From Methylotenera versatilis 79 (GTDB lineage: Bacteria > Pseudomonadota > Gammaproteobacteria > Burkholderiales > Methylophilaceae), in NCBI RefSeq assembly GCF_000384375.1, contig NZ_ARVX01000001.1, positions 620,001 to 684,000 of the forward strand: a DNA stretch of 64,000 bases, written 5' to 3'. Each line of letters opens with the position of its first letter. Positions within the stretch are counted from its first letter, which is position 1. The notes below the pieces were generated by a model. The model had not been told where the DNA came from. It made no database searches and was given only the letters and a program-made list of their open reading frames with translations. Positions 1 through 64,000 of the stretch are shown here, piece after piece. A program made the translations under genes and the position numbers.

Positions 1-362
1 GAACCAAAATTGCCAACTGCTGAAGCTTGGAAAGCTTTTTTGAACTCATCAAAACTGCCCCATTTTTTGTTGATTGCATCGGCTAATGCCCCTGTAGGAG
101 CACCGCCGCCATTTGGCTTCAAGCTGCTCCAGAAAAATGTGTGATTCCAAATTTGTGCAGAATTGTTATAAATGCCACCAGATGATTTTTTAATAATTTC
201 TTCAAGGCTACTATTTTCAAACTCAGTACCTTTAATCAAATTATTCAAGTTAGTCACATAGGTTTGGTGATGTTTACCATAGTGAAAATCCAGTGTTTCT
301 TCTGAAATATGCGGTACAAGCGCATTTCTAGCATAGGGTAAAGCTGGTAGTGTATGTTCCAT
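1..362 (-). CDS. sodB: Superoxide dismutase (Fe type), 3' part outside window
   Basis: Read on the minus strand from ATG at 362, about 120 codons are visible before the window edge. SodB converts superoxide to O2 and H2O2 in the cytoplasm. The visible N-terminal half has the family hallmarks: the first metal-ligand His in [10 protein letters not shown], then the helix segment WNHTFFW with the second ligand His, and the start of the NFGSG segment at the edge. The HYGKHH and WNHTFFW wording fits the Fe-type branch, but the Fe/Mn-discriminating C-terminal half is not visible. A good ribosome binding site (AGGAAA) lies just upstream of the start, at about 369-375. It is the last minus-strand gene before the 156-bp gap to xerC. 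Confidence 0.93.
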
Positions 363-518
363 TTTGTTTTCCTAACATTGGTTAATGGTTTGTGATTATT
401 AATTTATATAACGTACATTAATATATATTGGGCATTAAGTAATAATTTAAACTACAAATTTAAAGAAAGATTCAATTTTTCTATATTAATTAGCAACAAT
501 TTTTATATTAGCCGCTTC

Positions 519-1463
519 TTAGCGCACTTTTTTAGCGTCCACTTTTTTTGACCTTGGATGCGCCGCATCATAAACTTTACTTAAATGCTGAAAATCTAGA
601 TGCGTATACACTTGAGTGGTACTAATGTTGGCGTGTCCTAGCATTTCCTGCACAGCGCGTAGGTCGCCGCTGGATTGCAGCACATGTGTGGCAAAACTGT
701 GGCGTAACATATGCGGATGCACTGACGAATGAATACCTTGTTTGATTGCCCATTCTTTAATGCGATATTGAATATTGCGCGCTGAAATTCGCCTGCCTTG
801 CAAACTGGTAAATACTGGTTTATTAGCGAATTCATTGACCACAGTTGGGCGCACTGTTAACCAATTTTGGATGGCTTTTATGGCAAAAGCACCTAAGGGC
901 ACGATGCGCGTTTTATTGCCTTTACCCGTTACGGTTACCGTACCTTCTACAAAATCCAGTGCGCTCACATTTAAATTAACCAACTCGCTTAAACGCAAAC
1001 CAGACGAATAAAACAATTCTAAAATCGCATGGTCGCGCGTACTTAACAGGCTATCTTCTTCAATATCTACCAGCTTTGTAGTTTGCTCAATAGATAAAAC
1101 TTGTGGCAAGGTTTGCGCTGATTTTGGTGCACGTAAACCCAATACAGGGTTTTGCGTATAGTCGTGATCGCGAATGAGATAACTAAAAAATCCTCGCCAG
1201 CAAGACAACAGGCGCGCGATGCTTTTTCCACCCAAACCTTTGCTATGTAAGTTCGCGACAAAACGCCTGATGTGCGTATTTTGTATTTCATTTAAGGCTA
1301 TTTCATTACTTAATTGCAATAACTGCGATAAATCCCTAGCGTAATTTTTACGCGTTAATTCGCTTAAACCACGCTCAAAATTTAGAAAATCAAGATATTG
1401 ATTCACCAAGCTTTTAGAAGCTGCATTCTGATCAGATATATCGGTTAAGTGTTGAGTTAGCAT
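519..1463 (-). CDS. xerC: Tyrosine recombinase XerC
   Basis: 314 aa, the usual XerC/XerD length. It resolves chromosome dimers at dif with its partner XerD. The N-terminal SAM-like core-binding domain covers roughly residues 20-105 and the catalytic domain roughly 120-300. The tyrosine recombinase residues are all visible: R157 (GLRLSEL), K181 (GKGNK), H251 and R254 (HPHMLRHSFATH), H277 (LGHANIS) and nucleophile Y286 (QVYTH). XerC is preferred over XerD because it follows dapF and a DUF484 gene, the same order as E. coli dapF-yigA-xerC. The gap to DUF484 is 58 bp, so the three genes are probably one operon. Confidence 0.93.
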   Translation of the reverse strand: MLTQHLTDISDQNAASKSLVNQYLDFLNFERGLSELTRKNYARDLSQLLQLSNEIALNEIQNTHIRRFVANLHSKGLGGKSIARLLSCWRGFFSYLIRDHDYTQNPVLGLRAPKSAQTLPQVLSIEQTTKLVDIEEDSLLSTRDHAILELFYSSGLRLSELVNLNVSALDFVEGTVTVTGKGNKTRIVPLGAFAIKAIQNWLTVRPTVVNEFANKPVFTSLQGRRISARNIQYRIKEWAIKQGIHSSVHPHMLRHSFATHVLQSSGDLRAVQEMLGHANISTTQVYTHLDFQHLSKVYDAAHPRSKKVDAKKVR

Positions 1464-1521
1464 TGGTTTTTGTGATCGACTCCCAATTTAAATAACAAAT
1501 TAAATCAACATTTAGTAAGAT

Positions 1522-2187
1522 TTAAGCAAAAGTCAGCTGTCTAGATAATGCAGCACTCACCAGCTCACCCATTTTATTTAAGAAATCCGTACCCATGTCT
1601 GCATAAAAACGGTTTTCATCTTCACTTGCTAATGCCAAAAATCCGAATAATTGTCCATGACGCAATGGAATGATAGCAAGCGTATTCGCTGAATCTATAA
1701 ACCAATCGTCGCCTACAATCGCAGGCGGCTTACCACAATAAGGCTTGCTCAGCTCAGCAATCCAAGTTTTAACTGCATCAGAAGTTTCGCTAAACACCAA
1801 ATTTGCTTGGCTCGACTGGGCTAACGGCTGCACCCAAATACGCAAACACGTATCGCTTAAGTCAAAAACCTCAGGCAAATCATGGCTAATTAACTGCTCA
1901 ATCGCATCAAAATTTTTCGCTTGATGTAAGCGCAAATTAAACGTATGAATCTTGTTCGCAGACGCATCATTTTCTTGCGCATTCAATACCAGCTCTACAA
2001 ACCTGCCTTCAAGCGCACTGATTTTGTCACGCTGCGCCAATTGTTGTCGTTCTGCCAATGAAATTGTACCGCTACCATGCGGGCTAGGTAGGTGAATATC
2101 TGCTAATAACGCGGCGTTTTCTTCAAAAAATTCAGGGTGATTTTTTAAATAAGTTTTTATTTCGTCTAACTTCATTTCTTCTGACAT
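1522..2187 (-). CDS. DUF484 family protein (YigA-like)
   Basis: 221 aa soluble protein of the DUF484 family, a GAF-like fold of unknown function that accompanies xerC in many proteobacteria. The N-terminus (EIKTYLKNHPEFFEENAALL) is the typical DUF484 opening, with HPSPHG-like text shortly after (LPSPHGSGTISL). The second half, roughly residues 90-215, looks like a GAF-type sensory domain, ending with a FLNKMGELVSAALS helix. It lies 43 bp downstream of dapF and 58 bp upstream of xerC on the same strand. The function is unknown; the recurring neighbourhood suggests a role linked to XerC, which is inference. Confidence 0.85.
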   Translation of the reverse strand: MSEEMKLDEIKTYLKNHPEFFEENAALLADIHLPSPHGSGTISLAERQQLAQRDKISALEGRFVELVLNAQENDASANKIHTFNLRLHQAKNFDAIEQLISHDLPEVFDLSDTCLRIWVQPLAQSSQANLVFSETSDAVKTWIAELSKPYCGKPPAIVGDDWFIDSANTLAIIPLRHGQLFGFLALASEDENRFYADMGTDFLNKMGELVSAALSRQLTFA

Positions 2188-2230
2188 GCATTATTCCCTA
2201 AATTTAGTTATTTATTTTTTTGTATGCTTT

Positions 2231-3061
2231 TTAAAGCTCAATCAATCCTTCAAACACAAACTCAGCGGGCCCAGTCATCATTACTGGCGCAATTTCCCCA
2301 GTCCATGCAATATTCAGTTTTCCACCACGCGTGTTCACTAAAACTGGCGATTGCAAAAGCCCTAATGCAATACCACTCACCGCCGCTGCGCATGCCCCCG
2401 TGCCGCAAGAAAGCGTTTCGCCACTGCCGCGTTCATACACGCGCAGGTTGATTTCATGCGCATTCACAATCTGCATAAACCCCGCATTAACGCGTTGCGG
2501 AAAACTTGTATGCGATTCAATTTGCGGCCCTAATTGCGCTACCTTTGCAGTTTCCACATCACTCACCAACGTAACCGCATGCGGATTGCCCATGGAAACA
2601 GCGGAAATTGTGATGATTTCTGATTGCAACTGCAATGCATACTGCGCTTGCTGATTTGACGCAGCAAAAGGAATACGCGCCGGTTCAAAAATAGGCGCAC
2701 CCATATTCACCGTTACTTGTCCGTCCATTTGCAATTGCAACACAATAATGCCACTAGCCGTTTCAACCGTTATTTCACGTTTATCGGTTAAACCTTTTTC
2801 TGCGACAAATCTGGCAAAGCAACGTGCGCCGTTTCCGCACTGCTCCACCTCGCCACCATCTGCATTAAAAATGCGATATTTAAAATCGACATCCGCTGAT
2901 GTGCTTTTTTCAACCATTAACAATTGATCGCATCCAACCCCAAAATAGCGATTGGCGATTTGCTTAATCTGGCTTGCATTTAGCGTGACAATTTGTGAAT
3001 AACTGTCGATGACGACAAAATCATTGCCCGCGCCTTGCATTTTTGTGAACTTAACTTGCAT
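2231..3061 (-). CDS. dapF: Diaminopimelate epimerase
   Basis: 276 aa, full length. DapF interconverts LL- and meso-diaminopimelate, giving the precursor of lysine and of peptidoglycan cross-links. The two catalytic cysteines lie in their conserved contexts: C75 in EQCGNGARC and C219 in [11 protein letters not shown]. The N-terminal [13 protein letters not shown] motif is also typical. The ATG at 3061 gives the canonical N-terminus. It is the first gene of the probable dapF-DUF484-xerC operon and is divergent from metK across a 159-bp intergenic region. Confidence 0.96.
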
Positions 3062-3220
3062 TTTTACCTCAATCAGTTACTTATATTCTACCAAATTTGA
3101 GTGTTTACAAGTGGTTAACCATGTACAATCCGTAATCCAACAGTGATTAACAATATTTGCTTCAGCCTTTAGTCGATATTGTTTTCTCTTTTATTAAATT
3201 AAGTTTTCAAGGCGCAACTC

Positions 3221-4384
3221 ATGAATGAATACCTATTTACCTCAGAATCTGTTTCTGAGGGCCATCCAGACAAACTCGCAGACCAAGTTTCAGACAGCAT
3301 TTTAGATGCTATTTTAGTGCAAGATCCAACCGCACGCGTGGCTGCGGAAACCTTGGCTAATACTGGTTTAGTCGTATTAGCAGGCGAAATCACAACTACA
3401 GCCAACGTTGATTATATTAAAGTAGCGCGCGATACCATTAAACGCATTGGTTACGACAACACAGAATACGGCATCGACTACAAAGGTTGTGCCGTATTAG
3501 TTGCTTACGACAAACAATCGCCAGACATCGCACAAGGCGTAGATGGCGCGCAGGATGACCCGCTAGACCAAGGCGCAGGCGACCAAGGTTTAATGTTTGG
3601 TTATGCCGTTGATGAAACACCGCAGTTGATGCCGTTACCAATCTGGTTAAGCCACCGTTTAATGGAACGCCAAGCGCAACTGCGTAAAGATGGTCGCTTG
3701 CCGTGGTTACGTCCAGATGCCAAAAGTCAGGTAACTGTGCAATATGTTGACGGTAAACCATACAAAATTGATACGGTTTTAGTTTCTACGCAGCATTCGC
3801 CTGAAATCAGCTTAGAAGATATTCGTGAAGCGACGATTGAGGAAATTATCAAACCAATGTTGCCTAAAGAGTTGATCAAAGGTGATATTAAGTTTTTAGT
3901 GAATCCTACAGGTCGCTTTGTCATCGGCGGCCCACAAGGTGATTGCGGTTTAACAGGCCGTAAAATTATTGTCGACACCTACGGTGGCGCTGCACCTCAT
4001 GGCGGCGGTGCATTCTCTGGTAAAGATCCTTCAAAAGTAGACCGAAGCGCGGCTTACGCAGGTCGTTATGTGGCAAAAAATATTGTGGCTGCAGGTTTAG
4101 CCTCACGTTGCTTAGTACAAGTCAGTTACGCGATTGGTGTTGCACAACCGACTTCAGTGATGGTTGAAACTTATGGAACTGGTAAGGTTTCCAATGAAGT
4201 ATTAACGCAATTAGTGCGCGAACATTTTGACTTGCGCCCTAAAGGCATTGTGAAAATGTTAGATTTATTACGTCCGATTTACACTAAAACCGCAGCTTAT
4301 GGCCACTTTGGCCGTGATGAGCCAGAGTTTACATGGGAAGCGACAGATAAAGCTGCAATATTGAAAGCAGCTGCAGGGCTATAA
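3221..4384 (+). CDS. metK: S-adenosylmethionine synthetase
   Basis: 387 aa, normal MetK length. It makes SAM from methionine and ATP. The N-terminus reads [21 protein letters not shown], with the catalytic His of the EGHPDK motif. Later motifs include [12 protein letters not shown] and the glycine-rich loop [15 protein letters not shown] that closes over the active site. The 5' region is 159 bp long and shared with dapF; no SAM riboswitch is recognisable there. It is followed by a hairpin and the separately promoted riboswitch-ahcY unit, so synthesis of SAM and removal of SAH are adjacent but separately controlled. Confidence 0.97.
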
Positions 4385-4443
4385 TGCCAGTTTTATGAAT
4401 GAAATCATTGCTTTACAAAAGCAGTGGTTTCATTATAATGGCA
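4385..4443 (+). other. Long hairpin after metK overlapping the ahcY promoter
   Basis: An inverted repeat of 15 bp, two of the pairs G-U in RNA, has arms 4399-4413 and 4419-4433 around a TACAA loop. It is flanked by an outer TGCCA/TGGCA pair (4385-4389/4439-4443). There is no T-run behind it, so it does not look like a standard intrinsic terminator. It may protect the metK 3' end or weaken readthrough. The right arm overlaps the predicted ahcY promoter. Confidence 0.6.
4412..4439 (+). promoter_or_regulatory. Predicted sigma-70 promoter of the riboswitch-ahcY unit
   Basis: The -35 box TTTACA (4412-4417) and a perfect -10 box TATAAT (4434-4439) are separated by 16 bp. The expected start near 4446 lies about 20 nt before the riboswitch aptamer, as expected for a riboswitch leader. 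This is a prediction from box match only. Confidence 0.6.
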
Positions 4444-4466
4444 AGCTAATTTTTAGTAGTATTGAT

Positions 4467-4597
4467 AACCGAGGAACGTTGCGAGGTTTGTTTCATACAA
4501 ATCCCAGGCTCGGTTTACAAGTTAAATCAAAATATTGGTTAACTTGTAACGGCGTTCACCTAATTTAAACCGTGCCAGACACGGGATTTGGGTGAAC
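4467..4597 (+). promoter_or_regulatory. S-adenosylhomocysteine (SAH) riboswitch with expression platform
   Basis: The aptamer spans about 4467-4560. P1 pairs AACCGAG (4467-4473) with CTCGGTT (4509-4515). P2 pairs 4485-4490 with 4498-4503. P4 pairs ACAAGTTAA (4517-4525) with TTAACTTGT (4539-4547). The pseudoknot pairs GAACG (4474-4478) with CGTTC (4553-4557). The conserved CCGAGGA, CAGGCTCGG and AACGGCG..CACC blocks match the known SAH riboswitch class, and the pseudoknot differs from the common GAGCG/CGCTC as a paired change. Downstream, GGTGAAC (4591-4597) can pair with GTTCACC (4554-4560), which would break the pseudoknot. In this class SAH binding turns ahcY on. The exact output here (termination or translation) is not clear, because no U-run follows the hairpin directly. 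Confidence 0.93.
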
Positions 4598-4677
4598 AAA
4601 AACCGTTATAGTTTTTTCAAGCTTAATCCGGTTTGCTCTCAATATCCCCAGTCTGGTCACACTTCAAGGAATTGAAA

Positions 4678-6087
4678 ATGAACACTGTGACTGATGTCAA
4701 AGACTATGTGATTGCTGATATTAATTTAGCAACATTCGGTCGTAAAGAAATCGCTATTGCTGAAACAGAAATGCCAGGTTTAATGGCTATTCGCGAAGAG
4801 TACGCAATTGCACAACCACTTAAAGGCGCGCGCATCACTGGCTCGTTACACATGACCATTCAAACTGCTGTACTGATTGAAACGCTTAAAGATTTGGGCG
4901 CAGAAGTACGTTGGGCATCATGTAATATCTACTCTACACAAGACCATGCTGCGGCTGCGATTGCTGCTGGCGGCACACCGGTTTTCGCGGTAAAAGGCGA
5001 AACATTGACCGAATATTGGGATTACACGCATCGCATTTTTGAATGGACTGATGGCGGCTATTCAAACATGATTTTAGATGACGGCGGCGATGCGACATTA
5101 TTGCTACATCTTGGTACGCGCGCTGAAAAAGATTTATCCGTTGTTTCTAAACCGACTAGCGAAGAAGAAATCTGTTTATTCGATGCCATTAAAGCAAAAC
5201 TAAAAACAGACCCAACTTGGTATTCAACACGTTTAGCGCAAATTATTGGCGTAACTGAAGAAACCACCACTGGCGTGCACCGCTTGTATCAAATGCATAA
5301 AGAAGGCAAATTGGCTTTCCCAGCAATCAACGTAAACGATTCAGTGACTAAATCAAAATTCGATAACTTATATGGTTGCCGCGAATCATTAGTCGATGCG
5401 ATCAAACGCGCAACAGATGTGATGATTGCAGGCAAAGTAGCTGTTGTTGCTGGTTACGGAGATGTGGGTAAAGGTTCTGCACAAGCATTGCGTGCATTAT
5501 CTGCCCAAGTTTGGGTGACAGAAGTTGATCCAATCTGTGCGTTACAAGCAGCAATGGAAGGTTACCGTGTCGTTACAATGGATTATGCTTGTGAGCATGG
5601 TGATATTTTTGTGACTGCAACAGGCAATTACCACGTGATTACGCATGACCACATGGCAAAAATGAAAGATCAAGCAATTGTGTGTAATATTGGTCACTTC
5701 GACAATGAAATTGACGTTGCTTCACTTGAAAAATATGAGTGGGATGAAATCAAGCCACAAGTGGATCATGTGATTTTCCCTAATGGTAAAAAAATCATTC
5801 TGTTGGCACAAGGTCGTTTGGTAAATTTAGGTTGCGGTACAGGCCATCCAAGCTACGTGATGAGCTCAAGCTTTGCCAATCAAACGATTGCGCAAATCGA
5901 GTTATTTACGCGCCAAGCGGATTATCCAGTCGGTGTTTATGTATTACCAAAACATTTAGATGAAAAAGTCGCTGTGTTGCAATTGAGAAAATTAAATGCA
6001 CAATTGACAAGATTATCTGAAACGCAAGCGGCTTATATTGGCGTTTCGCAAGATGGTCCTTTTAAGCCTGATACTTATCGTTATTAA
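4678..6087 (+). CDS. ahcY: Adenosylhomocysteinase (SAH hydrolase)
   Basis: It hydrolyses SAH reversibly to adenosine and homocysteine, using tightly bound NAD, and so removes the product inhibitor of methyltransferases. The reading frame is open from a TTG at 4633, but ATG 4678 is preferred: it has AAGGA at 4666-4670, gives [18 protein letters not shown] and yields 469 aa, the common proteobacterial length. Visible motifs include [28 protein letters not shown], the NAD-binding [21 protein letters not shown], and the C-terminal KPDTYRY that supplies the lysine and tyrosine contacts to NAD of the neighbouring subunit. The gene is preceded by the SAH riboswitch and followed by a small membrane-protein gene and metF. 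Confidence 0.98.
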
Positions 6088-6127
6088 GTTTTAAAATTAT
6101 TTAATTAAAGAAAAAGGAAGCAGACAC

Positions 6128-6472
6128 ATGAAACTACTCATCGGATGGTTGCTAAATGCTTTGGCATTATTGGCTGTTGCATACTTTGTACCGGGTATTC
6201 ATGTGTCTAGCTTTACCTATGCCTTAATCGCGGCAGCGGTAATCGGCTTAGCCAATATACTGATCAAACCTATTTTATTGATACTGACATTACCTGTGAC
6301 TATTTTGACATTAGGTTTATTTATCTTTGTGATCAATGGCTTAATGTTTTGGCTGGCAGGTTATTTTTTACAAGGTTTTGATGTAAAGACAATTACTGCT
6401 GGCATTATTGGCGCGATTGTTTACAGTATTATTTCGTGGATTTTAAGCGCAATTGTGACTGACAAAAAATAG
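6128..6472 (+). CDS. Phage holin superfamily IV membrane protein (YvlD/PF04020 type)
   Basis: 114 aa, almost entirely hydrophobic, with about four transmembrane helices and the family phrase ANILIKPILLILTLPVTILTLG in its centre (quoted here in two parts: ANILIKPILLIL and TLPVTILTLG). Such proteins are called phage holin family in databases but are ordinary chromosomal genes with no known role. It sits between ahcY (40 bp) and metF (62 bp) on the same strand, a setting I recall from other betaproteobacteria, so it is probably co-transcribed. A purine-rich stretch (AAAAAGGAAG) at 6111-6120 serves as ribosome binding site. There are no other phage genes here, so it should not be read as a prophage remnant. 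Confidence 0.85.
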   Translation: MKLLIGWLLNALALLAVAYFVPGIHVSSFTYALIAAAVIGLANILIKPILLILTLPVTILTLGLFIFVINGLMFWLAGYFLQGFDVKTITAGIIGAIVYSIISWILSAIVTDKK

Positions 6473-6534
6473 GCTCATTAATAAGCAACCCGAACAACAT
6501 AGAAAATCTAAAAACAAAAAAGTTAACGCAAAAA

Positions 6535-7374
6535 ATGAAGCAAAATATTCCATTAAGTTTTGAGTTTTTTCCGCCAAAAACGGCGGAAGGCATCGCCAAT
6601 TTACGCGAAACACGCACACAACTAGCCAAATTCAATCCTGAATTCTTCTCAGTAACCTTTGGTGCAGGCGGTTCTACTACTGATCGTACTAAAGAAACCG
6701 TATTTGAGATTCAAGCAGATGGCTACCAAGCGGCGCCGCATATTTCTTGTATTTCTTCCAGCAAAGATGAGATTCGCGCATTACTCTCAGCTTACCAAGC
6801 TAAAGGCATCAAACGTTTAGTTACCCTGCGCGGAGACGTGCCATCGGGCGAAGTGAGTGTGGGTGATTTTAAATATGCGAATGAACTGGTGAATTTTATC
6901 CGCCAAGAAACTGGTGATTGGTTTCATTTGGAAGTTGCTGCTTACCCAGAGTTTCACCCAGAAGCGTTATCTGCCGCGAAAGACATGGCTAACTTTAAAC
7001 GTAAAGTAGACGCTGGCGCTGATTCTGCCATCACGCAATATTTTTACAATGCAGATGCTTATTTTAGATTTGTCGAAAGTTGTGACTCGGACAGCATCAC
7101 CATACCGATTGTGCCAGGCATTATGCCAATTTATAACTACACACAATTGGCTCGATTCTCTGGCGTTTGTGGCGCGGAAATCCCACGTTGGCTACGTTTG
7201 CGTTTAGAAGCTTATGCAGATGATATGCCGTCTTTACGGGCGTTGGGTATTGATGTGGTGAGCGAACTATGTGAAACGTTACTGAGCTGGGGCGTACCGA
7301 GCTTACACTTTTACACGTTGAATCAAGCGGGTGTCATTTCTAAAATTATTGATAATTTAAACAGTAAAAACTAG
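6535..7374 (+). CDS. metF: 5,10-methylenetetrahydrofolate reductase
   Basis: 279 aa TIM-barrel flavoprotein. It reduces methylene-THF to methyl-THF, the methyl donor for homocysteine remethylation. It opens with PLSFEFFPPKTAEGIANL, carrying the catalytic Glu of the FEFFPPK motif. Further family text includes SVTFGAGGSTTDRT, KRLVTLRGDVPSG, DAGADSAITQYFYN and VPGIMPIYNYTQL. The arrangement ahcY-holin-metF closes the homocysteine, methionine, SAM, SAH cycle together with metK upstream. Transcription ends at the strong hairpin 7397-7443. Confidence 0.96.
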   Translation: MKQNIPLSFEFFPPKTAEGIANLRETRTQLAKFNPEFFSVTFGAGGSTTDRTKETVFEIQADGYQAAPHISCISSSKDEIRALLSAYQAKGIKRLVTLRGDVPSGEVSVGDFKYANELVNFIRQETGDWFHLEVAAYPEFHPEALSAAKDMANFKRKVDAGADSAITQYFYNADAYFRFVESCDSDSITIPIVPGIMPIYNYTQLARFSGVCGAEIPRWLRLRLEAYADDMPSLRALGIDVVSELCETLLSWGVPSLHFYTLNQAGVISKIIDNLNSKN

Positions 7375-7396
7375 AAAAACAGATTGATTTAGCTAA

Positions 7397-7443
7397 AAAA
7401 ATGGGCAAGTTGAATATTTAAGTTATTCAACTTGCCCATTTTT
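7397..7443. terminator. Bidirectional intrinsic terminator between metF and smg
   Basis: A perfect 20-bp inverted repeat (7397-7416 with 7424-7443) surrounds a 7-nt loop. A-rich and T-rich ends mean that a U-run follows the hairpin in both directions. It lies between the convergent genes metF (+) and smg (-) and probably terminates both. Confidence 0.92.
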
Positions 7444-7486
7444 ATAAATTTTAATACGTTAAGTACTAGGTTTAAAATCTAATCAA

Positions 7487-7945
7487 TCAATGAATAGCCA
7501 ATCCACGCGGGTTAAACAAAGCATCTTCTACAAACAGATAATCTTTTTCGCGGCCTTCATTCCACAGAGCAATCATTGAAATCCAACGCATCTCTTCAAC
7601 CGTAATCACTTGTTGTTTAAGCGCCATCGCACGATCAATAATCAAATCGCGTTCCATATCGTTAATGACATTGGCTTGCTGTAAAAACAAGATAAAGCCG
7701 ATGCCTTCAGTATTAATCTTCTTTAATTCCGTATCCGAAAATACGCGAATACCTGAGTGTTTATGTGAGTAATGCAGCGCAGGCTCGGTTAACCTTGATT
7801 TCATTTCCGCATACCAATCAAACGCGCCTGTAATATCAGACGAGTCAAATCCAGCAGCTGAAAGCTCCTGCTCCATCACATCACTATCTAATGTTGCATG
7901 ATGCGAAAAATAATTTTCAAACATGAACACTAACACTTCAAACAT
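7487..7945 (-). CDS. smg: Smg family protein (DUF494)
   Basis: 152 aa, the usual length of the Smg/DUF494 family. It begins MFEVLVFMFENYF, the family signature, followed by an acidic helical body. In many proteobacteria the gene follows dprA, as here (45 bp gap), in the LysM-dprA-smg order. The function is unknown. The start ATG at 7945 is preceded by a purine-rich site (AGGAGATGCT in minus-strand reading). Confidence 0.92.
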   Translation of the reverse strand: MFEVLVFMFENYFSHHATLDSDVMEQELSAAGFDSSDITGAFDWYAEMKSRLTEPALHYSHKHSGIRVFSDTELKKINTEGIGFILFLQQANVINDMERDLIIDRAMALKQQVITVEEMRWISMIALWNEGREKDYLFVEDALFNPRGLAIH

Positions 7946-7990
7946 AGCATCTCCTGGCTATCAATTTGGACTATTTATTGCTGGCACTCA

Positions 7991-9100
7991 CTACACTAAC
8001 CGTTGATATTTGCCGCCGCTCAAGGTCGTTATTTTGCCTTCTAGCTCCATCACCATAAGCATGGCGGAAAGCGCTTCTGTAGTCAATCCAGAGGCCGTTA
8101 GAATTGTTTCGAAATTAATCGCGTCAAAACCCATGCAAGCCAATACAGCATTGGGTTCTGATGAATTTTGGCTTGATTCGCCCATTAGCCCCAACGGGCT
8201 AATGCTCGGTAACAAATTTTTTAGTTCTTCTACAATATCTTCGGTGCTTTCAACTAACTTAGCGCCATTCTTAATCAATTGATGGCACCCTTTTGCCACA
8301 GGCGAATGAATTGAACCTGGAATGGCAAAAACCTCACGCCCTTGCTCTACTGCCATGCGCGCAGTAATTAAAGAGCCACTCTCCACATTTGCCTCTACCA
8401 CCAAACAGCCTAAACTCAAGCCACTGATAATTCGATTGCGACGGGGAAAGTTTTGCGCTTTTGACGGCGTGCCTAATGGAAACTCAGATAGAATCAAGCC
8501 ACGTTCTGCAATCTTATGTGCCAAATCACGATGTCTAGCGGGATACACGATATCTAAACCAGTGCCGACTACCGCAATCGTTGCACCATTTGCTTTCAAT
8601 GCGCCACGATGTGCTGCAGCATCAATACCTAACGCCATACCACTCACCACGCATAGACCATAATTGCACAAGCTGGCGGCAAAATCTTCGGCATTTTTTT
8701 CACCTTGCGGCGTGCTGCTTCGGCTACCGACTATCGCAATAGAGGGATGATTCAGCCAATGCAAATCACCAATTGCATACAATAATGCGGGCGGATTGCT
8801 GATTTCTAATAAACGTTGAGGGTAAGTGTCATCCGCCAACGTAACAATGTGCGCATTGTCTCTTTGTAGCCAATCAAGTGTGGATTGAATTAGTTCGACA
8901 TTGATACCATTTGAGATTTTTTGCGCAACGCTGTCATCAACCACTTCGCGTAACTGATGACTTTTAGCGCTGAAAATTGCTTCGGGCGAGCCAAACCTTG
9001 CCAATAACTGACAGATACCCGCACTACCTAGGCCAGCAATGAAATTGAGAGAAACCCAAAGTGCAACATCATTTTCTTGCATGTTGGCTTTGGTTAACAT
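7991..9100 (-). CDS. dprA: DNA processing protein DprA
   Basis: 369 aa. DprA binds incoming single-stranded DNA during natural transformation and loads RecA. An N-terminal SAM-like domain is followed by the Rossmann-like core with the motifs IAIVGSRSSTPQG, VVSGMALGIDAAAHRGAL, SEFPLGTPSKAQNFPRRNRIISGLS (quoted in parts: SEFPLGTPSK and FPRRNRIISGLS) and GSLITARMAVEQGREVFAIPG (in parts: GSLITARMA and EVFAIPG). A C-terminal winged helix of the DprA_WH type ends the protein. It is flanked by the LysM gene (21 bp upstream) and smg (45 bp downstream), probably one operon. Confidence 0.95.
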   Translation of the reverse strand: MLTKANMQENDVALWVSLNFIAGLGSAGICQLLARFGSPEAIFSAKSHQLREVVDDSVAQKISNGINVELIQSTLDWLQRDNAHIVTLADDTYPQRLLEISNPPALLYAIGDLHWLNHPSIAIVGSRSSTPQGEKNAEDFAASLCNYGLCVVSGMALGIDAAAHRGALKANGATIAVVGTGLDIVYPARHRDLAHKIAERGLILSEFPLGTPSKAQNFPRRNRIISGLSLGCLVVEANVESGSLITARMAVEQGREVFAIPGSIHSPVAKGCHQLIKNGAKLVESTEDIVEELKNLLPSISPLGLMGESSQNSSEPNAVLACMGFDAINFETILTASGLTTEALSAMLMVMELEGKITTLSGGKYQRLV

Positions 9101-9121
9101 GACTTAACTATGTCAGTACTC

Positions 9122-10189
9122 TTATGGCGTATGGACAGAGTCTGCTGTGTAAACCGCGTCTGTTGAGTTCATGATTAAACCGTAAGATACGCGATCAAAT
9201 GTTCTAAAAACCATCATTAAACCGACCCGCTCATCAGGCAATTTAACCTCACCCGGCGCTAAAGCTGGCTTGCCATCAGAAGACACCTTTTTAGCATCCA
9301 ACTCTTTATATTCTGAATCTTTCACAGTGCGCCCGTAACGACTGATGGCCAAAACATGGCCTTCTTCTAAACCATCTTTTTTACCACGACTAATCGCAAT
9401 CACAGTGTTAGGTCCAGCTTCTGCTACGCCTCTGTAAATTCGCACAATGCGCCCTGAAATTTGTGAATCTGGTGCATGTGGTACAAAACTACCTTTAAAT
9501 TCTTCGGGCGAAACAACCAGCCTATCTTTAGCAAAAATCTCTTCTTTAGCACGGATGATATCGGCCGTTGCTGGCTCACCAAAACGCGCAATGTCGGCAT
9601 CGCCTAAATAAATCGCTTCCGTACCTAACACTTCGTTGCTATCTGGGTCTCTTAACAGCTCACCTGGACGATAAATATTCCAATGTACACTTTCACCGTC
9701 TTTAATATCGTTGATATAAATGCGCGTACCAGGGCTTAAAACCACACGATTATCTTGGCCAGCAATAATACGTGGCGCGGTGTCTAATGCCCCATTTTCA
9801 ATTAGTAAAGGTTGATTTAAAAATGGCCCAATCACTTTTGGAGCAATCGTTAAAATAGCTTCTTTTTCTAAAGCTTCTTCACGAATACCGGGTTGCAAGG
9901 TGACTGTTTCGCGTAACAGTTTAAGTTGAGGCGAACCGCTGCTTGTATCTAATACCACGACATCGCCTGGATAGATTAAATGCGGATTTTTGATCTGTTC
10001 GCGATTCATGCGCCAAACTTTTGGCCATTGCCAAGGATCTTTTAAGAATTGACCTGAAATACCCCACAATGTGTCGCCTTTTACCACCACATGGCGTTCT
10101 GGATGGTTTTTTTGTAGCTGAATTTCATCAGCATTTACATTCGAGCTTAAGCAAGCAAGCACAAGCAGCGTTATAATGCGTTTATTCAT
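9122..10189 (-). CDS. LysM peptidoglycan-binding domain protein, exported
   Basis: The frame is open from 10276, but ATG 10189 is chosen because it gives a clean signal peptide (MNKRIITLLVLACLSSNVNA, cleavage before DE) and has GAGG upstream at the right distance. The mature protein has one LysM domain (HVVVKGDTLWGISGQFLKDP...IYPGDVVVL) at about residues 32-80, which should hold it to peptidoglycan. About 270 residues of unassigned sequence follow, with alternating beta-like stretches. LysM proteins of this type sit upstream of dprA in many betaproteobacteria. The exact role is unknown. It is divergent from def across 165 bp. Confidence 0.88.
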   Translation of the reverse strand: MNKRIITLLVLACLSSNVNADEIQLQKNHPERHVVVKGDTLWGISGQFLKDPWQWPKVWRMNREQIKNPHLIYPGDVVVLDTSSGSPQLKLLRETVTLQPGIREEALEKEAILTIAPKVIGPFLNQPLLIENGALDTAPRIIAGQDNRVVLSPGTRIYINDIKDGESVHWNIYRPGELLRDPDSNEVLGTEAIYLGDADIARFGEPATADIIRAKEEIFAKDRLVVSPEEFKGSFVPHAPDSQISGRIVRIYRGVAEAGPNTVIAISRGKKDGLEEGHVLAISRYGRTVKDSEYKELDAKKVSSDGKPALAPGEVKLPDERVGLMMVFRTFDRVSYGLIMNSTDAVYTADSVHTP

Positions 10190-10354
10190 TGCATGACCTC
10201 GGTCAAGATAGCGGGTAAAAATTGGAAATTGCATCCGCGAAATTGCATTAAATTTATCACGTAATTCATTCAACAATCAAGCTTTTTTGCAAAAATGAAA
10301 CTTTTTACAAAAGCAGTTGTTGATATAAGGCAACACTTTTAACATTTAACGATT

Positions 10355-10855
10355 ATGGCACTACTGAATATACTCAATTACCCAGACCCACGCTTGCATA
10401 CAGTGGCAAAACCCATCAAAGAGGTGAATGCTGAAATTCGCCAATTGATTGACGATATGGCAGCCACCATGTACAACGCGCCAGGCGTAGGATTAGCAGC
10501 GACTCAAGTGGATCAGCACATTCAATTGATTGTGATTGATACCAGCAAAGAGCAAAACAAGCTGCAAGTGTTTATTAACCCTAAAATTGTGGCAAAAAGT
10601 GGTTTGCAAGATTATGAAGAAGGCTGTTTATCTGTGCCTGGCGTGTATGAGAGCGTGACGCGTGCAGAAAAGATCACGGTTGAAGCATTAGATGCGCAAG
10701 GAAAACGTTTTAAATTGCAGGCTGAAGGCTTGTTGAGCGTATGCATTCAACATGAAATGGATCACTTATTAGGCAAGGTATTTGTTGAATATCTGTCGCC
10801 GCTTAAGCGCAATCGCATTAAGACCAAAATGGTTAAATTGCAGCGCGATCGTTAA
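10355..10855 (+). CDS. def: Peptide deformylase
   Basis: 166 aa. It removes the formyl group from the N-terminal formyl-Met of new proteins. The three metal-site motifs are present: [15 protein letters not shown] with the ligand Cys, and QHEMDHL with two ligand His and the catalytic Glu. It lies 37 bp upstream of fmt, which adds the formyl group to initiator tRNA, the classic def-fmt operon. Confidence 0.97.
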
Positions 10856-10892
10856 CGTTTATTTTCAGCTTATTTAAAAAACTTTAAAATTT

Positions 10893-11843
10893 ATGAACAT
10901 TATTTTTGCAGGTACGCCTGATTTCGCAGTACCCGCACTTGCCGCTTTGATTGAAGCTGGCCATCAAATCGTCATGGTGCTCACACAACCAGACCGACCC
11001 GCCGGACGTGGCATGCAACTGAAAGCCAGCCCAGTAAAGCAATTAGCGTTACAACATCATCTAGCTGTTTTTCAACCCAACTCTCTCAAACCTGCAGAAG
11101 TGCAAGCACAAATTGCGCAATGTAATGCTGACGTGATGATAGTCGCCGCTTACGGCTTGATTATTCCAACAACCGTGTTGAATATGCCCAAATTTGGTTG
11201 TTACAATATTCACGCCTCAATATTGCCACGCTGGCGCGGTGCTGCGCCTATTCATCGCGCTTTATTGGCTGGCGATACAGAAACTGGCGTCACCATTATG
11301 GAGGTTGTACCCGCTTTAGATGCAGGTGCGATGGTAAGTAAAGGCATTGTGCCGATAACTGATGACGACACGACTCAAAGTTTGCATGACAAACTCGCCA
11401 TCATCGGCGCGGACTTAATGGTGCAAGCCATGCAAGATTTGAGTAAAAATGGTGGGTTAACTAGCGAAGTGCAAGACGAAAGTTTAGTCACCTACGCGCA
11501 CAAACTAGAAAAATCCGAAGCGGCGATTGATTGGCAGAAAAGTGCGATTGAAATATCGCGCCAAGTACGCGGATTTAATCCTTTTCCTGTCGCTACCGCA
11601 CAATTTAAAGGTGAAACTTGTCGCATCTGGTTTGCAAAAGCGACTGCAAGTGACAACAATCAAACCAGTAAGCTTGATAAAAAGAACATTGGCGAAATAG
11701 TTGGTCTAGAAAACGGCATTAATATTGTTTGTGGTGATGGCATTTTGCAGATTACTGAGCTACAAATGCCAGGCGCAAAACGCCAGACAGCGCAGCAATT
11801 TGCGCAAGGTCAGCATTTAAAAGTCGGCGATTTTTTTGGTTAA
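10893..11843 (+). CDS. fmt: Methionyl-tRNA formyltransferase
   Basis: 316 aa. It formylates Met-tRNAfMet with 10-formyl-THF. The N-terminal formyltransferase domain begins MNIIFAGTPDFAVPALAAL and carries the catalytic-site phrase NIHASILPRWRGAAPIHRAL (Asn-x-His motif). The C-terminal oligonucleotide-binding-like domain starts near residue 205 (AHKLEKSEAAIDW). It is the second gene of def-fmt; htpX follows after 196 bp, so it may have its own promoter. Confidence 0.97.
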   Translation: MNIIFAGTPDFAVPALAALIEAGHQIVMVLTQPDRPAGRGMQLKASPVKQLALQHHLAVFQPNSLKPAEVQAQIAQCNADVMIVAAYGLIIPTTVLNMPKFGCYNIHASILPRWRGAAPIHRALLAGDTETGVTIMEVVPALDAGAMVSKGIVPITDDDTTQSLHDKLAIIGADLMVQAMQDLSKNGGLTSEVQDESLVTYAHKLEKSEAAIDWQKSAIEISRQVRGFNPFPVATAQFKGETCRIWFAKATASDNNQTSKLDKKNIGEIVGLENGINIVCGDGILQITELQMPGAKRQTAQQFAQGQHLKVGDFFG

Positions 11844-12039
11844 TACTCTTTTAGTTAATTAACTTTATACTTATTAAATGTTAGTTAACTATTCAATTGA
11901 AGAGATAAGTTTTCTAGCCAGACTGATATAGCCGCTTGCATGCAAACAACCTTGAATTTTAGGTGATTTGGCAGCATATTAACCATAATAATTCAGCAAA
12001 AAAATATTTAAACACATTTGTAATCGTTAGGAGATTCAT

Positions 12040-12903
12040 ATGTTTGGCAATTGGTTAAAGACTTCTATTTTAATGGCAGCCATCGTTGCGCTGTTTGGTA
12101 CAGTGGGCGCGGCAGTTGGCGGTGGTACAGGCATGTTAATCGCGCTTTTATTTGCTGCAGGCATGAACATTTACGCCTATTGGTTTTCGGACAAAGCCGT
12201 GCTTAAAATGTATGGTGCGCAAGAAGTCTCACCAGACAACAATTATGGCGATGGACAATTTCGCAATTACTACAACATGGTGAAAGAATTAGCACAAAAT
12301 GCTGAATTGCCAATGCCAAAAGTGTATGTGATGAACGAGAGCCAACCCAACGCGTTTGCTACAGGTCGCAACCCAGAAAATGCAGCGGTAGCGGCAACTG
12401 TCGGTATTATGCAAACGTTAAATGAGCGCGAATTGCGTGGCGTGATGGCACATGAATTAGCGCACATCAAACACCGCGATACGCTTATTTCAACTATATC
12501 GGCCACTATGGCGGGTGCAATCGCGTCTATCGCGCAATTCGGCATGTTTTTCGGCGGCGGTCATAGAGATGGTGAACGCGGCAGTCCGATTATCGGCATT
12601 TTAATGATGTTCTTGGCGCCACTAGCTGCCAGCTTAATTCAAATGGCCATTTCACGCGGTCGCGAATTTGAAGCCGACAGAATGGGCGCGCAAATCAGCA
12701 AAGACCCAAAAGCCTTAGCCAGCGCGTTAGAAAAAATTCATAATTACGCACATCAAATCCCTAACGAAACCGCAGAAGCGCATCCTGAAACTGGGCAAAT
12801 GATGATTATCAACCCACTTTCAGGCGTTTCGTTCGACAGCTTATTCAGCACGCACCCTAAGACTGAAGAGCGCGTGCGCAGATTGATGGCAATGGCGATT
12901 TAA
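12040..12903 (+). CDS. htpX: Membrane zinc metalloprotease HtpX
   Basis: 287 aa M48 family protease of the inner membrane that degrades misfolded membrane proteins. It has two N-terminal transmembrane helices (about residues 8-26 and 30-48). The zinc site HELAH is at 138-142 with the third ligand Glu in [10 protein letters not shown]. Two more hydrophobic segments (about 152-172 and 188-208) flank the catalytic domain. AGGAG (12031-12035 region) precedes the ATG. Heat-shock control is usual in the family, but I do not see a clear sigma-32 promoter. Confidence 0.96.
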
Positions 12904-13036
12904 CGCTAATATTACTATTCACATTAGGCACAAAAGCCATTTAATAATGGCTCGATTTGATAGCAATCAACTAAAACCTTGTTTTATACTGCTTAAAGGT
13001 TTATAACTTTTTATCAATCTTTAAGGCAGAGTAATT

Positions 13037-13477
13037 GTGAATAAGTTAACCCGCAGTTTGATTGTAATTTTTCTATTATTATCTGCGCTATTCACTTTTT
13101 TAGTGAATCAGAATGCGCCTAAAGACAGTATTTATGTGCGCCACCACTTGCCTGCAGACGAGTTAGCTAAGTTAAATGTAGATAAATGGGCTACTTGGAA
13201 GAAAGAGCCATCTACATTTTTGTGGCAGTTTCCTGAGTCGGAAACAATTTATGTGACCAAAGGCGAAGTCTATGTCACGCCAGATGGTTCAACCGATAGC
13301 GTGCTGATTCAGCAAGGTGATTTTGCCACTTTTGCACCAGGTTTACGTTGTGTTTGGCGCGTCACTCAGCCATTTGAAAAACAAGTGATTTTAGCTGATA
13401 CGCCATTTACCAATATGTATTGGCGCGTTGTGTTTAAAGCTAAAGCTGCCTTACGTTATATTCAAGCTTTATTTTAA
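13037..13477 (+). CDS. Membrane-anchored cupin-like protein (DUF861 type)
   Basis: 146 aa from a GTG start at 13037, with AAGGCAG about 10 nt upstream. A single N-terminal transmembrane segment (about residues 5-24) is followed by a small cupin barrel: the WQFPESETIYVTKGEVYVTP and IQQGDFATFAPGLRCVWRV stretches match the DUF861/EutQ-like cupin pattern (SE-x-Y followed by G-D-x-x-x-F-x-P-G). No metal-ligand histidines are obvious. The predicted location is the inner membrane with the cupin outside. The ligand and function are unknown. It stands 60 bp before rsmB. Confidence 0.72.
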   Translation: MNKLTRSLIVIFLLLSALFTFLVNQNAPKDSIYVRHHLPADELAKLNVDKWATWKKEPSTFLWQFPESETIYVTKGEVYVTPDGSTDSVLIQQGDFATFAPGLRCVWRVTQPFEKQVILADTPFTNMYWRVVFKAKAALRYIQALF

Positions 13478-13536
13478 TCCGCTTATAAGCGCAATCTTAG
13501 CGCTAGTTTTTAGGTGCTACTTTTTAGAAAGTTATT

Positions 13537-14832
13537 TTGTATATCTCCCAACAAATCGCTGCCATTGCAGTGTCACAAGTGTTATCTGGCCGCAATCTTA
13601 CGTTGGCGTTGCCAGATGCGCTTTCTAGTTATCCAAATTCAACACCGCAACAGCGCGGTGCTGCGGCAGATTTAAGTTATGGCACGCTCCGATTTTATGG
13701 TGAAGTAAATGCTTACTTGGTTAAATTGCTTGAAAAACCATTGAGTAATGAACATATTACCGCGCTATTATTGGTGGCGATTTATCAGTTATTACATGAT
13801 AAAGCCGATGATTTTACAGTGGTGAATCAAGCCGTTGAAGCAGCGAGTTATGCAAAACCGCGTTGGTCAAAAAGTTTAGTTAATGGTGTTTTGCGTAATT
13901 TTTTACGTCAAAAATTAGTGTTAAGTCAGCAGATTCAGGCCGATACAAAAACAAATGAAGTCGCGATTTATTCTTATCAAAGCTGGTGGATTAACAAGCT
14001 CAAAATTCAATATCCACAAACTTGGCAAAGTATTTTAACGACTGGAAATACGCATCCGCCCATGACTTTGCGCGTAAATGCGCAAAAGACCAGTGCGAAA
14101 GAATATGTGCAATTATTGGCGCGACAAGATATTGCAGCCAGCCAAGTGGGCGAATATGCGGTCATTTTAGAGCAGCCGATTCCCGTTGAAAAAATACCGG
14201 GTTTTGCAGATGGTGTTGTTTCTGTGCAAGATTATGGCGCGCAGCTGGCGGCAGGTTTATTGGATTTAAAAGCTGGCATGACTGTACTGGATGCGTGTTG
14301 TGCGCCGGGTGGGAAAACTGGTCATATTTTAGAGTTAACTGATGTTAAGTTAACCGCGCTAGATAACGATGCCAGCCGTTTGAATCGGGTAGAAAGCAAT
14401 TTAAACCGACTGAATCTAGATGCCGATTTGCAACTGGGCGATGCCGCCATATGGCAAGCTAACCAGCCTTTTGAGCGTATTGTGGCCGATGTCCCTTGTA
14501 CTGCTTCTGGCATTGTGCGGCGCCATGTGGATATAAAATGGTTGCGCAGAGAGCGCGATATTGTGACATTTACGCAACAACAATCGCTAATTTTGGCTAA
14601 TTTGTGGCAATTATTAGCAAAAGGCGGTAAATTACTTTATGTGACCTGTTCGATTTTTAATGAAGAAAATCAACAACAAATTGACCATTTTTTACTGAAA
14701 AATCATGATGCAACTCAATTGCCTTTAACGCTGACTAATGAAAATCATCAAAACATTCAGCTTGAGCACGGCCAACTTATTCCTAACCGTCAACATGATG
14801 GTCTTTTTTACGCACTTCTTCAAAAAACATAA
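13537..14832 (+). CDS. rsmB: 16S rRNA (cytosine-967 C5)-methyltransferase
   Basis: 431 aa from a TTG start. It methylates C967 of 16S rRNA using SAM. The N-terminal NusB-like RNA-binding domain covers about residues 1-135. The Rossmann methyltransferase domain carries LDACCAPGGKTGHILE (SAM site, near residue 250), VADVPCTASGIVRRHVD (first catalytic Cys of the PC motif) and YVTCSIFNEEN (second catalytic Cys). The ribosome binding site is weak (AGAAAG). The 3' end overlaps the start of the DUF4390 gene, which suggests translational coupling. The rsmB-DUF4390-ntrY-ntrX order is typical of betaproteobacteria. Confidence 0.95.
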   Translation: MYISQQIAAIAVSQVLSGRNLTLALPDALSSYPNSTPQQRGAAADLSYGTLRFYGEVNAYLVKLLEKPLSNEHITALLLVAIYQLLHDKADDFTVVNQAVEAASYAKPRWSKSLVNGVLRNFLRQKLVLSQQIQADTKTNEVAIYSYQSWWINKLKIQYPQTWQSILTTGNTHPPMTLRVNAQKTSAKEYVQLLARQDIAASQVGEYAVILEQPIPVEKIPGFADGVVSVQDYGAQLAAGLLDLKAGMTVLDACCAPGGKTGHILELTDVKLTALDNDASRLNRVESNLNRLNLDADLQLGDAAIWQANQPFERIVADVPCTASGIVRRHVDIKWLRRERDIVTFTQQQSLILANLWQLLAKGGKLLYVTCSIFNEENQQQIDHFLLKNHDATQLPLTLTNENHQNIQLEHGQLIPNRQHDGLFYALLQKT

Positions 14833-15658
14833 CTTCAAAAAACTTGGTCATTTTGTACGGTTAAGTATTGTTTTTTTATTGTTGAATAGCACGTCGCAAG
14901 CGTTTGCCGCCAGCAGCATTATCATTAATCAAGCTGAATTACATCCTTTAGATAATTTTTACGCGCTGAATGCCGATGTGGATATTGATTTTGATGACGC
15001 GATTGAAGAGGCAGTAAATAAAGGTGTCGCGCTGCATTTTTTAATCGAGTTCCAAGTGGTTAAGCCTTGGAAATATTGGTTTGATGATGAAATCGTGACG
15101 GCTAGCAATGGTGTTAGTTTGAGCTATCACGCTTTAAGTCGGCAATATTTGGTGAATCACGGCATGCATCAAAAGTCGTTCGAAACGCTGTATGAAGCCA
15201 AAGATGCGTTGCTGGAAATCAGTAATTGGAAGGTATTGGATAAATCGCTGATTGAAAAAGGTGAGACTTATAAGGCGGCTTTGCTGATACGTTTAGATCA
15301 ATCCAAACTGCCAAAAGCGATTCAAGTAGATGCGATCGGCTCGGATAAATGGAATTTAACTTCCCAAAAATATGAATGGCCTTTGAAGGACTTAAATAAT
15401 AAAGAGCAGATTATTAAGGAGCCGAGTTTTAAAGAGCAAAATATTAAAGAACCGAACAGCAAGGACTTTAACATTAAAGATTTATACAATAAAGACTTAA
15501 ATAACAAAGACTTGAGCAATAAAGATTTAAATACTAAAGAGCCAAATAATAGAGATTCAAATACTAAAGATATCAATCTTAACGATTTGAATTCTAAAGA
15601 CCTGAATTTTAAAGACCAGTACAACTTTAAAGAGTCGAGTGGTAAAGAGCTCAAATAA
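14795..15658 (+). CDS. DUF4390 exported protein with a pentapeptide-repeat tail
   Basis: The frame is open from 14738, inside rsmB, but the ATG pair at 14795/14798 gives a better secretion signal: positively charged start, then RLSIVFLLLNSTSQAFA ending in an AFA-type cleavage site. No good ribosome binding site is visible for any start. The core (about residues 45-205) matches DUF4390, a family of unknown function always next to ntrY: it runs from IIINQAELHPLDNFYAL to WPL. Such proteins normally end there. Here about 90 residues follow, made of 16 five-residue units of the form K-[DE]-x-N-x (for example KDLNN, KEPNS), then a short KESSGKELK tail. The extension is hydrophilic, asparagine- and lysine-rich and coded by a 15-bp tandem repeat, so it probably arose by slippage. 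Confidence 0.85.
   Translation: MMVFFTHFFKKHNFKKLGHFVRLSIVFLLLNSTSQAFAASSIIINQAELHPLDNFYALNADVDIDFDDAIEEAVNKGVALHFLIEFQVVKPWKYWFDDEIVTASNGVSLSYHALSRQYLVNHGMHQKSFETLYEAKDALLEISNWKVLDKSLIEKGETYKAALLIRLDQSKLPKAIQVDAIGSDKWNLTSQKYEWPLKDLNNKEQIIKEPSFKEQNIKEPNSKDFNIKDLYNKDLNNKDLSNKDLNTKEPNNRDSNTKDINLNDLNSKDLNFKDQYNFKESSGKELK
15386..15625 (+). repeat. 15-bp tandem repeat, 16 copies, in the DUF4390 gene
   Basis: Sixteen imperfect 15-bp units in frame, consensus close to AAAGACTTAAATAAT, encode K-[DE]-x-[NSY]-x. Several central copies (about 15476-15535) are the most alike. The repeat leaves all six frames partly open, which explains a spurious antisense ORF here. Confidence 0.95.
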
Positions 15659-15676
15659 GATATTGCAGATTAGCTG

Positions 15677-17881
15677 ATGAGATATATTGTATTTGTAAGT
15701 GTAGCGCTAGGCATCGTACTGCTGTATTTACTTTCATTAGCCAGCGCCAATACGACGGTTTCTAATGATTACTACAAAATCCTGCTCTACCTTAACGTCG
15801 CATTGGCCGGCGTTTTAATCGTGCTTATTGTCATCCAACTGTGGCATTTGTACAAAAAAATCAGAAGTGGCGTGATGGGTAGCCGCTTAACCCTGCGCCT
15901 TTTAGGCACATTTGCTTTGATGGCGATTATCCCTGGCTTAATCGTATATTTGGTGAGTGTTAACTTTCTGACGCGTTCTATTGAATCCTGGTTTAACGTT
16001 AAAGTGGAGTCTGCGTTAGATGGTGGCTTAAGTTTAGGCCAGCGCGCGTTAGATATCATGTTGCAAGATGTAGAAGAAAAAGCTGAGAATATGGCGCTTA
16101 CTTTGGCGTTTCAGCCATCGCGTACACACTATAGTTTACTGAATGATTTGCGCGAAAAATCAGGCATACAGGACGCTGCATTGTTATCGCCGCAAGGCCG
16201 AATCATCTCAGTTTCAAGCAGTGACCCGAGTAGTTTTTTGCCAGAATTACCCAGCATTCCACAGTTACGCCAAGCACAAACTCGCATCTATGGCAAAATC
16301 GAACCCATACCCAACAAAGGCCTGTATTTACGGGTATTAGCGCCAGTTAATGTACAAGAGTTAGCTGGCCAAACGCGCATTTTGCAATTATTGCAGCCTG
16401 TACCAAAGTCACTGTCTAATACCGCTGAAGCCGTGCAAGAAGTGTATCGCGATTATCAAGAATTGTCTTACAGCCGCAATTCGCTTAAAGATGTTTTCGC
16501 GTTAACGTTAACTTTGGTATTGATGTTAGCGATGTTATCCGCATTGGCGATTGCATTTGTATTAAGTCGCCGTATCACGCAGCCATTAACGGTATTAGCA
16601 GAAGGCACGCGCGCCATTGCCAGTGGCGATTACAGCACTATGTTGCCAGAACATGGCAAAGATGAGCTGGGTGTATTGGTTAAGTCATTCAATAGTATGA
16701 CGCGCCAATTAGATGACGCCACCAAAGCGACTGAGCGCAACCGTGTGCGTGTGGAAGCCGCGCGTAGCTATTTGGCCACCATTCTGGCGCATCTGTCATC
16801 TGGCGTATTGGCGATCAATGAACAAGGTGAACTGCGTACCTTTAACCTGACTGCCAGCACGATTTTAGGTTTAAATCTTGCACCGTTTGAAAATCAACAA
16901 TTTACTAAAATTAGCGAAAGTAATCTTTTTCTAGCAGAATTTATTAGCTTAGTGAAATCGCATTTTGAGCTGACTAAATCCGATGAGCTAGCTAAAACTG
17001 AGCTGACGCGCCAAATTGAAATCGTCAAACAGCAAGGCAAACAATTGCTTTTAGTCCGTGCGACTCGTCTGCCACATAACACTAGTGCAGGTAGTAATGA
17101 TAACGGCTTTGTGGTGGTGTTTGATGATGTAACAACGATGGTGCAAGCTCAGCGCGATGCCGCTTGGGGTGAAGTTGCGCGTAGGCTGGCGCATGAGATT
17201 AAAAACCCGCTCACGCCGATTCAATTGTCTGCCGAGCGCCTGCAACACAAACTGAGCAGTAAATTAAATGCCGATGATGCCAGCATGCTACAACGTGCCA
17301 CTGATACAATTGTTAACCAAGTGAGCGCCATGAAAACCATGGTGAACGAGTTTAGCGAATATGCGCGCGCGCCCTCGGCAAACTTGAGTAAGCTGAACAT
17401 CAACGCGCTGATTAAAGATGTTTCGACGTTGTATGAAAATGTGCGCGATGAGGCCACAAATGAGCATTCCAGCGTTAAAATGACGTATGACTTAATGCCC
17501 AATATGCCGGACATTTTAGGCGACGCGACGATGTTACGGCAAGTGTTACATAACTTAATGCAAAACGCGCAAGATGCACTTATGCCTACTGAAGAAAATC
17601 AGCCTATTAGTCATCCGGAAATTTTAGTTCAAACCAGTTTTAATGAATCTACGATTAAGCTGATGGTCAGAGATAATGGACAGGGTTTTCCCGCAGCATT
17701 AATTTCACACGCTTATGAGCCGTATGTCACCACCAAAGCGCATGGCACTGGCTTAGGTTTGGCGATTGTAAAAAAAATGGTAGATGAACATGCAGGCCAA
17801 ATTAAAATTGAAAACAACACTTCTGGTGGCGCTTGTGTGACAATTTTTTTGCCGATTACTCATGAAGCTAAAAGAAAATAG
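15677..17881 (+). CDS. ntrY: NtrY-like membrane sensor histidine kinase
   Basis: 734 aa. Two N-terminal transmembrane helices (about 4-24, 33-55), a third near 76-96, an extracytoplasmic region, and a fourth near 278-300 lead into a HAMP domain (SRRITQPLTVLAEGTRAIASGDY). A PAS-like domain follows (about 370-480), then the HisKA dimerisation helix with the phosphorylated His in RRLAHEIKNPLTPIQ (about residue 505), and a HATPase domain with N box (LMQNAQDAL), DNGQGFP and TGLGLAIVKK. The layout is that of NtrY. It starts 18 bp after the DUF4390 gene and is paired with ntrX 75 bp downstream. NtrY/NtrX pairs respond to nitrogen or redox state in other proteobacteria; the signal here is unknown. 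Confidence 0.92.
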   Translation: MRYIVFVSVALGIVLLYLLSLASANTTVSNDYYKILLYLNVALAGVLIVLIVIQLWHLYKKIRSGVMGSRLTLRLLGTFALMAIIPGLIVYLVSVNFLTRSIESWFNVKVESALDGGLSLGQRALDIMLQDVEEKAENMALTLAFQPSRTHYSLLNDLREKSGIQDAALLSPQGRIISVSSSDPSSFLPELPSIPQLRQAQTRIYGKIEPIPNKGLYLRVLAPVNVQELAGQTRILQLLQPVPKSLSNTAEAVQEVYRDYQELSYSRNSLKDVFALTLTLVLMLAMLSALAIAFVLSRRITQPLTVLAEGTRAIASGDYSTMLPEHGKDELGVLVKSFNSMTRQLDDATKATERNRVRVEAARSYLATILAHLSSGVLAINEQGELRTFNLTASTILGLNLAPFENQQFTKISESNLFLAEFISLVKSHFELTKSDELAKTELTRQIEIVKQQGKQLLLVRATRLPHNTSAGSNDNGFVVVFDDVTTMVQAQRDAAWGEVARRLAHEIKNPLTPIQLSAERLQHKLSSKLNADDASMLQRATDTIVNQVSAMKTMVNEFSEYARAPSANLSKLNINALIKDVSTLYENVRDEATNEHSSVKMTYDLMPNMPDILGDATMLRQVLHNLMQNAQDALMPTEENQPISHPEILVQTSFNESTIKLMVRDNGQGFPAALISHAYEPYVTTKAHGTGLGLAIVKKMVDEHAGQIKIENNTSGGACVTIFLPITHEAKRK

Positions 17882-17956
17882 TAGACGTAAGGCCCAGAAA
17901 AATATGAGTAAAATGAACAAAAGTAACAGTAAAAAACTGGTTAGGAAAAACAAAGC

Positions 17957-19225
17957 ATGACATCACGGCATATTTTGGTGGTGGATGACGAAATAGGCAT
18001 TCGCGAATTATTAAGAGATATTTTAGAGGACGAAGGTCATCATATTACGCTGGCAGAAAACGCCCAAGCAGCTAGAGATGCGCGCCTAAAACAGCGTCCA
18101 GATTTAGTGTTATTAGATATTTGGATGCCTGATTGTGATGGTATTAGCTTGCTGAAAGAATGGGGCAACGCCGGATTACTGACGATGCCTGTTGTGATGA
18201 TGTCTGGCCACGGCACGATTGATACGGCGGTAGAAGCTACACGCATTGGCGCCTTTGATTTTTTAGAGAAACCAATCGCGTTACAAAAATTACTGAAAAC
18301 CGTATTAGCGGCATTAAAACATGCTGAAAATCTACCAAAAACGGAGATGAATTTAGCCAGTTTTGGTAAAAGTTTGGTGATTAACGAATTAAAGCAACGC
18401 TTAGAGCAAATTTCTCGCACTAAAAATGCGTTGCTACTAATCGGCAAAAAAGGCGGTAGCGTAGAACTCTGCGCGCGCTTTTTGCACACCGCCGGCACGC
18501 CTTGGCTAAGCCTTACAGAATATGAAAAGCTCGCCAGTGCACCTCTAGAGATTTTAGAATCAACACGCGATGGCGTTTTGTACGTGGATGAAGTTGCCGC
18601 ACTGAATAAAACCGAACAAAAAGGCCTGCAATTGCTATTAAGCAAAGCAGAAAAGTATCAAGTGCGTGTTGTATGTGCCAGTGCATTCAGTTTGCCGCAA
18701 TTGGCGGATAACGCACAATTTGATTACAGCTTAATGCAAACCTTATCGCAAAGTACCTTAAAAGTACCAGCGCTAAATGACCATAAAGAAGATATTCCCG
18801 ATTTAGCAACCGCCATGGCAAGCTTGCTAGTAGAAACCTCTGGAGCGGATTACAAAAGCTTTGATATTGCCGCATTAAATGCGTTAAGAAATGCGGAATG
18901 GCCAGGCGATTTGGCTGAATTAGAAGCGGTTGTACAAAACGCTATGTTAAGTAGTTTGACCGACAAAATCACACTGAGCGACGTAAACCGCGTACTTGAG
19001 CAATTCACTGCCAGCGAAATAAATCAAACCACTAACTCGCCATCATTACCAATCGAATTGGTTCAACCTTTACGCGAAGCGCGCGATGATTTTGAACGTT
19101 TTTACTTTCAATATCATATGAAACTCATCAATAACAATATGAGCAAACTAGCCGAAATTTCTGGCTTGGAACGCACGCATTTGTATCGCAAACTTAAGCA
19201 GTTGGGCATTAAAATCAAAGGCTAG
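17957..19225 (+). CDS. ntrX: NtrX-like response regulator with degenerate AAA+ domain
   Basis: 422 aa. The receiver domain (1-120) is intact: acidic pocket D10/D11, phosphoacceptor D54 (LLDIWMPD), and K105 in FLEKP. The central domain is clearly derived from the sigma-54 activator AAA+ fold but is reduced. The Walker A position reads GKKGGSVE (163-170) with no GKT/GKE lysine. Only about 35 residues separate it from the Walker B-like GVLYVDEV (206-213), so the GAFTGA loop that contacts sigma-54 is missing. The C-terminus keeps a Fis-type helix-turn-helix (NNMSKLAEISGLERTHLYRKL, quoted in parts: NNMSKLAEISGLE and RTHLYRKL). It should therefore bind DNA but not activate sigma-54 promoters by ATP hydrolysis. 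It is the partner of the upstream NtrY. Confidence 0.88.
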   Translation: MTSRHILVVDDEIGIRELLRDILEDEGHHITLAENAQAARDARLKQRPDLVLLDIWMPDCDGISLLKEWGNAGLLTMPVVMMSGHGTIDTAVEATRIGAFDFLEKPIALQKLLKTVLAALKHAENLPKTEMNLASFGKSLVINELKQRLEQISRTKNALLLIGKKGGSVELCARFLHTAGTPWLSLTEYEKLASAPLEILESTRDGVLYVDEVAALNKTEQKGLQLLLSKAEKYQVRVVCASAFSLPQLADNAQFDYSLMQTLSQSTLKVPALNDHKEDIPDLATAMASLLVETSGADYKSFDIAALNALRNAEWPGDLAELEAVVQNAMLSSLTDKITLSDVNRVLEQFTASEINQTTNSPSLPIELVQPLREARDDFERFYFQYHMKLINNNMSKLAEISGLERTHLYRKLKQLGIKIKG

Positions 19226-19294
19226 CTAATATCTAGCAAAGATTTTGCAGACTAGCTTCTGTACTAAATTTAAAGCTAATTTAGATAACAACTT

Positions 19295-20074
19295 TTAACC
19301 CAGCGTTAAAACTACAGGCGTGTGATCCGATGGACGCTCTAGTTTGCGCGGTGTTTTATCAATCACGCAAGTTTGGCAAAGCGGCTTAAGCGCATCGCTG
19401 ACCAAAATATGGTCAATGCGCATGCCAAAATTGCGTCTAAAACCCATCATGCGGTAATCCCACCAAGTAAAACTTTTTTCGACCTGTTCAAATAATCTAA
19501 AACTATCGTGTAGACCTAAATTAATAATACGCTGAAACGCTTCTCGCTCTTTGGGGCTGACCAATATCTGCCCTATCCACGCAGCAGGATCATGACAATC
19601 ACGGTCTTCCGGTGCAATGTTGTAATCGCCTAGCAATACCAAATTAGGATATTTTTTCAGCTCTTCCGCAAGCCAAATGGTTAATGCATCCAACCAACGC
19701 ATTTTGTAAATATACTTCTCAGAATCCACCGCCTGACCATTGACGATATACACACAAACAACACGAATGTGCTTGCCAGAAACATCAGTAATCGTCGCAC
19801 TAATCACGCGCTGCTGTGCATCCTCAAAATCGAAAATCCCGCGCTCAATATCGGTCATTTCATGACGACTTAGAATCGCCACACCGTTATAGGTTTTTTG
19901 GCCCGCATGCACAGACTGATAACCTGCAGCGGCTAATTCAGCATAGGGGAATTTGCTGTCTTCTTGCTTGGTTTCTTGAATACACAACACATCGACAGGA
20001 TTATCCCGCAACCAATCCAACACGTGCGGCAGACGCACATTCAGCGAGTTGACATTCCACGTTGCTAGTTTCAC
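19295..20074 (-). CDS. xth: Exodeoxyribonuclease III
   Basis: 259 aa, the usual length for the ExoIII/AP endonuclease family. It cuts at abasic sites and removes 3' blocks in base-excision repair. Family motifs: LATWNVNSLNVRLPHVLDWL at the N-terminus, LCIQETKQED with the metal-binding Glu, LLGDYNIAPEDRD with catalytic Asp/Asn, SFTWWDYRMMGFRRNFGMRIDHIL (in parts: SFTWWDYR and GMRIDHIL) and the terminal RPSDHTPVVL with the catalytic Asp-His. It is a single gene, convergent with ntrX and divergent from the HAD gene. Confidence 0.95.
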   Translation of the reverse strand: MKLATWNVNSLNVRLPHVLDWLRDNPVDVLCIQETKQEDSKFPYAELAAAGYQSVHAGQKTYNGVAILSRHEMTDIERGIFDFEDAQQRVISATITDVSGKHIRVVCVYIVNGQAVDSEKYIYKMRWLDALTIWLAEELKKYPNLVLLGDYNIAPEDRDCHDPAAWIGQILVSPKEREAFQRIINLGLHDSFRLFEQVEKSFTWWDYRMMGFRRNFGMRIDHILVSDALKPLCQTCVIDKTPRKLERPSDHTPVVLTLG

Positions 20075-20206
20075 AGAATTACCTTGTTGTTAAATAACGG
20101 GTTTTATTTTATCACGCGTTAAAAATTGACTGTTTTTTAGTGTTAAGTATTTTAGCTCTTATTAAAGCATGTGTTAAAGTTTGAGCTTTTTTTGGGCATT
20201 ATAAAA

Positions 20207-20866
20207 GTGATTAAAGCGGCAATATTCGATATGGATGGTTTGTTGATTGATTCTGAGCGCATCATTATGCAAGCGTGCATCTCCGCCGCCAAGGAAATAG
20301 GCATTACTTACACTCAAGCTGAATATGCCCAGCTGATTGGCCGCGCGGGACCAGATTCCACGCATAGGATGATTGAGCAATTAAATGGCGTGGAAAACTT
20401 TAACTTAGTCATGCAAGGTTTAGATGCTCGATTGGCAGAATGCAATCAAAGCTTTCCGCTTAAGCCTGGCGCGCTGGATTTGCTTCAATATTATCAAGCC
20501 AACAATATTGTTTGTAGCGTGGCATCTTCTTCGCCCACGCAGCATATCAATCACCGCTTAAGCCAAGTCGGCGTGCTGGATTTTTTCGGCCATGTCACCA
20601 GCGGGCAAGAAGTCACACATGGCAAACCCAGCCCGGATATTTACTTGCTTGCTGTTAAAAAATTGGGCTTGAATGTTGAAGAATGTATTGCATTTGAAGA
20701 CAGCGAGACTGGCGCTCGCGCTGCAATTGCTGCAGGTTTAAAGGTGGTGGTAGTGCCTGATTTACAGCAACCAAGTGAATACGTCAGGGAAAATTGCCAC
20801 GAAGTAGTTGTTAGCTTGAAAGATTGGTTAAATGCTTGCAGGATTATGCATGGTTCAAGAACCTAA
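20207..20866 (+). CDS. HAD family hydrolase (beta-phosphoglucomutase/phosphatase type)
   Basis: The frame is open from a GTG at 20171, but the GTG at 20207 gives VIKAAIFDMDGLLIDSE, the normal family N-terminus, and 219 aa. Neither start has a strong ribosome binding site. HAD motif I is FDMDGLLIDSE (two catalytic Asp), motif II is SVASSS, motif III the Lys of HGKPSPDIY, and motif IV ECIAFEDSETGARAA. The cap region (about 15-85) is of the helical C1 type seen in YniC/beta-phosphoglucomutase-like enzymes. The substrate cannot be read from the sequence. It is followed by the unrelated DUF5343/TIGR02391 pair on the other strand. Confidence 0.87.
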   Translation: MIKAAIFDMDGLLIDSERIIMQACISAAKEIGITYTQAEYAQLIGRAGPDSTHRMIEQLNGVENFNLVMQGLDARLAECNQSFPLKPGALDLLQYYQANNIVCSVASSSPTQHINHRLSQVGVLDFFGHVTSGQEVTHGKPSPDIYLLAVKKLGLNVEECIAFEDSETGARAAIAAGLKVVVVPDLQQPSEYVRENCHEVVVSLKDWLNACRIMHGSRT

Positions 20867-20902
20867 CACTTTGGTTAGCTCAACATATCAATAATTAATC
20901 TA

Positions 20903-21382
20903 CTACTTAACATCACTCAAACGTCTTAATAACAAAGAGGCTAAACTTATGTGATCTAAACATTGAGTGGGGGTTTCTTTCATTGAAACCTCATGTCCTC
21001 TTGGATTCCTGATGGCCATAACAGCGCCAGTAAATATAAACATATATCCTTTCTGCTCATCTTTTTCACTGGTATTAGATAAATTGGTTAATTTAATCAA
21101 AGGCGATGCCTCATTAAAAGCTTGAGTCATCAACTTATATCCAGACTCATTGCAACTGGATAGCTTTTGAACTTTTTTATCAATATATTTAAATGCTTCA
21201 AATGTCGCATGGGAATAATGCCCATTGTCGAAAAGTGCTCTTGTAATTGTATCTATTTCAGGATGAACATTCCTCTCTTCATAAGGATGTAGTTGATTGA
21301 TTTTAGTAGGCTCTCTTCTAGAGTGAGTAAAGTTAGGCACCTCTCTAGTAATAGATTGGAATCTATCAAAACTGTTATCCAT
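20903..21382 (-). CDS. TIGR02391 (Hypoth_Ymh) family protein, candidate HEPN RNase
   Basis: 159 aa from ATG 21382 (a TTG one codon earlier is possible). It matches the Ymh/TIGR02391 pattern: NVHPEIDTITRALFDNGHYSHA near residue 40 (in parts: NVHPEIDTITRALF and DNGHYSHATFEAFK), then MAIRNPRGHE and LASLLLRRL at the end. The segment R-N-P-R-G-H at about residues 125-130 fits the R-x4-H motif of HEPN-fold RNases, and the all-helical prediction agrees. I recall the family being grouped with HEPN domains, but cannot check that here. Its start overlaps the end of the DUF5343 gene by 8 bp (ATGGATAA), so the two are translationally coupled. A defence or toxin role is inference. Confidence 0.8.
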   Translation of the reverse strand: MDNSFDRFQSITREVPNFTHSRREPTKINQLHPYEERNVHPEIDTITRALFDNGHYSHATFEAFKYIDKKVQKLSSCNESGYKLMTQAFNEASPLIKLTNLSNTSEKDEQKGYMFIFTGAVMAIRNPRGHEVSMKETPTQCLDHISLASLLLRRLSDVK

Positions 21383-22043
21383 CAATTAAATTCTCTTTAA
21401 TACTTTTAAAGATATTGTCATAAGTTTCTTTGGTGCCATCAGAGGGTAAGTTAATTTCGACTCTTACGGTCAGACCAAAGTCCTTAGTTCTCGTTTGAGG
21501 AGTTTCAATTTTAACTTCAGGTTTTTGAACAGTTGAATCTTTCATGCTAGTTTTTGTTTTTATTTTTGCTTTAGTGGAAACTGTGGTGGATTTCGTATTT
21601 TTTGGAATTGAAATTTCGCCATAGCCTGAAAGGGCGGCAAAAGTTTTAAAAGTATTTGCCTGCCTGCGGCCAATTGCATCACTAGTCTGGTCGCTGGTTC
21701 TGAAAAAAGTAATTAATTCATCTATATCTAAAGCCCAACTACTCTCCCCATGTAGCTCAAACAGAGCTGAATATGATTTCTTAACTAACTCTCCGAAAGA
21801 TTTACTAAATTCGTCATCTTTGTGATTAGAAAATGCACTGGAAGCTTCAGGAGTCTTTTTACCATCTTCATCAATAATTCCAATAAACTGTAATGCATTA
21901 ATTACATAACTCTCATTATTTGAAGCTAATCCAAGTTTTTTGACTGTTTCAGATGTTACTGTTTGAGGAAATGCTTTTCTAAGATGAGTAACCATCTGAG
22001 AAATATTACCTGGCCCTGATATGTAAGGATGAGATTCTGACAC
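21375..22043 (-). CDS. DUF5343 family protein
   Basis: 222 aa from a GTG start with a very strong ribosome binding site (AAAGGAGAG, 7 nt spacing). The N-terminal two thirds look like a DUF5343 helical domain (HLRKAFPQTVTSETVKKLGLA, quoted in parts: HLRKAFPQTV and KKLGLA; then ALQFIGIIDEDGKKTPEA). A basic Ser/Thr/Lys-rich linker (about 145-190) leads to a conserved tail, LTVRVEINLPSDGTKETYD then IFKSIKENL. DUF5343 has no established activity; DNA binding by a winged-helix-like domain is my guess. It is the first gene of a two-gene unit with the TIGR02391 gene, inserted between housekeeping genes and apparently more A+T-rich than they are. Confidence 0.8.
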   Translation of the reverse strand: MSESHPYISGPGNISQMVTHLRKAFPQTVTSETVKKLGLASNNESYVINALQFIGIIDEDGKKTPEASSAFSNHKDDEFSKSFGELVKKSYSALFELHGESSWALDIDELITFFRTSDQTSDAIGRRQANTFKTFAALSGYGEISIPKNTKSTTVSTKAKIKTKTSMKDSTVQKPEVKIETPQTRTKDFGLTVRVEINLPSDGTKETYDNIFKSIKENLIDG

Positions 22044-22086
22044 TGTAACTCTCCTTTTTTAGATATTATTGTAGAGATAATGACGT

Positions 22087-22119
22087 AAAAAAAGCTAAGT
22101 GACAACCACTTAGCTTTTT
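22087..22119 (-). terminator. Intrinsic terminator of opdA
   Basis: A perfect 13-bp stem (22089-22101 with 22107-22119) around loop ACAAC is followed, in minus-strand reading, by a run of seven U (22087-22093). It ends opdA transcription 18 bp after the stop codon and isolates opdA from the DUF5343 unit that starts 44 bp further on. Confidence 0.92.
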
Positions 22120-22137
22120 GAATATTAAGGTAAATTG

Positions 22138-24198
22138 TTATGAAGCCATTCCATTATGTCGCAACAGCGCATCCAAACTCGGCTCCCTGCCTCTAAACGC
22201 TACAAATGATTCCATCGCTGGGCGGCTTCCACCTTTGGCTAACACTTCATTTTTAAAGCGGCTACCGGCTTCTGCGGATAGCGTACCCATTTCTTCAAAC
22301 AGGCTGTAGGCATCTGCAGATAAAACTTCTGCCCATTTGTAGCTGTAATAACCTGCCGCGTAGCCGCCTGCGAAAATATGGCTAAAGCTGTTAGGAAAGC
22401 GATTCCATTTTGGTGGCCTAACCACGGCTACTTCGTCACGCACTTGTTCGATCAAATCGAGTGCGGTTTGTTTTCCGTTTGGGTCGAACTCGCCATGTAA
22501 GCGCATATCGAATAATGAGAATTCGATTTGGCGTACGGTTTGCATACCAGCCTGGAAGTTTTTGGCGGCCACCATTTTATCGAATAACTCACGCGGCAAT
22601 TGCGCGCCAGTTTCTACGTGCGCGGTCATATGGCGTAGCACTTCCCATTCCCAGCAGAAGTTTTCCATAAACTGGCTAGGCAACTCTACGGCATCCCATT
22701 CCACGCCTTTAATGCCAGAAACGCTGTAATCATCGACTTGCGTGAGCATATGATGCAAACCGTGGCCGAACTCGTGGAACATGGTGATGACTTCGTCATG
22801 CGTGAATAAGGCTGGTTTACCGCCAACTGGCGCAGAGAAGTTGCAGGTTAAAAATGCCACTGGCAATTCAATTATTGATTGATTTTGAGTGTTAAGTTTT
22901 TTGCGGCGGGTAATGCATTCATCCATCCAAGCGCCACCACGTTTGTTGTTGCGGGCGTATAAATCTAAATAAAAGTAGGCAATTGGTTTATTTTGGGAGT
23001 CAGATATTTCATAAAATGCGGCATCGGCGTGCCAAACTGGCGCTTCGGCTTTGCGCACTTGTACGCCAAAAATAGTCTCAGTTACTTTGAATAAACCGGC
23101 TAATACTTTGCTTTCAGGGAAATACTGTTTTACTTCTTGATCAGAAAACGCATATTTGTCTTCACGTAGTTTTTCGCTTACATAGCCAACATCCCACGCT
23201 TGCAACTCGTTAATGTCTAATTTTTTTGCATAGGCTAAAAGCTCCTGCATGTCTTTTTCTGCATAAGGCTTAGCGCGCTTGGCAAGCGTGTCTAAAAAGT
23301 CAGTCACTTGCTTTGGCGTATCAGCCATTTTGGTAGCCAGCGAAAGTTCTGCATAATTTTTAAAACCCAACATGCGTGCTTCTTCTTGCTTGAGCTTTAA
23401 AATATCGCTAATCAATTGCGTATTATCCCACTTTGGGTTTCCATTTTCATCTGCTTTACTCAATTCAGACGCGCGCGTTGCATAAGCGCGGTACAAAGTT
23501 TCACGTAAAGCGCGATTATCCGCATATTGCAAAACTGGCATATAAGAGGGAAATTGCAGGCTAAATTGATAGCCAACTTTGCCATCTGTCTTGGCAGCTT
23601 CAGCGGCTGCTTCGATCGCATCTTCTGGCAAGCCCGCTAAATCAGCCACATTTTCAACGATATATTTAAAATCGTTGGTGTTATCCAGAATGTTTTCTTC
23701 AAACTTAGCACCCAATTTAGAAAGCTCTTCACTCACGGTTTTAAAGCGTGCTTTTTCATTTGCAGGTAATTCAGCCCCGCCTAATTTAAAATCACGCACT
23801 TCATGGTTAATAATTGTTTGTTGGGTTGGGCTTAATTTAGCAAAGGCACTGCTTGCTTGAATTGCTTTGAATTTCGCATATAAGCGCTCATCTTGCGAAA
23901 TATCGCTGCCATAATCGGTTAACTTCGCTAAATTGTCGTTATAAGCTTCGCGTAATTCTGGACTGTTGACCACTGCATTCATATGGCCGACTTGGCTCCA
24001 GGCACGGCCCAATTTTTCGCTGTGATCTTCTAGTTTAAGCGCAAAATTTTCCCACGTTGGCGTTTCTGTACTAGTAGCTAATTGCTCAACCAACGCACGA
24101 CCTTCAGCAATCAAACTATCCACCGCAGGGCTGATATGCTCTGGTTTGACTTCATTGAATTTGGGTAAACCAGCGACATATAACAATGGATTTGACAC
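22138..24198 (-). CDS. prlC: Oligopeptidase A (M3 metallopeptidase)
   Basis: 686 aa, full length for OpdA/PrlC. It is a cytoplasmic zinc peptidase that degrades signal-peptide fragments and other oligopeptides. The zinc site MFHEFGHGLHHML lies near residue 470, with the third ligand Glu about 28 residues later in the VELPSQFMENFCWE segment. Other family text includes MSNPLLYVAGLPKFNEVKPEH at the start (in parts: MSNPLLYVAG and LPKFNEVKPEH) and FAGGYAAGYYSYKWAEVLSAD near the end (in parts: FAGGYAAGYYSY and KWAEVLSAD). It has its own terminator at 22087-22119. The upstream neighbour is a DUF4870 membrane protein 48 bp away. Confidence 0.95.
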   Translation of the reverse strand: MSNPLLYVAGLPKFNEVKPEHISPAVDSLIAEGRALVEQLATSTETPTWENFALKLEDHSEKLGRAWSQVGHMNAVVNSPELREAYNDNLAKLTDYGSDISQDERLYAKFKAIQASSAFAKLSPTQQTIINHEVRDFKLGGAELPANEKARFKTVSEELSKLGAKFEENILDNTNDFKYIVENVADLAGLPEDAIEAAAEAAKTDGKVGYQFSLQFPSYMPVLQYADNRALRETLYRAYATRASELSKADENGNPKWDNTQLISDILKLKQEEARMLGFKNYAELSLATKMADTPKQVTDFLDTLAKRAKPYAEKDMQELLAYAKKLDINELQAWDVGYVSEKLREDKYAFSDQEVKQYFPESKVLAGLFKVTETIFGVQVRKAEAPVWHADAAFYEISDSQNKPIAYFYLDLYARNNKRGGAWMDECITRRKKLNTQNQSIIELPVAFLTCNFSAPVGGKPALFTHDEVITMFHEFGHGLHHMLTQVDDYSVSGIKGVEWDAVELPSQFMENFCWEWEVLRHMTAHVETGAQLPRELFDKMVAAKNFQAGMQTVRQIEFSLFDMRLHGEFDPNGKQTALDLIEQVRDEVAVVRPPKWNRFPNSFSHIFAGGYAAGYYSYKWAEVLSADAYSLFEEMGTLSAEAGSRFKNEVLAKGGSRPAMESFVAFRGREPSLDALLRHNGMAS

Positions 24199-24246
24199 GG
24201 GGACTTCCTTTACTTTTTAGCCTGAATTCTAAAATGAAGATTGATT

Positions 24247-24603
24247 CTAGTTAATCAATCTTAAACATAATGGGTAACGATACGTTTCACCCTTACTGGT
24301 AGAGATGGCGGCGATAATGCAAAAAACAATATTAAACAACCAAACAAGTGGAATCAGAATAAATCCGATTAATATCCACACCAAAATGCCTGCAACAAAT
24401 TGCGCAGCTAGCATGGTGATTTGAAAATTCAACGCTTCTTTGGCTTGATCGCTCAAATAGGCGCTGTCATCTTTTTTTAAAAACCAGACGATTAGTGATG
24501 GAATAAATGAAAAAACTGTACCGCCTAAATGCGTGATGGTGGCGATATTTTTTTCATCATTTGTAGGTGTTAAGTCGCTCGACACAATAATCTCTGTTGG
24601 CAT
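24247..24603 (-). CDS. DUF4870 small membrane protein (Tic20-like)
   Basis: 118 aa with the DUF4870 pattern: NIATITHLGGTVFSFIPSL then IVWFLKKDDSAYLSDQAKE, ALNFQITMLAAQFV and a third hydrophobic stretch ending in the TSKGETYRYPLCLRLI tail. Three to four transmembrane helices are expected. Proteins of this family are widespread and of unknown function. It sits 18 bp downstream of ptsI on the same strand, so it may be the last gene of the long PTS transcript together with opdA. Confidence 0.85.
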   Translation of the reverse strand: MPTEIIVSSDLTPTNDEKNIATITHLGGTVFSFIPSLIVWFLKKDDSAYLSDQAKEALNFQITMLAAQFVAGILVWILIGFILIPLVWLFNIVFCIIAAISTSKGETYRYPLCLRLIN

Positions 24604-24621
24604 ATTGATTCCTTTTTAACA

Positions 24622-26412
24622 TTAATGCAGATTAAAACTGGCAACCTTAAGTTCAATTTTTTCAATATCGGTATGGTTTAACACTTTGCGTGCGTGCACA
24701 TTTAGCACAGATACTTCACTGTGCAGTATCTGTTGTTTAACACTCAAAATATTACTCGGGTGCATAGAAAATTGCCGCAAACCCATGCCAATTAACAACT
24801 GCGTTAATTTAGCATCGCCGGCCATTTCACCACACACTGATACCGATTTACCCAGTTTCTCACCCGCTTTAATCGTCATTGAAATCAGCTTTAACACCGC
24901 GGGATGCAGCGCATTGTAAAGATGCGCGACTGCATCATCGGTACGATCAATCGCCAGCGTGTATTGAATCAAATCATTGGTGCCAATCGACATAAAATCT
25001 AACTCTTTAGCAAACGCCTCGGCATTTAGGGCTGCCGCTGGCACTTCGATCATGCCACCTAGTGCAATATTTTCATCAAAAGGAATATTTTGTTTGCGCA
25101 GACTGATTTTTGCGCGCTCTAGCAACAGTTTGGTTTGACGCAATTCCGATAGCGTAGACAACATCGGAATCAATATTTTGATATGCCCGTAATGCGATGC
25201 ACGCAAAAGCGCGCGCAATTGCGTATGAAAAATTTGCGGCTCGCTTAAACATAGCCGCACCGCACGTAAACCTAAAGCTGGGTTCGCGCAATTGCTCACT
25301 GTATCGGGATTCATTTGTTTATCGGCGCCTAAATCCAGCGTGCGAATAGTGACGGGCATGCCTTTCATGGCTTCTGCCACTTGCTTGTAAGCCAAAAACT
25401 GCTCTTCTTCATCTGGCATTTCACGCTTGTTCATAAACAAAAATTCGGTACGATACAAACCAATGCCAGTCGCGCCTGATGCTTTTACCGCAACCACATC
25501 TTCTGGCACTTCGATATTCGCGTGCAAATCAATCGCCGTGCCGCAAATCGTCACGGCTTTGGTTGATTTAATGCGCTGTAATTTTTGTTGTTCCAGCTCC
25601 CACTGGTCTTGACGCAGCCTGTATTCGGCCAGAATTTCTTTGCTTGGGTTAACAATCACCACACCCAAACTGCCATCGACAATAATCAATTCATTATCAT
25701 TGATTAAATCGCGGGCACGCTGCAAAGCCACAATAGACGGGATATTTAAACTGCGCGCTAAAATTGCCGTGTGCGATGTCACGCCGCCAACATCGGTTAT
25801 AAACGCAGCAAAATGGTGCTGTTTAAACTGAATCGCATCTGCTGGCGAAATATCATGCGCGACCAAAATGGTGGCATTTTCTTGCTGTTTAACAGTCTGC
25901 TGTTTGGTCGACGCTTGATTGGAAGTTTGACTAGGCGTTTGATTAGGATGCCCTAACAAAACCTTGATTACGCGCTCAACAACTTGCACCACATCTTGTT
26001 TGCGCTCACGCAGATATTCATCGTCTATGGCGTCAAATTGCTCAACAATGTCATCCATTTGCTGCTTAATCGCCCACTCGGCATTGCATTGTTCTTTGCG
26101 GATAATCTCTTTGGGAATCTCGGACAGAGATTTATCTGCCAGCATCATAAGATGTGTATTGATAAACGCACTGATTTCAGCTGGCGCGTTTTTGGATAAT
26201 GATGCGCGAATGGTTTCTAACTCTTTTTTTACTGTTTCAATTGCTAGATTAAAACGGGCGATTTCATCGTCAATTAAATGCTTGGGTAATTGATAATGCA
26301 CTACCTCAAGCAGTGCATTAGAAACCAAATGTGCACGACCGATGGCAATACCGCTGGATACACCAATGCCGTGAATGCTAAAACTGGATGGTTGATTTTC
26401 TTGATTACTCAA
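24622..26412 (-). CDS. ptsI: PEP-protein phosphotransferase (PTS Enzyme I)
   Basis: 596 aa. EI takes phosphate from PEP and passes it to HPr. The HPr-binding helical domain and swivel domain hold the active His214 in VTSHTAILARSL. The PEP-binding barrel carries TGIGLYRTEFLFMNK, IRTLDLGADKQ and GGMIEVPAAAL, with the catalytic Cys in SVCGEMAGD. The linker at about residues 157-178 has an unusual Gln/Thr/Ser-rich insertion (NQTPSQTSNQASTKQQ...). It follows ptsH with a 2-bp gap. No EIIB/EIIC permease genes are here, so the chain probably ends in the EIIA and in HPr-dependent regulation. Confidence 0.95.
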   Translation of the reverse strand: MSNQENQPSSFSIHGIGVSSGIAIGRAHLVSNALLEVVHYQLPKHLIDDEIARFNLAIETVKKELETIRASLSKNAPAEISAFINTHLMMLADKSLSEIPKEIIRKEQCNAEWAIKQQMDDIVEQFDAIDDEYLRERKQDVVQVVERVIKVLLGHPNQTPSQTSNQASTKQQTVKQQENATILVAHDISPADAIQFKQHHFAAFITDVGGVTSHTAILARSLNIPSIVALQRARDLINDNELIIVDGSLGVVIVNPSKEILAEYRLRQDQWELEQQKLQRIKSTKAVTICGTAIDLHANIEVPEDVVAVKASGATGIGLYRTEFLFMNKREMPDEEEQFLAYKQVAEAMKGMPVTIRTLDLGADKQMNPDTVSNCANPALGLRAVRLCLSEPQIFHTQLRALLRASHYGHIKILIPMLSTLSELRQTKLLLERAKISLRKQNIPFDENIALGGMIEVPAAALNAEAFAKELDFMSIGTNDLIQYTLAIDRTDDAVAHLYNALHPAVLKLISMTIKAGEKLGKSVSVCGEMAGDAKLTQLLIGMGLRQFSMHPSNILSVKQQILHSEVSVLNVHARKVLNHTDIEKIELKVASFNLH

Positions 26413-26414
26413 GG

Positions 26415-26684
26415 CTATTCGCCTTCGCCAAAATAATTGTTTATTAGCGCCTGCAAAGCCGCGATTGCTTCACTTTCATCCTTACCATCGGCTTCTAAAG
26501 TAATGACTGAGCCTTTTGACGCGGCTAGCATCATCACACCCATGATACTTTTGGCGTTGACGCGACGACCGGCTTTTTCTATCCAAATTTCACAGTTAAA
26601 CTGGCTGGCAGTTTGCGTTAATTTACTGCTGGCGCGTGCATGCAAACCCAGTTTATTGATTATTTCTATTTCTTGTTTAATCAT
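26415..26684 (-). CDS. ptsH: Phosphocarrier protein HPr
   Basis: 89 aa. It carries phosphate from EI. The catalytic His15 is in NKLGLHARASSKL and the regulatory Ser46 in AKSIMGVMMLAASKG. Both sites are kept, which fits the HPr kinase gene a little upstream. It lies 2 bp before ptsI and 86 bp after the EIIA gene. Confidence 0.96.
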   Translation of the reverse strand: MIKQEIEIINKLGLHARASSKLTQTASQFNCEIWIEKAGRRVNAKSIMGVMMLAASKGSVITLEADGKDESEAIAALQALINNYFGEGE

Positions 26685-26770
26685 TTTTTGCTCTTAAGGT
26701 TTGAATACTCATATTTAACTACTTAAGCTAAATACTTAAGTTTAAATAATTGTATTAATAGTTAGATTGA

Positions 26771-27193
26771 TTATTTTCGATTTGCTACATGATAATGTTC
26801 ACAACTGATTTCGGTAAAACGCACCACTCCTTCGCGCCCGCCACTAATGGCTTTTTCCATGCATGTTTTAATGCTGGATTCACGATAGTTGAGTACACGC
26901 ACTAACATTGGTAAATTAACGCCTGCAACGCCTTCAACCAGGTTGGGTGTTAGCAATTTAAGTACCATATTACATGGCGTCGCGCCATACATGTCCGACA
27001 GCACTAATACACCATCGCCAGTATTCAGCGATTTAACCAATTGCTGTGCTTGTGGCAATAACACGCTAGGGTCGTCATTGGTCGCAACCTCTAACGCCTC
27101 CAATTGCGGCGGCCGTTTGCCTAATACATGGCTAGCACAGTGAATCAGGCTTTCACCCAAATTACCATGCGCGATAATTAAAAGTCCAATCAT
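26771..27193 (-). CDS. PTS EIIA component, mannose/fructose (EIIA-Man) type
   Basis: 140 aa. It starts MIGLLIIAHGNLGESL, with the phosphorylated His9 of the EIIA-Man family, and carries the DGVLVLSDMYGATPCNM motif. In many beta- and alphaproteobacteria this EIIA accompanies HPr, EI and HprK without a transporter and acts as a regulatory output of the PTS. It lies 82 bp after rapZ and 86 bp before ptsH. Confidence 0.92.
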   Translation of the reverse strand: MIGLLIIAHGNLGESLIHCASHVLGKRPPQLEALEVATNDDPSVLLPQAQQLVKSLNTGDGVLVLSDMYGATPCNMVLKLLTPNLVEGVAGVNLPMLVRVLNYRESSIKTCMEKAISGGREGVVRFTEISCEHYHVANRK

Positions 27194-27275
27194 GTTACTT
27201 TTTCCACTTTCTGACGCGTTAACTTAAGCGTTCATTAACCTAGTTTTAATCATATGCTTCTAATTATAATAGTGA

Positions 27276-28163
27276 TTAATCAAGCTCACGATGCCGAGTA
27301 ATCACTTGTTGTCTATGTGTCAAATTCGCGTGCTGTTTAAAATGTGCGCCCGCAAAATATAAGGCCAATTGCTCTACAAAATACACAGAACGATGCTGCC
27401 CGCCAGTGCAACCAATCGCCACCGTCAAATAGCTGCGATTATCTTGGTTAAAACTCGGCAACCACTTTTCTACATAATGCTGAATATCTGCCAGCATTTC
27501 AATGACTGCAGGCTGTTTTGCTAAAAATTCCTGTACAGGCAAATCTTTGCCTGTTAATGGTTTTAAAACTGCATCGTAATGTGGATTAGGTAAACTGCGC
27601 ACATCAAACACAAAATCCGCATCCAACGGAATACCATTTTTAAAACCAAAAGAAGTAAATAGTAAAACTAAGCCGCGGCTACTCGGCTCATCCGTGCTGT
27701 TATCTTGCTTGAGCAGATCGCGTATATGGTTGCGTAATGCATTAGCACTTAAGTTGCTGGTATCGATATGATGACCAAGCTCTGCAACACCAGCTAGCAG
27801 TTCGCGTTCTTTGGCGATACTTTCGGCCAATGTCGTGCTTTCGTTACTTAACGGATGTTTACGACGCGTTTCTGAAAAACGTTTTACCAAAGTTTCGGCA
27901 GCGGACTCTAAAAACCACACTTGCACTTGATTGCCATCAGCCTTCAGGCTTTCAATCGCTTTGGGTAAAGCTTCTAATGCTGCACTGCGACTATCGATAC
28001 TGATGGCGACTTTATTATGATGGATCGCATTAAGGTGCTGTGAAATATGGGGCAATAAAGTGGCGGGCAAATTATCGATGCAATAAAACCTGTTGTCTTC
28101 TAATGCGCGCAAGACAATACTTTTACCTGAGCCAGAAAGACCTGTCACAATAATAATCTGCAT
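27276..28163 (-). CDS. rapZ: RNase adapter protein / nucleotide-binding RapZ
   Basis: 295 aa. Walker A GLSGSGKS is at residues 8-15 and the Walker B region around FSIDSRSA-like text (AISIDSRSAA). The C-terminal domain has the conserved ISVGCTGGQHRSV-type motif, here LTVAIGCTGGQHRSVYFVE. In E. coli RapZ binds GlmZ/GlmY sRNAs and controls amino-sugar synthesis; whether that circuit exists here cannot be seen. The start overlaps the hprK stop by one base, so the two genes are coupled. Confidence 0.94.
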   Translation of the reverse strand: MQIIIVTGLSGSGKSIVLRALEDNRFYCIDNLPATLLPHISQHLNAIHHNKVAISIDSRSAALEALPKAIESLKADGNQVQVWFLESAAETLVKRFSETRRKHPLSNESTTLAESIAKERELLAGVAELGHHIDTSNLSANALRNHIRDLLKQDNSTDEPSSRGLVLLFTSFGFKNGIPLDADFVFDVRSLPNPHYDAVLKPLTGKDLPVQEFLAKQPAVIEMLADIQHYVEKWLPSFNQDNRSYLTVAIGCTGGQHRSVYFVEQLALYFAGAHFKQHANLTHRQQVITRHRELD

Positions 28164-29215
28164 TACTTTGCCTGCTTAAGCTTTAATTTTGGGGCTGATT
28201 TAAGACTGGATTTTGGCTCAGCACTTTCAGTATCAGCGCTTTGACTGTTAATTCTTTTTAAATTGGCATTTTCTAAACTGGCTTTTTGCATCATTTGCTT
28301 TTGACGCTGACTAAACTGTTTCGTTGCATTGATGCCTCTTAATAACAACATGTGGTTGCGCACAGCAACTTCCAGCAATACCGCAATGTTGCGTCCCGCC
28401 GCAATCGGTATATTCACCTTTGGAATCTCTACTTCCAACACGCGCTCATGCTGCGTTTTGGCATTCAGTCTATCGAGCTTAAGTGGATTCAATGTATCCG
28501 CTAATTCCAACTGAATAATCAAATCCAGCGGCTTGGTTGGCTTCACTGCATTATCACCAAAAAGTGCACGAATATTAAGAATACCTAAACCACGTACTTC
28601 CAAAAAATCTTGTAATAACGATGGGCAACGACCCTCAATGCGTTCCGGTGATATTTTAAAAAAATCGACAATATCATCTGCTACCAAACGATGTCCGCGT
28701 GTAATAAGCTCTAGCGCTAACTCGCTTTTACCAATCGCAGCATCACCTTTAATTAGCACGCCAAAACCTTGTACTTCTATAAAAACGCCATGCAAACTGA
28801 TGGTTTCTGCCATCGCAAGTTTTAAATAATGGCTTAATAAATCCATTAACTGCGGGCTTTGCATGGTGGAAGTGAATAATGGAATATGGTGAGTATTGGC
28901 TGCTGAAATTAATTCTTTCGGCGCTTTTTCACCATTTGCAACGACAACTGCGGCTAAATCGGTTGCGTATAAATTAGTAATAGCTTGCTGCATCGCAATA
29001 ATGCTCAGACTATTTAGATAGTCCATTTCAGCGCAACCCAACACCTGCACACGGTTAGGATGTACGAAATTGAGATGGCCAATTAAAGCCAGAGAAGGCT
29101 TAGTGACTTTTTCGGAATTGAGTTGGTTATTGCCGCCATCAAGCCCTGCAATCCAGTGGAGTTTGAGCTTGAGGCGGGTTTCCTTGAAGAGTTCGGCTAC
29201 GTTAATTTGAGCCAT
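28163..29215 (-). CDS. hprK: HPr kinase/phosphorylase
   Basis: 350 aa. It phosphorylates and dephosphorylates Ser46 of HPr. The N-terminal domain is followed by the C-terminal kinase with Walker A KGDAAIGKSELALEL (about residue 157 on), the HPrK signature EGRCPSLLQDFLEVRGLGILN (in parts: EGRCPSLLQDF and LEVRGLGILN) and the VPIAAGRNIAVLLEVAVRNH stretch (in parts: PIAAGRNIA and LLEVAVRN). The last 50 residues are a Lys/Ser/Ala-rich tail (KSSLKSAPKLKLKQAK) beyond the conserved domain. It follows hpf by 12 bp and overlaps rapZ by one base. Confidence 0.95.
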   Translation of the reverse strand: MAQINVAELFKETRLKLKLHWIAGLDGGNNQLNSEKVTKPSLALIGHLNFVHPNRVQVLGCAEMDYLNSLSIIAMQQAITNLYATDLAAVVVANGEKAPKELISAANTHHIPLFTSTMQSPQLMDLLSHYLKLAMAETISLHGVFIEVQGFGVLIKGDAAIGKSELALELITRGHRLVADDIVDFFKISPERIEGRCPSLLQDFLEVRGLGILNIRALFGDNAVKPTKPLDLIIQLELADTLNPLKLDRLNAKTQHERVLEVEIPKVNIPIAAGRNIAVLLEVAVRNHMLLLRGINATKQFSQRQKQMMQKASLENANLKRINSQSADTESAEPKSSLKSAPKLKLKQAK

Positions 29216-29227
29216 AGATTATTTAAG

Positions 29228-29590
29228 TTAGTTAAGAGTTGGATTTTCATCAATAGACGGATGTTGACCTATATCTTGATGTTTAACAGCACCATTCGCT
29301 TTATGATGACTGCCGTGTTTTTCTTTATGTTTGAGAACTTGGCGGTCTAGTTTGTCTGTCAACATATCAATCGCGCTATACATATTCTCATCGATGCACT
29401 CAGCGTGTAAATCATTGCCGGGTACGTGTAATGTAGCCTCTACTTTTTGAGCGAGCTTTTCTACACTCATGGTAACTTTAACGTCAATCACATGATCGAA
29501 GTGATTGCGAATTCTAACGAGTTTGCTCTGCACATATTCGCGCATTGCAGGTGTAATTTCTAAGTGATGCCCAGTTAATTGTAAATTCAT
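29228..29590 (-). CDS. hpf: Ribosome hibernation promoting factor
   Basis: The frame is open from 29656, but ATG 29590 has AAGGAG at a 7-nt spacing and gives the family N-terminus MNLQLTGHHLEITPAMREYV, so 120 aa is the likely product. It is a short-type HPF/YfiA that binds the 30S channel and promotes inactive ribosome dimers in slow growth. The beta-alpha-beta-beta-beta-alpha fold is covered by KLVRIRNHFDHVIDVKVTMSV and TLHVPGNDLHAECIDENMY (each quoted only in part of the fold). A His/Lys-rich tail follows residue 95. It sits between rpoN and hprK, as in most proteobacteria. Confidence 0.93.
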   Translation of the reverse strand: MNLQLTGHHLEITPAMREYVQSKLVRIRNHFDHVIDVKVTMSVEKLAQKVEATLHVPGNDLHAECIDENMYSAIDMLTDKLDRQVLKHKEKHGSHHKANGAVKHQDIGQHPSIDENPTLN

Positions 29591-29667
29591 GACTTGCTCC
29601 TTATTGAAATTGTTCTCCAAGTAAAGCTTGCCAATAAGTAGCACATCTTTACTCATCGAACAATTTA

Positions 29668-29677
29668 AGTGTACACC
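29668..29677 (-). promoter_or_regulatory. Possible hpf promoter with GTGTACAC box
   Basis: In minus-strand reading the 157-bp rpoN-hpf gap contains AGGTGTACACT, whose TACACT would serve as a -10 box about 80 nt before hpf. The -35 match is poor (about 3 of 6). The same 11-mer forms the -10 region of dksA at a similar distance from its start. The prediction is weak on its own. Confidence 0.3.
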
Positions 29678-29747
29678 TTTGATTATTTTTTGCGAGGTGG
29701 TTTGAGCAGATTATTCAGTATTATTTGTAACGCTTTTGTAAAATTGC

Positions 29748-31322
29748 TTAAAGCGATTTGCGTAAATTCGCTGGCGGAATATTCAGCGATTCGCGATATT
29801 TTGCGATAGTCCGGCGCGCGACAATAATGCCTTGTTTCGCCAAAATATCGGTGATTTGATTATCTGACAATGGCTTTTTAGGCGTTTCTTCTGCGACCAA
29901 TTGTTTAATCAGCGCACGAATCGCCGTGGCAGAAGCAGAGCCGCCAGCATCAGTTGCTACATGGCTCCCAAAGAAATATTTCAGTTCAAAAACACCGCGC
30001 GGAGTGAGCATATACTTATGCGTTGTTACGCGTGAAATAGTCGATTCATGCAACTCAAGCTCTTCTGCGATCTCACGCAAAACGAGTGGCCGCATGGCGA
30101 TTTCACCATGCTCAAAAAAATTACGTTGGCGATCAACAATCGCTTGGCTAACGCGCAAAATAGTAGAGAAACGCTGCTGGATATTTTTAATCATCCATTT
30201 GGCTTCTTGCATTTGCGTTTGCAGATATTGATTCGAATTTTCGCGATTGCGCTTCAAAATGTCTGCGTACAATTGGTTAATACGTAGTTTAGGAATCACG
30301 CCATCATTTAACGTTGCAATCCAAATGCCTTTCACTTTTTTAACCAGCACTTCATGCTGAATAAAGTGATCGCGACTGAGTTGCGCAAAATCGCTACCTG
30401 GGCGCGGATTTTGCTGTTTGATTAAAGTTTGTGCGCCTTTTAAGGCGATATCATCGCAATTCAGCAATTTACGTAACTTAGCGAAATCCTTATTTGCCAA
30501 TACCGCTAAATGTTGTTGAACAATGATTTTGGCAATGTTCAAAAAGTCAGTTTCTTTTGGCAGCACATTGAGCTGCAACAGTAGGCACTCTTGTAAATTG
30601 GTTGCCCCTAAACCTGGCGGATCCAAATGCTGAATCAGTTTTAGCGCAGTTTCTAGCTCTAGCAATTCAATTTCAAGCTCTTCTGGCAATAATTCTGCCA
30701 TGTCAGCCAATGACTCTTCTAAATAACCATCTTCGTTGATGCTATCAATTAATAACAGCACCAGTGTCTGATCGCGATCAGATAAAGGCATTAACTTAAG
30801 CTGGCTTAATAAATGCTCGCGCAAACTAGCTGAGACGATTTCTTGTCGCGTGTAGTCGCCATCATCATCGTCACTATTATTCTGACGCCCGCCTTCATCC
30901 CAGTTACTCGCGCTGCCATATTCTTCGTAATTTTCATCAAAATCAGTTGCTGAAAAATCTTCTCCTGCACTGGATTCTTGCGGCGCATCAATCGATTCTG
31001 TGTTTTCTTGGGAGTTAGTCGTGCTGGTTTCTTGATAATCTAAACTATTAAAAGCATCTGGTTCATCAACATCGGCGGCTTGTTTGCCATCAGCATCCAA
31101 GTTGTCATTATCGTTATTTTTTTGCAATACACTATCGTCGAAACCTGCATCTGCCTCACCATCTTCGCCATCGACCAGCTCTAACAATGGATTCTCTTGC
31201 AAAATCACATCTAGCTCTTGATTTAGCTCAAGGCTCGATAATTGCAGCAAACGAATTGATTGCTGCAATTGCGGCGTTAACGCCAAATTTTGCGACATTC
31301 TAAGTTGTAGATTTTGCTTCAT
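29748..31322 (-). CDS. rpoN: RNA polymerase sigma-54 factor
   Basis: 524 aa. Region I is the Gln/Leu-rich activator domain (LRMSQNLALTPQLQQSIRLLQ, in parts: LRMSQNLALTP and QLQQSIRLLQ). Region II (about 50-150) is a long, strongly acidic linker with runs such as NSDDDDGDY. The core-binding domain and helix-turn-helix follow, and the protein ends with the RpoN box ARRTIAKYRE. It directs transcription from -24/-12 promoters with AAA+ activators. One competent activator is encoded in this window (52508-53944), while NtrX (17957-19225) appears to have lost that ability. The gene is 12 bp downstream of lptB. Confidence 0.97.
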   Translation of the reverse strand: MKQNLQLRMSQNLALTPQLQQSIRLLQLSSLELNQELDVILQENPLLELVDGEDGEADAGFDDSVLQKNNDNDNLDADGKQAADVDEPDAFNSLDYQETSTTNSQENTESIDAPQESSAGEDFSATDFDENYEEYGSASNWDEGGRQNNSDDDDGDYTRQEIVSASLREHLLSQLKLMPLSDRDQTLVLLLIDSINEDGYLEESLADMAELLPEELEIELLELETALKLIQHLDPPGLGATNLQECLLLQLNVLPKETDFLNIAKIIVQQHLAVLANKDFAKLRKLLNCDDIALKGAQTLIKQQNPRPGSDFAQLSRDHFIQHEVLVKKVKGIWIATLNDGVIPKLRINQLYADILKRNRENSNQYLQTQMQEAKWMIKNIQQRFSTILRVSQAIVDRQRNFFEHGEIAMRPLVLREIAEELELHESTISRVTTHKYMLTPRGVFELKYFFGSHVATDAGGSASATAIRALIKQLVAEETPKKPLSDNQITDILAKQGIIVARRTIAKYRESLNIPPANLRKSL

Positions 31323-31334
31323 AAATACTTGAGG

Positions 31335-32057
31335 CTAGAGCCTGAAATCTTTCCCTAAATACACTTCCCGCACTGCTTCGTTATTTACAATTTCTGCAGG
31401 ATGCCCAGACGCAAACACCGTACCGTCATTTACAATATAAGCGCGGTCGCAAATACCTAAAGTTTCGCGCACGTTATGGTCTGTAATCAATACACCAATA
31501 TTTTTGCTGCTTAAAAAACGAATAATCTTTTGAATATCTAAAACCGCGATTGGGTCGATACCAGCAAAAGGTTCATCTAATAAAATAAAACTAGGATTGG
31601 TGGCTAAACAGCGCGCAATCTCAACCCGACGGCGCTCACCGCCAGACAAACTGATTGCCGAACTGTTGCGAATATGCGTGATATGCAACTCTTGCAATAA
31701 AGACTCCAGCTGCGTATTTTTTTCATCTTCAGTTAGATTTTGCAGCTCTAAAATAGCCAATATATTTTCGGTTACGGTTAACTTACGAAAAATAGATGGC
31801 TCTTGCGGCAAATAAGCCAAGCCCATGCGCGCACGGCTGTGAATCGGCATGCGACTTAAATCTTTGCCATTCAGCAAAATACGTCCCGCATCCAACATTA
31901 CCAATCCGACAATCATGTAAAAGCTCGTTGTCTTACCCGCGCCATTTGGCCCAAGCAAACCCACCACTTCGCCACTATTGATTTGCAGCGAAATATCTTG
32001 CACCACTGTGCGTGTTTTATAAGACTTCCGTAGATGTTCTACAACGAGTTCGCTCAT
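31335..32057 (-). CDS. lptB: LPS export ABC transporter ATP-binding protein LptB
   Basis: 240 aa. It powers LPS extraction from the inner membrane with LptF/LptG. Walker A is GPNGAGKT (36-43), the Q-loop QEPSIF, the ABC signature [13 protein letters not shown] and Walker [14 protein letters not shown], with the switch His in [11 protein letters not shown]. It forms the conserved lptC-lptA-lptB-rpoN string, 46 bp after lptA and 12 bp before rpoN. Confidence 0.97.
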
Positions 32058-32103
32058 TTTTGATGTTTTATTTTATTAAGTGTTTTATTCGGTTAAGTTT
32101 GTA

Positions 32104-32799
32104 TTAGTTTGATTGAGACTCAGGTTTGCTAGTCGCCTCAGACGTATTGCTAAACCTTAAAACCTTATCCACTCTGGGCGGCGGATTCGTGTTGATTTTC
32201 AATTCAGAGGATTTATCATTTGCCGGCTTATCATTTGGAATGGCGGCGGGTTTATTTTTCGGCTGAATAATCGCTTTAACGCGACCCGTAGATGAACCAC
32301 TGCCTTCAGATTTCACGCCACCAATCACTTCTGCATATTCAGCGTTGGCGTCATAACTGATGTAATCGCCATGCACGATATCTTCGCCACGCTTTACCCA
32401 TGCGCGCGTGTACAACTGCACTTTGTCCATACGGCCATCATATTCAATGCGCTGACCGCTGCCTTGTATATACTCATCTTTACCCTCACTTTTTTGCTTA
32501 AAAGTGGTTGGATTGCCAGTCGACGTACTGTGCTGAAAACCCTCTTTGTCTTCACGCACAATCAACTTATCTGCATGAATAATCAGTGTGCCCTGCGTTA
32601 AAATCACTTTTCCCGTATAGGTGCTGGTTTTTTTTGCGTCATTCACCGTAACGGTATCCGCTTCAAGCTCAATCGGTTTATCGCGATCTGCCGATTCTGC
32701 CATTGCGTGCAAGCTTGTGAACAAGCTTAAGCAAAAACCCATTATTAATGCGCCATTAAACTTATTGTTGAATAAGCTTATGCGAATAAAGTTAACCAT
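32104..32799 (-). CDS. lptA: Periplasmic LPS-transport protein LptA
   Basis: 231 aa from ATG 32799, preceded by GGAG. A signal peptide ends in LHAMA before ESADRDKP. The OstA/LptA jelly-roll domain follows (KPIELEADTVTVNDAKKTS then YTGKVILTQGTLIIHADKL). LptA forms the periplasmic bridge that carries LPS to LptDE. The last 55 residues are a Pro/Lys/Ser-rich tail (KNKPAAIPNDKPANDKSS) not typical of the core domain. It follows lptC by 63 bp. Confidence 0.94.
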   Translation of the reverse strand: MVNFIRISLFNNKFNGALIMGFCLSLFTSLHAMAESADRDKPIELEADTVTVNDAKKTSTYTGKVILTQGTLIIHADKLIVREDKEGFQHSTSTGNPTTFKQKSEGKDEYIQGSGQRIEYDGRMDKVQLYTRAWVKRGEDIVHGDYISYDANAEYAEVIGGVKSEGSGSSTGRVKAIIQPKNKPAAIPNDKPANDKSSELKINTNPPPRVDKVLRFSNTSEATSKPESQSN

Positions 32800-32862
32800 T
32801 ATTTCTCCGCGATTTCGTATTGAGTTGCTGCTTTTTTTGCTTCATTTTATTTGTAGTCTTTT

Positions 32863-33567
32863 TCACTTTACTTTTTTAGCACTTTTAGCACCAGTCAATT
32901 TCGCACTGGCCGATTTTTTAGGTGCTATCTTACTGGTTTTTGCTGGCTTTACTTTGACATTTTTTGGTGCAGTCACTTGTTTTGGCACAACAACTGGCGG
33001 CCGTTCATAATGTACTTTTACCCGATTCAGCAAAGTCACGGTTTGCTCTTTTTTATCGTAAATCATGCCAACTCCAGTAATCACGGTTTTTGGTGCTTGT
33101 GTAATCCTCACTGGCGCGTCGGTTTTTACTAAATCGTTTTTAGGAAAAATCAGTAGCTTTTCCGTTAACACTTGCATCTCGCCTTTGCCTTCAAACGCCT
33201 GGCGCACCACTTTAACATTATTAACCAATGTCACCTGCTCGCCATTGCTCGAAACATATCCATGCAAACCTTCAATTTGCGTATATGGCTTATCTAGCGT
33301 GTATTGCGTAAAACGCGGCCGCTGTAAGACCGTGCTGTCATCATCTGGATAATGCAGCATTTCTGTCGCAGCCAATATGTAACTCAATCTACCTGTCGCA
33401 TCGGTTTGCGTGGTCACAAAATTATGCATGGTGTAATCGGGGTCATGTCGATTACTGCCATCAATTTTAGGGCCTTGCTGCTCTACCGTTTGGTTGATCC
33501 AAAACGTCAGCAAGGCCAGTAACACAGCCAACACCAACGGAAAAAATAATGCCGAACGTGTCAACAT
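32863..33567 (-). CDS. lptC: LPS export system protein LptC
   Basis: The frame is open from a TTG at 33582; ATG 33567 gives MLTRSALFFPLVLAVLLALL, a standard N-terminal membrane anchor, and 234 aa. The LptC domain (about 30-190) includes DGSNRHDPDYTMHNFVTT and the LTEKLLIFPKNDLVKTDAPV stretch (in parts: LTEKLLIFPKND and VKTDAPVRI). It docks LptA to LptB2FG. The last 40 residues form a strongly basic Lys/Ala-rich tail (VKPAKTSKIAPKKSASAK...) that would lie in the periplasm, unusual for the family. It is placed between kdsC and lptA. Confidence 0.92.
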   Translation of the reverse strand: MLTRSALFFPLVLAVLLALLTFWINQTVEQQGPKIDGSNRHDPDYTMHNFVTTQTDATGRLSYILAATEMLHYPDDDSTVLQRPRFTQYTLDKPYTQIEGLHGYVSSNGEQVTLVNNVKVVRQAFEGKGEMQVLTEKLLIFPKNDLVKTDAPVRITQAPKTVITGVGMIYDKKEQTVTLLNRVKVHYERPPVVVPKQVTAPKNVKVKPAKTSKIAPKKSASAKLTGAKSAKKVK

Positions 33568-33616
33568 GCTATTGATTAACAATCACGATTAACATTAACT
33601 CAATACTTTAGCCATA

Positions 33617-34198
33617 TTATTTAGCAAAAAATGGTGCCATCTGTGCGTCTAAAGTACCTTGTGCTTGCATGATCAACTCACATAACTCGCGCACCGCGCC
33701 ACGTCCGCCGCCTCTTTGCGTGATGTAATGTGAACGACTCTTCACAGAGTCTGGCGCAGCAGGCACCGTCACTGCCAAACCACAGCGCAACATTGGCGGC
33801 ACGTCGACGACATCATCGCCCATAAAGGCAGCTTCTTCAGCCGTAATATTCAGCTTGGCAATCAAGTCATTAAACGCGGCCAATTTATCTTCTACACCTT
33901 GATAAAAATGCGCAATGCCCGTGCTTTCTGAACGTTTTGTGACCACATCCGAAGTGCGTCCAGTTATAATCGCCATTTGCACGCCAGTTTTTTTAAGCAA
34001 TTTCATACCCAAACCGTCATGTGAATGAAAGGTTTTATATTCTTGCCCGTCATCGCCAATGGTTAAACCGCCATCGGTCATCACGCCATCCACATCGAAA
34101 ATCACTACTTTGATTTTTTTTGCGCGCGCTAAAACTTCTGGTGATACTTTAGTTGCAAATCCAGTAGAGGCAAATTCAGACAAGATAATTTCAGACAT
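33617..34198 (-). CDS. kdsC: 3-deoxy-D-manno-octulosonate 8-phosphate phosphatase
   Basis: 193 aa HAD phosphatase of the KdsC family, without a cap domain. Motif I is VIFDVDGVMTDGGL, motif II IITGRTSD, and motif III/IV AAFMGDDVVDVPPML. It removes phosphate from KDO-8-P to give KDO for LPS inner core. Its ATG overlaps the kdsD stop by one base, so the genes are translationally coupled. Confidence 0.95.
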   Translation of the reverse strand: MSEIILSEFASTGFATKVSPEVLARAKKIKVVIFDVDGVMTDGGLTIGDDGQEYKTFHSHDGLGMKLLKKTGVQMAIITGRTSDVVTKRSESTGIAHFYQGVEDKLAAFNDLIAKLNITAEEAAFMGDDVVDVPPMLRCGLAVTVPAAPDSVKSRSHYITQRGGGRGAVRELCELIMQAQGTLDAQMAPFFAK

Positions 34199-35217
34199 TA
34201 AACGACTTTCGCTTTCAATAAATCGTGCATATTAAATGCACCAACCAGTTTCCCTGCATCGTCAATCACTAGCAGACCATTAATCTTGTTTATTTCCATC
34301 ATCTCAACCGCTTCTACCGCTAGTTGATTCACGTTAATCGTATTCGGGCTGGCATGCATCACATCCGTTATTTTTGCGCTATTGGCATGTGTGCCATTGG
34401 CAAAAGCACGGCGTAAATCACCATCGGTAAAAATACCAATAGGCTTATTTTCCGCATCAATCACCGCAGTTAAGCCCAGTCCTTTTTGTGTCATTTCAGT
34501 CAGCGCAACGGACAACATTGCTTCTTCAGCAACACTTGGAATAGCATCACCAACGCGCATCACATCTTTTACACGTGTCAGCAATTTGCGTCCAATACTG
34601 CCGCCAGGGTGCGAACGCGCAAAATCTTCAGCGGTAAAATCGCGACAATCTAGTACACAGACGGCTAAAGCATCACCCAACGCCAAGGCCGCTGTTGTAC
34701 TGGCGGTTGGCGACAAACCCAATGGACAGGCCTCTTGAGACACTTCTGCACTTAAATGCACATCGGACTCTTTAGCCAAAGTTGAATTTGGCGCACCCGT
34801 AATACTGATTACTTTTGCGCCTAAACGTTTAATGGTGGGCAAAATATTTAATAACTCATCGCTTTCGCCAGAATTAGATAATGCAATCACCACATCGCCA
34901 TCGGTAATCATACCGAGATCGCCATGGCTGGCTTCTGCAGGGTGCATAAAAAATGCTGGTGTGCCAGTGCTGGCAAGTGTGGCTGCAATTTTGCCGCCAA
35001 TGTGTCCAGATTTACCCATACCGCTCACCACAACGCGACCTTTGCATTGTAAAATCAGCTTTACTGCTGCTTCAAAACTGTCATCTAAGCGATTCGCTAA
35101 CAGCGTAATTTCATGCGCCTCAATAGCCAATACGCTACGCGCTAATTGCAAAGTAGCGTTCTGATTAGATGATTTTGGCGCGTGACCGCGATCGGATTGC
35201 AGTAATGTAGGTGACAT
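34198..35217 (-). CDS. kdsD: Arabinose-5-phosphate isomerase
   Basis: 339 aa. It converts ribulose-5-P to arabinose-5-P, the first step to KDO. The SIS domain (about 45-190) has VVVSGMGKSGHIGGKIAATLAS (in parts: VVSGMGKSGHIG and KIAATLAS), EASHGDLGMI and ALSNSGESDEL. Two CBS domains follow (about 215-335; VMRVGDAIPSV, and ending NMHDLLKAKVV). It heads the minus-strand kdsD-kdsC-lptC-lptA-lptB block. Confidence 0.95.
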   Translation of the reverse strand: MSPTLLQSDRGHAPKSSNQNATLQLARSVLAIEAHEITLLANRLDDSFEAAVKLILQCKGRVVVSGMGKSGHIGGKIAATLASTGTPAFFMHPAEASHGDLGMITDGDVVIALSNSGESDELLNILPTIKRLGAKVISITGAPNSTLAKESDVHLSAEVSQEACPLGLSPTASTTAALALGDALAVCVLDCRDFTAEDFARSHPGGSIGRKLLTRVKDVMRVGDAIPSVAEEAMLSVALTEMTQKGLGLTAVIDAENKPIGIFTDGDLRRAFANGTHANSAKITDVMHASPNTINVNQLAVEAVEMMEINKINGLLVIDDAGKLVGAFNMHDLLKAKVV

Positions 35218-35418
35218 AATCAGTTAGTATAAAAGGGAAAGCGCGACTAATAAAGTAAAATACCACTGTTTTTATGTAAAACAGTAAAAGTAGGCACAAT
35301 TTTTGCCTAACTTAGTTAAAATAAATCTTACAAAAGTGCTTTAGTCTTTCTGACTTAACCACTTAAACTTAGCAATAAATTTTTTCAACTATAAAAAAGC
35401 AATTTAATAAAAACCTAA

Positions 35419-37395
35419 ATGTTTGATTCCTTACCCAGCCTATTGTTATTACTTACCAGCTCGGTTTTAGCTGTTGCGCTTTTTCGCGCGCTACGTATGC
35501 CAGCCCTATTAGCATATTTTTTCGTTGGCGTGCTATTCGGCCCATACGCATTAAATTTACTACCTGATACGGAAAGTGGCCGCCATATAGCCGAGTTTGG
35601 GATTGTATTTTTGATGTTCAGCATTGGTTTAGAATTTAGCCTGCCGCAACTTTATGCTATGCGCAAAACCCTGTTTGGTTTAGGTGGCGCGCAAGTCATC
35701 ATTACCATGGGTGTTGCGATGTTGGTGGGTTGGCTAGCGGGTTTAAGTCTGCCAACTGCGTTTGTGATTGGCGGCGCATTAACCATGTCATCTACCGCAA
35801 TCGTGTCTAAAATCTTAATCGAGCGCGTCGATTTAAACTCACGTCATGGTCGTTTAAGTATCGGTATTTTACTGTTTCAAGATTTAGCCGTTATTCCTAT
35901 CTTGGTGCTTATTCCAGCGCTTGGGGCGCAATCCGGTGATTTAGGCGCAACGTTAGGTTGGTCGTTCATTAAAACCGTTGTGTTGTTGTTTTTATTGTTT
36001 AAATTTGGCAAAACCATTGTCGGTTATTGGTTTAGCGTAGTTGCACGGCAACATTCGCGCGAATTATTTGTGATGAACGTATTAATGGTCACGTTATTGT
36101 TGGCTTTTGCCACAAAATTGGCCGGATTATCTTACGCACTGGGTGCTTTTATCGCTGGCATGTTGATTTCTGAAACACGCTATCGTTATCAAGTGGAGTC
36201 AGACATTGCGTCTTTCCGCGACATATTGCTCGGTCTGTTTTTTATCAGCGTCGGCATGCTATTAGATTTTCACCAACTATTTAACCACATCGGTTTAGTG
36301 CTGGCATTACTGGTTGGATTCGTTTTATTTAAAGGCATAGTCATTGCCGTGTTAAGCCGATTGTTTGGTTTTGAACTCGGCGTTGGCATTCGTACAGGTA
36401 TCGTTTTAGCGCAAGCGGGTGAATTTAGTTTCGTGATTTTAGCCTTAGGCTTAGAGCAAAAATTAATCGGCGGCGATGAGCTACAAGTGGTATTAGCCGC
36501 CTCACTTTTATCCATGGTCGTCGCACCGTTTATCATTCAATACAACGGACGTATCGCGCGCAAGCTGGTTAAAAGCTACACCCGTAAAAGCGGGCAAGTG
36601 GTCGACGAGATTGGTAGCGTCGCCAAAAATCTGAGTGATCATGTGATTATTTGCGGCTACGGCCGTAGCGGGCAATATTTAGGCCGCTTCTTAAAAGAAG
36701 AAAGCATCCCATTTATCGCATTGGATATTGATCCCACTCGCGTACACGATGCTGCAGCTGCAGGACAACATGTAGTGTATGGCGATGCCAGTCGTCGCCT
36801 TGTGCTAGAAGCCGCAGGTGGCGAGCGTGCTAAAGCGCTCATTGTCAGCTATTCTGATATGCGCGCCTCGTTAAAAGTGCTGCACATTGTTAAAGAAAAT
36901 TATCCCAATTTACCAGTTATAGTGCGCACTTATGACGACGCAGACATTGACGCATTTAGAGATGCCGGCGCCACTGAAGTTGTACCTGAAGTGCTAGAAG
37001 GCAGCTTAATGCTGGCTTCGCACGCACTGGTATTGCTGGGCATTCCATTAAACCGCGTGGTTAAGCGCATTCGCTTATTCCGTGAAGAACGCTACAAAAT
37101 GTTTCAAGGATATTTCCACGGCATTTCAGATCTTTCCACTGAAATCACTGAGTCGCATCAAATTAGACTACATTCGGTTGAAGCAACTAAAGGGGCTTTT
37201 ATGATCAATATGCCACTCAGGGACATAGAGTTACGTCGGTTTAATGTCGTGTTACAACACATTCGCCGCCCTAATATGCTGGAAGATATTTCACCACGAC
37301 CCGACATTGTGATTGATACAGGCGATATATTAGTATTGTTGGGCAGCCCTGCCAACTTGAGTGGCGCCGAAAAATTCCTGTTAACAGGCCGTTAA
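35419..37395 (+). CDS. CPA2 cation:proton antiporter, KefB/KefC type
   Basis: 658 aa. The Na_H_exchanger domain has about 12 transmembrane helices (residues 5-375) with family text such as EFGIVFLMFSIGLEFSLPQL (in parts: EFGIVFLMFSIG and LEFSLPQL), FQDLAVIPILVL and GALTMSSTAIVSKIL. A cytoplasmic RCK/TrkA-N domain begins at HVIICGYGRSGQYLGRFLK (about 410), followed by a TrkA-C domain (about 565-655). The layout is that of glutathione-gated K+ efflux or related YbaL/RosB proteins; the exact ion cannot be read. It is divergent from kdsD across 201 bp, a region with a small palindrome (35265-35272/35278-35285) and no other feature I can support. Confidence 0.88.
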   Translation: MFDSLPSLLLLLTSSVLAVALFRALRMPALLAYFFVGVLFGPYALNLLPDTESGRHIAEFGIVFLMFSIGLEFSLPQLYAMRKTLFGLGGAQVIITMGVAMLVGWLAGLSLPTAFVIGGALTMSSTAIVSKILIERVDLNSRHGRLSIGILLFQDLAVIPILVLIPALGAQSGDLGATLGWSFIKTVVLLFLLFKFGKTIVGYWFSVVARQHSRELFVMNVLMVTLLLAFATKLAGLSYALGAFIAGMLISETRYRYQVESDIASFRDILLGLFFISVGMLLDFHQLFNHIGLVLALLVGFVLFKGIVIAVLSRLFGFELGVGIRTGIVLAQAGEFSFVILALGLEQKLIGGDELQVVLAASLLSMVVAPFIIQYNGRIARKLVKSYTRKSGQVVDEIGSVAKNLSDHVIICGYGRSGQYLGRFLKEESIPFIALDIDPTRVHDAAAAGQHVVYGDASRRLVLEAAGGERAKALIVSYSDMRASLKVLHIVKENYPNLPVIVRTYDDADIDAFRDAGATEVVPEVLEGSLMLASHALVLLGIPLNRVVKRIRLFREERYKMFQGYFHGISDLSTEITESHQIRLHSVEATKGAFMINMPLRDIELRRFNVVLQHIRRPNMLEDISPRPDIVIDTGDILVLLGSPANLSGAEKFLLTGR

Positions 37396-37443
37396 TGCAC
37401 TCATATTAACCATGCAAATGCATCATAAAAACTTAACCAACAA

Positions 37444-38466
37444 ATGACGGTTAAAGAAGTAATTGTTGTGGGCGGCGGCATTGTAGGCTGCTTAACTGCG
37501 TTAGAACTTATTGAGCGCGGTTGCGATGTCACATTAGTCGAACGCAATGTGGTTGCCAGCCAAACATCTGGTGAATCATCATGGGCAGGCGCTGGTATTT
37601 TGTTTCCATTATTGCCTTGGATGTACAAAGACACAGTCAATCAACTGGCCATTGAAGGCGCCGCAATTTATCCAAAATTATGTGAGCGCTTACTCACAAA
37701 AACGGGTATCGACCCGGAACATCTAGTCAGCGGCATGCAGATTTTAAATCCATCCAATATTGCTGAAGCAGTTGATTGGTGTGAGAAAAATTCGATTGCT
37801 TACCAACAAAATGCTGAAGGATTATTATTGCCTCATGTGGCGCAAGTACGCCCACCACAATTACTAAAAGCGCTACGCCAAGCATTATTGCAAAATGGCG
37901 TAACCTTATTGGAACGCACCGAATTACAACCGCTGAATCTTAAAGAGATAGATAATACTGAACTGAATACTTGGCAAACAAACGCTGGCGAAACACTAAC
38001 TGCCGATCAATTTGTCGTTACATCTGGCGCGTGGAGTTTTGAACTGTTAAAAAATACTACGCAAAACCTAGACATTAAACCGATGCGTGGTCAGATTTTA
38101 TTGTACGAACAAACTGCAGAAAAACTAGCGCACATTGTTTATGCAAATGGTTTTTACCTTGTACCCAGAAAAGATGGTTTATTACTGGCTGGTAGCACGC
38201 TGGAAGATGTTGGATTCGATAAAAATACGACAGAAATAGTAAAACAAGAACTGCAAACAAAAGCTGAAAGCATTTTGCCGAGTTTAAAAAACACCAATAT
38301 ATTGAAACATTGGAGCGGCTTGCGACCCGGCACGCCAGATAATTTACCTACAATTGCCGCGCATTCACATATTAAAAACTTGTTTTTAAATACCGGGCAT
38401 TTTCGTTATGGTCTGACTATGGCGCCAGCCAGTGCGCGGCGAATTGTCGCGTTAATGTGTGACTAA
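37444..38466 (+). CDS. thiO: Glycine oxidase ThiO (FAD-dependent)
   Basis: 340 aa DAO-family flavoprotein. ThiO makes iminoglycine (dehydroglycine) for the thiazole part of thiamine. The FAD-binding VIVVGGGIVGCLTALEL is at the N-terminus (VVVGGGIVG-type dinucleotide fold). Further family text: SGESSWAGAGILFPLLPW, MRGQILLY, YLVPRKDGLLLAGSTLEDVG (in parts: YLVPRKDG and LLAGSTLEDVG), HWSGLRPGTPDNLPTI and NTGHFRYGLTMAP. It is convergent with a ThiF/MoeB-family gene 12 bp away, which fits the thiamine assignment. Confidence 0.9.
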   Translation: MTVKEVIVVGGGIVGCLTALELIERGCDVTLVERNVVASQTSGESSWAGAGILFPLLPWMYKDTVNQLAIEGAAIYPKLCERLLTKTGIDPEHLVSGMQILNPSNIAEAVDWCEKNSIAYQQNAEGLLLPHVAQVRPPQLLKALRQALLQNGVTLLERTELQPLNLKEIDNTELNTWQTNAGETLTADQFVVTSGAWSFELLKNTTQNLDIKPMRGQILLYEQTAEKLAHIVYANGFYLVPRKDGLLLAGSTLEDVGFDKNTTEIVKQELQTKAESILPSLKNTNILKHWSGLRPGTPDNLPTIAAHSHIKNLFLNTGHFRYGLTMAPASARRIVALMCD

Positions 38467-38478
38467 TCTTAATATTAG

Positions 38479-39225
38479 TTATTGACCGCAAACCGTACAG
38501 GCTGGATCTCGCGATAGTTTAATAGTGCGCCATTCCATACTCAGCGCATCTAATAATAATAATCTGCCCTGCAAATTTTCACCCAATCCCATCATTAGCT
38601 TCAAAGCTTCCGCCGCCTGAGTTGTGCCAATTATGCCCACAAGCGGCGCAAACACACCATTTTCAGCGCAGCGCATTTCAGCATCATTACCCACATCAGG
38701 ATACAAACAATGATAACAAGGGCTGGCTGCATTTCTGAAATCAAAAACTGTAATTTGTCCTTCAAACCCAATCGCTGCACCTGAAACTAATGGTTTTTTT
38801 AACTTTAAACATACGCGATTAAGCGCATAACGCGTGGCAAAATTATCGCTACAGTCAATCACCACATCAACATCTTTTGCTAACTGTTCAAACTCAGATT
38901 CAGTTGATTTTTGTTGAATGGTTTGCACCAGAATATCGGGATTAATCGCATGAATTGTCTGTTCCGCAGAAACGGCTTTATTCACGCCAACGCTTTGCGT
39001 AGTGTGAATAATTTGCCGTTGCAAATTGGTTAAGTCTACCGTATCAAAATCGCAAATCGTCAACTTGCCTACGCCACTTGCCGCTAAATACAGCGCAACT
39101 GGCGAACCCAAACCACCCGCACCAACAATTAACGCGTGGCTATTCACCAATTTTTCTTGGCCTTCATAACCGATTTTGGGCAATAAAATGTGGCGGCTGT
39201 AACGTAAAAGTTGATTATCGTTCAT
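38479..39225 (-). CDS. MoeB/ThiF-family adenylyltransferase
   Basis: 248 aa E1-like enzyme that adenylates the C-terminal glycine of a sulfur carrier (ThiS or MoaD). The ATP-binding ALIVGAGGLGSPVALYLA is near residue 30, and the LTNLQRQIIH stretch is present. DCSDNFATRYALN supplies metal and ATP contacts. Two Zn-binding pairs are seen: CYHC and CTVC. Convergent thiO suggests ThiF; sequence length and the family text are equally good for MoeB, so no symbol is given. It begins 2 bp after the stop of the last pilin-like gene, so it is likely transcribed with the pilus locus. Confidence 0.88.
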   Translation of the reverse strand: MNDNQLLRYSRHILLPKIGYEGQEKLVNSHALIVGAGGLGSPVALYLAASGVGKLTICDFDTVDLTNLQRQIIHTTQSVGVNKAVSAEQTIHAINPDILVQTIQQKSTESEFEQLAKDVDVVIDCSDNFATRYALNRVCLKLKKPLVSGAAIGFEGQITVFDFRNAASPCYHCLYPDVGNDAEMRCAENGVFAPLVGIIGTTQAAEALKLMMGLGENLQGRLLLLDALSMEWRTIKLSRDPACTVCGQ

Positions 39226-39227
39226 GA

Positions 39228-40037
39228 TTAATGTAACTGCCCAGCTTGTATCATTGCGTTATAAAGCACGTATGGTGAAATCCAAGTAACTAGATCATCA
39301 AACTCACCAGCCGTAGAGCCTTTTGCTGTTTGGGTGCGACTATAAAAAAGCGTGGTGGCATTTTTGTTGGCAACCTCATCTGCACCAATTTCACTATCTA
39401 GCAAGCCACCATTCGCTCCTGTTGAGTAGATCACTGCAACTGCATTATTAATAATAAGATTTGCTGGCGCACACTCTGCGGTTGCAATTTGGCCACATGA
39501 CACCCTCAAATCAGGATTTAAAGCTGGCACATTAGCTGGCAGGGATGGATTTGTTCTAGATATACCAATATCCTGCATTTCGTTAAAACTAGTAAAGTCA
39601 GGGATGTTTCTAACGCCATACCCAGTTGGTAAGCCAGCTACTACGCCATTTGGATTATCTGCTAATGTAACAGCGTATCGTATTGGATTATTCCAGGCAT
39701 CAACAGCAAAACCCTGAGAATTAACTGGCTGTATACCCAACGTAGCCGCAGGGAAAAATCCCTGCTGTACTGTGCACGCACCACTGGCATTGGGTGAAGC
39801 AATCCCGTTACTAGCCGCAGTCGCTGGGCAAGGCAAACGTCCATTTGCCTGCGCGAAACCTAATAAAGCCTGTTTTGCATTATCAAGTGTATTAATTGTT
39901 TGCGCCTGTGCCGCCTGCTCACGTTGCGCGCGCAGTGGGAGTAAGAGTGCGGACAAAATTAAGCCAAAAATGACCAATACAATGGCCATTTCAACTAAAG
40001 TAAAGCCTTTATGTTTAATATATTTTTTAAATATCAT
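39228..40037 (-). CDS. Prepilin-like protein with type IV cleavage motif
   Basis: 269 aa. The N-terminus KHKGFTLVEMAIVLVIFGLI is a clear class III prepilin leader: cleavage after G, with Phe+1 and Glu+5, then a hydrophobic helix. The body starts NTLDNAKQALLGFAQANGRL and contains PCPA, GIQPVNSQGFAVDAWNNPIRYAV (in parts: GIQPVNSQGFAV and DAWNNPIRYAV) and NAVAVIYSTGAN. It is much larger than a normal minor pilin and is paralogous to the upstream 541-aa gene (see finding). Its start overlaps that gene by 4 bp (ATGA). It is the last gene of the pilus block before moeB/thiF. Confidence 0.88.
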   Translation of the reverse strand: MIFKKYIKHKGFTLVEMAIVLVIFGLILSALLLPLRAQREQAAQAQTINTLDNAKQALLGFAQANGRLPCPATAASNGIASPNASGACTVQQGFFPAATLGIQPVNSQGFAVDAWNNPIRYAVTLADNPNGVVAGLPTGYGVRNIPDFTSFNEMQDIGISRTNPSLPANVPALNPDLRVSCGQIATAECAPANLIINNAVAVIYSTGANGGLLDSEIGADEVANKNATTLFYSRTQTAKGSTAGEFDDLVTWISPYVLYNAMIQAGQLH

Positions 40038-41659
40038 GGCATGACTATATAAGTTTGATCGTTGTAATTGTTGGTCTTTTGTTGTGTTGTAGCATCAAAT
40101 TTATTATCGCCATTTGTATTTTCCACACTGTCAAGATAGTCACTTAAACTTCGGCTAGGATTTGAAGGAAGTCTATTTTGTGCACCAATGGCTTGCCCAA
40201 CACCAATCAATAACGCATTGACTTCATTTTTCATGCCAACTTGTAAGTAAGGAGGAATTGATGACCATTCATAATAAAAATAATCTTGCCAAAGATTTGT
40301 TTTAAACCAATCAGGCTCTCTCAAACCGATGCTAAAGTCACCTGACTCACTGCACTCTACCGTGTCTCTAGGAAAATTATTTGTTTTGATTATGCACCCC
40401 AACGTCGCTTTATTAAAATCAGCGTAATTATTGACCTTATAGATGTATTTATTCAATGGATTTAAGGGTATATCAACAGTTTCACAATTACCATCGTTAA
40501 AACATGTGAAACTTTTAGTTAGTTTGCTGCAACTTCCCGCTCCAGTGCAGGTGCAGTTTTTACTGGTAACATCTACAGAAGAAGAACAAAACCCCACATC
40601 CTGCGTCGTGTTCCAATTCTCTGCATCATGATGAAAAGTCACGCTAAGTATTGGCTGAAAACTACAACTGCAAGTTGTAGCAGAGCTACAACCACAACTA
40701 TCCGTTGCGTCAATCGGTAGCATGCCTTTAGTACTAGCACCTAATGAATTATGGTTATCTAATGTGGCCCCTAAACCAGCCGCATAAGGGAACTGTCCAT
40801 TTTTTGCTCTATATTGATTGAGTAATTTACTAGCCTCGCCACTAGCGCGATTAGTTACAGCAGCGATTAACTCATCAATCGTGATAAAAACCAGCTTATC
40901 GTTAAAATAATAAGGCTTTGTCACACTAATATCGGCCTCAGTTATATCTCGACTATCCTGGCCAATTATAAAATCTTCATTGGGCGAATCGTAATTGGCA
41001 TTGCTGTAATTGGTTGCGCCGATACTAAAACTATCTAAATACTGATTCGCATTTGGCGCAGCGCCTGCGCGATTTTGTCCAGTTAACGCATTACCAGGCG
41101 CAATAATCACAACCGCAACTCGATTTGATATCACATTGCCATTCCTATCCTTCACAACTAGCCAAGGATAGACAGGGTTGCTAATTACACTAGGATTAAT
41201 GACAGGATCTGCAGGTGTACCTTCATATTTGTGTACAAGATTGCGAGATACTGCATACCAAAGTCGGTTACCTTGTGCATCTTGATAATCTCCACCAATA
41301 CCTATTTGCGGTACTGTACAAGTATTTTCTTGTCCGTATATTGGAAGCTGACCCAATAAAAAGCTATAGCTAAATGTAGGCGCGGCTGCATTACAATTGC
41401 TGATACCATCATAATTTCCATCTGCATTTCCGTCTGGAAACGGCATCTGACCAGGATGATACATATGACTGGCAGACCAAGCGATTAAAGCCTGTTTTGC
41501 CTCATTCAAAGCAAGATATGTTTTTTTGTCTTGTTCCAACCTTAATTGAGTTGGATCATAAGCTTTTAACAAATATACAGTCGTAGCCAAAGCGATAATA
41601 AACGCCATTAAAATCAATGTGGCGCCTGTTTGCTTTGCTTTTAGATACGCAACTCGCAT
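40034..41659 (-). CDS. Large Cys-rich pilin-like protein
   Basis: 541 aa. The N-terminal helix (ATLILMAFIIALATTVYLL) resembles a pilin or PilX-type signal without the G-F-T-L-x-E cleavage site, so processing is uncertain. Next comes AKQALIAWSASHMYHPGQMP, matching the AKQALLGFAQANGRLPCP segment of the neighbour. The C-terminal half has about 14 Cys, including clustered pairs (DSCGCSS, TTCSCSF, NCTCTGAGSC). A low-complexity Asn-rich tail ends it. This looks like an exported tip or adhesive subunit of the pilus. I know no exact homologue. It overlaps the prepilin gene by 4 bp and follows the MshK-like gene by 3 bp. Confidence 0.78.
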   Translation of the reverse strand: MRVAYLKAKQTGATLILMAFIIALATTVYLLKAYDPTQLRLEQDKKTYLALNEAKQALIAWSASHMYHPGQMPFPDGNADGNYDGISNCNAAAPTFSYSFLLGQLPIYGQENTCTVPQIGIGGDYQDAQGNRLWYAVSRNLVHKYEGTPADPVINPSVISNPVYPWLVVKDRNGNVISNRVAVVIIAPGNALTGQNRAGAAPNANQYLDSFSIGATNYSNANYDSPNEDFIIGQDSRDITEADISVTKPYYFNDKLVFITIDELIAAVTNRASGEASKLLNQYRAKNGQFPYAAGLGATLDNHNSLGASTKGMLPIDATDSCGCSSATTCSCSFQPILSVTFHHDAENWNTTQDVGFCSSSVDVTSKNCTCTGAGSCSKLTKSFTCFNDGNCETVDIPLNPLNKYIYKVNNYADFNKATLGCIIKTNNFPRDTVECSESGDFSIGLREPDWFKTNLWQDYFYYEWSSIPPYLQVGMKNEVNALLIGVGQAIGAQNRLPSNPSRSLSDYLDSVENTNGDNKFDATTQQKTNNYNDQTYIVMP

Positions 41660-41662
41660 ACA

Positions 41663-42163
41663 TTAATATTCAGTATCGCCAATTGTGCCATCTATTGTTC
41701 CGCTATCTCCCTGCGCTGCGTGGCTTCTAGCTTCACGCACACGGTTATTCTCTGGGTCATAAACTTGGCCTGCTTTTAGTGTTAAGTGTTTGCCGTTAGC
41801 AGGCAATTTAATCGGAATACGGTTGCCGTGCTCTGGCAATCTGCCCACTTGCACATCTTGGTTGCCCGAATTTTCTTGCATGGCTTGGTCATTAATCCAC
41901 ACAGTTCCTTGCTTGCCGTCAGTGCGCTTTACGTAGCCTTGCATATTGATTGCATCGGGTAAGGCGCGCACTTCGGGTTCGGCTTGCTGTACGGATGTTT
42001 CTGGTTGTATGGCGATATTCGGTTTTTTTGTTTGGCGCAAATAATTCAGCGTACTGCGTTCTGCGGGTGAGCTAAATAAACGACCCATTGGTTCTGCCGC
42101 ATGGCTTATTTGCACCAAAGGTAACACCAAATAACTTAGCATTAACAACACAATTACTCGCAT
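41663..42163 (-). CDS. Periplasmic pilus-biogenesis protein (MshK-like)
   Basis: 166 aa with a signal peptide (MRVIVLLMLSYLVLPLVQI then SHAAEPMG). The mature start GRLFSSPAERSTLNYLRQTK is typical of small secretion/MSHA proteins of the MshK/GspB-like kind. A second conserved part (GYVKRTDGKQGTVWIND) is also family-like. Position (MshJ-like gene 1 bp upstream, pilin-like gene 3 bp downstream) supports the MshK assignment. Function is assembly support in the periplasm. Confidence 0.7.
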   Translation of the reverse strand: MRVIVLLMLSYLVLPLVQISHAAEPMGRLFSSPAERSTLNYLRQTKKPNIAIQPETSVQQAEPEVRALPDAINMQGYVKRTDGKQGTVWINDQAMQENSGNQDVQVGRLPEHGNRIPIKLPANGKHLTLKAGQVYDPENNRVREARSHAAQGDSGTIDGTIGDTEY

Positions 42164-42780
42164 TATATTACCCCCGTTAATTGCGGATCACGCAAGGTTA
42201 ACCAATCAATCTCACATGCGGCTTTTAGATTGGCGGTGATATTCTTTGTATTAATTTCTGTGCCAATGGGTCGCGTGATTTCACAATCGCGCACGATAAA
42301 TGGCGTAGTTTGTTCTTGCAATCCGTCTAATAACGTCAGCAGATCACCTTCATGCAACATGTCTAAATTCAACTTCATGACTGACCGTTGCAGTTTAAAA
42401 CTGCCCAGATTAGATAAAAAACTAGGCTTATAATTCTCTTGTAAACCAATGCTGTAATCAATACTGAATAATTTATGTTGCGCATGAATCTGACGCAAAC
42501 TTTCTATCCACTCAATACGCCGCTCTTCGCCAATAAACCCGCTCGCCAATAAATTATTATAAATCGGTAAGTATTGGATAATAGTTTCTTTTTCTAAGCC
42601 AGAGGACTGATATTTTTGCCGCGCTTGATTCAGTAAGTTTTGTTGTGTTTGCAAAGCAAGTTCATTTTTTTGCCGATATTGATCAGCAAAACTGATTAAC
42701 AATCCAACCAATACTAAAGCTGCCCCCAAGCCCAATATCGGGTTGCGTAGTTTGCGCCAATCTTGGTTGGAAATACTCAT
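42163..42780 (-). CDS. PilO/MshJ-like inner-membrane assembly protein
   Basis: 205 aa. One transmembrane helix (about 16-30; ILGLGAALVLVGLLISFA) is followed by a coiled-coil (LNQARQKYQSSG) and a ferredoxin-like periplasmic domain, the layout of PilO/MshJ. It pairs with a PilN-like partner in the alignment subcomplex. It overlaps the upstream MshI-like gene by 4 bp (ATGA) and the MshK-like gene by 1 bp. Confidence 0.75.
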   Translation of the reverse strand: MSISNQDWRKLRNPILGLGAALVLVGLLISFADQYRQKNELALQTQQNLLNQARQKYQSSGLEKETIIQYLPIYNNLLASGFIGEERRIEWIESLRQIHAQHKLFSIDYSIGLQENYKPSFLSNLGSFKLQRSVMKLNLDMLHEGDLLTLLDGLQEQTTPFIVRDCEITRPIGTEINTKNITANLKAACEIDWLTLRDPQLTGVI

Positions 42781-44423
42781 CGCGCACCTCCGCCAATTGG
42801 CGCGCCGTTCACTGGGGTGCTATTCATTGGCACATTAGCCGTATTCTTTAACACGATTTTTAGCTTAAATGCCGCAGGTGGCCGCTCTGCAGTGTTTTCA
42901 TCTGTCGTGCTGCCCTGTAAATTGGCCAGTGAGCTTACATTGACTGGTTCTTGCAATATCACCACTTGGTCCACTGCGGAATTCCCTCGCAACTTGTTTA
43001 CAAATTGGCTAACGGTATTTAAAGCCGCGCGATAATCCCCAGAAAATCCTTTAATATCGGCATTAACAAAGCCTATTTGCAATAAATTTGTTGGATCATT
43101 ATTAGCATTAACTACACTGGTTTGAGATTGATTTGCAGCCGTATTATCACTGCTTGCTTCATCCTTAATGTCGTCAGTCGCGCTGCGCACCCAGCGTACT
43201 CTGTTCAACGTGATTTCTGGTGAGGCTTCGCAAGCGCCGCTTAAAATTTGCATCAGTTGCGCCGGTGTTTGGCTATTTTTTTTAATTACTTGCACCAGTT
43301 CTGCTGCTACTTTTAATTCATTACTGGGTATTGGCGCGGCAGGGAAATTCTGTGCAACTACATTATATAAATGCTGCTGTTCAGCCGTTTGTGCGTTAAT
43401 CGCCTGTAATTGGTCTTTTTGTTTTTTTCCTTGCCACAGATAAAAGCCTGCTAACAGCACACCAACAGCCACAATAATCGCCGTGGCTATTTGCAAAATA
43501 CGGCGCATATTATTTAAATTATGTATTTTGCTATAAGCAGCTGGCGCTAAATTATCTGGCACATTGCCATTGGCCAACAACTGCATATGCAACAGTTCTG
43601 GATTGGTTCTAACTAAAGCGCTATCAATGCGCACATTTTTGGCATACGCCAAAATATCGACTGTTTTGCATTCCAAGCCTTGATCTTGGCTGATACTTTT
43701 TGCGATTTCGTGATGCGAATTATCCAGTGCTGGCAGCACCATTTGCAGCGGGGTTTCGCTGCTAATCAAACGCTGGCTCATTAGGTAAAGTCGCGTTTTT
43801 TCAATTTCTACCAAATAAAAATACGCTAATTGATTTGGTTTAACATCCACCATTGGCACTAAACGGCTCATGCGCAGGCGGCCATTGTGCAGATAGGTTT
43901 GGCGGAAACCAGAAGGCAATTGCTCACACAGTAAAATATGCGGCGCCATTAATTTCATTTGGCGCACCACAACTTGGCTGATCATCGGCAATAAATACAC
44001 GCCTACAAGTGGAGATTGATTCGCTTGAATCGCATCCAGCCAGCCTTGCAATGAATCGGCATTACTCAGCGCAACGAATAAAAAGTTGTCATCTTTGCGT
44101 TTATCGGTACTGCGATTAATAAAATGCGCCGCACGAAATATACTACTGCGATTAAATTGATTTAGCTTACGCTCAATAATTTCAGTGCGTGCACGCCCTG
44201 TGGTATGCGGCAAACTTTCAAGTCGATAATCTTCTTCAACCGCATCAACAATCAAATAAATATTAGTATTCGGTTGCTGTGCCAAATACTCACTAAATGC
44301 AGTGTAATCATGGTCTATATTATTAAAAACAGCGTAATTTTGCAGCTTGGTGCCATGCCAAACCCCAGCGGTTAAGCTGTGGTTATTCGCACATAAGATT
44401 AATTTTTTCGCACTATTCAGCAT
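42777..44423 (-). CDS. MshI-like protein (PilM-like plus PilN-like regions)
   Basis: 548 aa. The first 300 residues resemble an actin-like PilM/GspL cytoplasmic domain (LILCANNHSLTAGVWHG, LIVDAVEEDYRLESLPH, FLFVALSNADSLQGWLDAI). One transmembrane helix lies at about 316-336 (ILQIATAIIVAVGVLLAGFY, shown here as 20 residues). A PilN-like periplasmic region with coiled coil and low-complexity linker follows, ending in a Gly/Pro tail. Single-gene PilM-PilN type proteins are typical of MSHA and T2S loci. It follows mshG by 32 bp. Confidence 0.75.
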   Translation of the reverse strand: MLNSAKKLILCANNHSLTAGVWHGTKLQNYAVFNNIDHDYTAFSEYLAQQPNTNIYLIVDAVEEDYRLESLPHTTGRARTEIIERKLNQFNRSSIFRAAHFINRSTDKRKDDNFLFVALSNADSLQGWLDAIQANQSPLVGVYLLPMISQVVVRQMKLMAPHILLCEQLPSGFRQTYLHNGRLRMSRLVPMVDVKPNQLAYFYLVEIEKTRLYLMSQRLISSETPLQMVLPALDNSHHEIAKSISQDQGLECKTVDILAYAKNVRIDSALVRTNPELLHMQLLANGNVPDNLAPAAYSKIHNLNNMRRILQIATAIIVAVGVLLAGFYLWQGKKQKDQLQAINAQTAEQQHLYNVVAQNFPAAPIPSNELKVAAELVQVIKKNSQTPAQLMQILSGACEASPEITLNRVRWVRSATDDIKDEASSDNTAANQSQTSVVNANNDPTNLLQIGFVNADIKGFSGDYRAALNTVSQFVNKLRGNSAVDQVVILQEPVNVSSLANLQGSTTDENTAERPPAAFKLKIVLKNTANVPMNSTPVNGAPIGGGAR

Positions 44424-44455
44424 ATTTTTGTAGTAATAATATTTATAGCTAAGTT

Positions 44456-45661
44456 TTACAGCTTCATTTTACTGAAAGAATCATAAACAGGGCCTAGCAC
44501 TGAGACCATAATAAACGCTAGAATCAAGCCTAAAATCACCGTCAAAGCTGGTTCTAATAACTTAAGCATTTTCTGCATTAACTCATTTACATCTCTGTCG
44601 TAAAAATAACTGATATTCAGCAACGATTTATCCAACGCGCCTGTACTTTCACCCACTTTAATCATACGCACCACCAAAGGTGGAAATAAACCCGCATTAT
44701 GAAAGCTTTCAGACATGCTATCACCCGCATTGATTTGCGCATGCGCTCGGCTTAAAGCATCGGCAATCACGCGGTTGCCGACAATTTTTTCACAAGTTTT
44801 AATCGCTTGCAAAATAGGAATTCCCGTTTGATACATCAATGCAAAATAACGCGCAAAACGCGCCATGATGATTTTGTGCAAAATTTCGCCCGTAATTGGT
44901 AACTTAAGTTTAAGATAATCAAAGCGATAGCGCGCCTCTGCACTTTGTTTAACGTAAGAAACTGCCCCCACAGCCACCACTAGCGGCACAGTTATAATTA
45001 GCCACCAATATTGTACAAATGCATTCGAAATAAAAATTAAAATGCGCGTATTCAATGGCAGCTCTTGGCCTAGGCTATGTAAAAATTTGACCATTTCTGG
45101 CACTAAATACACCATTAAAAAAGTCACTGCCGCCAGCACAACCACTAGCACAAATAAGGGGTAAGCCAACAAGCGCTTGGTTTGGCCTAATAACTCATCC
45201 TGCCATTTGAGCGTATTAGATAAATTATCAAACACTGCAGGTAACTGACCAGTTTGCTCGCCCGCACCCACCAAATTCACAAATACTTCATTAAATACTT
45301 CGGGGTGCTCAGCCAGCGCTTGTGAAAGCATTTTTCCGCCTTCCACTTCGCCAGCAATTGCGCCTAATACTTTTTGAAAATAAGGGCTTTGCGTACTTTC
45401 GCGCAAATCGTTCAAGCCTTCTAATATTGGCACACCCGCGCTGGTTAACTGTTCCAGCTGAAAGCAAAACATGACTAAATCGCGATTACTGACTTTGTTT
45501 TTTGCAAAAGCACTACTTGATTTGGTACAGGCTCTAAACGTGATTAAATCTAGCCCCATGCGCTCCAAACGCAGCTCTAAATCCACTTCGTTCAAGGCAT
45601 CAATTTGGCCCTGCGCATGCTTGCCAGTTTGATCAATTGCTTTGTAATTAAACGTTGCCAC
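44456..45661 (-). CDS. mshG: Type II secretion/type IV pilus platform protein (GspF/MshG)
   Basis: 401 aa, the full GspF/PilC/MshG length. N-terminal MATFNYKAIDQTGKHAQGQI, then two T2SSF domains with the signatures FCFQLEQLTSAGVPILEGL and FARYFALMYQTGIPILQAI, and three transmembrane helices (about 170-190, 220-240, 370-392). It forms the inner-membrane platform on which the ATPase acts. It is 9 bp downstream of the ATPase gene. Confidence 0.9.
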   Translation of the reverse strand: MATFNYKAIDQTGKHAQGQIDALNEVDLELRLERMGLDLITFRACTKSSSAFAKNKVSNRDLVMFCFQLEQLTSAGVPILEGLNDLRESTQSPYFQKVLGAIAGEVEGGKMLSQALAEHPEVFNEVFVNLVGAGEQTGQLPAVFDNLSNTLKWQDELLGQTKRLLAYPLFVLVVVLAAVTFLMVYLVPEMVKFLHSLGQELPLNTRILIFISNAFVQYWWLIITVPLVVAVGAVSYVKQSAEARYRFDYLKLKLPITGEILHKIIMARFARYFALMYQTGIPILQAIKTCEKIVGNRVIADALSRAHAQINAGDSMSESFHNAGLFPPLVVRMIKVGESTGALDKSLLNISYFYDRDVNELMQKMLKLLEPALTVILGLILAFIMVSVLGPVYDSFSKMKL

Positions 45662-45670
45662 AATGCGATA

Positions 45671-47377
45671 CTAGTGCGTTAGCCGCGAGGTTAAATCAAT
45701 CACGCGCATCACTTCATCAATACTGGTATAACCTTCTAAAATACGGCGCACGCCGTCATCTGCCAAGGTGGTAAAGCCTTTTTCTAGCGCTACTTTACGC
45801 AGTTCATCTAAATGCGCACGCCGTGCGATGAGCGCATCCATATCCGCATCAATACGCAATAATTCTAGAATCGCCATTCGGCCACGATAGCCAGTTTGGT
45901 TGCAGCGCTTACAACCTTTATGTTTGTAAATTTGAATCGCTTCGTTACGTTTTACGCCCAAAATTTTACGCTGCTCATCGGTTGGCTTAACAGGTTCTTT
46001 GCACTGCGGACAAAGTACGCGCACCAACCTTTGCGCCACCACGCCAATAATATTACCCGCCATAATGTCAGGCGAAATACCAATATCGGTTAAGCGTGGG
46101 AAAGCGCCTAGTGCAGAATTGGTGTGCAAAGTACTGAATACTTGATGGCCTGTCATCGCGGCGCGGAAAGCCATGGTGGCAGTATCTTGATCACGAATCT
46201 CTCCGACTAGAATAATGTCAGGATCTTGCCGCATGATGGAACGAATACCGTTGGCAAAATCCACTTTATTCACCTCTGCCACTGATGTCTGGCGCATCAT
46301 CGTGACTGGATATTCAACCGGATCTTCCAACGTCATAATATTCACGGTTTCATCATTAAGATGTGAAAGTAGCGAATATAGCGTGGTGGTTTTGCCGCTA
46401 CCAGTTGGGCCTGTGACCACTAAAATACCTTCTGGGCGCGTCATCATTAATTTTAATTGCGCTAAAGTATTCGTGCGTAAACCCATGCGCTCCAGCGGAA
46501 TAATCGATTTTTCACGGTCCAGCACGCGCAAGACGATATTTTCGCCATGAATAGTCGGATGCGTAGACACCCTGAAATCAATTGGACGTCCACATAGATT
46601 CATGTTCAAACGACCATCTTGTGGCGAACGCGTTTCGGCAATGTCCATTCCCGAAATCACTTTTAAGCGTACTGCAATGCCAGGCCAATAGCTTTTGTGA
46701 ATACTTCGCACCTGCTGCAACACGCCGTCAATACGGTATCTGATACGCAAAAAAGCATACTCTGGCTCAAAGTGAATATCCGATGCAGCGCGCTTTACCG
46801 CATCCATCAGTAACGCGCCCACTAATCGTACAACTGGCTGTGTGTATTCATCACCATCAGCAGTTAAGCTTTGATAGTCAATTTCGCCCGTTTCAATCTC
46901 GCGCAGAATTCCATCAACTGAAAGCTCATATCCATAAAATTGATCAATATGTTCTTCTAATTGCGCCTCAGCCGCCATCACAGGTTTAAGCTGAATCTGT
47001 CCACCCAACATGGCGCGTAACTGGTCTAGCGCCACCACGTTAAACATATCGGCCATCGCCACAATCATGGTTTTGGTGATGTCTTCATAGGCAACCGGCA
47101 ATAAATGATAGCGCCTTGAAAAATCCTCTGGCACCATTCTTAGCGCATCATTATCAGCAACGACAGTGCTTAAATCGATACTTTCTTGGCCAATCGTATG
47201 CGCAACTAAATCGCGCACCATGCTTTCCGACACAAAGCCCAAGCGCACTAATTGACGGCCTAGCGGAATATTATTTTGCTCTTGCTCAATCAAAGCAATG
47301 CGCAGCTGATCTTGACTAATCAAGCCCTGCTGCATCATCAGCTCGCCCAAGCGTAATTTACGACGCTGTTCTGTCAT
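45671..47377 (-). CDS. mshE: Pilus assembly ATPase with MshEN c-di-GMP-binding domain
   Basis: 568 aa. The N-terminal MshEN domain shows the c-di-GMP-binding repeat pattern: RLGELMMQQG...Q at residues 9-32 and a second copy from P38 (PLGRQLVRLGFVSE). The GspE ATPase core has Walker A GPTGSGKTTTLY, the Asp box, Walker B DIILVGEIRDQDT, the His box and a tetra-Cys zinc element (CPQC and CKRC). It drives extension of the pilus. Since MshEN binds c-di-GMP in Vibrio and Pseudomonas relatives, this gene ties pilus assembly to c-di-GMP level. It lies 9 bp before mshG. Confidence 0.93.
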   Translation of the reverse strand: MTEQRRKLRLGELMMQQGLISQDQLRIALIEQEQNNIPLGRQLVRLGFVSESMVRDLVAHTIGQESIDLSTVVADNDALRMVPEDFSRRYHLLPVAYEDITKTMIVAMADMFNVVALDQLRAMLGGQIQLKPVMAAEAQLEEHIDQFYGYELSVDGILREIETGEIDYQSLTADGDEYTQPVVRLVGALLMDAVKRAASDIHFEPEYAFLRIRYRIDGVLQQVRSIHKSYWPGIAVRLKVISGMDIAETRSPQDGRLNMNLCGRPIDFRVSTHPTIHGENIVLRVLDREKSIIPLERMGLRTNTLAQLKLMMTRPEGILVVTGPTGSGKTTTLYSLLSHLNDETVNIMTLEDPVEYPVTMMRQTSVAEVNKVDFANGIRSIMRQDPDIILVGEIRDQDTATMAFRAAMTGHQVFSTLHTNSALGAFPRLTDIGISPDIMAGNIIGVVAQRLVRVLCPQCKEPVKPTDEQRKILGVKRNEAIQIYKHKGCKRCNQTGYRGRMAILELLRIDADMDALIARRAHLDELRKVALEKGFTTLADDGVRRILEGYTSIDEVMRVIDLTSRLTH

Positions 47378-47479
47378 TATTGAAACCTGTTTTTGTTTAG
47401 TTTATGCATTGCCATTGGTGTGTTTTCTTACTTTTTCTTATGTTATTTTTCTAAGTTAACTAGTTTTTTTCATCAATTT

Positions 47480-48799
47480 TTATTGAATCGCCGCAATACG
47501 TGCTTCTAGCACGTTTTTATCAATATTCGAGCTGCCCGATTGTGCCAGCTGTAACGCGCGCTGATAATAGGGTAACGCCAACTTTGGCTTACCTAATTGA
47601 TCTAAACTGACCGCCAAATTAAATGCATTATCCGCACTGGCATTTAAGCGAAAAGCATCAAAATACGCTTGCTGTGCCGCTGCCCATTGATTTAAATCTG
47701 CATAGAAATTACCTAATGTCGCGTGTAAATTCGCATCATCTGGTTGTTTTGCCAGCATATTTTTAATACGGCTTTCATTATTTGCTGCATCACCCTGATT
47801 TGCTAAATTAGTTGGCGACTGACTATCTAAAATGGCAGACGTTGCCAACGCATTTCTAGGCTCTACTTCCAACACTTTTGCATACCAGCCGTTCGCATCC
47901 GCGATGCGGCCTTGTCTTTGCGCAATCGCACCTAAACCAAGCAAAGCATCCACATTACGCACATCACGCTGCAGCACTTGCCGATAAAGCTTACTGGCTA
48001 CATCATCATTGCCTGCGTTATAAGCATTAAAAGCATCCATCAAAATAGGGTTAACACCCATTTGCGGTTTAGTTTTAGACACTTGAATAGAAGCACTTTT
48101 CGAAGCGATATTTTCAAACCCAATTGTTCTTGGCTCGTTGCGATTAACCTGAGCTAATCTATTGCCAGGTGTTTTTTCAACCAACATTTGGTTAAGTACC
48201 ACCTCATTTTCAGTCAAACTTTCTTCTCTAAATGCTGCTGATTTTGGCGTATTTTTAAGCGGCTTCTCTGCTTGCATTGCGACTTCATTGGCTTGTGTAA
48301 TTGTCGGCTCAATCGCTTGCGGGGCAGATTGTCTTTCAAGTGTCGCTTCTACAACGGGCTGATCTGGTGTTATTTGTGCATTAGGCTCTGCCTGTGAAGC
48401 TATTGTTTGGACTGTATTTTCTGGCAATGTCGCCACAGGCTTAACTGTTGATAAACTTGGTGAGAAATCTGGCGCGCGATCTAAAAATAAATAAAAATAC
48501 GCGGCAACCGCTAGTAATACACACAAGCTAACACCAGCGATTAATGCCAATATTGTATTTTGATTATTAGATTCGATGCGCTTTGCTGCAAATACATTAG
48601 CGGCACTTTTTGCTGAGGCTTTACTAGTATTAGCGTGAATATCGGCTGCGGAAGCCTTGTTGTTTGCGGCCGGCTCTTGCAACCGAAATGGACTGGTAGT
48701 GGAAAAAATATCTGGATTATTTTGTGTGTTGCCGCGGTCAACTGCGCTGTCTAATTTTTTATCAGCTACGCTTTTATTAGCAATAGGTGATAACTCCAT
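47480..48799 (-). CDS. MshN-like TPR membrane protein, main (3') part of split gene
   Basis: 439 aa from ATG 48799. A hydrophilic N-terminus is followed by one transmembrane helix (about 82-104; LALIAGVSLCVLLAVAAYFY) and a long periplasmic linker, then TPR repeats from about 250 to the end (AYNAGNDDVASKLYRQVLQ, DANGWYAKVLEVEPRNA, ATLGNFYADLNQWAAAQQAY). This is the MshN/GspB-like TPR protein of MSHA loci. Its own start has no ribosome binding site, and the upstream ORF (48802-49032) supplies the typical N-terminus. One missing base at 48816-48818 would explain the split. Confidence 0.75.
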   Translation of the reverse strand: MELSPIANKSVADKKLDSAVDRGNTQNNPDIFSTTSPFRLQEPAANNKASAADIHANTSKASAKSAANVFAAKRIESNNQNTILALIAGVSLCVLLAVAAYFYLFLDRAPDFSPSLSTVKPVATLPENTVQTIASQAEPNAQITPDQPVVEATLERQSAPQAIEPTITQANEVAMQAEKPLKNTPKSAAFREESLTENEVVLNQMLVEKTPGNRLAQVNRNEPRTIGFENIASKSASIQVSKTKPQMGVNPILMDAFNAYNAGNDDVASKLYRQVLQRDVRNVDALLGLGAIAQRQGRIADANGWYAKVLEVEPRNALATSAILDSQSPTNLANQGDAANNESRIKNMLAKQPDDANLHATLGNFYADLNQWAAAQQAYFDAFRLNASADNAFNLAVSLDQLGKPKLALPYYQRALQLAQSGSSNIDKNVLEARIAAIQ

Positions 48800-48801
48800 T
48801 T

Positions 48802-49032
48802 CTAACGCATTGGCTGGGCTGCTGCCAATTTTGCCGATGCTGCATTTACTGCTGGTTTTGTAATCGTATTTACTAATACTTGAGGTTTGCGTTTTGTTGC
48901 AGAATCACTGCCAGTTTCCAGCACTTTATCGGCTTGCTTAGTGTCAGCTATTTGGGCTTTTAATTCCTGCGCTTTGGCCTCTTGCGCCTTTGCTTCTTGC
49001 GCTTTATCTAATGCTTTAATCAGTAAACTCAT
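48802..49032 (-). CDS. 5' part of the MshN-like gene (probable frameshift)
   Basis: 76 aa. MSLLIKALDKAQ is the usual start of the MshN/GspB-like TPR proteins, followed by a 5-residue repeat (AKAQE AKAQE LKAQ) coded by a 15-bp tandem unit. The ORF ends at TAG 48802-48804, 2 bp before the ATG of the larger ORF. Adding one base to the GGG run at 48816-48818 joins them into one protein of about 517 aa reading ...KLAAAPANALEMELSP. I think it is one gene broken by a real frameshift or a sequencing error. Confidence 0.62.
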   Translation of the reverse strand: MSLLIKALDKAQEAKAQEAKAQELKAQIADTKQADKVLETGSDSATKRKPQVLVNTITKPAVNAASAKLAAAQPMR

Positions 49033-49061
49033 TGATTAATCTACCCGCAAACATCCACAAA

Positions 49062-50945
49062 TCAATTCGCTTGTTCCAGCACATTTAGTAATTGCTGTGC
49101 AGGCAGATATTGTTTGTAGCTTTGTAGCTCATCACTTTCTAAGCTGGCATTGGTAATCACGGTCGGACGCAGAAAAATCACTAATTCAGTTTTGCGATTC
49201 AAATTATCGCGGCCTTTAAAAATATTACCTACACCAGGGACATCCATTAGGCCAGGTACGCCATCCGTATTACGTTGTATCTCATCTTGCATCAAGCCAC
49301 CTAACACTGCGGTGCTACCGCTATGAACTTGTAACATTGACTCCATTTCACGCACCTGAATTTCCGGAATTAAGCTGACTATTTGAGTTCTTTGATTGTT
49401 ATCCCCCGACTGATATACCAATTGTGGATTAGGGTCCTGCTTTCCTGGACCAATAGTTCTTGATATGGTCGGTCTTACATTTATATTAACAATACTAGAG
49501 TCACTGATTTGTGGTGTAACACTCATGACAACACCAACCGGTACAGTATTTGGCGTTGTGGTGAATGATTGAAGGTTGGTACCTGACACCCCACTGGCAG
49601 ACTGTGAAATTTGTGCTTGTATCGTAAAATAAACGATGTTGTCTACTACTTTTAATACAGCCGTCTGGTTATTTAATACCATTAATTTAGGGCTTGATAA
49701 AACCTTGGTATCTCCAAACTGCTTAAGCAAAGTCACAGATGCAGCCAGATTACCAAGAGAGCTCATTTGATTGATATATCCAATCGCAATACCCGCTCCA
49801 CCAATTGAGCCTGGATTAACTTCTGGCCCTAATGATTGTTGGAAAGTAAATCCATCACTACTCGTTCCACGATTTCCAAAGCGGCTCCAATCAATTCCAG
49901 CTTGGTAGCTATCGTTTAAACGCACTTCAACAATTGTGGCTTCAATTAAGACTTGTTTTTTTGCGCTACCAATTACCCTATCGATAAACTCTTGTACTTT
50001 TTCGTGCTGTTTATTGGTGGCCCGAACACTAATCACGCCTGTTTCCGGGTTAGCAATCACATTAGCTGCAAATAAGGTTTTATATTCCGAACGTTGCTGA
50101 TTACGCTCTTCAGTTGCAGCCCTTGCCGCTTCTGCCAAAGAGGTTGCCGCAGAAGTTGCTGAGTTGCCGCTAGTATTTGCGTTTGTATTTTGCACACTGG
50201 ATTCTGGCACACTGCCAAAACGTGACACGATCACTTCCTTATCGGTTTCTGCCAGTAATTCTTTTAAGTTTTGTATTAACGATTCCCACAAATGATTTTT
50301 AGAAATGCTATCTACAGAAGTACTTGAGCTATTTTTTGCGCCATTTCCACTTGTATTTGTTATTGTTGTTGAACCATTTGCACCTGTGCTAGCAGCTTGG
50401 CCCGTGCTAGAAATTTCAGCCGCGGCCCCAATAAAACCCTTGGTATCACGATTAATATTCACGTAATCCACTTTATAAATGCGCAAAACAGGCTGGTCAG
50501 GCGCAATATAAAGTACGTTGCCATCCATTCTGTAAGTCAAATCCACCTGTTTTGCCAAGCGTTCTAAAATGGCAGGCAATGTTTGATCCACTGCATTTAG
50601 CGTTGCGCGGCCTTGAATAGACGGATGAATATCAATATTCAGATTACTTTCACGCGCTAATGCAAACAGAATTTCCTTTACCGGCACTTCATTCACAACC
50701 ACGCTATAAGTTTGTGCTTTGGTTGTTTGTTTTGGTATGGGTAATTGTGGATTATTGCGAATGGTTTTAGGGATTGGCGCTATATTTGTCGAATTTTGAT
50801 TGGGGTTTTGTGGCGTTAAACCGCCGTCAATATGGCCTTTAGATGGCGGCACTACAGACTCATGCGCGCAACCAGCCACAATGAAATAAATGGCTGATAA
50901 AAAGCCAAATTTCAATCGTTTAAATTTGTTGTTTTGACTAAGCAC
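49062..50945 (-). CDS. mshL: Outer-membrane secretin (MshL)
   Basis: 627 aa lipoprotein: signal ends in IYFIVAGC (lipobox, Cys26). An N-terminal STN-like domain (VVNEVPVKEILFALARESNL) and a Secretin_N region interrupted by Ser/Thr/Gly/Asn-rich low-complexity inserts (about 175-215 and 255-285) precede the secretin core (VLIEATIVEVRLNDSYQAGI, VLSSPKLMVLNNQTAVLKV, SGSTAVLGGLMQDE, GVPGLMDVPGVGNIFKG). It forms the outer-membrane gate of the pilus. It is 113 bp after the ExeA-type gene and 29 bp before the MshN ORFs. Confidence 0.93.
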   Translation of the reverse strand: MLSQNNKFKRLKFGFLSAIYFIVAGCAHESVVPPSKGHIDGGLTPQNPNQNSTNIAPIPKTIRNNPQLPIPKQTTKAQTYSVVVNEVPVKEILFALARESNLNIDIHPSIQGRATLNAVDQTLPAILERLAKQVDLTYRMDGNVLYIAPDQPVLRIYKVDYVNINRDTKGFIGAAAEISSTGQAASTGANGSTTITNTSGNGAKNSSSTSVDSISKNHLWESLIQNLKELLAETDKEVIVSRFGSVPESSVQNTNANTSGNSATSAATSLAEAARAATEERNQQRSEYKTLFAANVIANPETGVISVRATNKQHEKVQEFIDRVIGSAKKQVLIEATIVEVRLNDSYQAGIDWSRFGNRGTSSDGFTFQQSLGPEVNPGSIGGAGIAIGYINQMSSLGNLAASVTLLKQFGDTKVLSSPKLMVLNNQTAVLKVVDNIVYFTIQAQISQSASGVSGTNLQSFTTTPNTVPVGVVMSVTPQISDSSIVNINVRPTISRTIGPGKQDPNPQLVYQSGDNNQRTQIVSLIPEIQVREMESMLQVHSGSTAVLGGLMQDEIQRNTDGVPGLMDVPGVGNIFKGRDNLNRKTELVIFLRPTVITNASLESDELQSYKQYLPAQQLLNVLEQAN

Positions 50946-51058
50946 GACGTGCCTGCTCCCTAATAATTGCGTACGCTATGTGTTATCGCATAAGCCGCGT
51001 TAAATTGCAATACTAAGCCATTGAATTTCTTATAGGTTTTAATTATAAAATAGCCACA

Positions 51059-52459
51059 TTATGGCGTTTGTTGTATTTCTTGCCGCACGCCAGCAATTGT
51101 GCGTAATTGTGGGCGATTCTTTTGTATTTCCACCGGTAATTTTTTTAATGCCTGCGTGGCCTCGAGTCGATTAGCAAAACTGCCATACAACACCGTTAAA
51201 AATGGCTGGTTGCTGACTTTGGTGCGAAATACATAAATATTGTCCAACTCAATTTTTTGACTTAAATTCATTAAATCTGCCGTTAATTGTGCATCACTAT
51301 TCGCGCCCATCAATTGAATGCTCACGGTTGCGGGCGGCTGACTTTCAAGCCAATTTGAAGTGGCGCTTAAACGCCGACTTAGAATATCTTCTGATACTGT
51401 GTTTGAAACACTTGCAGGCGCTGCAGCAACTGGGCTAACGGTATTAGCAACGGCAACATCTTTTGCAGCGGATTTTGCGCTTAAATCTTGCGTTAACTTT
51501 GGTGAGTTAACAGTATCTGAAGCCTTAACAGCCACTACAAGCGGTTTTTGCAATAAATAACTGGTTAAGTATCCCAATGCCAATCCGACTATTAGCAAGC
51601 CAGCCCACATCAAAATTTGTGATTTTTTTGCGGTTAACTTTGATTGCTCTAAACCGAACTCACTGTCTTTAATCGCCGCACGCACTTGCTTTGGCGTTAC
51701 TTGGTACAAATTATCTGCAAAAGCAGACAGCAATGCTTTATCGGCCAGAATATTCACACGTCTAACCAAACCTTGCGCAGAAGAAGCAATGGCACTCACC
51801 GCCGATTTTGTGAATAAATGTGGGCCAAAATAACCCGCTGCGCGCAATCTGAATATAAGATATTCGCCAATTTCTTTCTGGTCTAACGGTGCCAAATTAA
51901 AGCTATGTGTAATGCGTTCACGCAATTGTCGAATTTGTGTTTGATTCAAGTTTTCGTCTAACTCTGGCTGACCAAACAATACAATTTGCAGCAATTTATC
52001 ATGATTGGTCTCTAGATTTGAAAGCAGTCTGATTTCTTCTAAAGTCGCTATCGGCATACCTTGCGCTTCTTCCACAAAAATCACTACTTGTTTACCCGCC
52101 GCATGGCGCGCCAATAAATGACTCTGCAACACTTGCATCACTTTTAAGCGATCTGCGTTTTTGGGCAGCTTGAGTTGCAACTCAAACGCGATAGCATGCA
52201 AGATATCTTCTGGCGCCACACTGGGGTTCGCCAGATAAATGCTCTCGATTTTTTCTGGCAACATGGTTTGCAACATACGGCATAACATAGTTTTTCCGCT
52301 ACCGACTTCGCCCACCACTTTAACGATGCCTTCGCCATTAATAATCGCATAAATCAACGCGTCTAAAACCGCACCGCGCTTACCTCCAGTGTAAAAAACT
52401 TCGGTATTGGGTGTGATTTTAAATGGCGGTTCTTTTAAACCAAAATGCGCGTAGTACAT
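51059..52459 (-). CDS. mshM: ExeA-type AAA ATPase with SPOR domain (MshM-like)
   Basis: 466 aa. The AAA domain opens MYYAHFGLKEPPFKITPNTE and has Walker A GEVGSGKT (50-57) and Walker B QVVIFVEEAQGMP. A transmembrane helix lies at about 287-305 (MWAGLLIVGLALGYLTSYL). The C-terminus (about 380-455) has the SPOR pattern: VSIQLMGANSDAQL, then FRTKVSNQPFLTVLYGSFAN and RLEATQALKKLP. SPOR domains bind denuded peptidoglycan, so the protein may make room for the secretin in the cell wall. It starts 48 bp after the regulator gene and precedes mshL. Confidence 0.88.
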   Translation of the reverse strand: MYYAHFGLKEPPFKITPNTEVFYTGGKRGAVLDALIYAIINGEGIVKVVGEVGSGKTMLCRMLQTMLPEKIESIYLANPSVAPEDILHAIAFELQLKLPKNADRLKVMQVLQSHLLARHAAGKQVVIFVEEAQGMPIATLEEIRLLSNLETNHDKLLQIVLFGQPELDENLNQTQIRQLRERITHSFNLAPLDQKEIGEYLIFRLRAAGYFGPHLFTKSAVSAIASSAQGLVRRVNILADKALLSAFADNLYQVTPKQVRAAIKDSEFGLEQSKLTAKKSQILMWAGLLIVGLALGYLTSYLLQKPLVVAVKASDTVNSPKLTQDLSAKSAAKDVAVANTVSPVAAAPASVSNTVSEDILSRRLSATSNWLESQPPATVSIQLMGANSDAQLTADLMNLSQKIELDNIYVFRTKVSNQPFLTVLYGSFANRLEATQALKKLPVEIQKNRPQLRTIAGVRQEIQQTP

Positions 52460-52507
52460 ACTATTGACGAACCGTGAAAAAAACCATTGAACAAATAATT
52501 TTTAATA

Positions 52508-53944
52508 TCATTTTTCTTCTTGTAATTGAATACGGCTATATAGCGTCGTTCGATTAATCCCCAACATTTTGGCTGCTTGGCTCAAGTTGCCATGCGTGAT
52601 CTTCATCGCGGCTTCTACATAAGCTTTTTCCCAAGATTTTAAAACTTGGTCTAAATTAACATTCGCTTCATTTTGCAAATGTTGCAGCGCATAACCCGAT
52701 AAATCGCCACTATTGCTAATGGTTGGCACGCCATCAATCTCATTTTGGCGCGATAAATCCAATTCCGCAGAAAGCTGTACCTCATTAACCGTTTGACCAG
52801 CGTACTTTGCAATCAAACGGATAATGATATTGCGCAGCTCGCGCACATTGCCTGGGAAATGATAGGTGAGCCAACGTGATTGCGCTTTTGCGTCTAGTTT
52901 AAATGATTGCTGACCTGTTTCGCGTGCATAAAAATCATTGAAATGCTGCAACAAAATCAAACTATCTTCTGCCAAATCGCGCAACGGTGGGACTTTGACG
53001 GCAAAAACACTTAAGCGATGATATAAGTCCGATCTGAAATTGCCTGCACGCACTTCAGCACGTAGATCTCTATTGGTTGCCGCGACTACTCGTGCTTTAC
53101 TTTTGCGCACTTGCGTTTCGCCCACACGCGTATATTCACCATTTTCCAGCACGCGCAATAGTTTTGCCTGCATCTCAAGCGGCAATTCACCAATTTCATC
53201 TAAGAAAAGTGTGCCTTCATTCACATCTTCAAAATAGCCAGTGTTGGCATTTGCCGCGCCTGTAAAAGCGCCTTTGGCATGTCCAAATAAAATGGATTCA
53301 GCCAACATGGGCGAAATTGCCGCACAATTAATCGATAAATACGGTTGTTTGGCACGTTTGCTAAAGCGATGAAAGTTGCTTGCAACGCGCTCTTTACCTG
53401 AACCCGACTCACCCTCAATCAATACTGGAAAAGGTGAATCGGCAAATTGACGAATCTGTGTGATTAAGGTTTGCATGGGCAAACTTTCGCCAATCATGCC
53501 GCCATTTTTGTCTTCTGCTTGTTGCGTTTGCGCTTGTTCGGTTAACTCAACACTTTGTACTTTTAATGAATTTAAAAGCAGCTCTTTCAGCTTATCAACG
53601 TCACAAGGTTTAGGAATAAAATCCAGTGCGCCTAAAGCAAGTGCGTGTTTTACATTCACATCATCACTTTGACCAGAAAGCACATGAATTTTCATGCTGG
53701 GTGAATGCGCAAGCAGTTCACCAATCATCTTAAAGCCTTCGTCTGGCTTATGTTGTGAAGGCGGCAAGCCTAAATCGACCAGCGCCAAAGCAGGCGGTTC
53801 GTCGAGTTGACGAAGCAAGCTTTTAGCCTGCGCACGCGAATCTGCCACGCATACTTCAAAGTGTTTACTTAATACAAAGTGGAGGGTATCGGTAATGAGG
53901 GGATCATCGTCGATAATCATGAGCACAGGACGAAGCTCAGCCAT
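52508..53944 (-). CDS. Sigma-54-dependent NtrC-type response regulator
   Basis: 478 aa. Receiver domain with phosphoacceptor D57 (ALVDLGLP) and the K-P pair (IPKP). The AAA+ domain is intact: Walker A GESGSGKE (178-185), the sigma-54-contact GAFTGA (225-230), Walker B GTLFLDEIGELP and sensor RSDLYHRLSVF. The Fis-type helix-turn-helix (LSQAAKMLGINRTTLYSRIQ) ends it. It heads the pilus locus, 48 bp before the ExeA gene, and is a good candidate for its regulator. Similar regulators head PEP-CTERM/exosortase loci, but no exosortase genes are here. No partner kinase is adjacent. Confidence 0.92.
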   Translation of the reverse strand: MAELRPVLMIIDDDPLITDTLHFVLSKHFEVCVADSRAQAKSLLRQLDEPPALALVDLGLPPSQHKPDEGFKMIGELLAHSPSMKIHVLSGQSDDVNVKHALALGALDFIPKPCDVDKLKELLLNSLKVQSVELTEQAQTQQAEDKNGGMIGESLPMQTLITQIRQFADSPFPVLIEGESGSGKERVASNFHRFSKRAKQPYLSINCAAISPMLAESILFGHAKGAFTGAANANTGYFEDVNEGTLFLDEIGELPLEMQAKLLRVLENGEYTRVGETQVRKSKARVVAATNRDLRAEVRAGNFRSDLYHRLSVFAVKVPPLRDLAEDSLILLQHFNDFYARETGQQSFKLDAKAQSRWLTYHFPGNVRELRNIIIRLIAKYAGQTVNEVQLSAELDLSRQNEIDGVPTISNSGDLSGYALQHLQNEANVNLDQVLKSWEKAYVEAAMKITHGNLSQAAKMLGINRTTLYSRIQLQEEK

Positions 53945-54310
53945 TGATTTATCCTTATAATTGAAACGTTTAGTTATTTTTTATTAAGGATACTATAACC
54001 GTTAAAAAGCAGGCTATCAATCCATGTTTGCTTAAATTGGCGCAAGTGGATTATTAAGTGAATTTAAACTCTGTAATTGCGCTTAAATCCAATTTAAAGT
54101 TTCTGTTTTGATATATACAGGTGATATAAAGTTGATTTATGGAATATAGGCTTTGCTTAGTTTGCCACTTCGCAGCGTGTTGCTTTCTCATCAGGAGATT
54201 ACTTTAGTCGTCATAAATTTCCCAAAAGGACAAGAGAAGGACAAATAGCTTTTTAGCTTCTTGGCGAAACTTAACAAAGCGAATAACGGATTAAATTTGA
54301 GAGAAATTGA
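53945..54310. other. Intergenic region between tRNA-His and the pilus regulator
   Basis: 366 bp with no convincing ORF. It holds the predicted promoter of the regulator (53992-54020). It also contains an imperfect inverted repeat (CTTAAATTGG near 54032-54041 with CCAATTTAAAG near 54099-54109, with inner GCGCAA/TTGCGC) and a short direct repeat of AAGGACAA near 54231-54248. No terminator is clear for the tRNA transcript. I see nothing else. Confidence 0.5.
53992..54020 (-). promoter_or_regulatory. Predicted sigma-70 promoter of the pilus regulator gene
   Basis: In minus-strand reading TTGATA (54015-54020) and TATAGT (53992-53997) are separated by exactly 17 bp, a good match to the sigma-70 consensus. 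The start would lie about 40 nt before the regulator ATG (53944). The pilus regulator thus appears to be transcribed by the housekeeping polymerase. Confidence 0.55.
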
Positions 54311-54387
54311 TGGGGTGGCTGATGGGGCTCGAACCCACGACAACAGGAATCACAATCCTGGACTCTACCAACTGAGCTACAGCCACC
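54311..54387 (-). tRNA. tRNA-His (GTG anticodon)
   Basis: Minus-strand cloverleaf with acceptor GTGGCTG/CAGCCAC, D arm AGCTCAGTTGGTAGAG, anticodon loop ATTGTGA (GTG), T arm with GGTTCGAGCCC, and encoded CCA. The extra G-1 typical of tRNA-His (position 54387) pairs with C73. Confidence 0.96.
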
Positions 54388-54416
54388 ATTGAAACGAAAC
54401 AACTGAAACCAAAGTT

Positions 54417-54493
54417 TGGTCTGCCCGACAGGAATCGAACCTGTAACCCCCAGCTTAGAAGGCTGGTGCTCTATCCGGTTGAGCTACGGGCAG
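54417..54493 (-). tRNA. tRNA-Arg (TCT anticodon)
   Basis: Minus-strand cloverleaf with acceptor CTGCCCG/CGGGCAG, D arm GCTCAACCGGATAGAGC, anticodon loop CTTCTAA (TCT) in CCAGC/GCTGG stem, T arm ACAGG TTCGATT CCTGT, discriminator A and encoded CCA. It reads AGA codons. Confidence 0.96.
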
Positions 54494-54559
54494 ATGGTTA
54501 CACGTTTGAAACACAAACATTTAAAGGGAAGACCACTTTATTTTTACTGCTAAAGTAAT

Positions 54560-54636
54560 TGGTCGGCGTGGAGAGATTCGAACTCCCGACATCCTGCTCC
54601 CAAAGCAGGCGCGCTACCAGGCTACGCTACACGCCG
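54560..54636 (-). tRNA. tRNA-Pro (TGG anticodon)
   Basis: Minus-strand cloverleaf with acceptor CGGCGTG/CACGCCG, D arm AGCCTGGTAGCGC, anticodon loop TTTGGGA (TGG), T arm with AGTTCGAATCT, and encoded CCA. First gene of the Pro-Arg-His transcript. Confidence 0.96.
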
Positions 54637-54646
54637 AAGAGGCAGA

Positions 54647-54675
54647 AATATAGCGCAATACCGCCTTTTGGTCAA
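54647..54675 (-). promoter_or_regulatory. Predicted promoter of the tRNA-Pro-Arg-His operon
   Basis: In minus-strand reading TTGACC (54670-54675), 17 bp, TATATT (54647-54652). The expected start near 54640 would leave only a few bases before tRNA-Pro (54636). The order is consistent with one tRNA transcript. Confidence 0.7.
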
Positions 54676-54728
54676 TTCTAATATGTTAAAATCACTGTTT
54701 ATTTTTAATAATTGTTGAATTTACCCGT

Positions 54729-55598
54729 ATGACAGCACAAATTATCAATGGTAAGGCGATTGCAGAAGCGTTGCTGAATGACATTAAAGCCAAAATTACC
54801 ACTCGTTTGAGTAATGGCAAACGCGAGCCTTGTTTGGCAGTTGTGCTGGTGGGCGCCGATCCAGCTTCGCATATTTACGTGCGTAACAAACGTTTAGCCA
54901 GTGAAAAAGCGGGCGTTAAATCCATTGTGCATGAATTGCCTGCAACAATTAGTGAGGCTGAATTATTTGCCTTAATAGATAACCTTAACAAAGATAAAAC
55001 GATTGACGGTATTTTGGTGCAATCACCATTACCAGCGCAAATATCCGATGAAAAAATTATAGAACGCATTAGCGTAGATAAAGATGTGGATGGCTTTCAT
55101 CCTTACAACATTGGCCGTTTGGCCGTGCGGCAGCCCACACTGCGCTCCTGTACACCTTTTGGCGTCATTAAAATGTTAAAAGCCAGCAACATTAATTTAA
55201 TGGGCTTAGATGCGGTTATTGTGGGCGTTTCTAACCATGTAGGGCGGCCAATGGCATTAGAGTTGTTATTAGCCGGCTGCACAACTACCAGCTGCCACCG
55301 CCACACTAAAGACTTGGCAGAAAATATCAAACGCGCAGATTTAATTGTCGCTGCTGCAGGCAAGCCAGGCCTAATTAAAGGTGAATGGATTAAACCTGGG
55401 GCGATTGTTGTTGATATTGGTATTAATCGACTTGAAGATGGTTCTATTTGTGGTGATGTGGATTTTAATGCGGCAAAAGAACGCGCCAGTTATATTACGC
55501 CTGTCCCTGGTGGGGTTGGGCCGATGACAGTAGCTACGTTAATGGAAAATACATTATTAGCTTTGGAGCTAAGCGAAAAGCGCGTTAATGCGTATTAA
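54729..55598 (+). CDS. folD: Methylene-THF dehydrogenase / methenyl-THF cyclohydrolase
   Basis: 289 aa bifunctional FolD. It interconverts methylene-, methenyl- and formyl-THF, linking to MetF, Fmt and, in methylotrophs, C1 flow. Visible signatures: [20 protein letters not shown] with the catalytic Lys (in parts: [11 protein letters not shown] and RLASEKAGV), [45 protein letters not shown] and the terminal [18 protein letters not shown]. It is divergent from the tRNA operon. Confidence 0.97.
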
Positions 55599-55623
55599 CC
55601 TTAAAGCCAGTCTAAATGAGTTT

Positions 55624-55652
55624 TTGCATATCTAGCACAATAGGTGTACACT
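55624..55652 (+). promoter_or_regulatory. Predicted dksA promoter with GC-rich discriminator
   Basis: TTGCAT (55624-55629), 17 bp, TACACT (55647-55652), followed at once by the G+C-rich CGCGCG. GC-rich discriminators mark promoters inhibited by ppGpp/DksA. Start near 55659, about 75 nt before dksA. Confidence 0.55.
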
Positions 55653-55734
55653 CGCGCGATTGAAAATTTCAAAAAATTATCATTCTAATTTTTTCAAGTA
55701 ACTGATTTTATTATAAAAACTAGCTGGAAAAACA

Positions 55735-56157
55735 ATGGCAGAAACCCTTACTAAAACATTCACTCCTTATCAGCCAAAACCTGATGAGGAATACATGAAT
55801 AAAAATCAACTGAATCATTTTCGGGCTATTTTAAATAACTGGAAATCTGATTTAAGTCACGATATCGACAAAACTGTGCACACGATGCAAGATGAAGTCA
55901 CCATGTTTGCTGACCCGAATGACCGTGCCAGTCAAGAATCTGATATGGCTTTAGAGCTACGTAATCGCGACCGCGAACGTAAGTTAATTAAAAAAATCGA
56001 TGAAACATTACGCAATATTGATGCGGGTGAATATGGTTATTGCGAAGGTTGTGGCGTAGAAATCGGTTTAAAACGTTTAGAAGCACGCCCTACTGCAACA
56101 TTGTGCATTGATTGCAAAACATTGGACGAAATGCGCGAAAGACAAGTCGCTAAATAA
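55735..56157 (+). CDS. dksA: RNA polymerase-binding transcription factor DksA
   Basis: 140 aa. The coiled coil (about 30-98) bears the tip motif D-x-x-D-x-A (D60, D63, A65) that reaches into the RNA polymerase secondary channel. The zinc finger has four Cys: C103, C106, C124, C127 (CEGC and CIDC). It potentiates ppGpp in the stringent response. The gene has its own predicted promoter and ends at a strong terminator. Confidence 0.96.
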   Translation: MAETLTKTFTPYQPKPDEEYMNKNQLNHFRAILNNWKSDLSHDIDKTVHTMQDEVTMFADPNDRASQESDMALELRNRDRERKLIKKIDETLRNIDAGEYGYCEGCGVEIGLKRLEARPTATLCIDCKTLDEMRERQVAK

Positions 56158-56222
56158 TGTGACGGTTAAATAGTTAACCATATTTTTAGTGTAAAAAATA
56201 TTGGCAACAAAACATGATTAAT

Positions 56223-56248
56223 AAAAAGCCCGCTTTCGCGGGCTTTTT
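56223..56248. terminator. Bidirectional intrinsic terminator between dksA and pnp
   Basis: AAAAAGCCCGC, loop TTTC, GCGGGCTTTTT: an 11-bp stem with A/T runs on both sides, so it works on both strands for the convergent genes dksA and pnp. Confidence 0.95.
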
Positions 56249-56262
56249 ATTATCTAAACTGA

Positions 56263-58377
56263 TTACTGCGCAGTATCTTCTTTCGCTGGCGCATCAATCA
56301 AAGCTTTCATGCTTAAACGCACTTTACCTTTGTCATCAATTTCCACTACTTTTACTTTAACAATATCGCCTTCTTTTACAAAATCACTTACCGCATTGAC
56401 ACGTTGATGCGCGATTTGTGAAATGTGTACCAAACCATCTTTACCTGGTAGCAAGCTAACTACCGCACCAAAGTCTAGCAACTTAACCACTGGACCTTCA
56501 TAAATTTGGCCAACTTCAACTTCAGCAGTAATTTCTGCAATACGACGTTGCGCTTCAGCACCTTGTTCTGCACTAGTACAAGCGATTTTAATGGTACCGT
56601 CATCTTCGATATCAATGCTGGTGCCAGTTTCTTCTGTTAATGCACGAATCACCGCGCCGCCTTTACCAATCACATCACGGATTTTATCCGCATTAATTTT
56701 CATGGTGATAATACGCGGTGCAAATGCTGACATTTCAGTGTTAACCGTGCTCATAGCTGATTGCATAATGCCTAAAATATGCGCACGACCTTCTTTGGCT
56801 TGTGCCAATGCCACTTGCATAATTTGTGCAGTAATACCGGTAATTTTAATGTCCATTTGTAGCGCGGTAATACCATCTTCTGTACCGGCTACTTTAAAGT
56901 CCATATCACCCAAGTGATCTTCATCACCTAAAATATCCGTTAACACCGCAACGCGGTTGCCTTCTTTAATCAAGCCCATCGCAATACCTGCTACGTGGTT
57001 TTTAAGCGGCACGCCAGCGTCCATCATCGCCAAGCTACCACCACAGACTGAAGCCATTGAGCTAGAACCGTTTGATTCAGTGATTTCTGAAACAATACGC
57101 ACGGTGTAACCAAACTCCTCTGGTGTTGGTAATGCAGCTAATAAAGCACGCTTGGCTAAACGACCATGACCAATTTCACGACGTTTTGGTGTACCAACGC
57201 GGCCAGTTTCACCTGTCGCATACGGAGGCATGTTGTAGTGCAACATAAAGCGATCTTTAAACTCACCTTGTAATGCGTCAATCACTTGCTCATCACGGCC
57301 TGTACCCAATGTAACAACCACTAAAGCCTGTGTTTCGCCACGTGTGAATAATGCAGAACCATGAGTGCGCGGCAATACACCAGTGCGCACAGTAATTGGA
57401 CGCACAGTACGTGTATCACGACCATCAATGCGTGGCTCACCATTCAAGATTTGACTACGAACAGTTTTCGCTTCTAAATTAAAGAACTCTGTTTTAATTT
57501 TATTCGCTTCATCTGTTGAAGTGTTTTCGTTAATCAATTCACCTAAAACACGATTTTTGATTTCGTCTAATTTAGCAGAACGTGCGCCTTTTGCTTTAAT
57601 TTGAAAAGCCGCATTCACATCTGCCGCAGCTAAATCAGCCACCTTTGCAATCAATGCTGTATCTGGCTCTGGAGCAACCCAATCCCAAGCATCTTTACCT
57701 GCTTCTGCAGATAATTCGTTAATCAATTTGATCACTGCTTGCATTTGCTCGTGACCATAAACAACTGCGCCCAACATTACTTCTTCTGATAGCTCTTTCG
57801 CTTCAGATTCAACCATCATCACGGCAGTTTCAGTCGCTGCAACCACTAAATCTAAATCCGTTACTTCTAATTGTGCTTTGGTTGGATTTAATACATATTC
57901 ACCATCAATATAGCCAACGCGCGCTGCACCCAGTGGGCCAAAGAATGGGATGCCTGATAATGACAAAGCTGCTGATGCACCAATAATCGCAGGAATATCA
58001 GAATCGATTTCTGGATCAGACGACATCACAGTCGCAACAATTTGTACTTCATTCAAAAATGCTTCTGGGAATAACGGGCGGATTGGGCGATCAATTAAAC
58101 GTGATGTAAGCGTTTCTTTTTCTGAAGGGCGACCTTCACGCTTAAAGAAACCACCTGGGATCTTACCTGCTGCATAAGTTTTTTCCATATAATCAACGGT
58201 TAATGGAAAGAAATCTTGACCTGCTTTTACTTCATGTTTACCAACAACTGTTACCAAAACAACCGTATCACCATAACTAACTAAGACTGCGCCATCTGCT
58301 TGACGCGCGATTTCACCTGTTTCAATCGTGAGCTCATGCGCACCATATTGAATACTTTTTTTCACTTTATTAAACAT
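56263..58377 (-). CDS. pnp: Polyribonucleotide nucleotidyltransferase (PNPase)
   Basis: 704 aa, full length. It degrades RNA 3' to 5' phosphorolytically and takes part in the degradosome. Two RNase PH domains (residues about 5-215 and 310-540; signatures [21 protein letters not shown], in parts [11 protein letters not shown] and [15 protein letters not shown]; and [15 protein letters not shown]), then a KH domain with [18 protein letters not shown] and a C-terminal S1 domain ([21 protein letters not shown], in parts VKLLDFGAV and [14 protein letters not shown]). It is downstream of rpsO, with a partial terminator in between, the classic rpsO-pnp order. Confidence 0.97.
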
Positions 58378-58458
58378 TAGGTTTCCTTTTCAATTCAATT
58401 AATTGCTATTCACTACCCAATAGCAACTGACTCTAAATTTGTGATAAATAGTTAAAAC

Positions 58459-58494
58459 AAAAAAGCCGACGCATATCACCATGCAATCGGCTTT
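58459..58494 (-). terminator. rpsO terminator / rpsO-pnp intergenic hairpin
   Basis: In minus-strand reading the stem AAAGCCGA/TCGGCTTT, with an inner GCAT/ATGC, is followed by a U-run (about six). It lies 70 bp after rpsO and 82 bp before pnp, matching the known attenuating terminator between these genes. Confidence 0.8.
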
Positions 58495-58564
58495 CCTTAG
58501 ATTATAAAAGTGCTTCCAGAATTAAAGATTTAAACTTTAAAAAACTTAACACTTTTATAAACAA

Positions 58565-58834
58565 TTACTTACGTAAGCTCAAACGCTCAATCAATGTTTG
58601 ATAACGGCTTACATCTCTACTTTTTAGGTAATCTAACAAACGACGACGTTGACTAACCATTGCCAATAAACCGCGGCGTGAGTGATTGTCTTTTTTGTTT
58701 GCTTTGAAATGTTCTGTCAAATAAGTAATACGATTTGTTAAAAGCGCAACTTGCACTTCTGGACTACCTGTATCACCTTGTTTTAATTGATATGCTGCTA
58801 CTACTTTTGCTACATCTGCTGCTGTAATTGCCAT
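58565..58834 (-). CDS. rpsO: 30S ribosomal protein S15
   Basis: 89 aa, the standard S15 length. The segment [20 protein letters not shown] (in parts [13 protein letters not shown] and [12 protein letters not shown]) and [25 protein letters not shown] (in parts [14 protein letters not shown] and RRRLLDYL) are the conserved rRNA-binding face. A ribosome binding site (AAAGGA) precedes the ATG. It lies between truB and pnp and has its own predicted promoter (58920-58948). Confidence 0.98.
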
Positions 58835-58919
58835 CTTTTTTCCTTTGAGTTAGCGTCAATGTAAAAACAGGCTTATTAAAACTCCGCCCGCAAATACATT
58901 CATTTACGAATAATCCAGC

Positions 58920-58948
58920 ATTCTAACGTGATTGATTATTTTTAACAA
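58920..58948 (-). promoter_or_regulatory. Predicted rpsO promoter
   Basis: In minus-strand reading TTGTTA (58943-58948), 17 bp, TAGAAT (58920-58925). The start near 58913 would give a leader of about 80 nt before rpsO, long enough for S15 autoregulation, but I cannot show a pseudoknot. Confidence 0.55.
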
Positions 58949-59027
58949 GCGCTTTATACATCGCAAGCCATTCATTCAATTACACTTTTTAATCTTTTAT
59001 AATGATTAAGTTAAAGCTTTTAAGGTG

Positions 59028-59951
59028 TTAATATGCTGAACGCTGAATAAGCCTTTTAGGTGCGATTTTTCCGTCATCCTGCAACAAACCTAAGCCTATA
59101 AATTGATTCTTCTCATCATAAAGCCGCATATCATCGCCGACTGACAAGCTTTTAAGTAGATTGCCAGCTATCCAAACCGCTTGGCCTAACATGAGAAAAT
59201 GCGCAGCATCTACATTTAGCACAACTTTTTGTAAGCTTTCAATTGATGAATCAACTGGTAATAACAACGCATCTCGACTTTGCTGAGTTAACGCTTCTAA
59301 TTGCTCAATTGTGATAGCGTTTGCTAATAAATAACCTGCGGTTTCTGTGCGTCGCAAACCAATTAAATGCGCGCCACAACCAAGCTCCGCACCAATATCT
59401 TCTGCCAGCGTGCGAATGTAAGTACCTTTGCTGCAGCTGACCGTAATTTCAGCAACATCGCCATTTAACTTGTTAACAATAACATTTTGTATAGTGATTA
59501 ACCGTGCTTTACGCTCAATATTCACACCTGCTCGCGCATATTCGTACAAAGCTTTACCTTCATGCTTTAAAGCAGAATACATCGGCGGCATTTGGCTTAT
59601 TTCACCTAAAAACCGTTTGCAGGTTGATTCGAATTCAGTGTAATTAACATTGACTGGCGCAGTCGTTAACACTTCGCCTTCTGCATCTCCAGTGCTGGTG
59701 GTTGCTCCCAATTTAATGGTAGCGAAATAGGTTTTATCTGCATCAGTTACATATTGGGCAAACTTGGTCGCTTCACCCAAACAGATTGGTAACAAACCAG
59801 TCGCTAGCGGGTCAAGCGTACCAGTGTGGCCCGCTTTGGCGGCAGAAAATAGCCACTTTACTTTTTGTAATGCTTGATTAGATGAAAAGCCGAGCGGCTT
59901 ATCGAGTAATAAAACGCCATTAATGGCGCGTTTCGTGCGTTTGAATTGCAA
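59028..59951 (-). CDS. truB: tRNA pseudouridine-55 synthase
   Basis: 307 aa. It makes pseudouridine 55 in the T loop of tRNAs. The catalytic Asp is in AGHTGTLDPLATGLLPICLG (in parts AGHTGTLDPLATG and LLPICLG), with GVLLLDKPLGFSSNQAL at the start and CSKGTYIRTLAEDIG later. The PUA-type C-terminal region begins near residue 240 (DAAHFLMLGQAVW). The gene is 26 bp after rbfA, in the nusA-infB-rbfA-truB-rpsO operon order. Confidence 0.96.
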   Translation of the reverse strand: MQFKRTKRAINGVLLLDKPLGFSSNQALQKVKWLFSAAKAGHTGTLDPLATGLLPICLGEATKFAQYVTDADKTYFATIKLGATTSTGDAEGEVLTTAPVNVNYTEFESTCKRFLGEISQMPPMYSALKHEGKALYEYARAGVNIERKARLITIQNVIVNKLNGDVAEITVSCSKGTYIRTLAEDIGAELGCGAHLIGLRRTETAGYLLANAITIEQLEALTQQSRDALLLPVDSSIESLQKVVLNVDAAHFLMLGQAVWIAGNLLKSLSVGDDMRLYDEKNQFIGLGLLQDDGKIAPKRLIQRSAY

Positions 59952-59977
59952 AGCTAGAAGTATTATCTGACGGTTTA

Positions 59978-60334
59978 TTAATCTTGGTTTTTATCGGTCG
60001 CGCGCGCCGCATCAATTAATTGCGCCATTTTCATACCATTATCAATAGATGCGTCATACACAAAATGCAATTGTGGCACAGTACGTAACAACATGCGCTT
60101 GGCAATCTGTGTACGCAAAAAACCTGCGGATTTTTCAAGCCCTTGCTGAATACTGTCGCTAGCTTTTGCCGCCGTATAAAAAATCTTGGCATGCGCCATA
60201 TCGCCCGTCACTTCAACTTGCGTGATAGTAATCATGCCTACGCGCGGATCTTTTACTTCAAACTGCAATAAGTCCGCTAACTCACGTTGCATTTGCTCTG
60301 CAACGCGGGTTGCTCTTGAAAATTCTTTTGCCAT
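59978..60334 (-). CDS. rbfA: 30S ribosome-binding factor A
   Basis: 118 aa with a KH-type fold; it helps late 30S maturation and cold adaptation. Family text: RVAEQMQRELADLLQFEVKDPRVG (in parts RVAEQMQRELADLLQ and VKDPRVGMITITQVEV) and LHFVYDASIDNGMKMAQLID. Its ATG overlaps the infB stop by one base. Confidence 0.95.
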   Translation of the reverse strand: MAKEFSRATRVAEQMQRELADLLQFEVKDPRVGMITITQVEVTGDMAHAKIFYTAAKASDSIQQGLEKSAGFLRTQIAKRMLLRTVPQLHFVYDASIDNGMKMAQLIDAARATDKNQD

Positions 60335-63042
60335 TAGAGCGTTCTTGCCACTTCTACCATTTCGTAAACCTCAAGTATGTCGCCCACTTCAATGTCATTG
60401 TAATTTTTCAGTGACAAACCGCACTCAAAGTTGTTTTTCACTTCTTTTACATCGTCTTTAAAGCGTTTCAATGAGTCTAATTCGCCTGTGTGAATAATCA
60501 CATTGGCACGCAACACACGCACGCGTGAGTTGCGTTTGATCATGCCGTCTTGCACATAACAACCCGCAATTGAACCCACTTTTGAAATACGGAATACTTC
60601 GCGAATCTCTACCGTACCAATCATACTTTCTCGTTGCTCTGGTTTCAGCATGCCACCTAAAGCCGCTTTTACTTCGTCAACTGCTTCATAAATAATATTG
60701 TAATAACGTACATCAACACCCAAATTATCAATCAATTTACGCGAACCAGCATCGGCACGTACGTTAAAACCAATCAGCACAGCACCAGAAGCAGCACTTA
60801 AGTTCACATCAGACTCAGAAATTGCACCAACGCCCGTATGAATAATATGCACTTTCACTTCAGCGGTTGATAGTTTTTGTAAACTGGTTGCCAACGCTTC
60901 GTAAGAGCCTTGCACATCTGATTTAATAATCAGGTTCAATGTTTGCACTTCACCTTCAGCCATTTGATCAAACATATTTTCAAGCTTGGCCGCTTGCTGT
61001 TTCGCGAGTTTTACATCACGGAACTTGCCTGCGCGGAAGTTTGCAATTTCACGGGCTTTGCGCTCGTCATTCAATACAATCACTTCTTCGCCAGCACTTG
61101 GAACATCTGAAAGACCTAATATTTCAACTGGAATCGATGGCCCAGCCTCTTTAATATCATTACCAGACTCATCCAACATGGCGCGTACTTTACCGAAAGT
61201 AGATCCCGCTAAAATCATATCACCGCGTTTTAATGTACCAGATTGCACCAATACTGTTGTTACTGGACCGCGACCTTTATCAAGCCTGCCTTCAATCACC
61301 AAGCCTTTAGCTGGCGTATTTTTTGGTGCTTGCAACTCTAAAATTTCAGCTTGCAACAATACTGCCTCTAACAACTCATCAATACCTTGACCTGTTTTAG
61401 CAGAAACTTCGCGGAACATGACTTCACCACCAAAGTCTTCAGGAACCACTTCTTGCGCAACCAATTCTAGCTTGACGCGTTCAGGCGCAGCATCTGGCTT
61501 ATCAATTTTATTGATTGCCACTACCAACGGCACACCTGCGGCTTTAGCATGATGAATCGCTTCAATGGTTTGCGGCATCACGCCGTCATCCGCAGACACG
61601 ACTAAAATCACAATATCGGTCGCTTTTGCACCACGTGCACGCATAGCAGTAAACGCCTCATGGCCTGGTGTATCTAGGAAAGTCACCATGCCACGTGGCG
61701 TTTCCACATGGTAAGCACCAATGTGTTGCGTAATGCCGCCAGCCTCGCCTGTAGCCACTCGGCTCCGACGAATATAATCGAGCAACGATGTTTTACCGTG
61801 ATCCACATGACCCATTACCGTTACCACTGGTGGACGGGTTTCCAAAACAGCCTGCGCATGTTCGGCTTCTTCCAAGAACACTTCAGGATCATTCGGTGCA
61901 GCAGCTGAGGCTTTATGGCCCATTTCTTCCACTAAAATAATGGCGGTTTCTTGATCCAAAACTTGGTTAATCGTCACCATCATGCCCATGGTCATGAGTT
62001 TTTTAATGACTTCGCCCGATTTAACCGCCATTTTATGTGCTAATTCAGCAACAGTAATCGTTTCTGGCACTAAGACTTCATAGATGATTGCCTCAGTTGG
62101 TACTGTAAATGCGTGTTCTGCATCATCATCGTGATGTGATCTGTTTTTACCTTTTGGTGACCGCCAATTAGAGCCTGTCGTCACCGCGCCACGTGTTTTC
62201 AAACCACGTTTTTTATTCTCGGCATCAGTCCACTCTTTATTATTACCTTTAACTTTTTTGGCATCTTTAGTCGCAGCAGGTTTTGCTACAGCGCCTGGTT
62301 TCGCAACGGGCTTATGTAACGTACCTTCTGACAATTTGGCTGCTTTAACTTTAGCGGCTTCTGCTTCAGCAACTTTTCTTGCCTCTTCATCTATACGGCG
62401 CTGTACAAGCTCTTGTTTTTTGCGTACGTCTTCTGCTTGCATCGCAGCCAAAGTTGCATGTCGTTTAGCTTCTGACTCGCGAATTGCAACTTGCTCAGGT
62501 GTTAACACTTGTTTTTTAAGTGTTGTTGTCGTTTTTATAGCTGGAACCTCTTCCACAACTGGCTCAGTTTTAATCTCAACAGGCGCTTCAACCTCAACAA
62601 CTGGCAACTCTTCAGGCACAACAATTTCTTCCACCTCAACAACCGACTCAACTATTTCAGGCTCAGTTGCTTGTGGCACTTCAATTGGCTCTTCAACAGG
62701 CAACTCTTGTACTTCAACTGTTGGCGCTGCTGCTTCCGATTCATCAGGACGCTCTAATACACGTTTTTTACGCACTTCTACTTGAATCGTGCGCGCACGA
62801 CCAGAGCTATCAGTTTTTTTGATCTCTGTATTTGATTTGCGTGTCAATGTGATTTTATTTTTCGGCGCCTGCTCTGCGCCATGTTCTTTACGCAGAAAAT
62901 CTAACAGCGCAGTTTTATCTGCTTCTTCCAATTTATCTTCTAAAGCCGATTTAACGACACCCGCACTTTTAAGCTGATCAAGCAGCAAAGCGGTCGGCAG
63001 CCCTAGCTCTGCGGCGAATTGTGCTACGGTTGTTTGTGCCAT
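60334..63042 (-). CDS. infB: Translation initiation factor IF-2
   Basis: 902 aa. An N-terminal IF2_N domain ([21 protein letters not shown], in parts [13 protein letters not shown] and [11 protein letters not shown]) is followed by a long charged linker rich in Glu, Val and Pro (about 105-175), a basic region with RRIDEEARK-type coiled coil, and a second IF2_N-like segment. The GTPase core has G1 [13 protein letters not shown]3 DTPGHEAF and G4 NKIDKP, followed by the C-terminal beta-barrel domains. It brings fMet-tRNA to the 30S subunit. It is coupled to rbfA and lies 125 bp after nusA. Confidence 0.97.
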
Positions 63043-63167
63043 TTACTGCTCCAATCTTTCTATTTTCTACACTACTCATTCAACATCATGTGGCGCAAGA
63101 TCTTGCCATCAATGTGAGCACTTATTTTTGTCACTTAACTTACATTAATACGGCCATTAACTACGGT

Positions 63168-64000
63168 TTATTTAAACCAAGGCGCGCGTGCTGTCAGAAT
63201 CAAGCCTTTAGCCCGCTCTGCATCCATACCAGTTATTTCAACCAGCTCATCAACAGCCAATTCCGCCAAATCATCCATTGCAGAAATGCCTTTAGAAGCT
63301 AATAAATGTGCAGTTGCATCATCCATACCATCCATCGTCAGTAAATCTTCAGCCGCTTCCTCTACTTTTTCTTCTTTGGCAATTGCCTCGGTCAATAAAG
63401 CAGCACGTGCACGTGAACGTAATTCGTTAATTGTATCTTCATCAAATGCGTCGATTTCAGCCATTTCAGCCAATGGTACGTAAGCAATTTCTTCTAACGT
63501 ACTAAAACCTTCTTGCACTAAGATATCGGCAACTTCTTCATCCACATCCAGTTTTTCCATAAATAACTGGCTCACATTGGCGTACTCAGTTTGATTTTTT
63601 TCTGCCGCTTGTTCTTCAGTCAGAATATTCAACGTCCAACCTGTTAACTCTGAAGCTAAGCGTACATTTTGTCCGCCTCGGCCGATAGCTAGAGCCAACT
63701 GCTCTTCATTAACCACTACATCCATGCTGTGCGCATCTTCGTCCACAACAATAGAAGAAACTTCCGCTGGTGCCATTGCATTAATCACAAACTGCGCTGG
63801 TTCCATGCTCCACAATATAATATCTACGCGCTCACCAGCTAATTCACCCGTTACCGCTTGCACGCGTGAACCGCGCATCCCCACACAAGTGCCTACCGGA
63901 TCTAAACGTTGGTCATTAGTTTTAACCGCAATTTTTGAGCGTAAGCCAGGGTCGCGGGCGGCAGCGCGAATCTCTAGCAAACCCTCTTCAATTTCAGGTA
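63168..64000 (-). CDS. nusA: Transcription termination/antitermination protein NusA, 5' part outside window
   Basis: About 277 codons of the C-terminal part are visible; the frame is open to the window edge ([20 protein letters not shown] before it). Visible parts are the end of the S1/KH1 junction, KH1 ([21 protein letters not shown], in parts [14 protein letters not shown] and [13 protein letters not shown]), KH2 ([20 protein letters not shown]) and two acidic helix-hairpin-helix repeats ([18 protein letters not shown]-type, ending [20 protein letters not shown]). NusA modulates RNA polymerase pausing and antitermination. infB follows it by 125 bp, a region without further genes. Confidence 0.96.

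Follow-up and report, generated by a model that had tools for sequence, protein, structure and literature searches.

Previously uncatalogued co-evolving pairings probably hide the ahcY start site behind the SAH riboswitch of Methylotenera versatilis 79 until the ligand is present

Few metabolites have a riboswitch that is expected to turn genes on; SAH is one of them, and it switches on the genes of this riboswitch class. The class, which a study of 2008 reportedly validated, is represented in Rfam by RF01057 from ahcY, metF and metH leaders of beta- and gamma-proteobacteria, and this model stops at the aptamer. A SAH riboswitch upstream of the ahcY-PF04020-metF operon is known in other Betaproteobacteria (PMC4239095). 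With regard to the output, terminator-type SAH riboswitches such as those of our loci L169 and L138 capture the 3' strand of the pseudoknot helix P4 in a strong downstream stem followed by a long U tract. In the translational cobalamin riboswitch, loop-mediated tertiary pairing governs access to the ribosome-binding site, which is occluded by a kissing loop between L5 and L13 (PMC10907184); the loop belongs to the aptamer, its partner is a hairpin loop and the ligand turns expression off.

We analyzed a window of 64,000 nucleotides from Methylotenera versatilis 79 (contig NZ_ARVX01000001.1, positions 620,001 to 684,000), in which profile searches placed the leader between metK and an ahcY-PF04020-metF operon of the same gene order as above (Table 1). 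An initial annotation had recognised the SAH riboswitch by eye, and the Rfam scan bore this out: RF01057 matched at 45.9 bits, above the gathering cut-off of 37 and with P4 conserved, as the sole copy in the 2.6 Mb genome, and the SAH-recycling genes ahcY and metF lie downstream. Other Rfam families gave only sub-threshold matches over the leader, to microRNA and snoRNA models. Judged by its sequence, the stretch is a genuine SAH riboswitch ahead of the gene for SAH destruction, and matches to the class are found in 114 of 120 Methylophilaceae genomes and 206 of 250 genomes of the order. The aptamer and the operon were already known; the platform variant appears to be new.

Table 1. Features of the metK-ahcY intergenic leader and the flanking genes (positions in the window).
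Feature	Position	Strand	Basis
metK (SAM synthetase), upstream neighbour	3221..4384	+	NCBIfam TIGR01034, 608.8 bits
Sigma-70-like promoter TTTACA-16-TATAAT, about 25 nt 5' of the aptamer	4412..4439	+	11 of 12 matches
SAH riboswitch aptamer, RF01057	4465..4564	+	cmscan, E 2.6e-5
P4 5' strand GAACG	4474..4478	+	Rfam alignment; pairing in relatives
TAACGG, containing the aptamer's conserved strand AACGG; alternative-fold partner 4603-4608	4547..4552	+	folding
P4 3' strand CGTTC, common to the competing hairpin	4553..4557	+	Rfam alignment, covariation
Anti-P4 hairpin, 5' arm GTTCACC	4554..4560	+	pairing, covariation tests
Inner hairpin CCGTG-CCAGA-CACGG	4570..4584	+	arms 4570-4574/4580-4584; loop CCAGA 4575-4579 pairs with 4652-4656
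Anti-P4 hairpin, 3' arm GGTGAAC	4591..4597	+	pairing, covariation tests
CCGTTA, 3' side of the outer stem	4603..4608	+	folding
TTTTTT behind the extended stem; non-conserved, may be a terminator tract specific to this genome	4612..4617	+	sequence, folding
Element, 5' half TCTGG, pseudoknot with the inner hairpin loop	4652..4656	+	pairing, covariation
Element, 3' half GTCACA, pairing with ahcY codons 3-5	4656..4661	+	pairing, covariation
Shine-Dalgarno AAGGA, in the loop closed by GTCACA/TGTGAC	4666..4670	+	sequence
ahcY (adenosylhomocysteinase), ATG 4678-4680	4678..6087	+	NCBIfam TIGR00936, 600.3 bits; start corrected
TGTGAC, ahcY codons 3-5, partner of 4656-4661	4686..4691	+	pairing, covariation, sliding controls
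PF04020 membrane protein, operon member	6128..6472	+	Pfam PF04020, 120.3 bits
metF, operon member	6535..7374	+	NCBIfam TIGR00676, 329.5 bits

The promoter upstream of the aptamer is weak evidence on its own, as the scan found one site against 1.3 expected by chance; its TATAAT is kept at the same place in most of the relatives displayed. An inverted repeat, ATGAAATCATTGC...GCAGTGGTTTCAT (4399-4439), frames the -35 site and occurs once in the genome. In the same-genus loci L016, L022, L039, L068, L102 and L106, its arms differ yet stay largely complementary, with TATAAT directly 3' of them. It may be an operator or a 3' hairpin of metK.

Downstream of the aptamer, the hairpin drawn in the initial annotation was found at the positions given there: GTTCACC is the exact complement of GGTGAAC, and the CCGTG/CACGG stem inside it is likewise exact. 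However, that annotation reported no direct U-run, which is wrong, having overlooked the outer stem TAACGG/CCGTTA and the T tract behind it. Because the extended stem also takes the AACGG strand of the aptamer, the alternative fold would disable more than P4. For the 81-nt segment, the folding energy is -28.7 kcal/mol compared with -14.6 +/- 2.7 for shuffled sequences (z -5.2). The anti-P4 hairpin is part of the minimum free energy (MFE) structure in 69 of 72 distinct relatives, and an AACGG-core pairing similar to TAACGG/CCGTTA in 43 of the 72.

A second conserved site, NYYGGUCACA, lies about 10-30 nt upstream of the start codon in most of the 107 relatives laid out. Here it is TCTGGTCACA (4652-4661), just 5' of the Shine-Dalgarno sequence, and it has two halves. 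The 5' half pairs with the 5-nt inner-hairpin loop, with the loop/element variants CCAGA/TCTGG, CCGGG/TCCGG or CCCGG, CCAGT/GCTGG or ACTGG, and CTAGT/ACTAG. The 3' half pairs with early ahcY codons, in the combinations GTCACA/TGTGAC, GCCACA/TGTGGC, GTCACT/AGTGAC and GTTACA/TGTAAC; the helix of this genome encloses the Shine-Dalgarno sequence and the AUG in a loop of 24 nt. Where the start codon has come to lie within the coding-strand GUG (L022, L039, L098), the element-codon pairing is retained. Since the two halves abut with one G in common, the two helices could stack. The platform outlined initially was thus correct in its hairpin but ended short of this element and its coding partner. Nearest-neighbour folding of 4465-4720 did not choose the element-codon helix (Shine-Dalgarno 0.69 and AUG 0.96 unpaired), and MFE folding was therefore dropped as evidence for it. 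A pairing of the freed anti-P4 strand with TCAC was also considered and rejected: by eye it has only 3-4 bp and is lost where TCAC becomes CCAC.

These pairings were first spotted in the same family data that were later used for testing, namely 79 Methylophilaceae loci giving 53 distinct rows after those lacking a recognisable element or loop were dropped. The alignment blocks were delimited by sequence motifs and not by pairing, except that eight hairpin loops were set manually. In the 53 rows, paired cells amounted to 100% for P4, 93.8% for the anti-P4 hairpin (100% for its inner six pairs), 94.0% for the inner hairpin, 95.4% for loop-element and 96.5% for element-codon. When all 1596 column pairs were ranked by the APC-corrected G statistic, a loop-element pair came top, followed by P4 (A3-B5), the pair A3-D5 between the P4 strand and the anti-P4 strand, two element-codon pairs and anti-P4 B5-D5 as sixth; eighth place went to another loop-element pair and ninth to an inner-hairpin pair. 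Proposed pairs thus make up seven of the best nine, to which the P4-strand/anti-P4-strand pair is added. The high ranks of A3-B5, B5-D5 and A3-D5 together are the pattern expected of helices competing for one strand, so these sequences support P4 and the anti-P4 hairpin as competitors, and the capture of the pseudoknot strand claimed by the initial annotation holds. Its remark that GAACG/CGTTC carries a compensatory change was also right, since P4 shows double changes on five branches.

Single column pairs are suggestive: none reached E<0.05 in the tree simulation (best 0.31; known P4 0.45), in which expected counts never fell below 0.3, P4 included. Per helix, we redistributed the changes of each column over an ahcY-based tree while keeping their number. 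Unpaired cells, observed against expected, were 0 against 11.3 for P4 (p=0.003), 0 against 18.6 for the inner six anti-P4 pairs (p<0.0005), 16 against 46.7 for the inner hairpin (p=0.026), 12 against 64.9 for loop-element (p<0.0005) and 1 against 19.4 for the inner five element-codon pairs (p=0.0015). Moreover, with the partner slid by 1-4 nt, element-codon pairing was at most 60.4% (99.6% in register) and loop-element pairing at most 55% (95.4% in register). A helix with covariation support hence encloses or covers the Shine-Dalgarno sequence and the start codon.

Sequence comparison, then, reveals an aptamer with P4, an anti-P4 hairpin that takes up the 3' strand of P4 and in many cases also the conserved AACGG core, and a loop-element pseudoknot joined to an element-codon helix around the Shine-Dalgarno/AUG region. 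The start-site helix suggests a translational output, and the riboswitch would probably activate ahcY-PF04020-metF, most likely at translation initiation. The initial annotation had guessed at a translational output or a later structure; the translational guess is the favoured one, though the pairings that support it had gone unseen. Without SAH, the anti-P4 hairpin, the loop-element pseudoknot and the element-codon helix would form together, the latter two as an end-to-end stack along an unbroken strand, and this composite would block ribosome entry at the ahcY start. SAH would stabilise P4, the anti-P4 hairpin would be lost and the weakened composite would let ahcY be translated, so that SAH hydrolase would rise when SAH accumulates. 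We infer that the hairpin, the pseudoknot and the start-site helix are stable only as a composite. The coupling from the aptamer state to the start-site hairpin would be indirect and is the weakest step of the model, because formation of the inner hairpin does not depend on the anti-P4 stem and the start-site helix has a loop of 24 nt to close.

A rival reading for this genome is transcription attenuation: the extended hairpin (TAACGGcGTTCACC...GGTGAAC-AAAAA-CCGTTA) with its TTTTTT would be an intrinsic terminator and SAH-stabilised P4 the antiterminator. The stability of the stem and the six T shortly 3' of it fit this reading, and clear terminators are built on the P4 strand in several other families, for example in L169 and L138. 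However, the stem here is broken by a 5-nt bulge, and a terminator consensus scan raised no flag on the plus strand. At least five T within 8 nt past the last pair occur in just 9 of 72 relatives, and L068, the closest relative, has retained the stem and carries TTACAGTTGCAAAC in place of the T tract, so a terminator is ruled out as the conserved output. Attenuation would also give no account of the element and the partners that covary with it. We consider it unlikely for this genome.

The element might instead be used in a sequestor/anti-sequestor manner. With SAH, the platform hairpin would offer its 5' arm and loop to the whole element (GTGCCAGAC x GTCTGGTCAC), drawing it away from the ahcY codons, whereas without SAH the hairpin would lock the arm and the element would block the start. 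This is a direct ON mechanism, its 9-bp helix appears in the MFE structure of the window leader, and GTG x CAC is paired in 91.8% of its cells. Nevertheless, the extended GTG x CAC helix was set aside for its absence of covariation (p=0.47, tree null), and loci with a changed arm (L095 group, L097, L173, L232) restore the hairpin stem and lose the GTG x CAC match, making such a switch improbable. On the other hand, the element-codon match could be a by-product, if GTCACA's GTCAC were conserved for another reason and TGTGAC were fixed by the beginning of AhcY, M-N-T-V-T/A. Both strands are indeed so strongly conserved that shuffled partners still pair at 96.5%, but the observed 99.6% exceeds all 500 shuffles (maximum 98.1%), and paired U-A/C-G exchanges at E5-C4 occur on several branches (p=0.0015 under the tree null). 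In addition, pairing is retained when the start codon or the amino acids shift. We thus regard a by-product as very unlikely and retain the composite that hides the start site as the preferred reading.

This composite differs from the cobalamin riboswitch in that its loop lies in the platform hairpin, its partner is a linear leader strand beside the helix at the ribosome-binding site, and the expected effect of the ligand is activation. It differs from the L169/L138 type in having no conserved U tract and added start-site pairings, and it goes beyond the RF01057 model by the loop-element pseudoknot and the element-codon helix. No description of these two pairings was found in Rfam or the open literature searched; the 2008 class-validation paper, outside that search, could hold part of them.

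A second subgroup of 20 loci has the element TGCTCAGTTT with small variants, which forms five of five pairs with a loop-derived GAGCA in 20 of 20. In one of them, L062, element and loop have changed jointly, TGCTC/GAGCA giving way to TGCCC/GGGCA, and the coding strand has changed to match. The coding partner is less certain in this subgroup, where CAGTT is fully paired with AGCTG or GGCTG in 16 of 20. The layout of the main Methylophilaceae group is also seen in loci labelled Thauera, Azoarcus, Azonexus, Propionivibrio, Accumulibacter, Dechloromonas, Rhodocyclaceae, Hydrogenophilales and further families of the order. In 22 leaders from other betaproteobacterial families, 109 of 110 cells are paired for the inner five element-codon pairs and 96 of 99 for loop-element; as these leaders were hand-picked for likeness and hand-checked by the same eye that found the family pairings, the counts support the pattern and do not estimate its frequency. 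In many of the 22, the helix contains the start codon, GTG or ATG; of the three that have AUG there, two (L235, L259) carry CAU in place of CAC, matching the start. Further families have clear terminators or a Shine-Dalgarno sequence adjoining P4. The P4 strand lies in a strong stem in L169, L138, L168 and L193, and a T tract follows in L169 and L138; in these leaders of other families the same aptamer carries a different platform.

We lean slightly towards the view that a large betaproteobacterial branch (Methylophilaceae, Rhodocyclales-type genera, Hydrogenophilales) shares an undescribed three-part platform, consisting of the anti-aptamer hairpin, the loop-to-leader pseudoknot and a stacked leader-to-codon helix enclosing or containing the start codon. 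If so, part of the ahcY coding sequence would be a component of the riboswitch. Such a platform would account for constraint on the first ahcY codons, and one aptamer would work with at least three platform types inside one bacterial order. As Rfam covers only the SAH aptamer, a platform defined by covariation should be a good guide to the exact bases for compensatory mutants.

Several leaders depart from the common arrangement. L110 (G104) is a second SAH-riboswitch copy in one genome, with only a short reading frame past the expected start. In L091 and L029, ahcY leaders with apparently intact riboswitches, the expected start ATG is changed or missing, possibly through assembly errors or alternative starts. 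Finally, SAH riboswitches are said not to control metK (PMC4239095), whereas those of L133 (1558-2777), L135, L241 and L250, from two other families of the order, lie directly upstream of metK as judged from the translated sequence alone.
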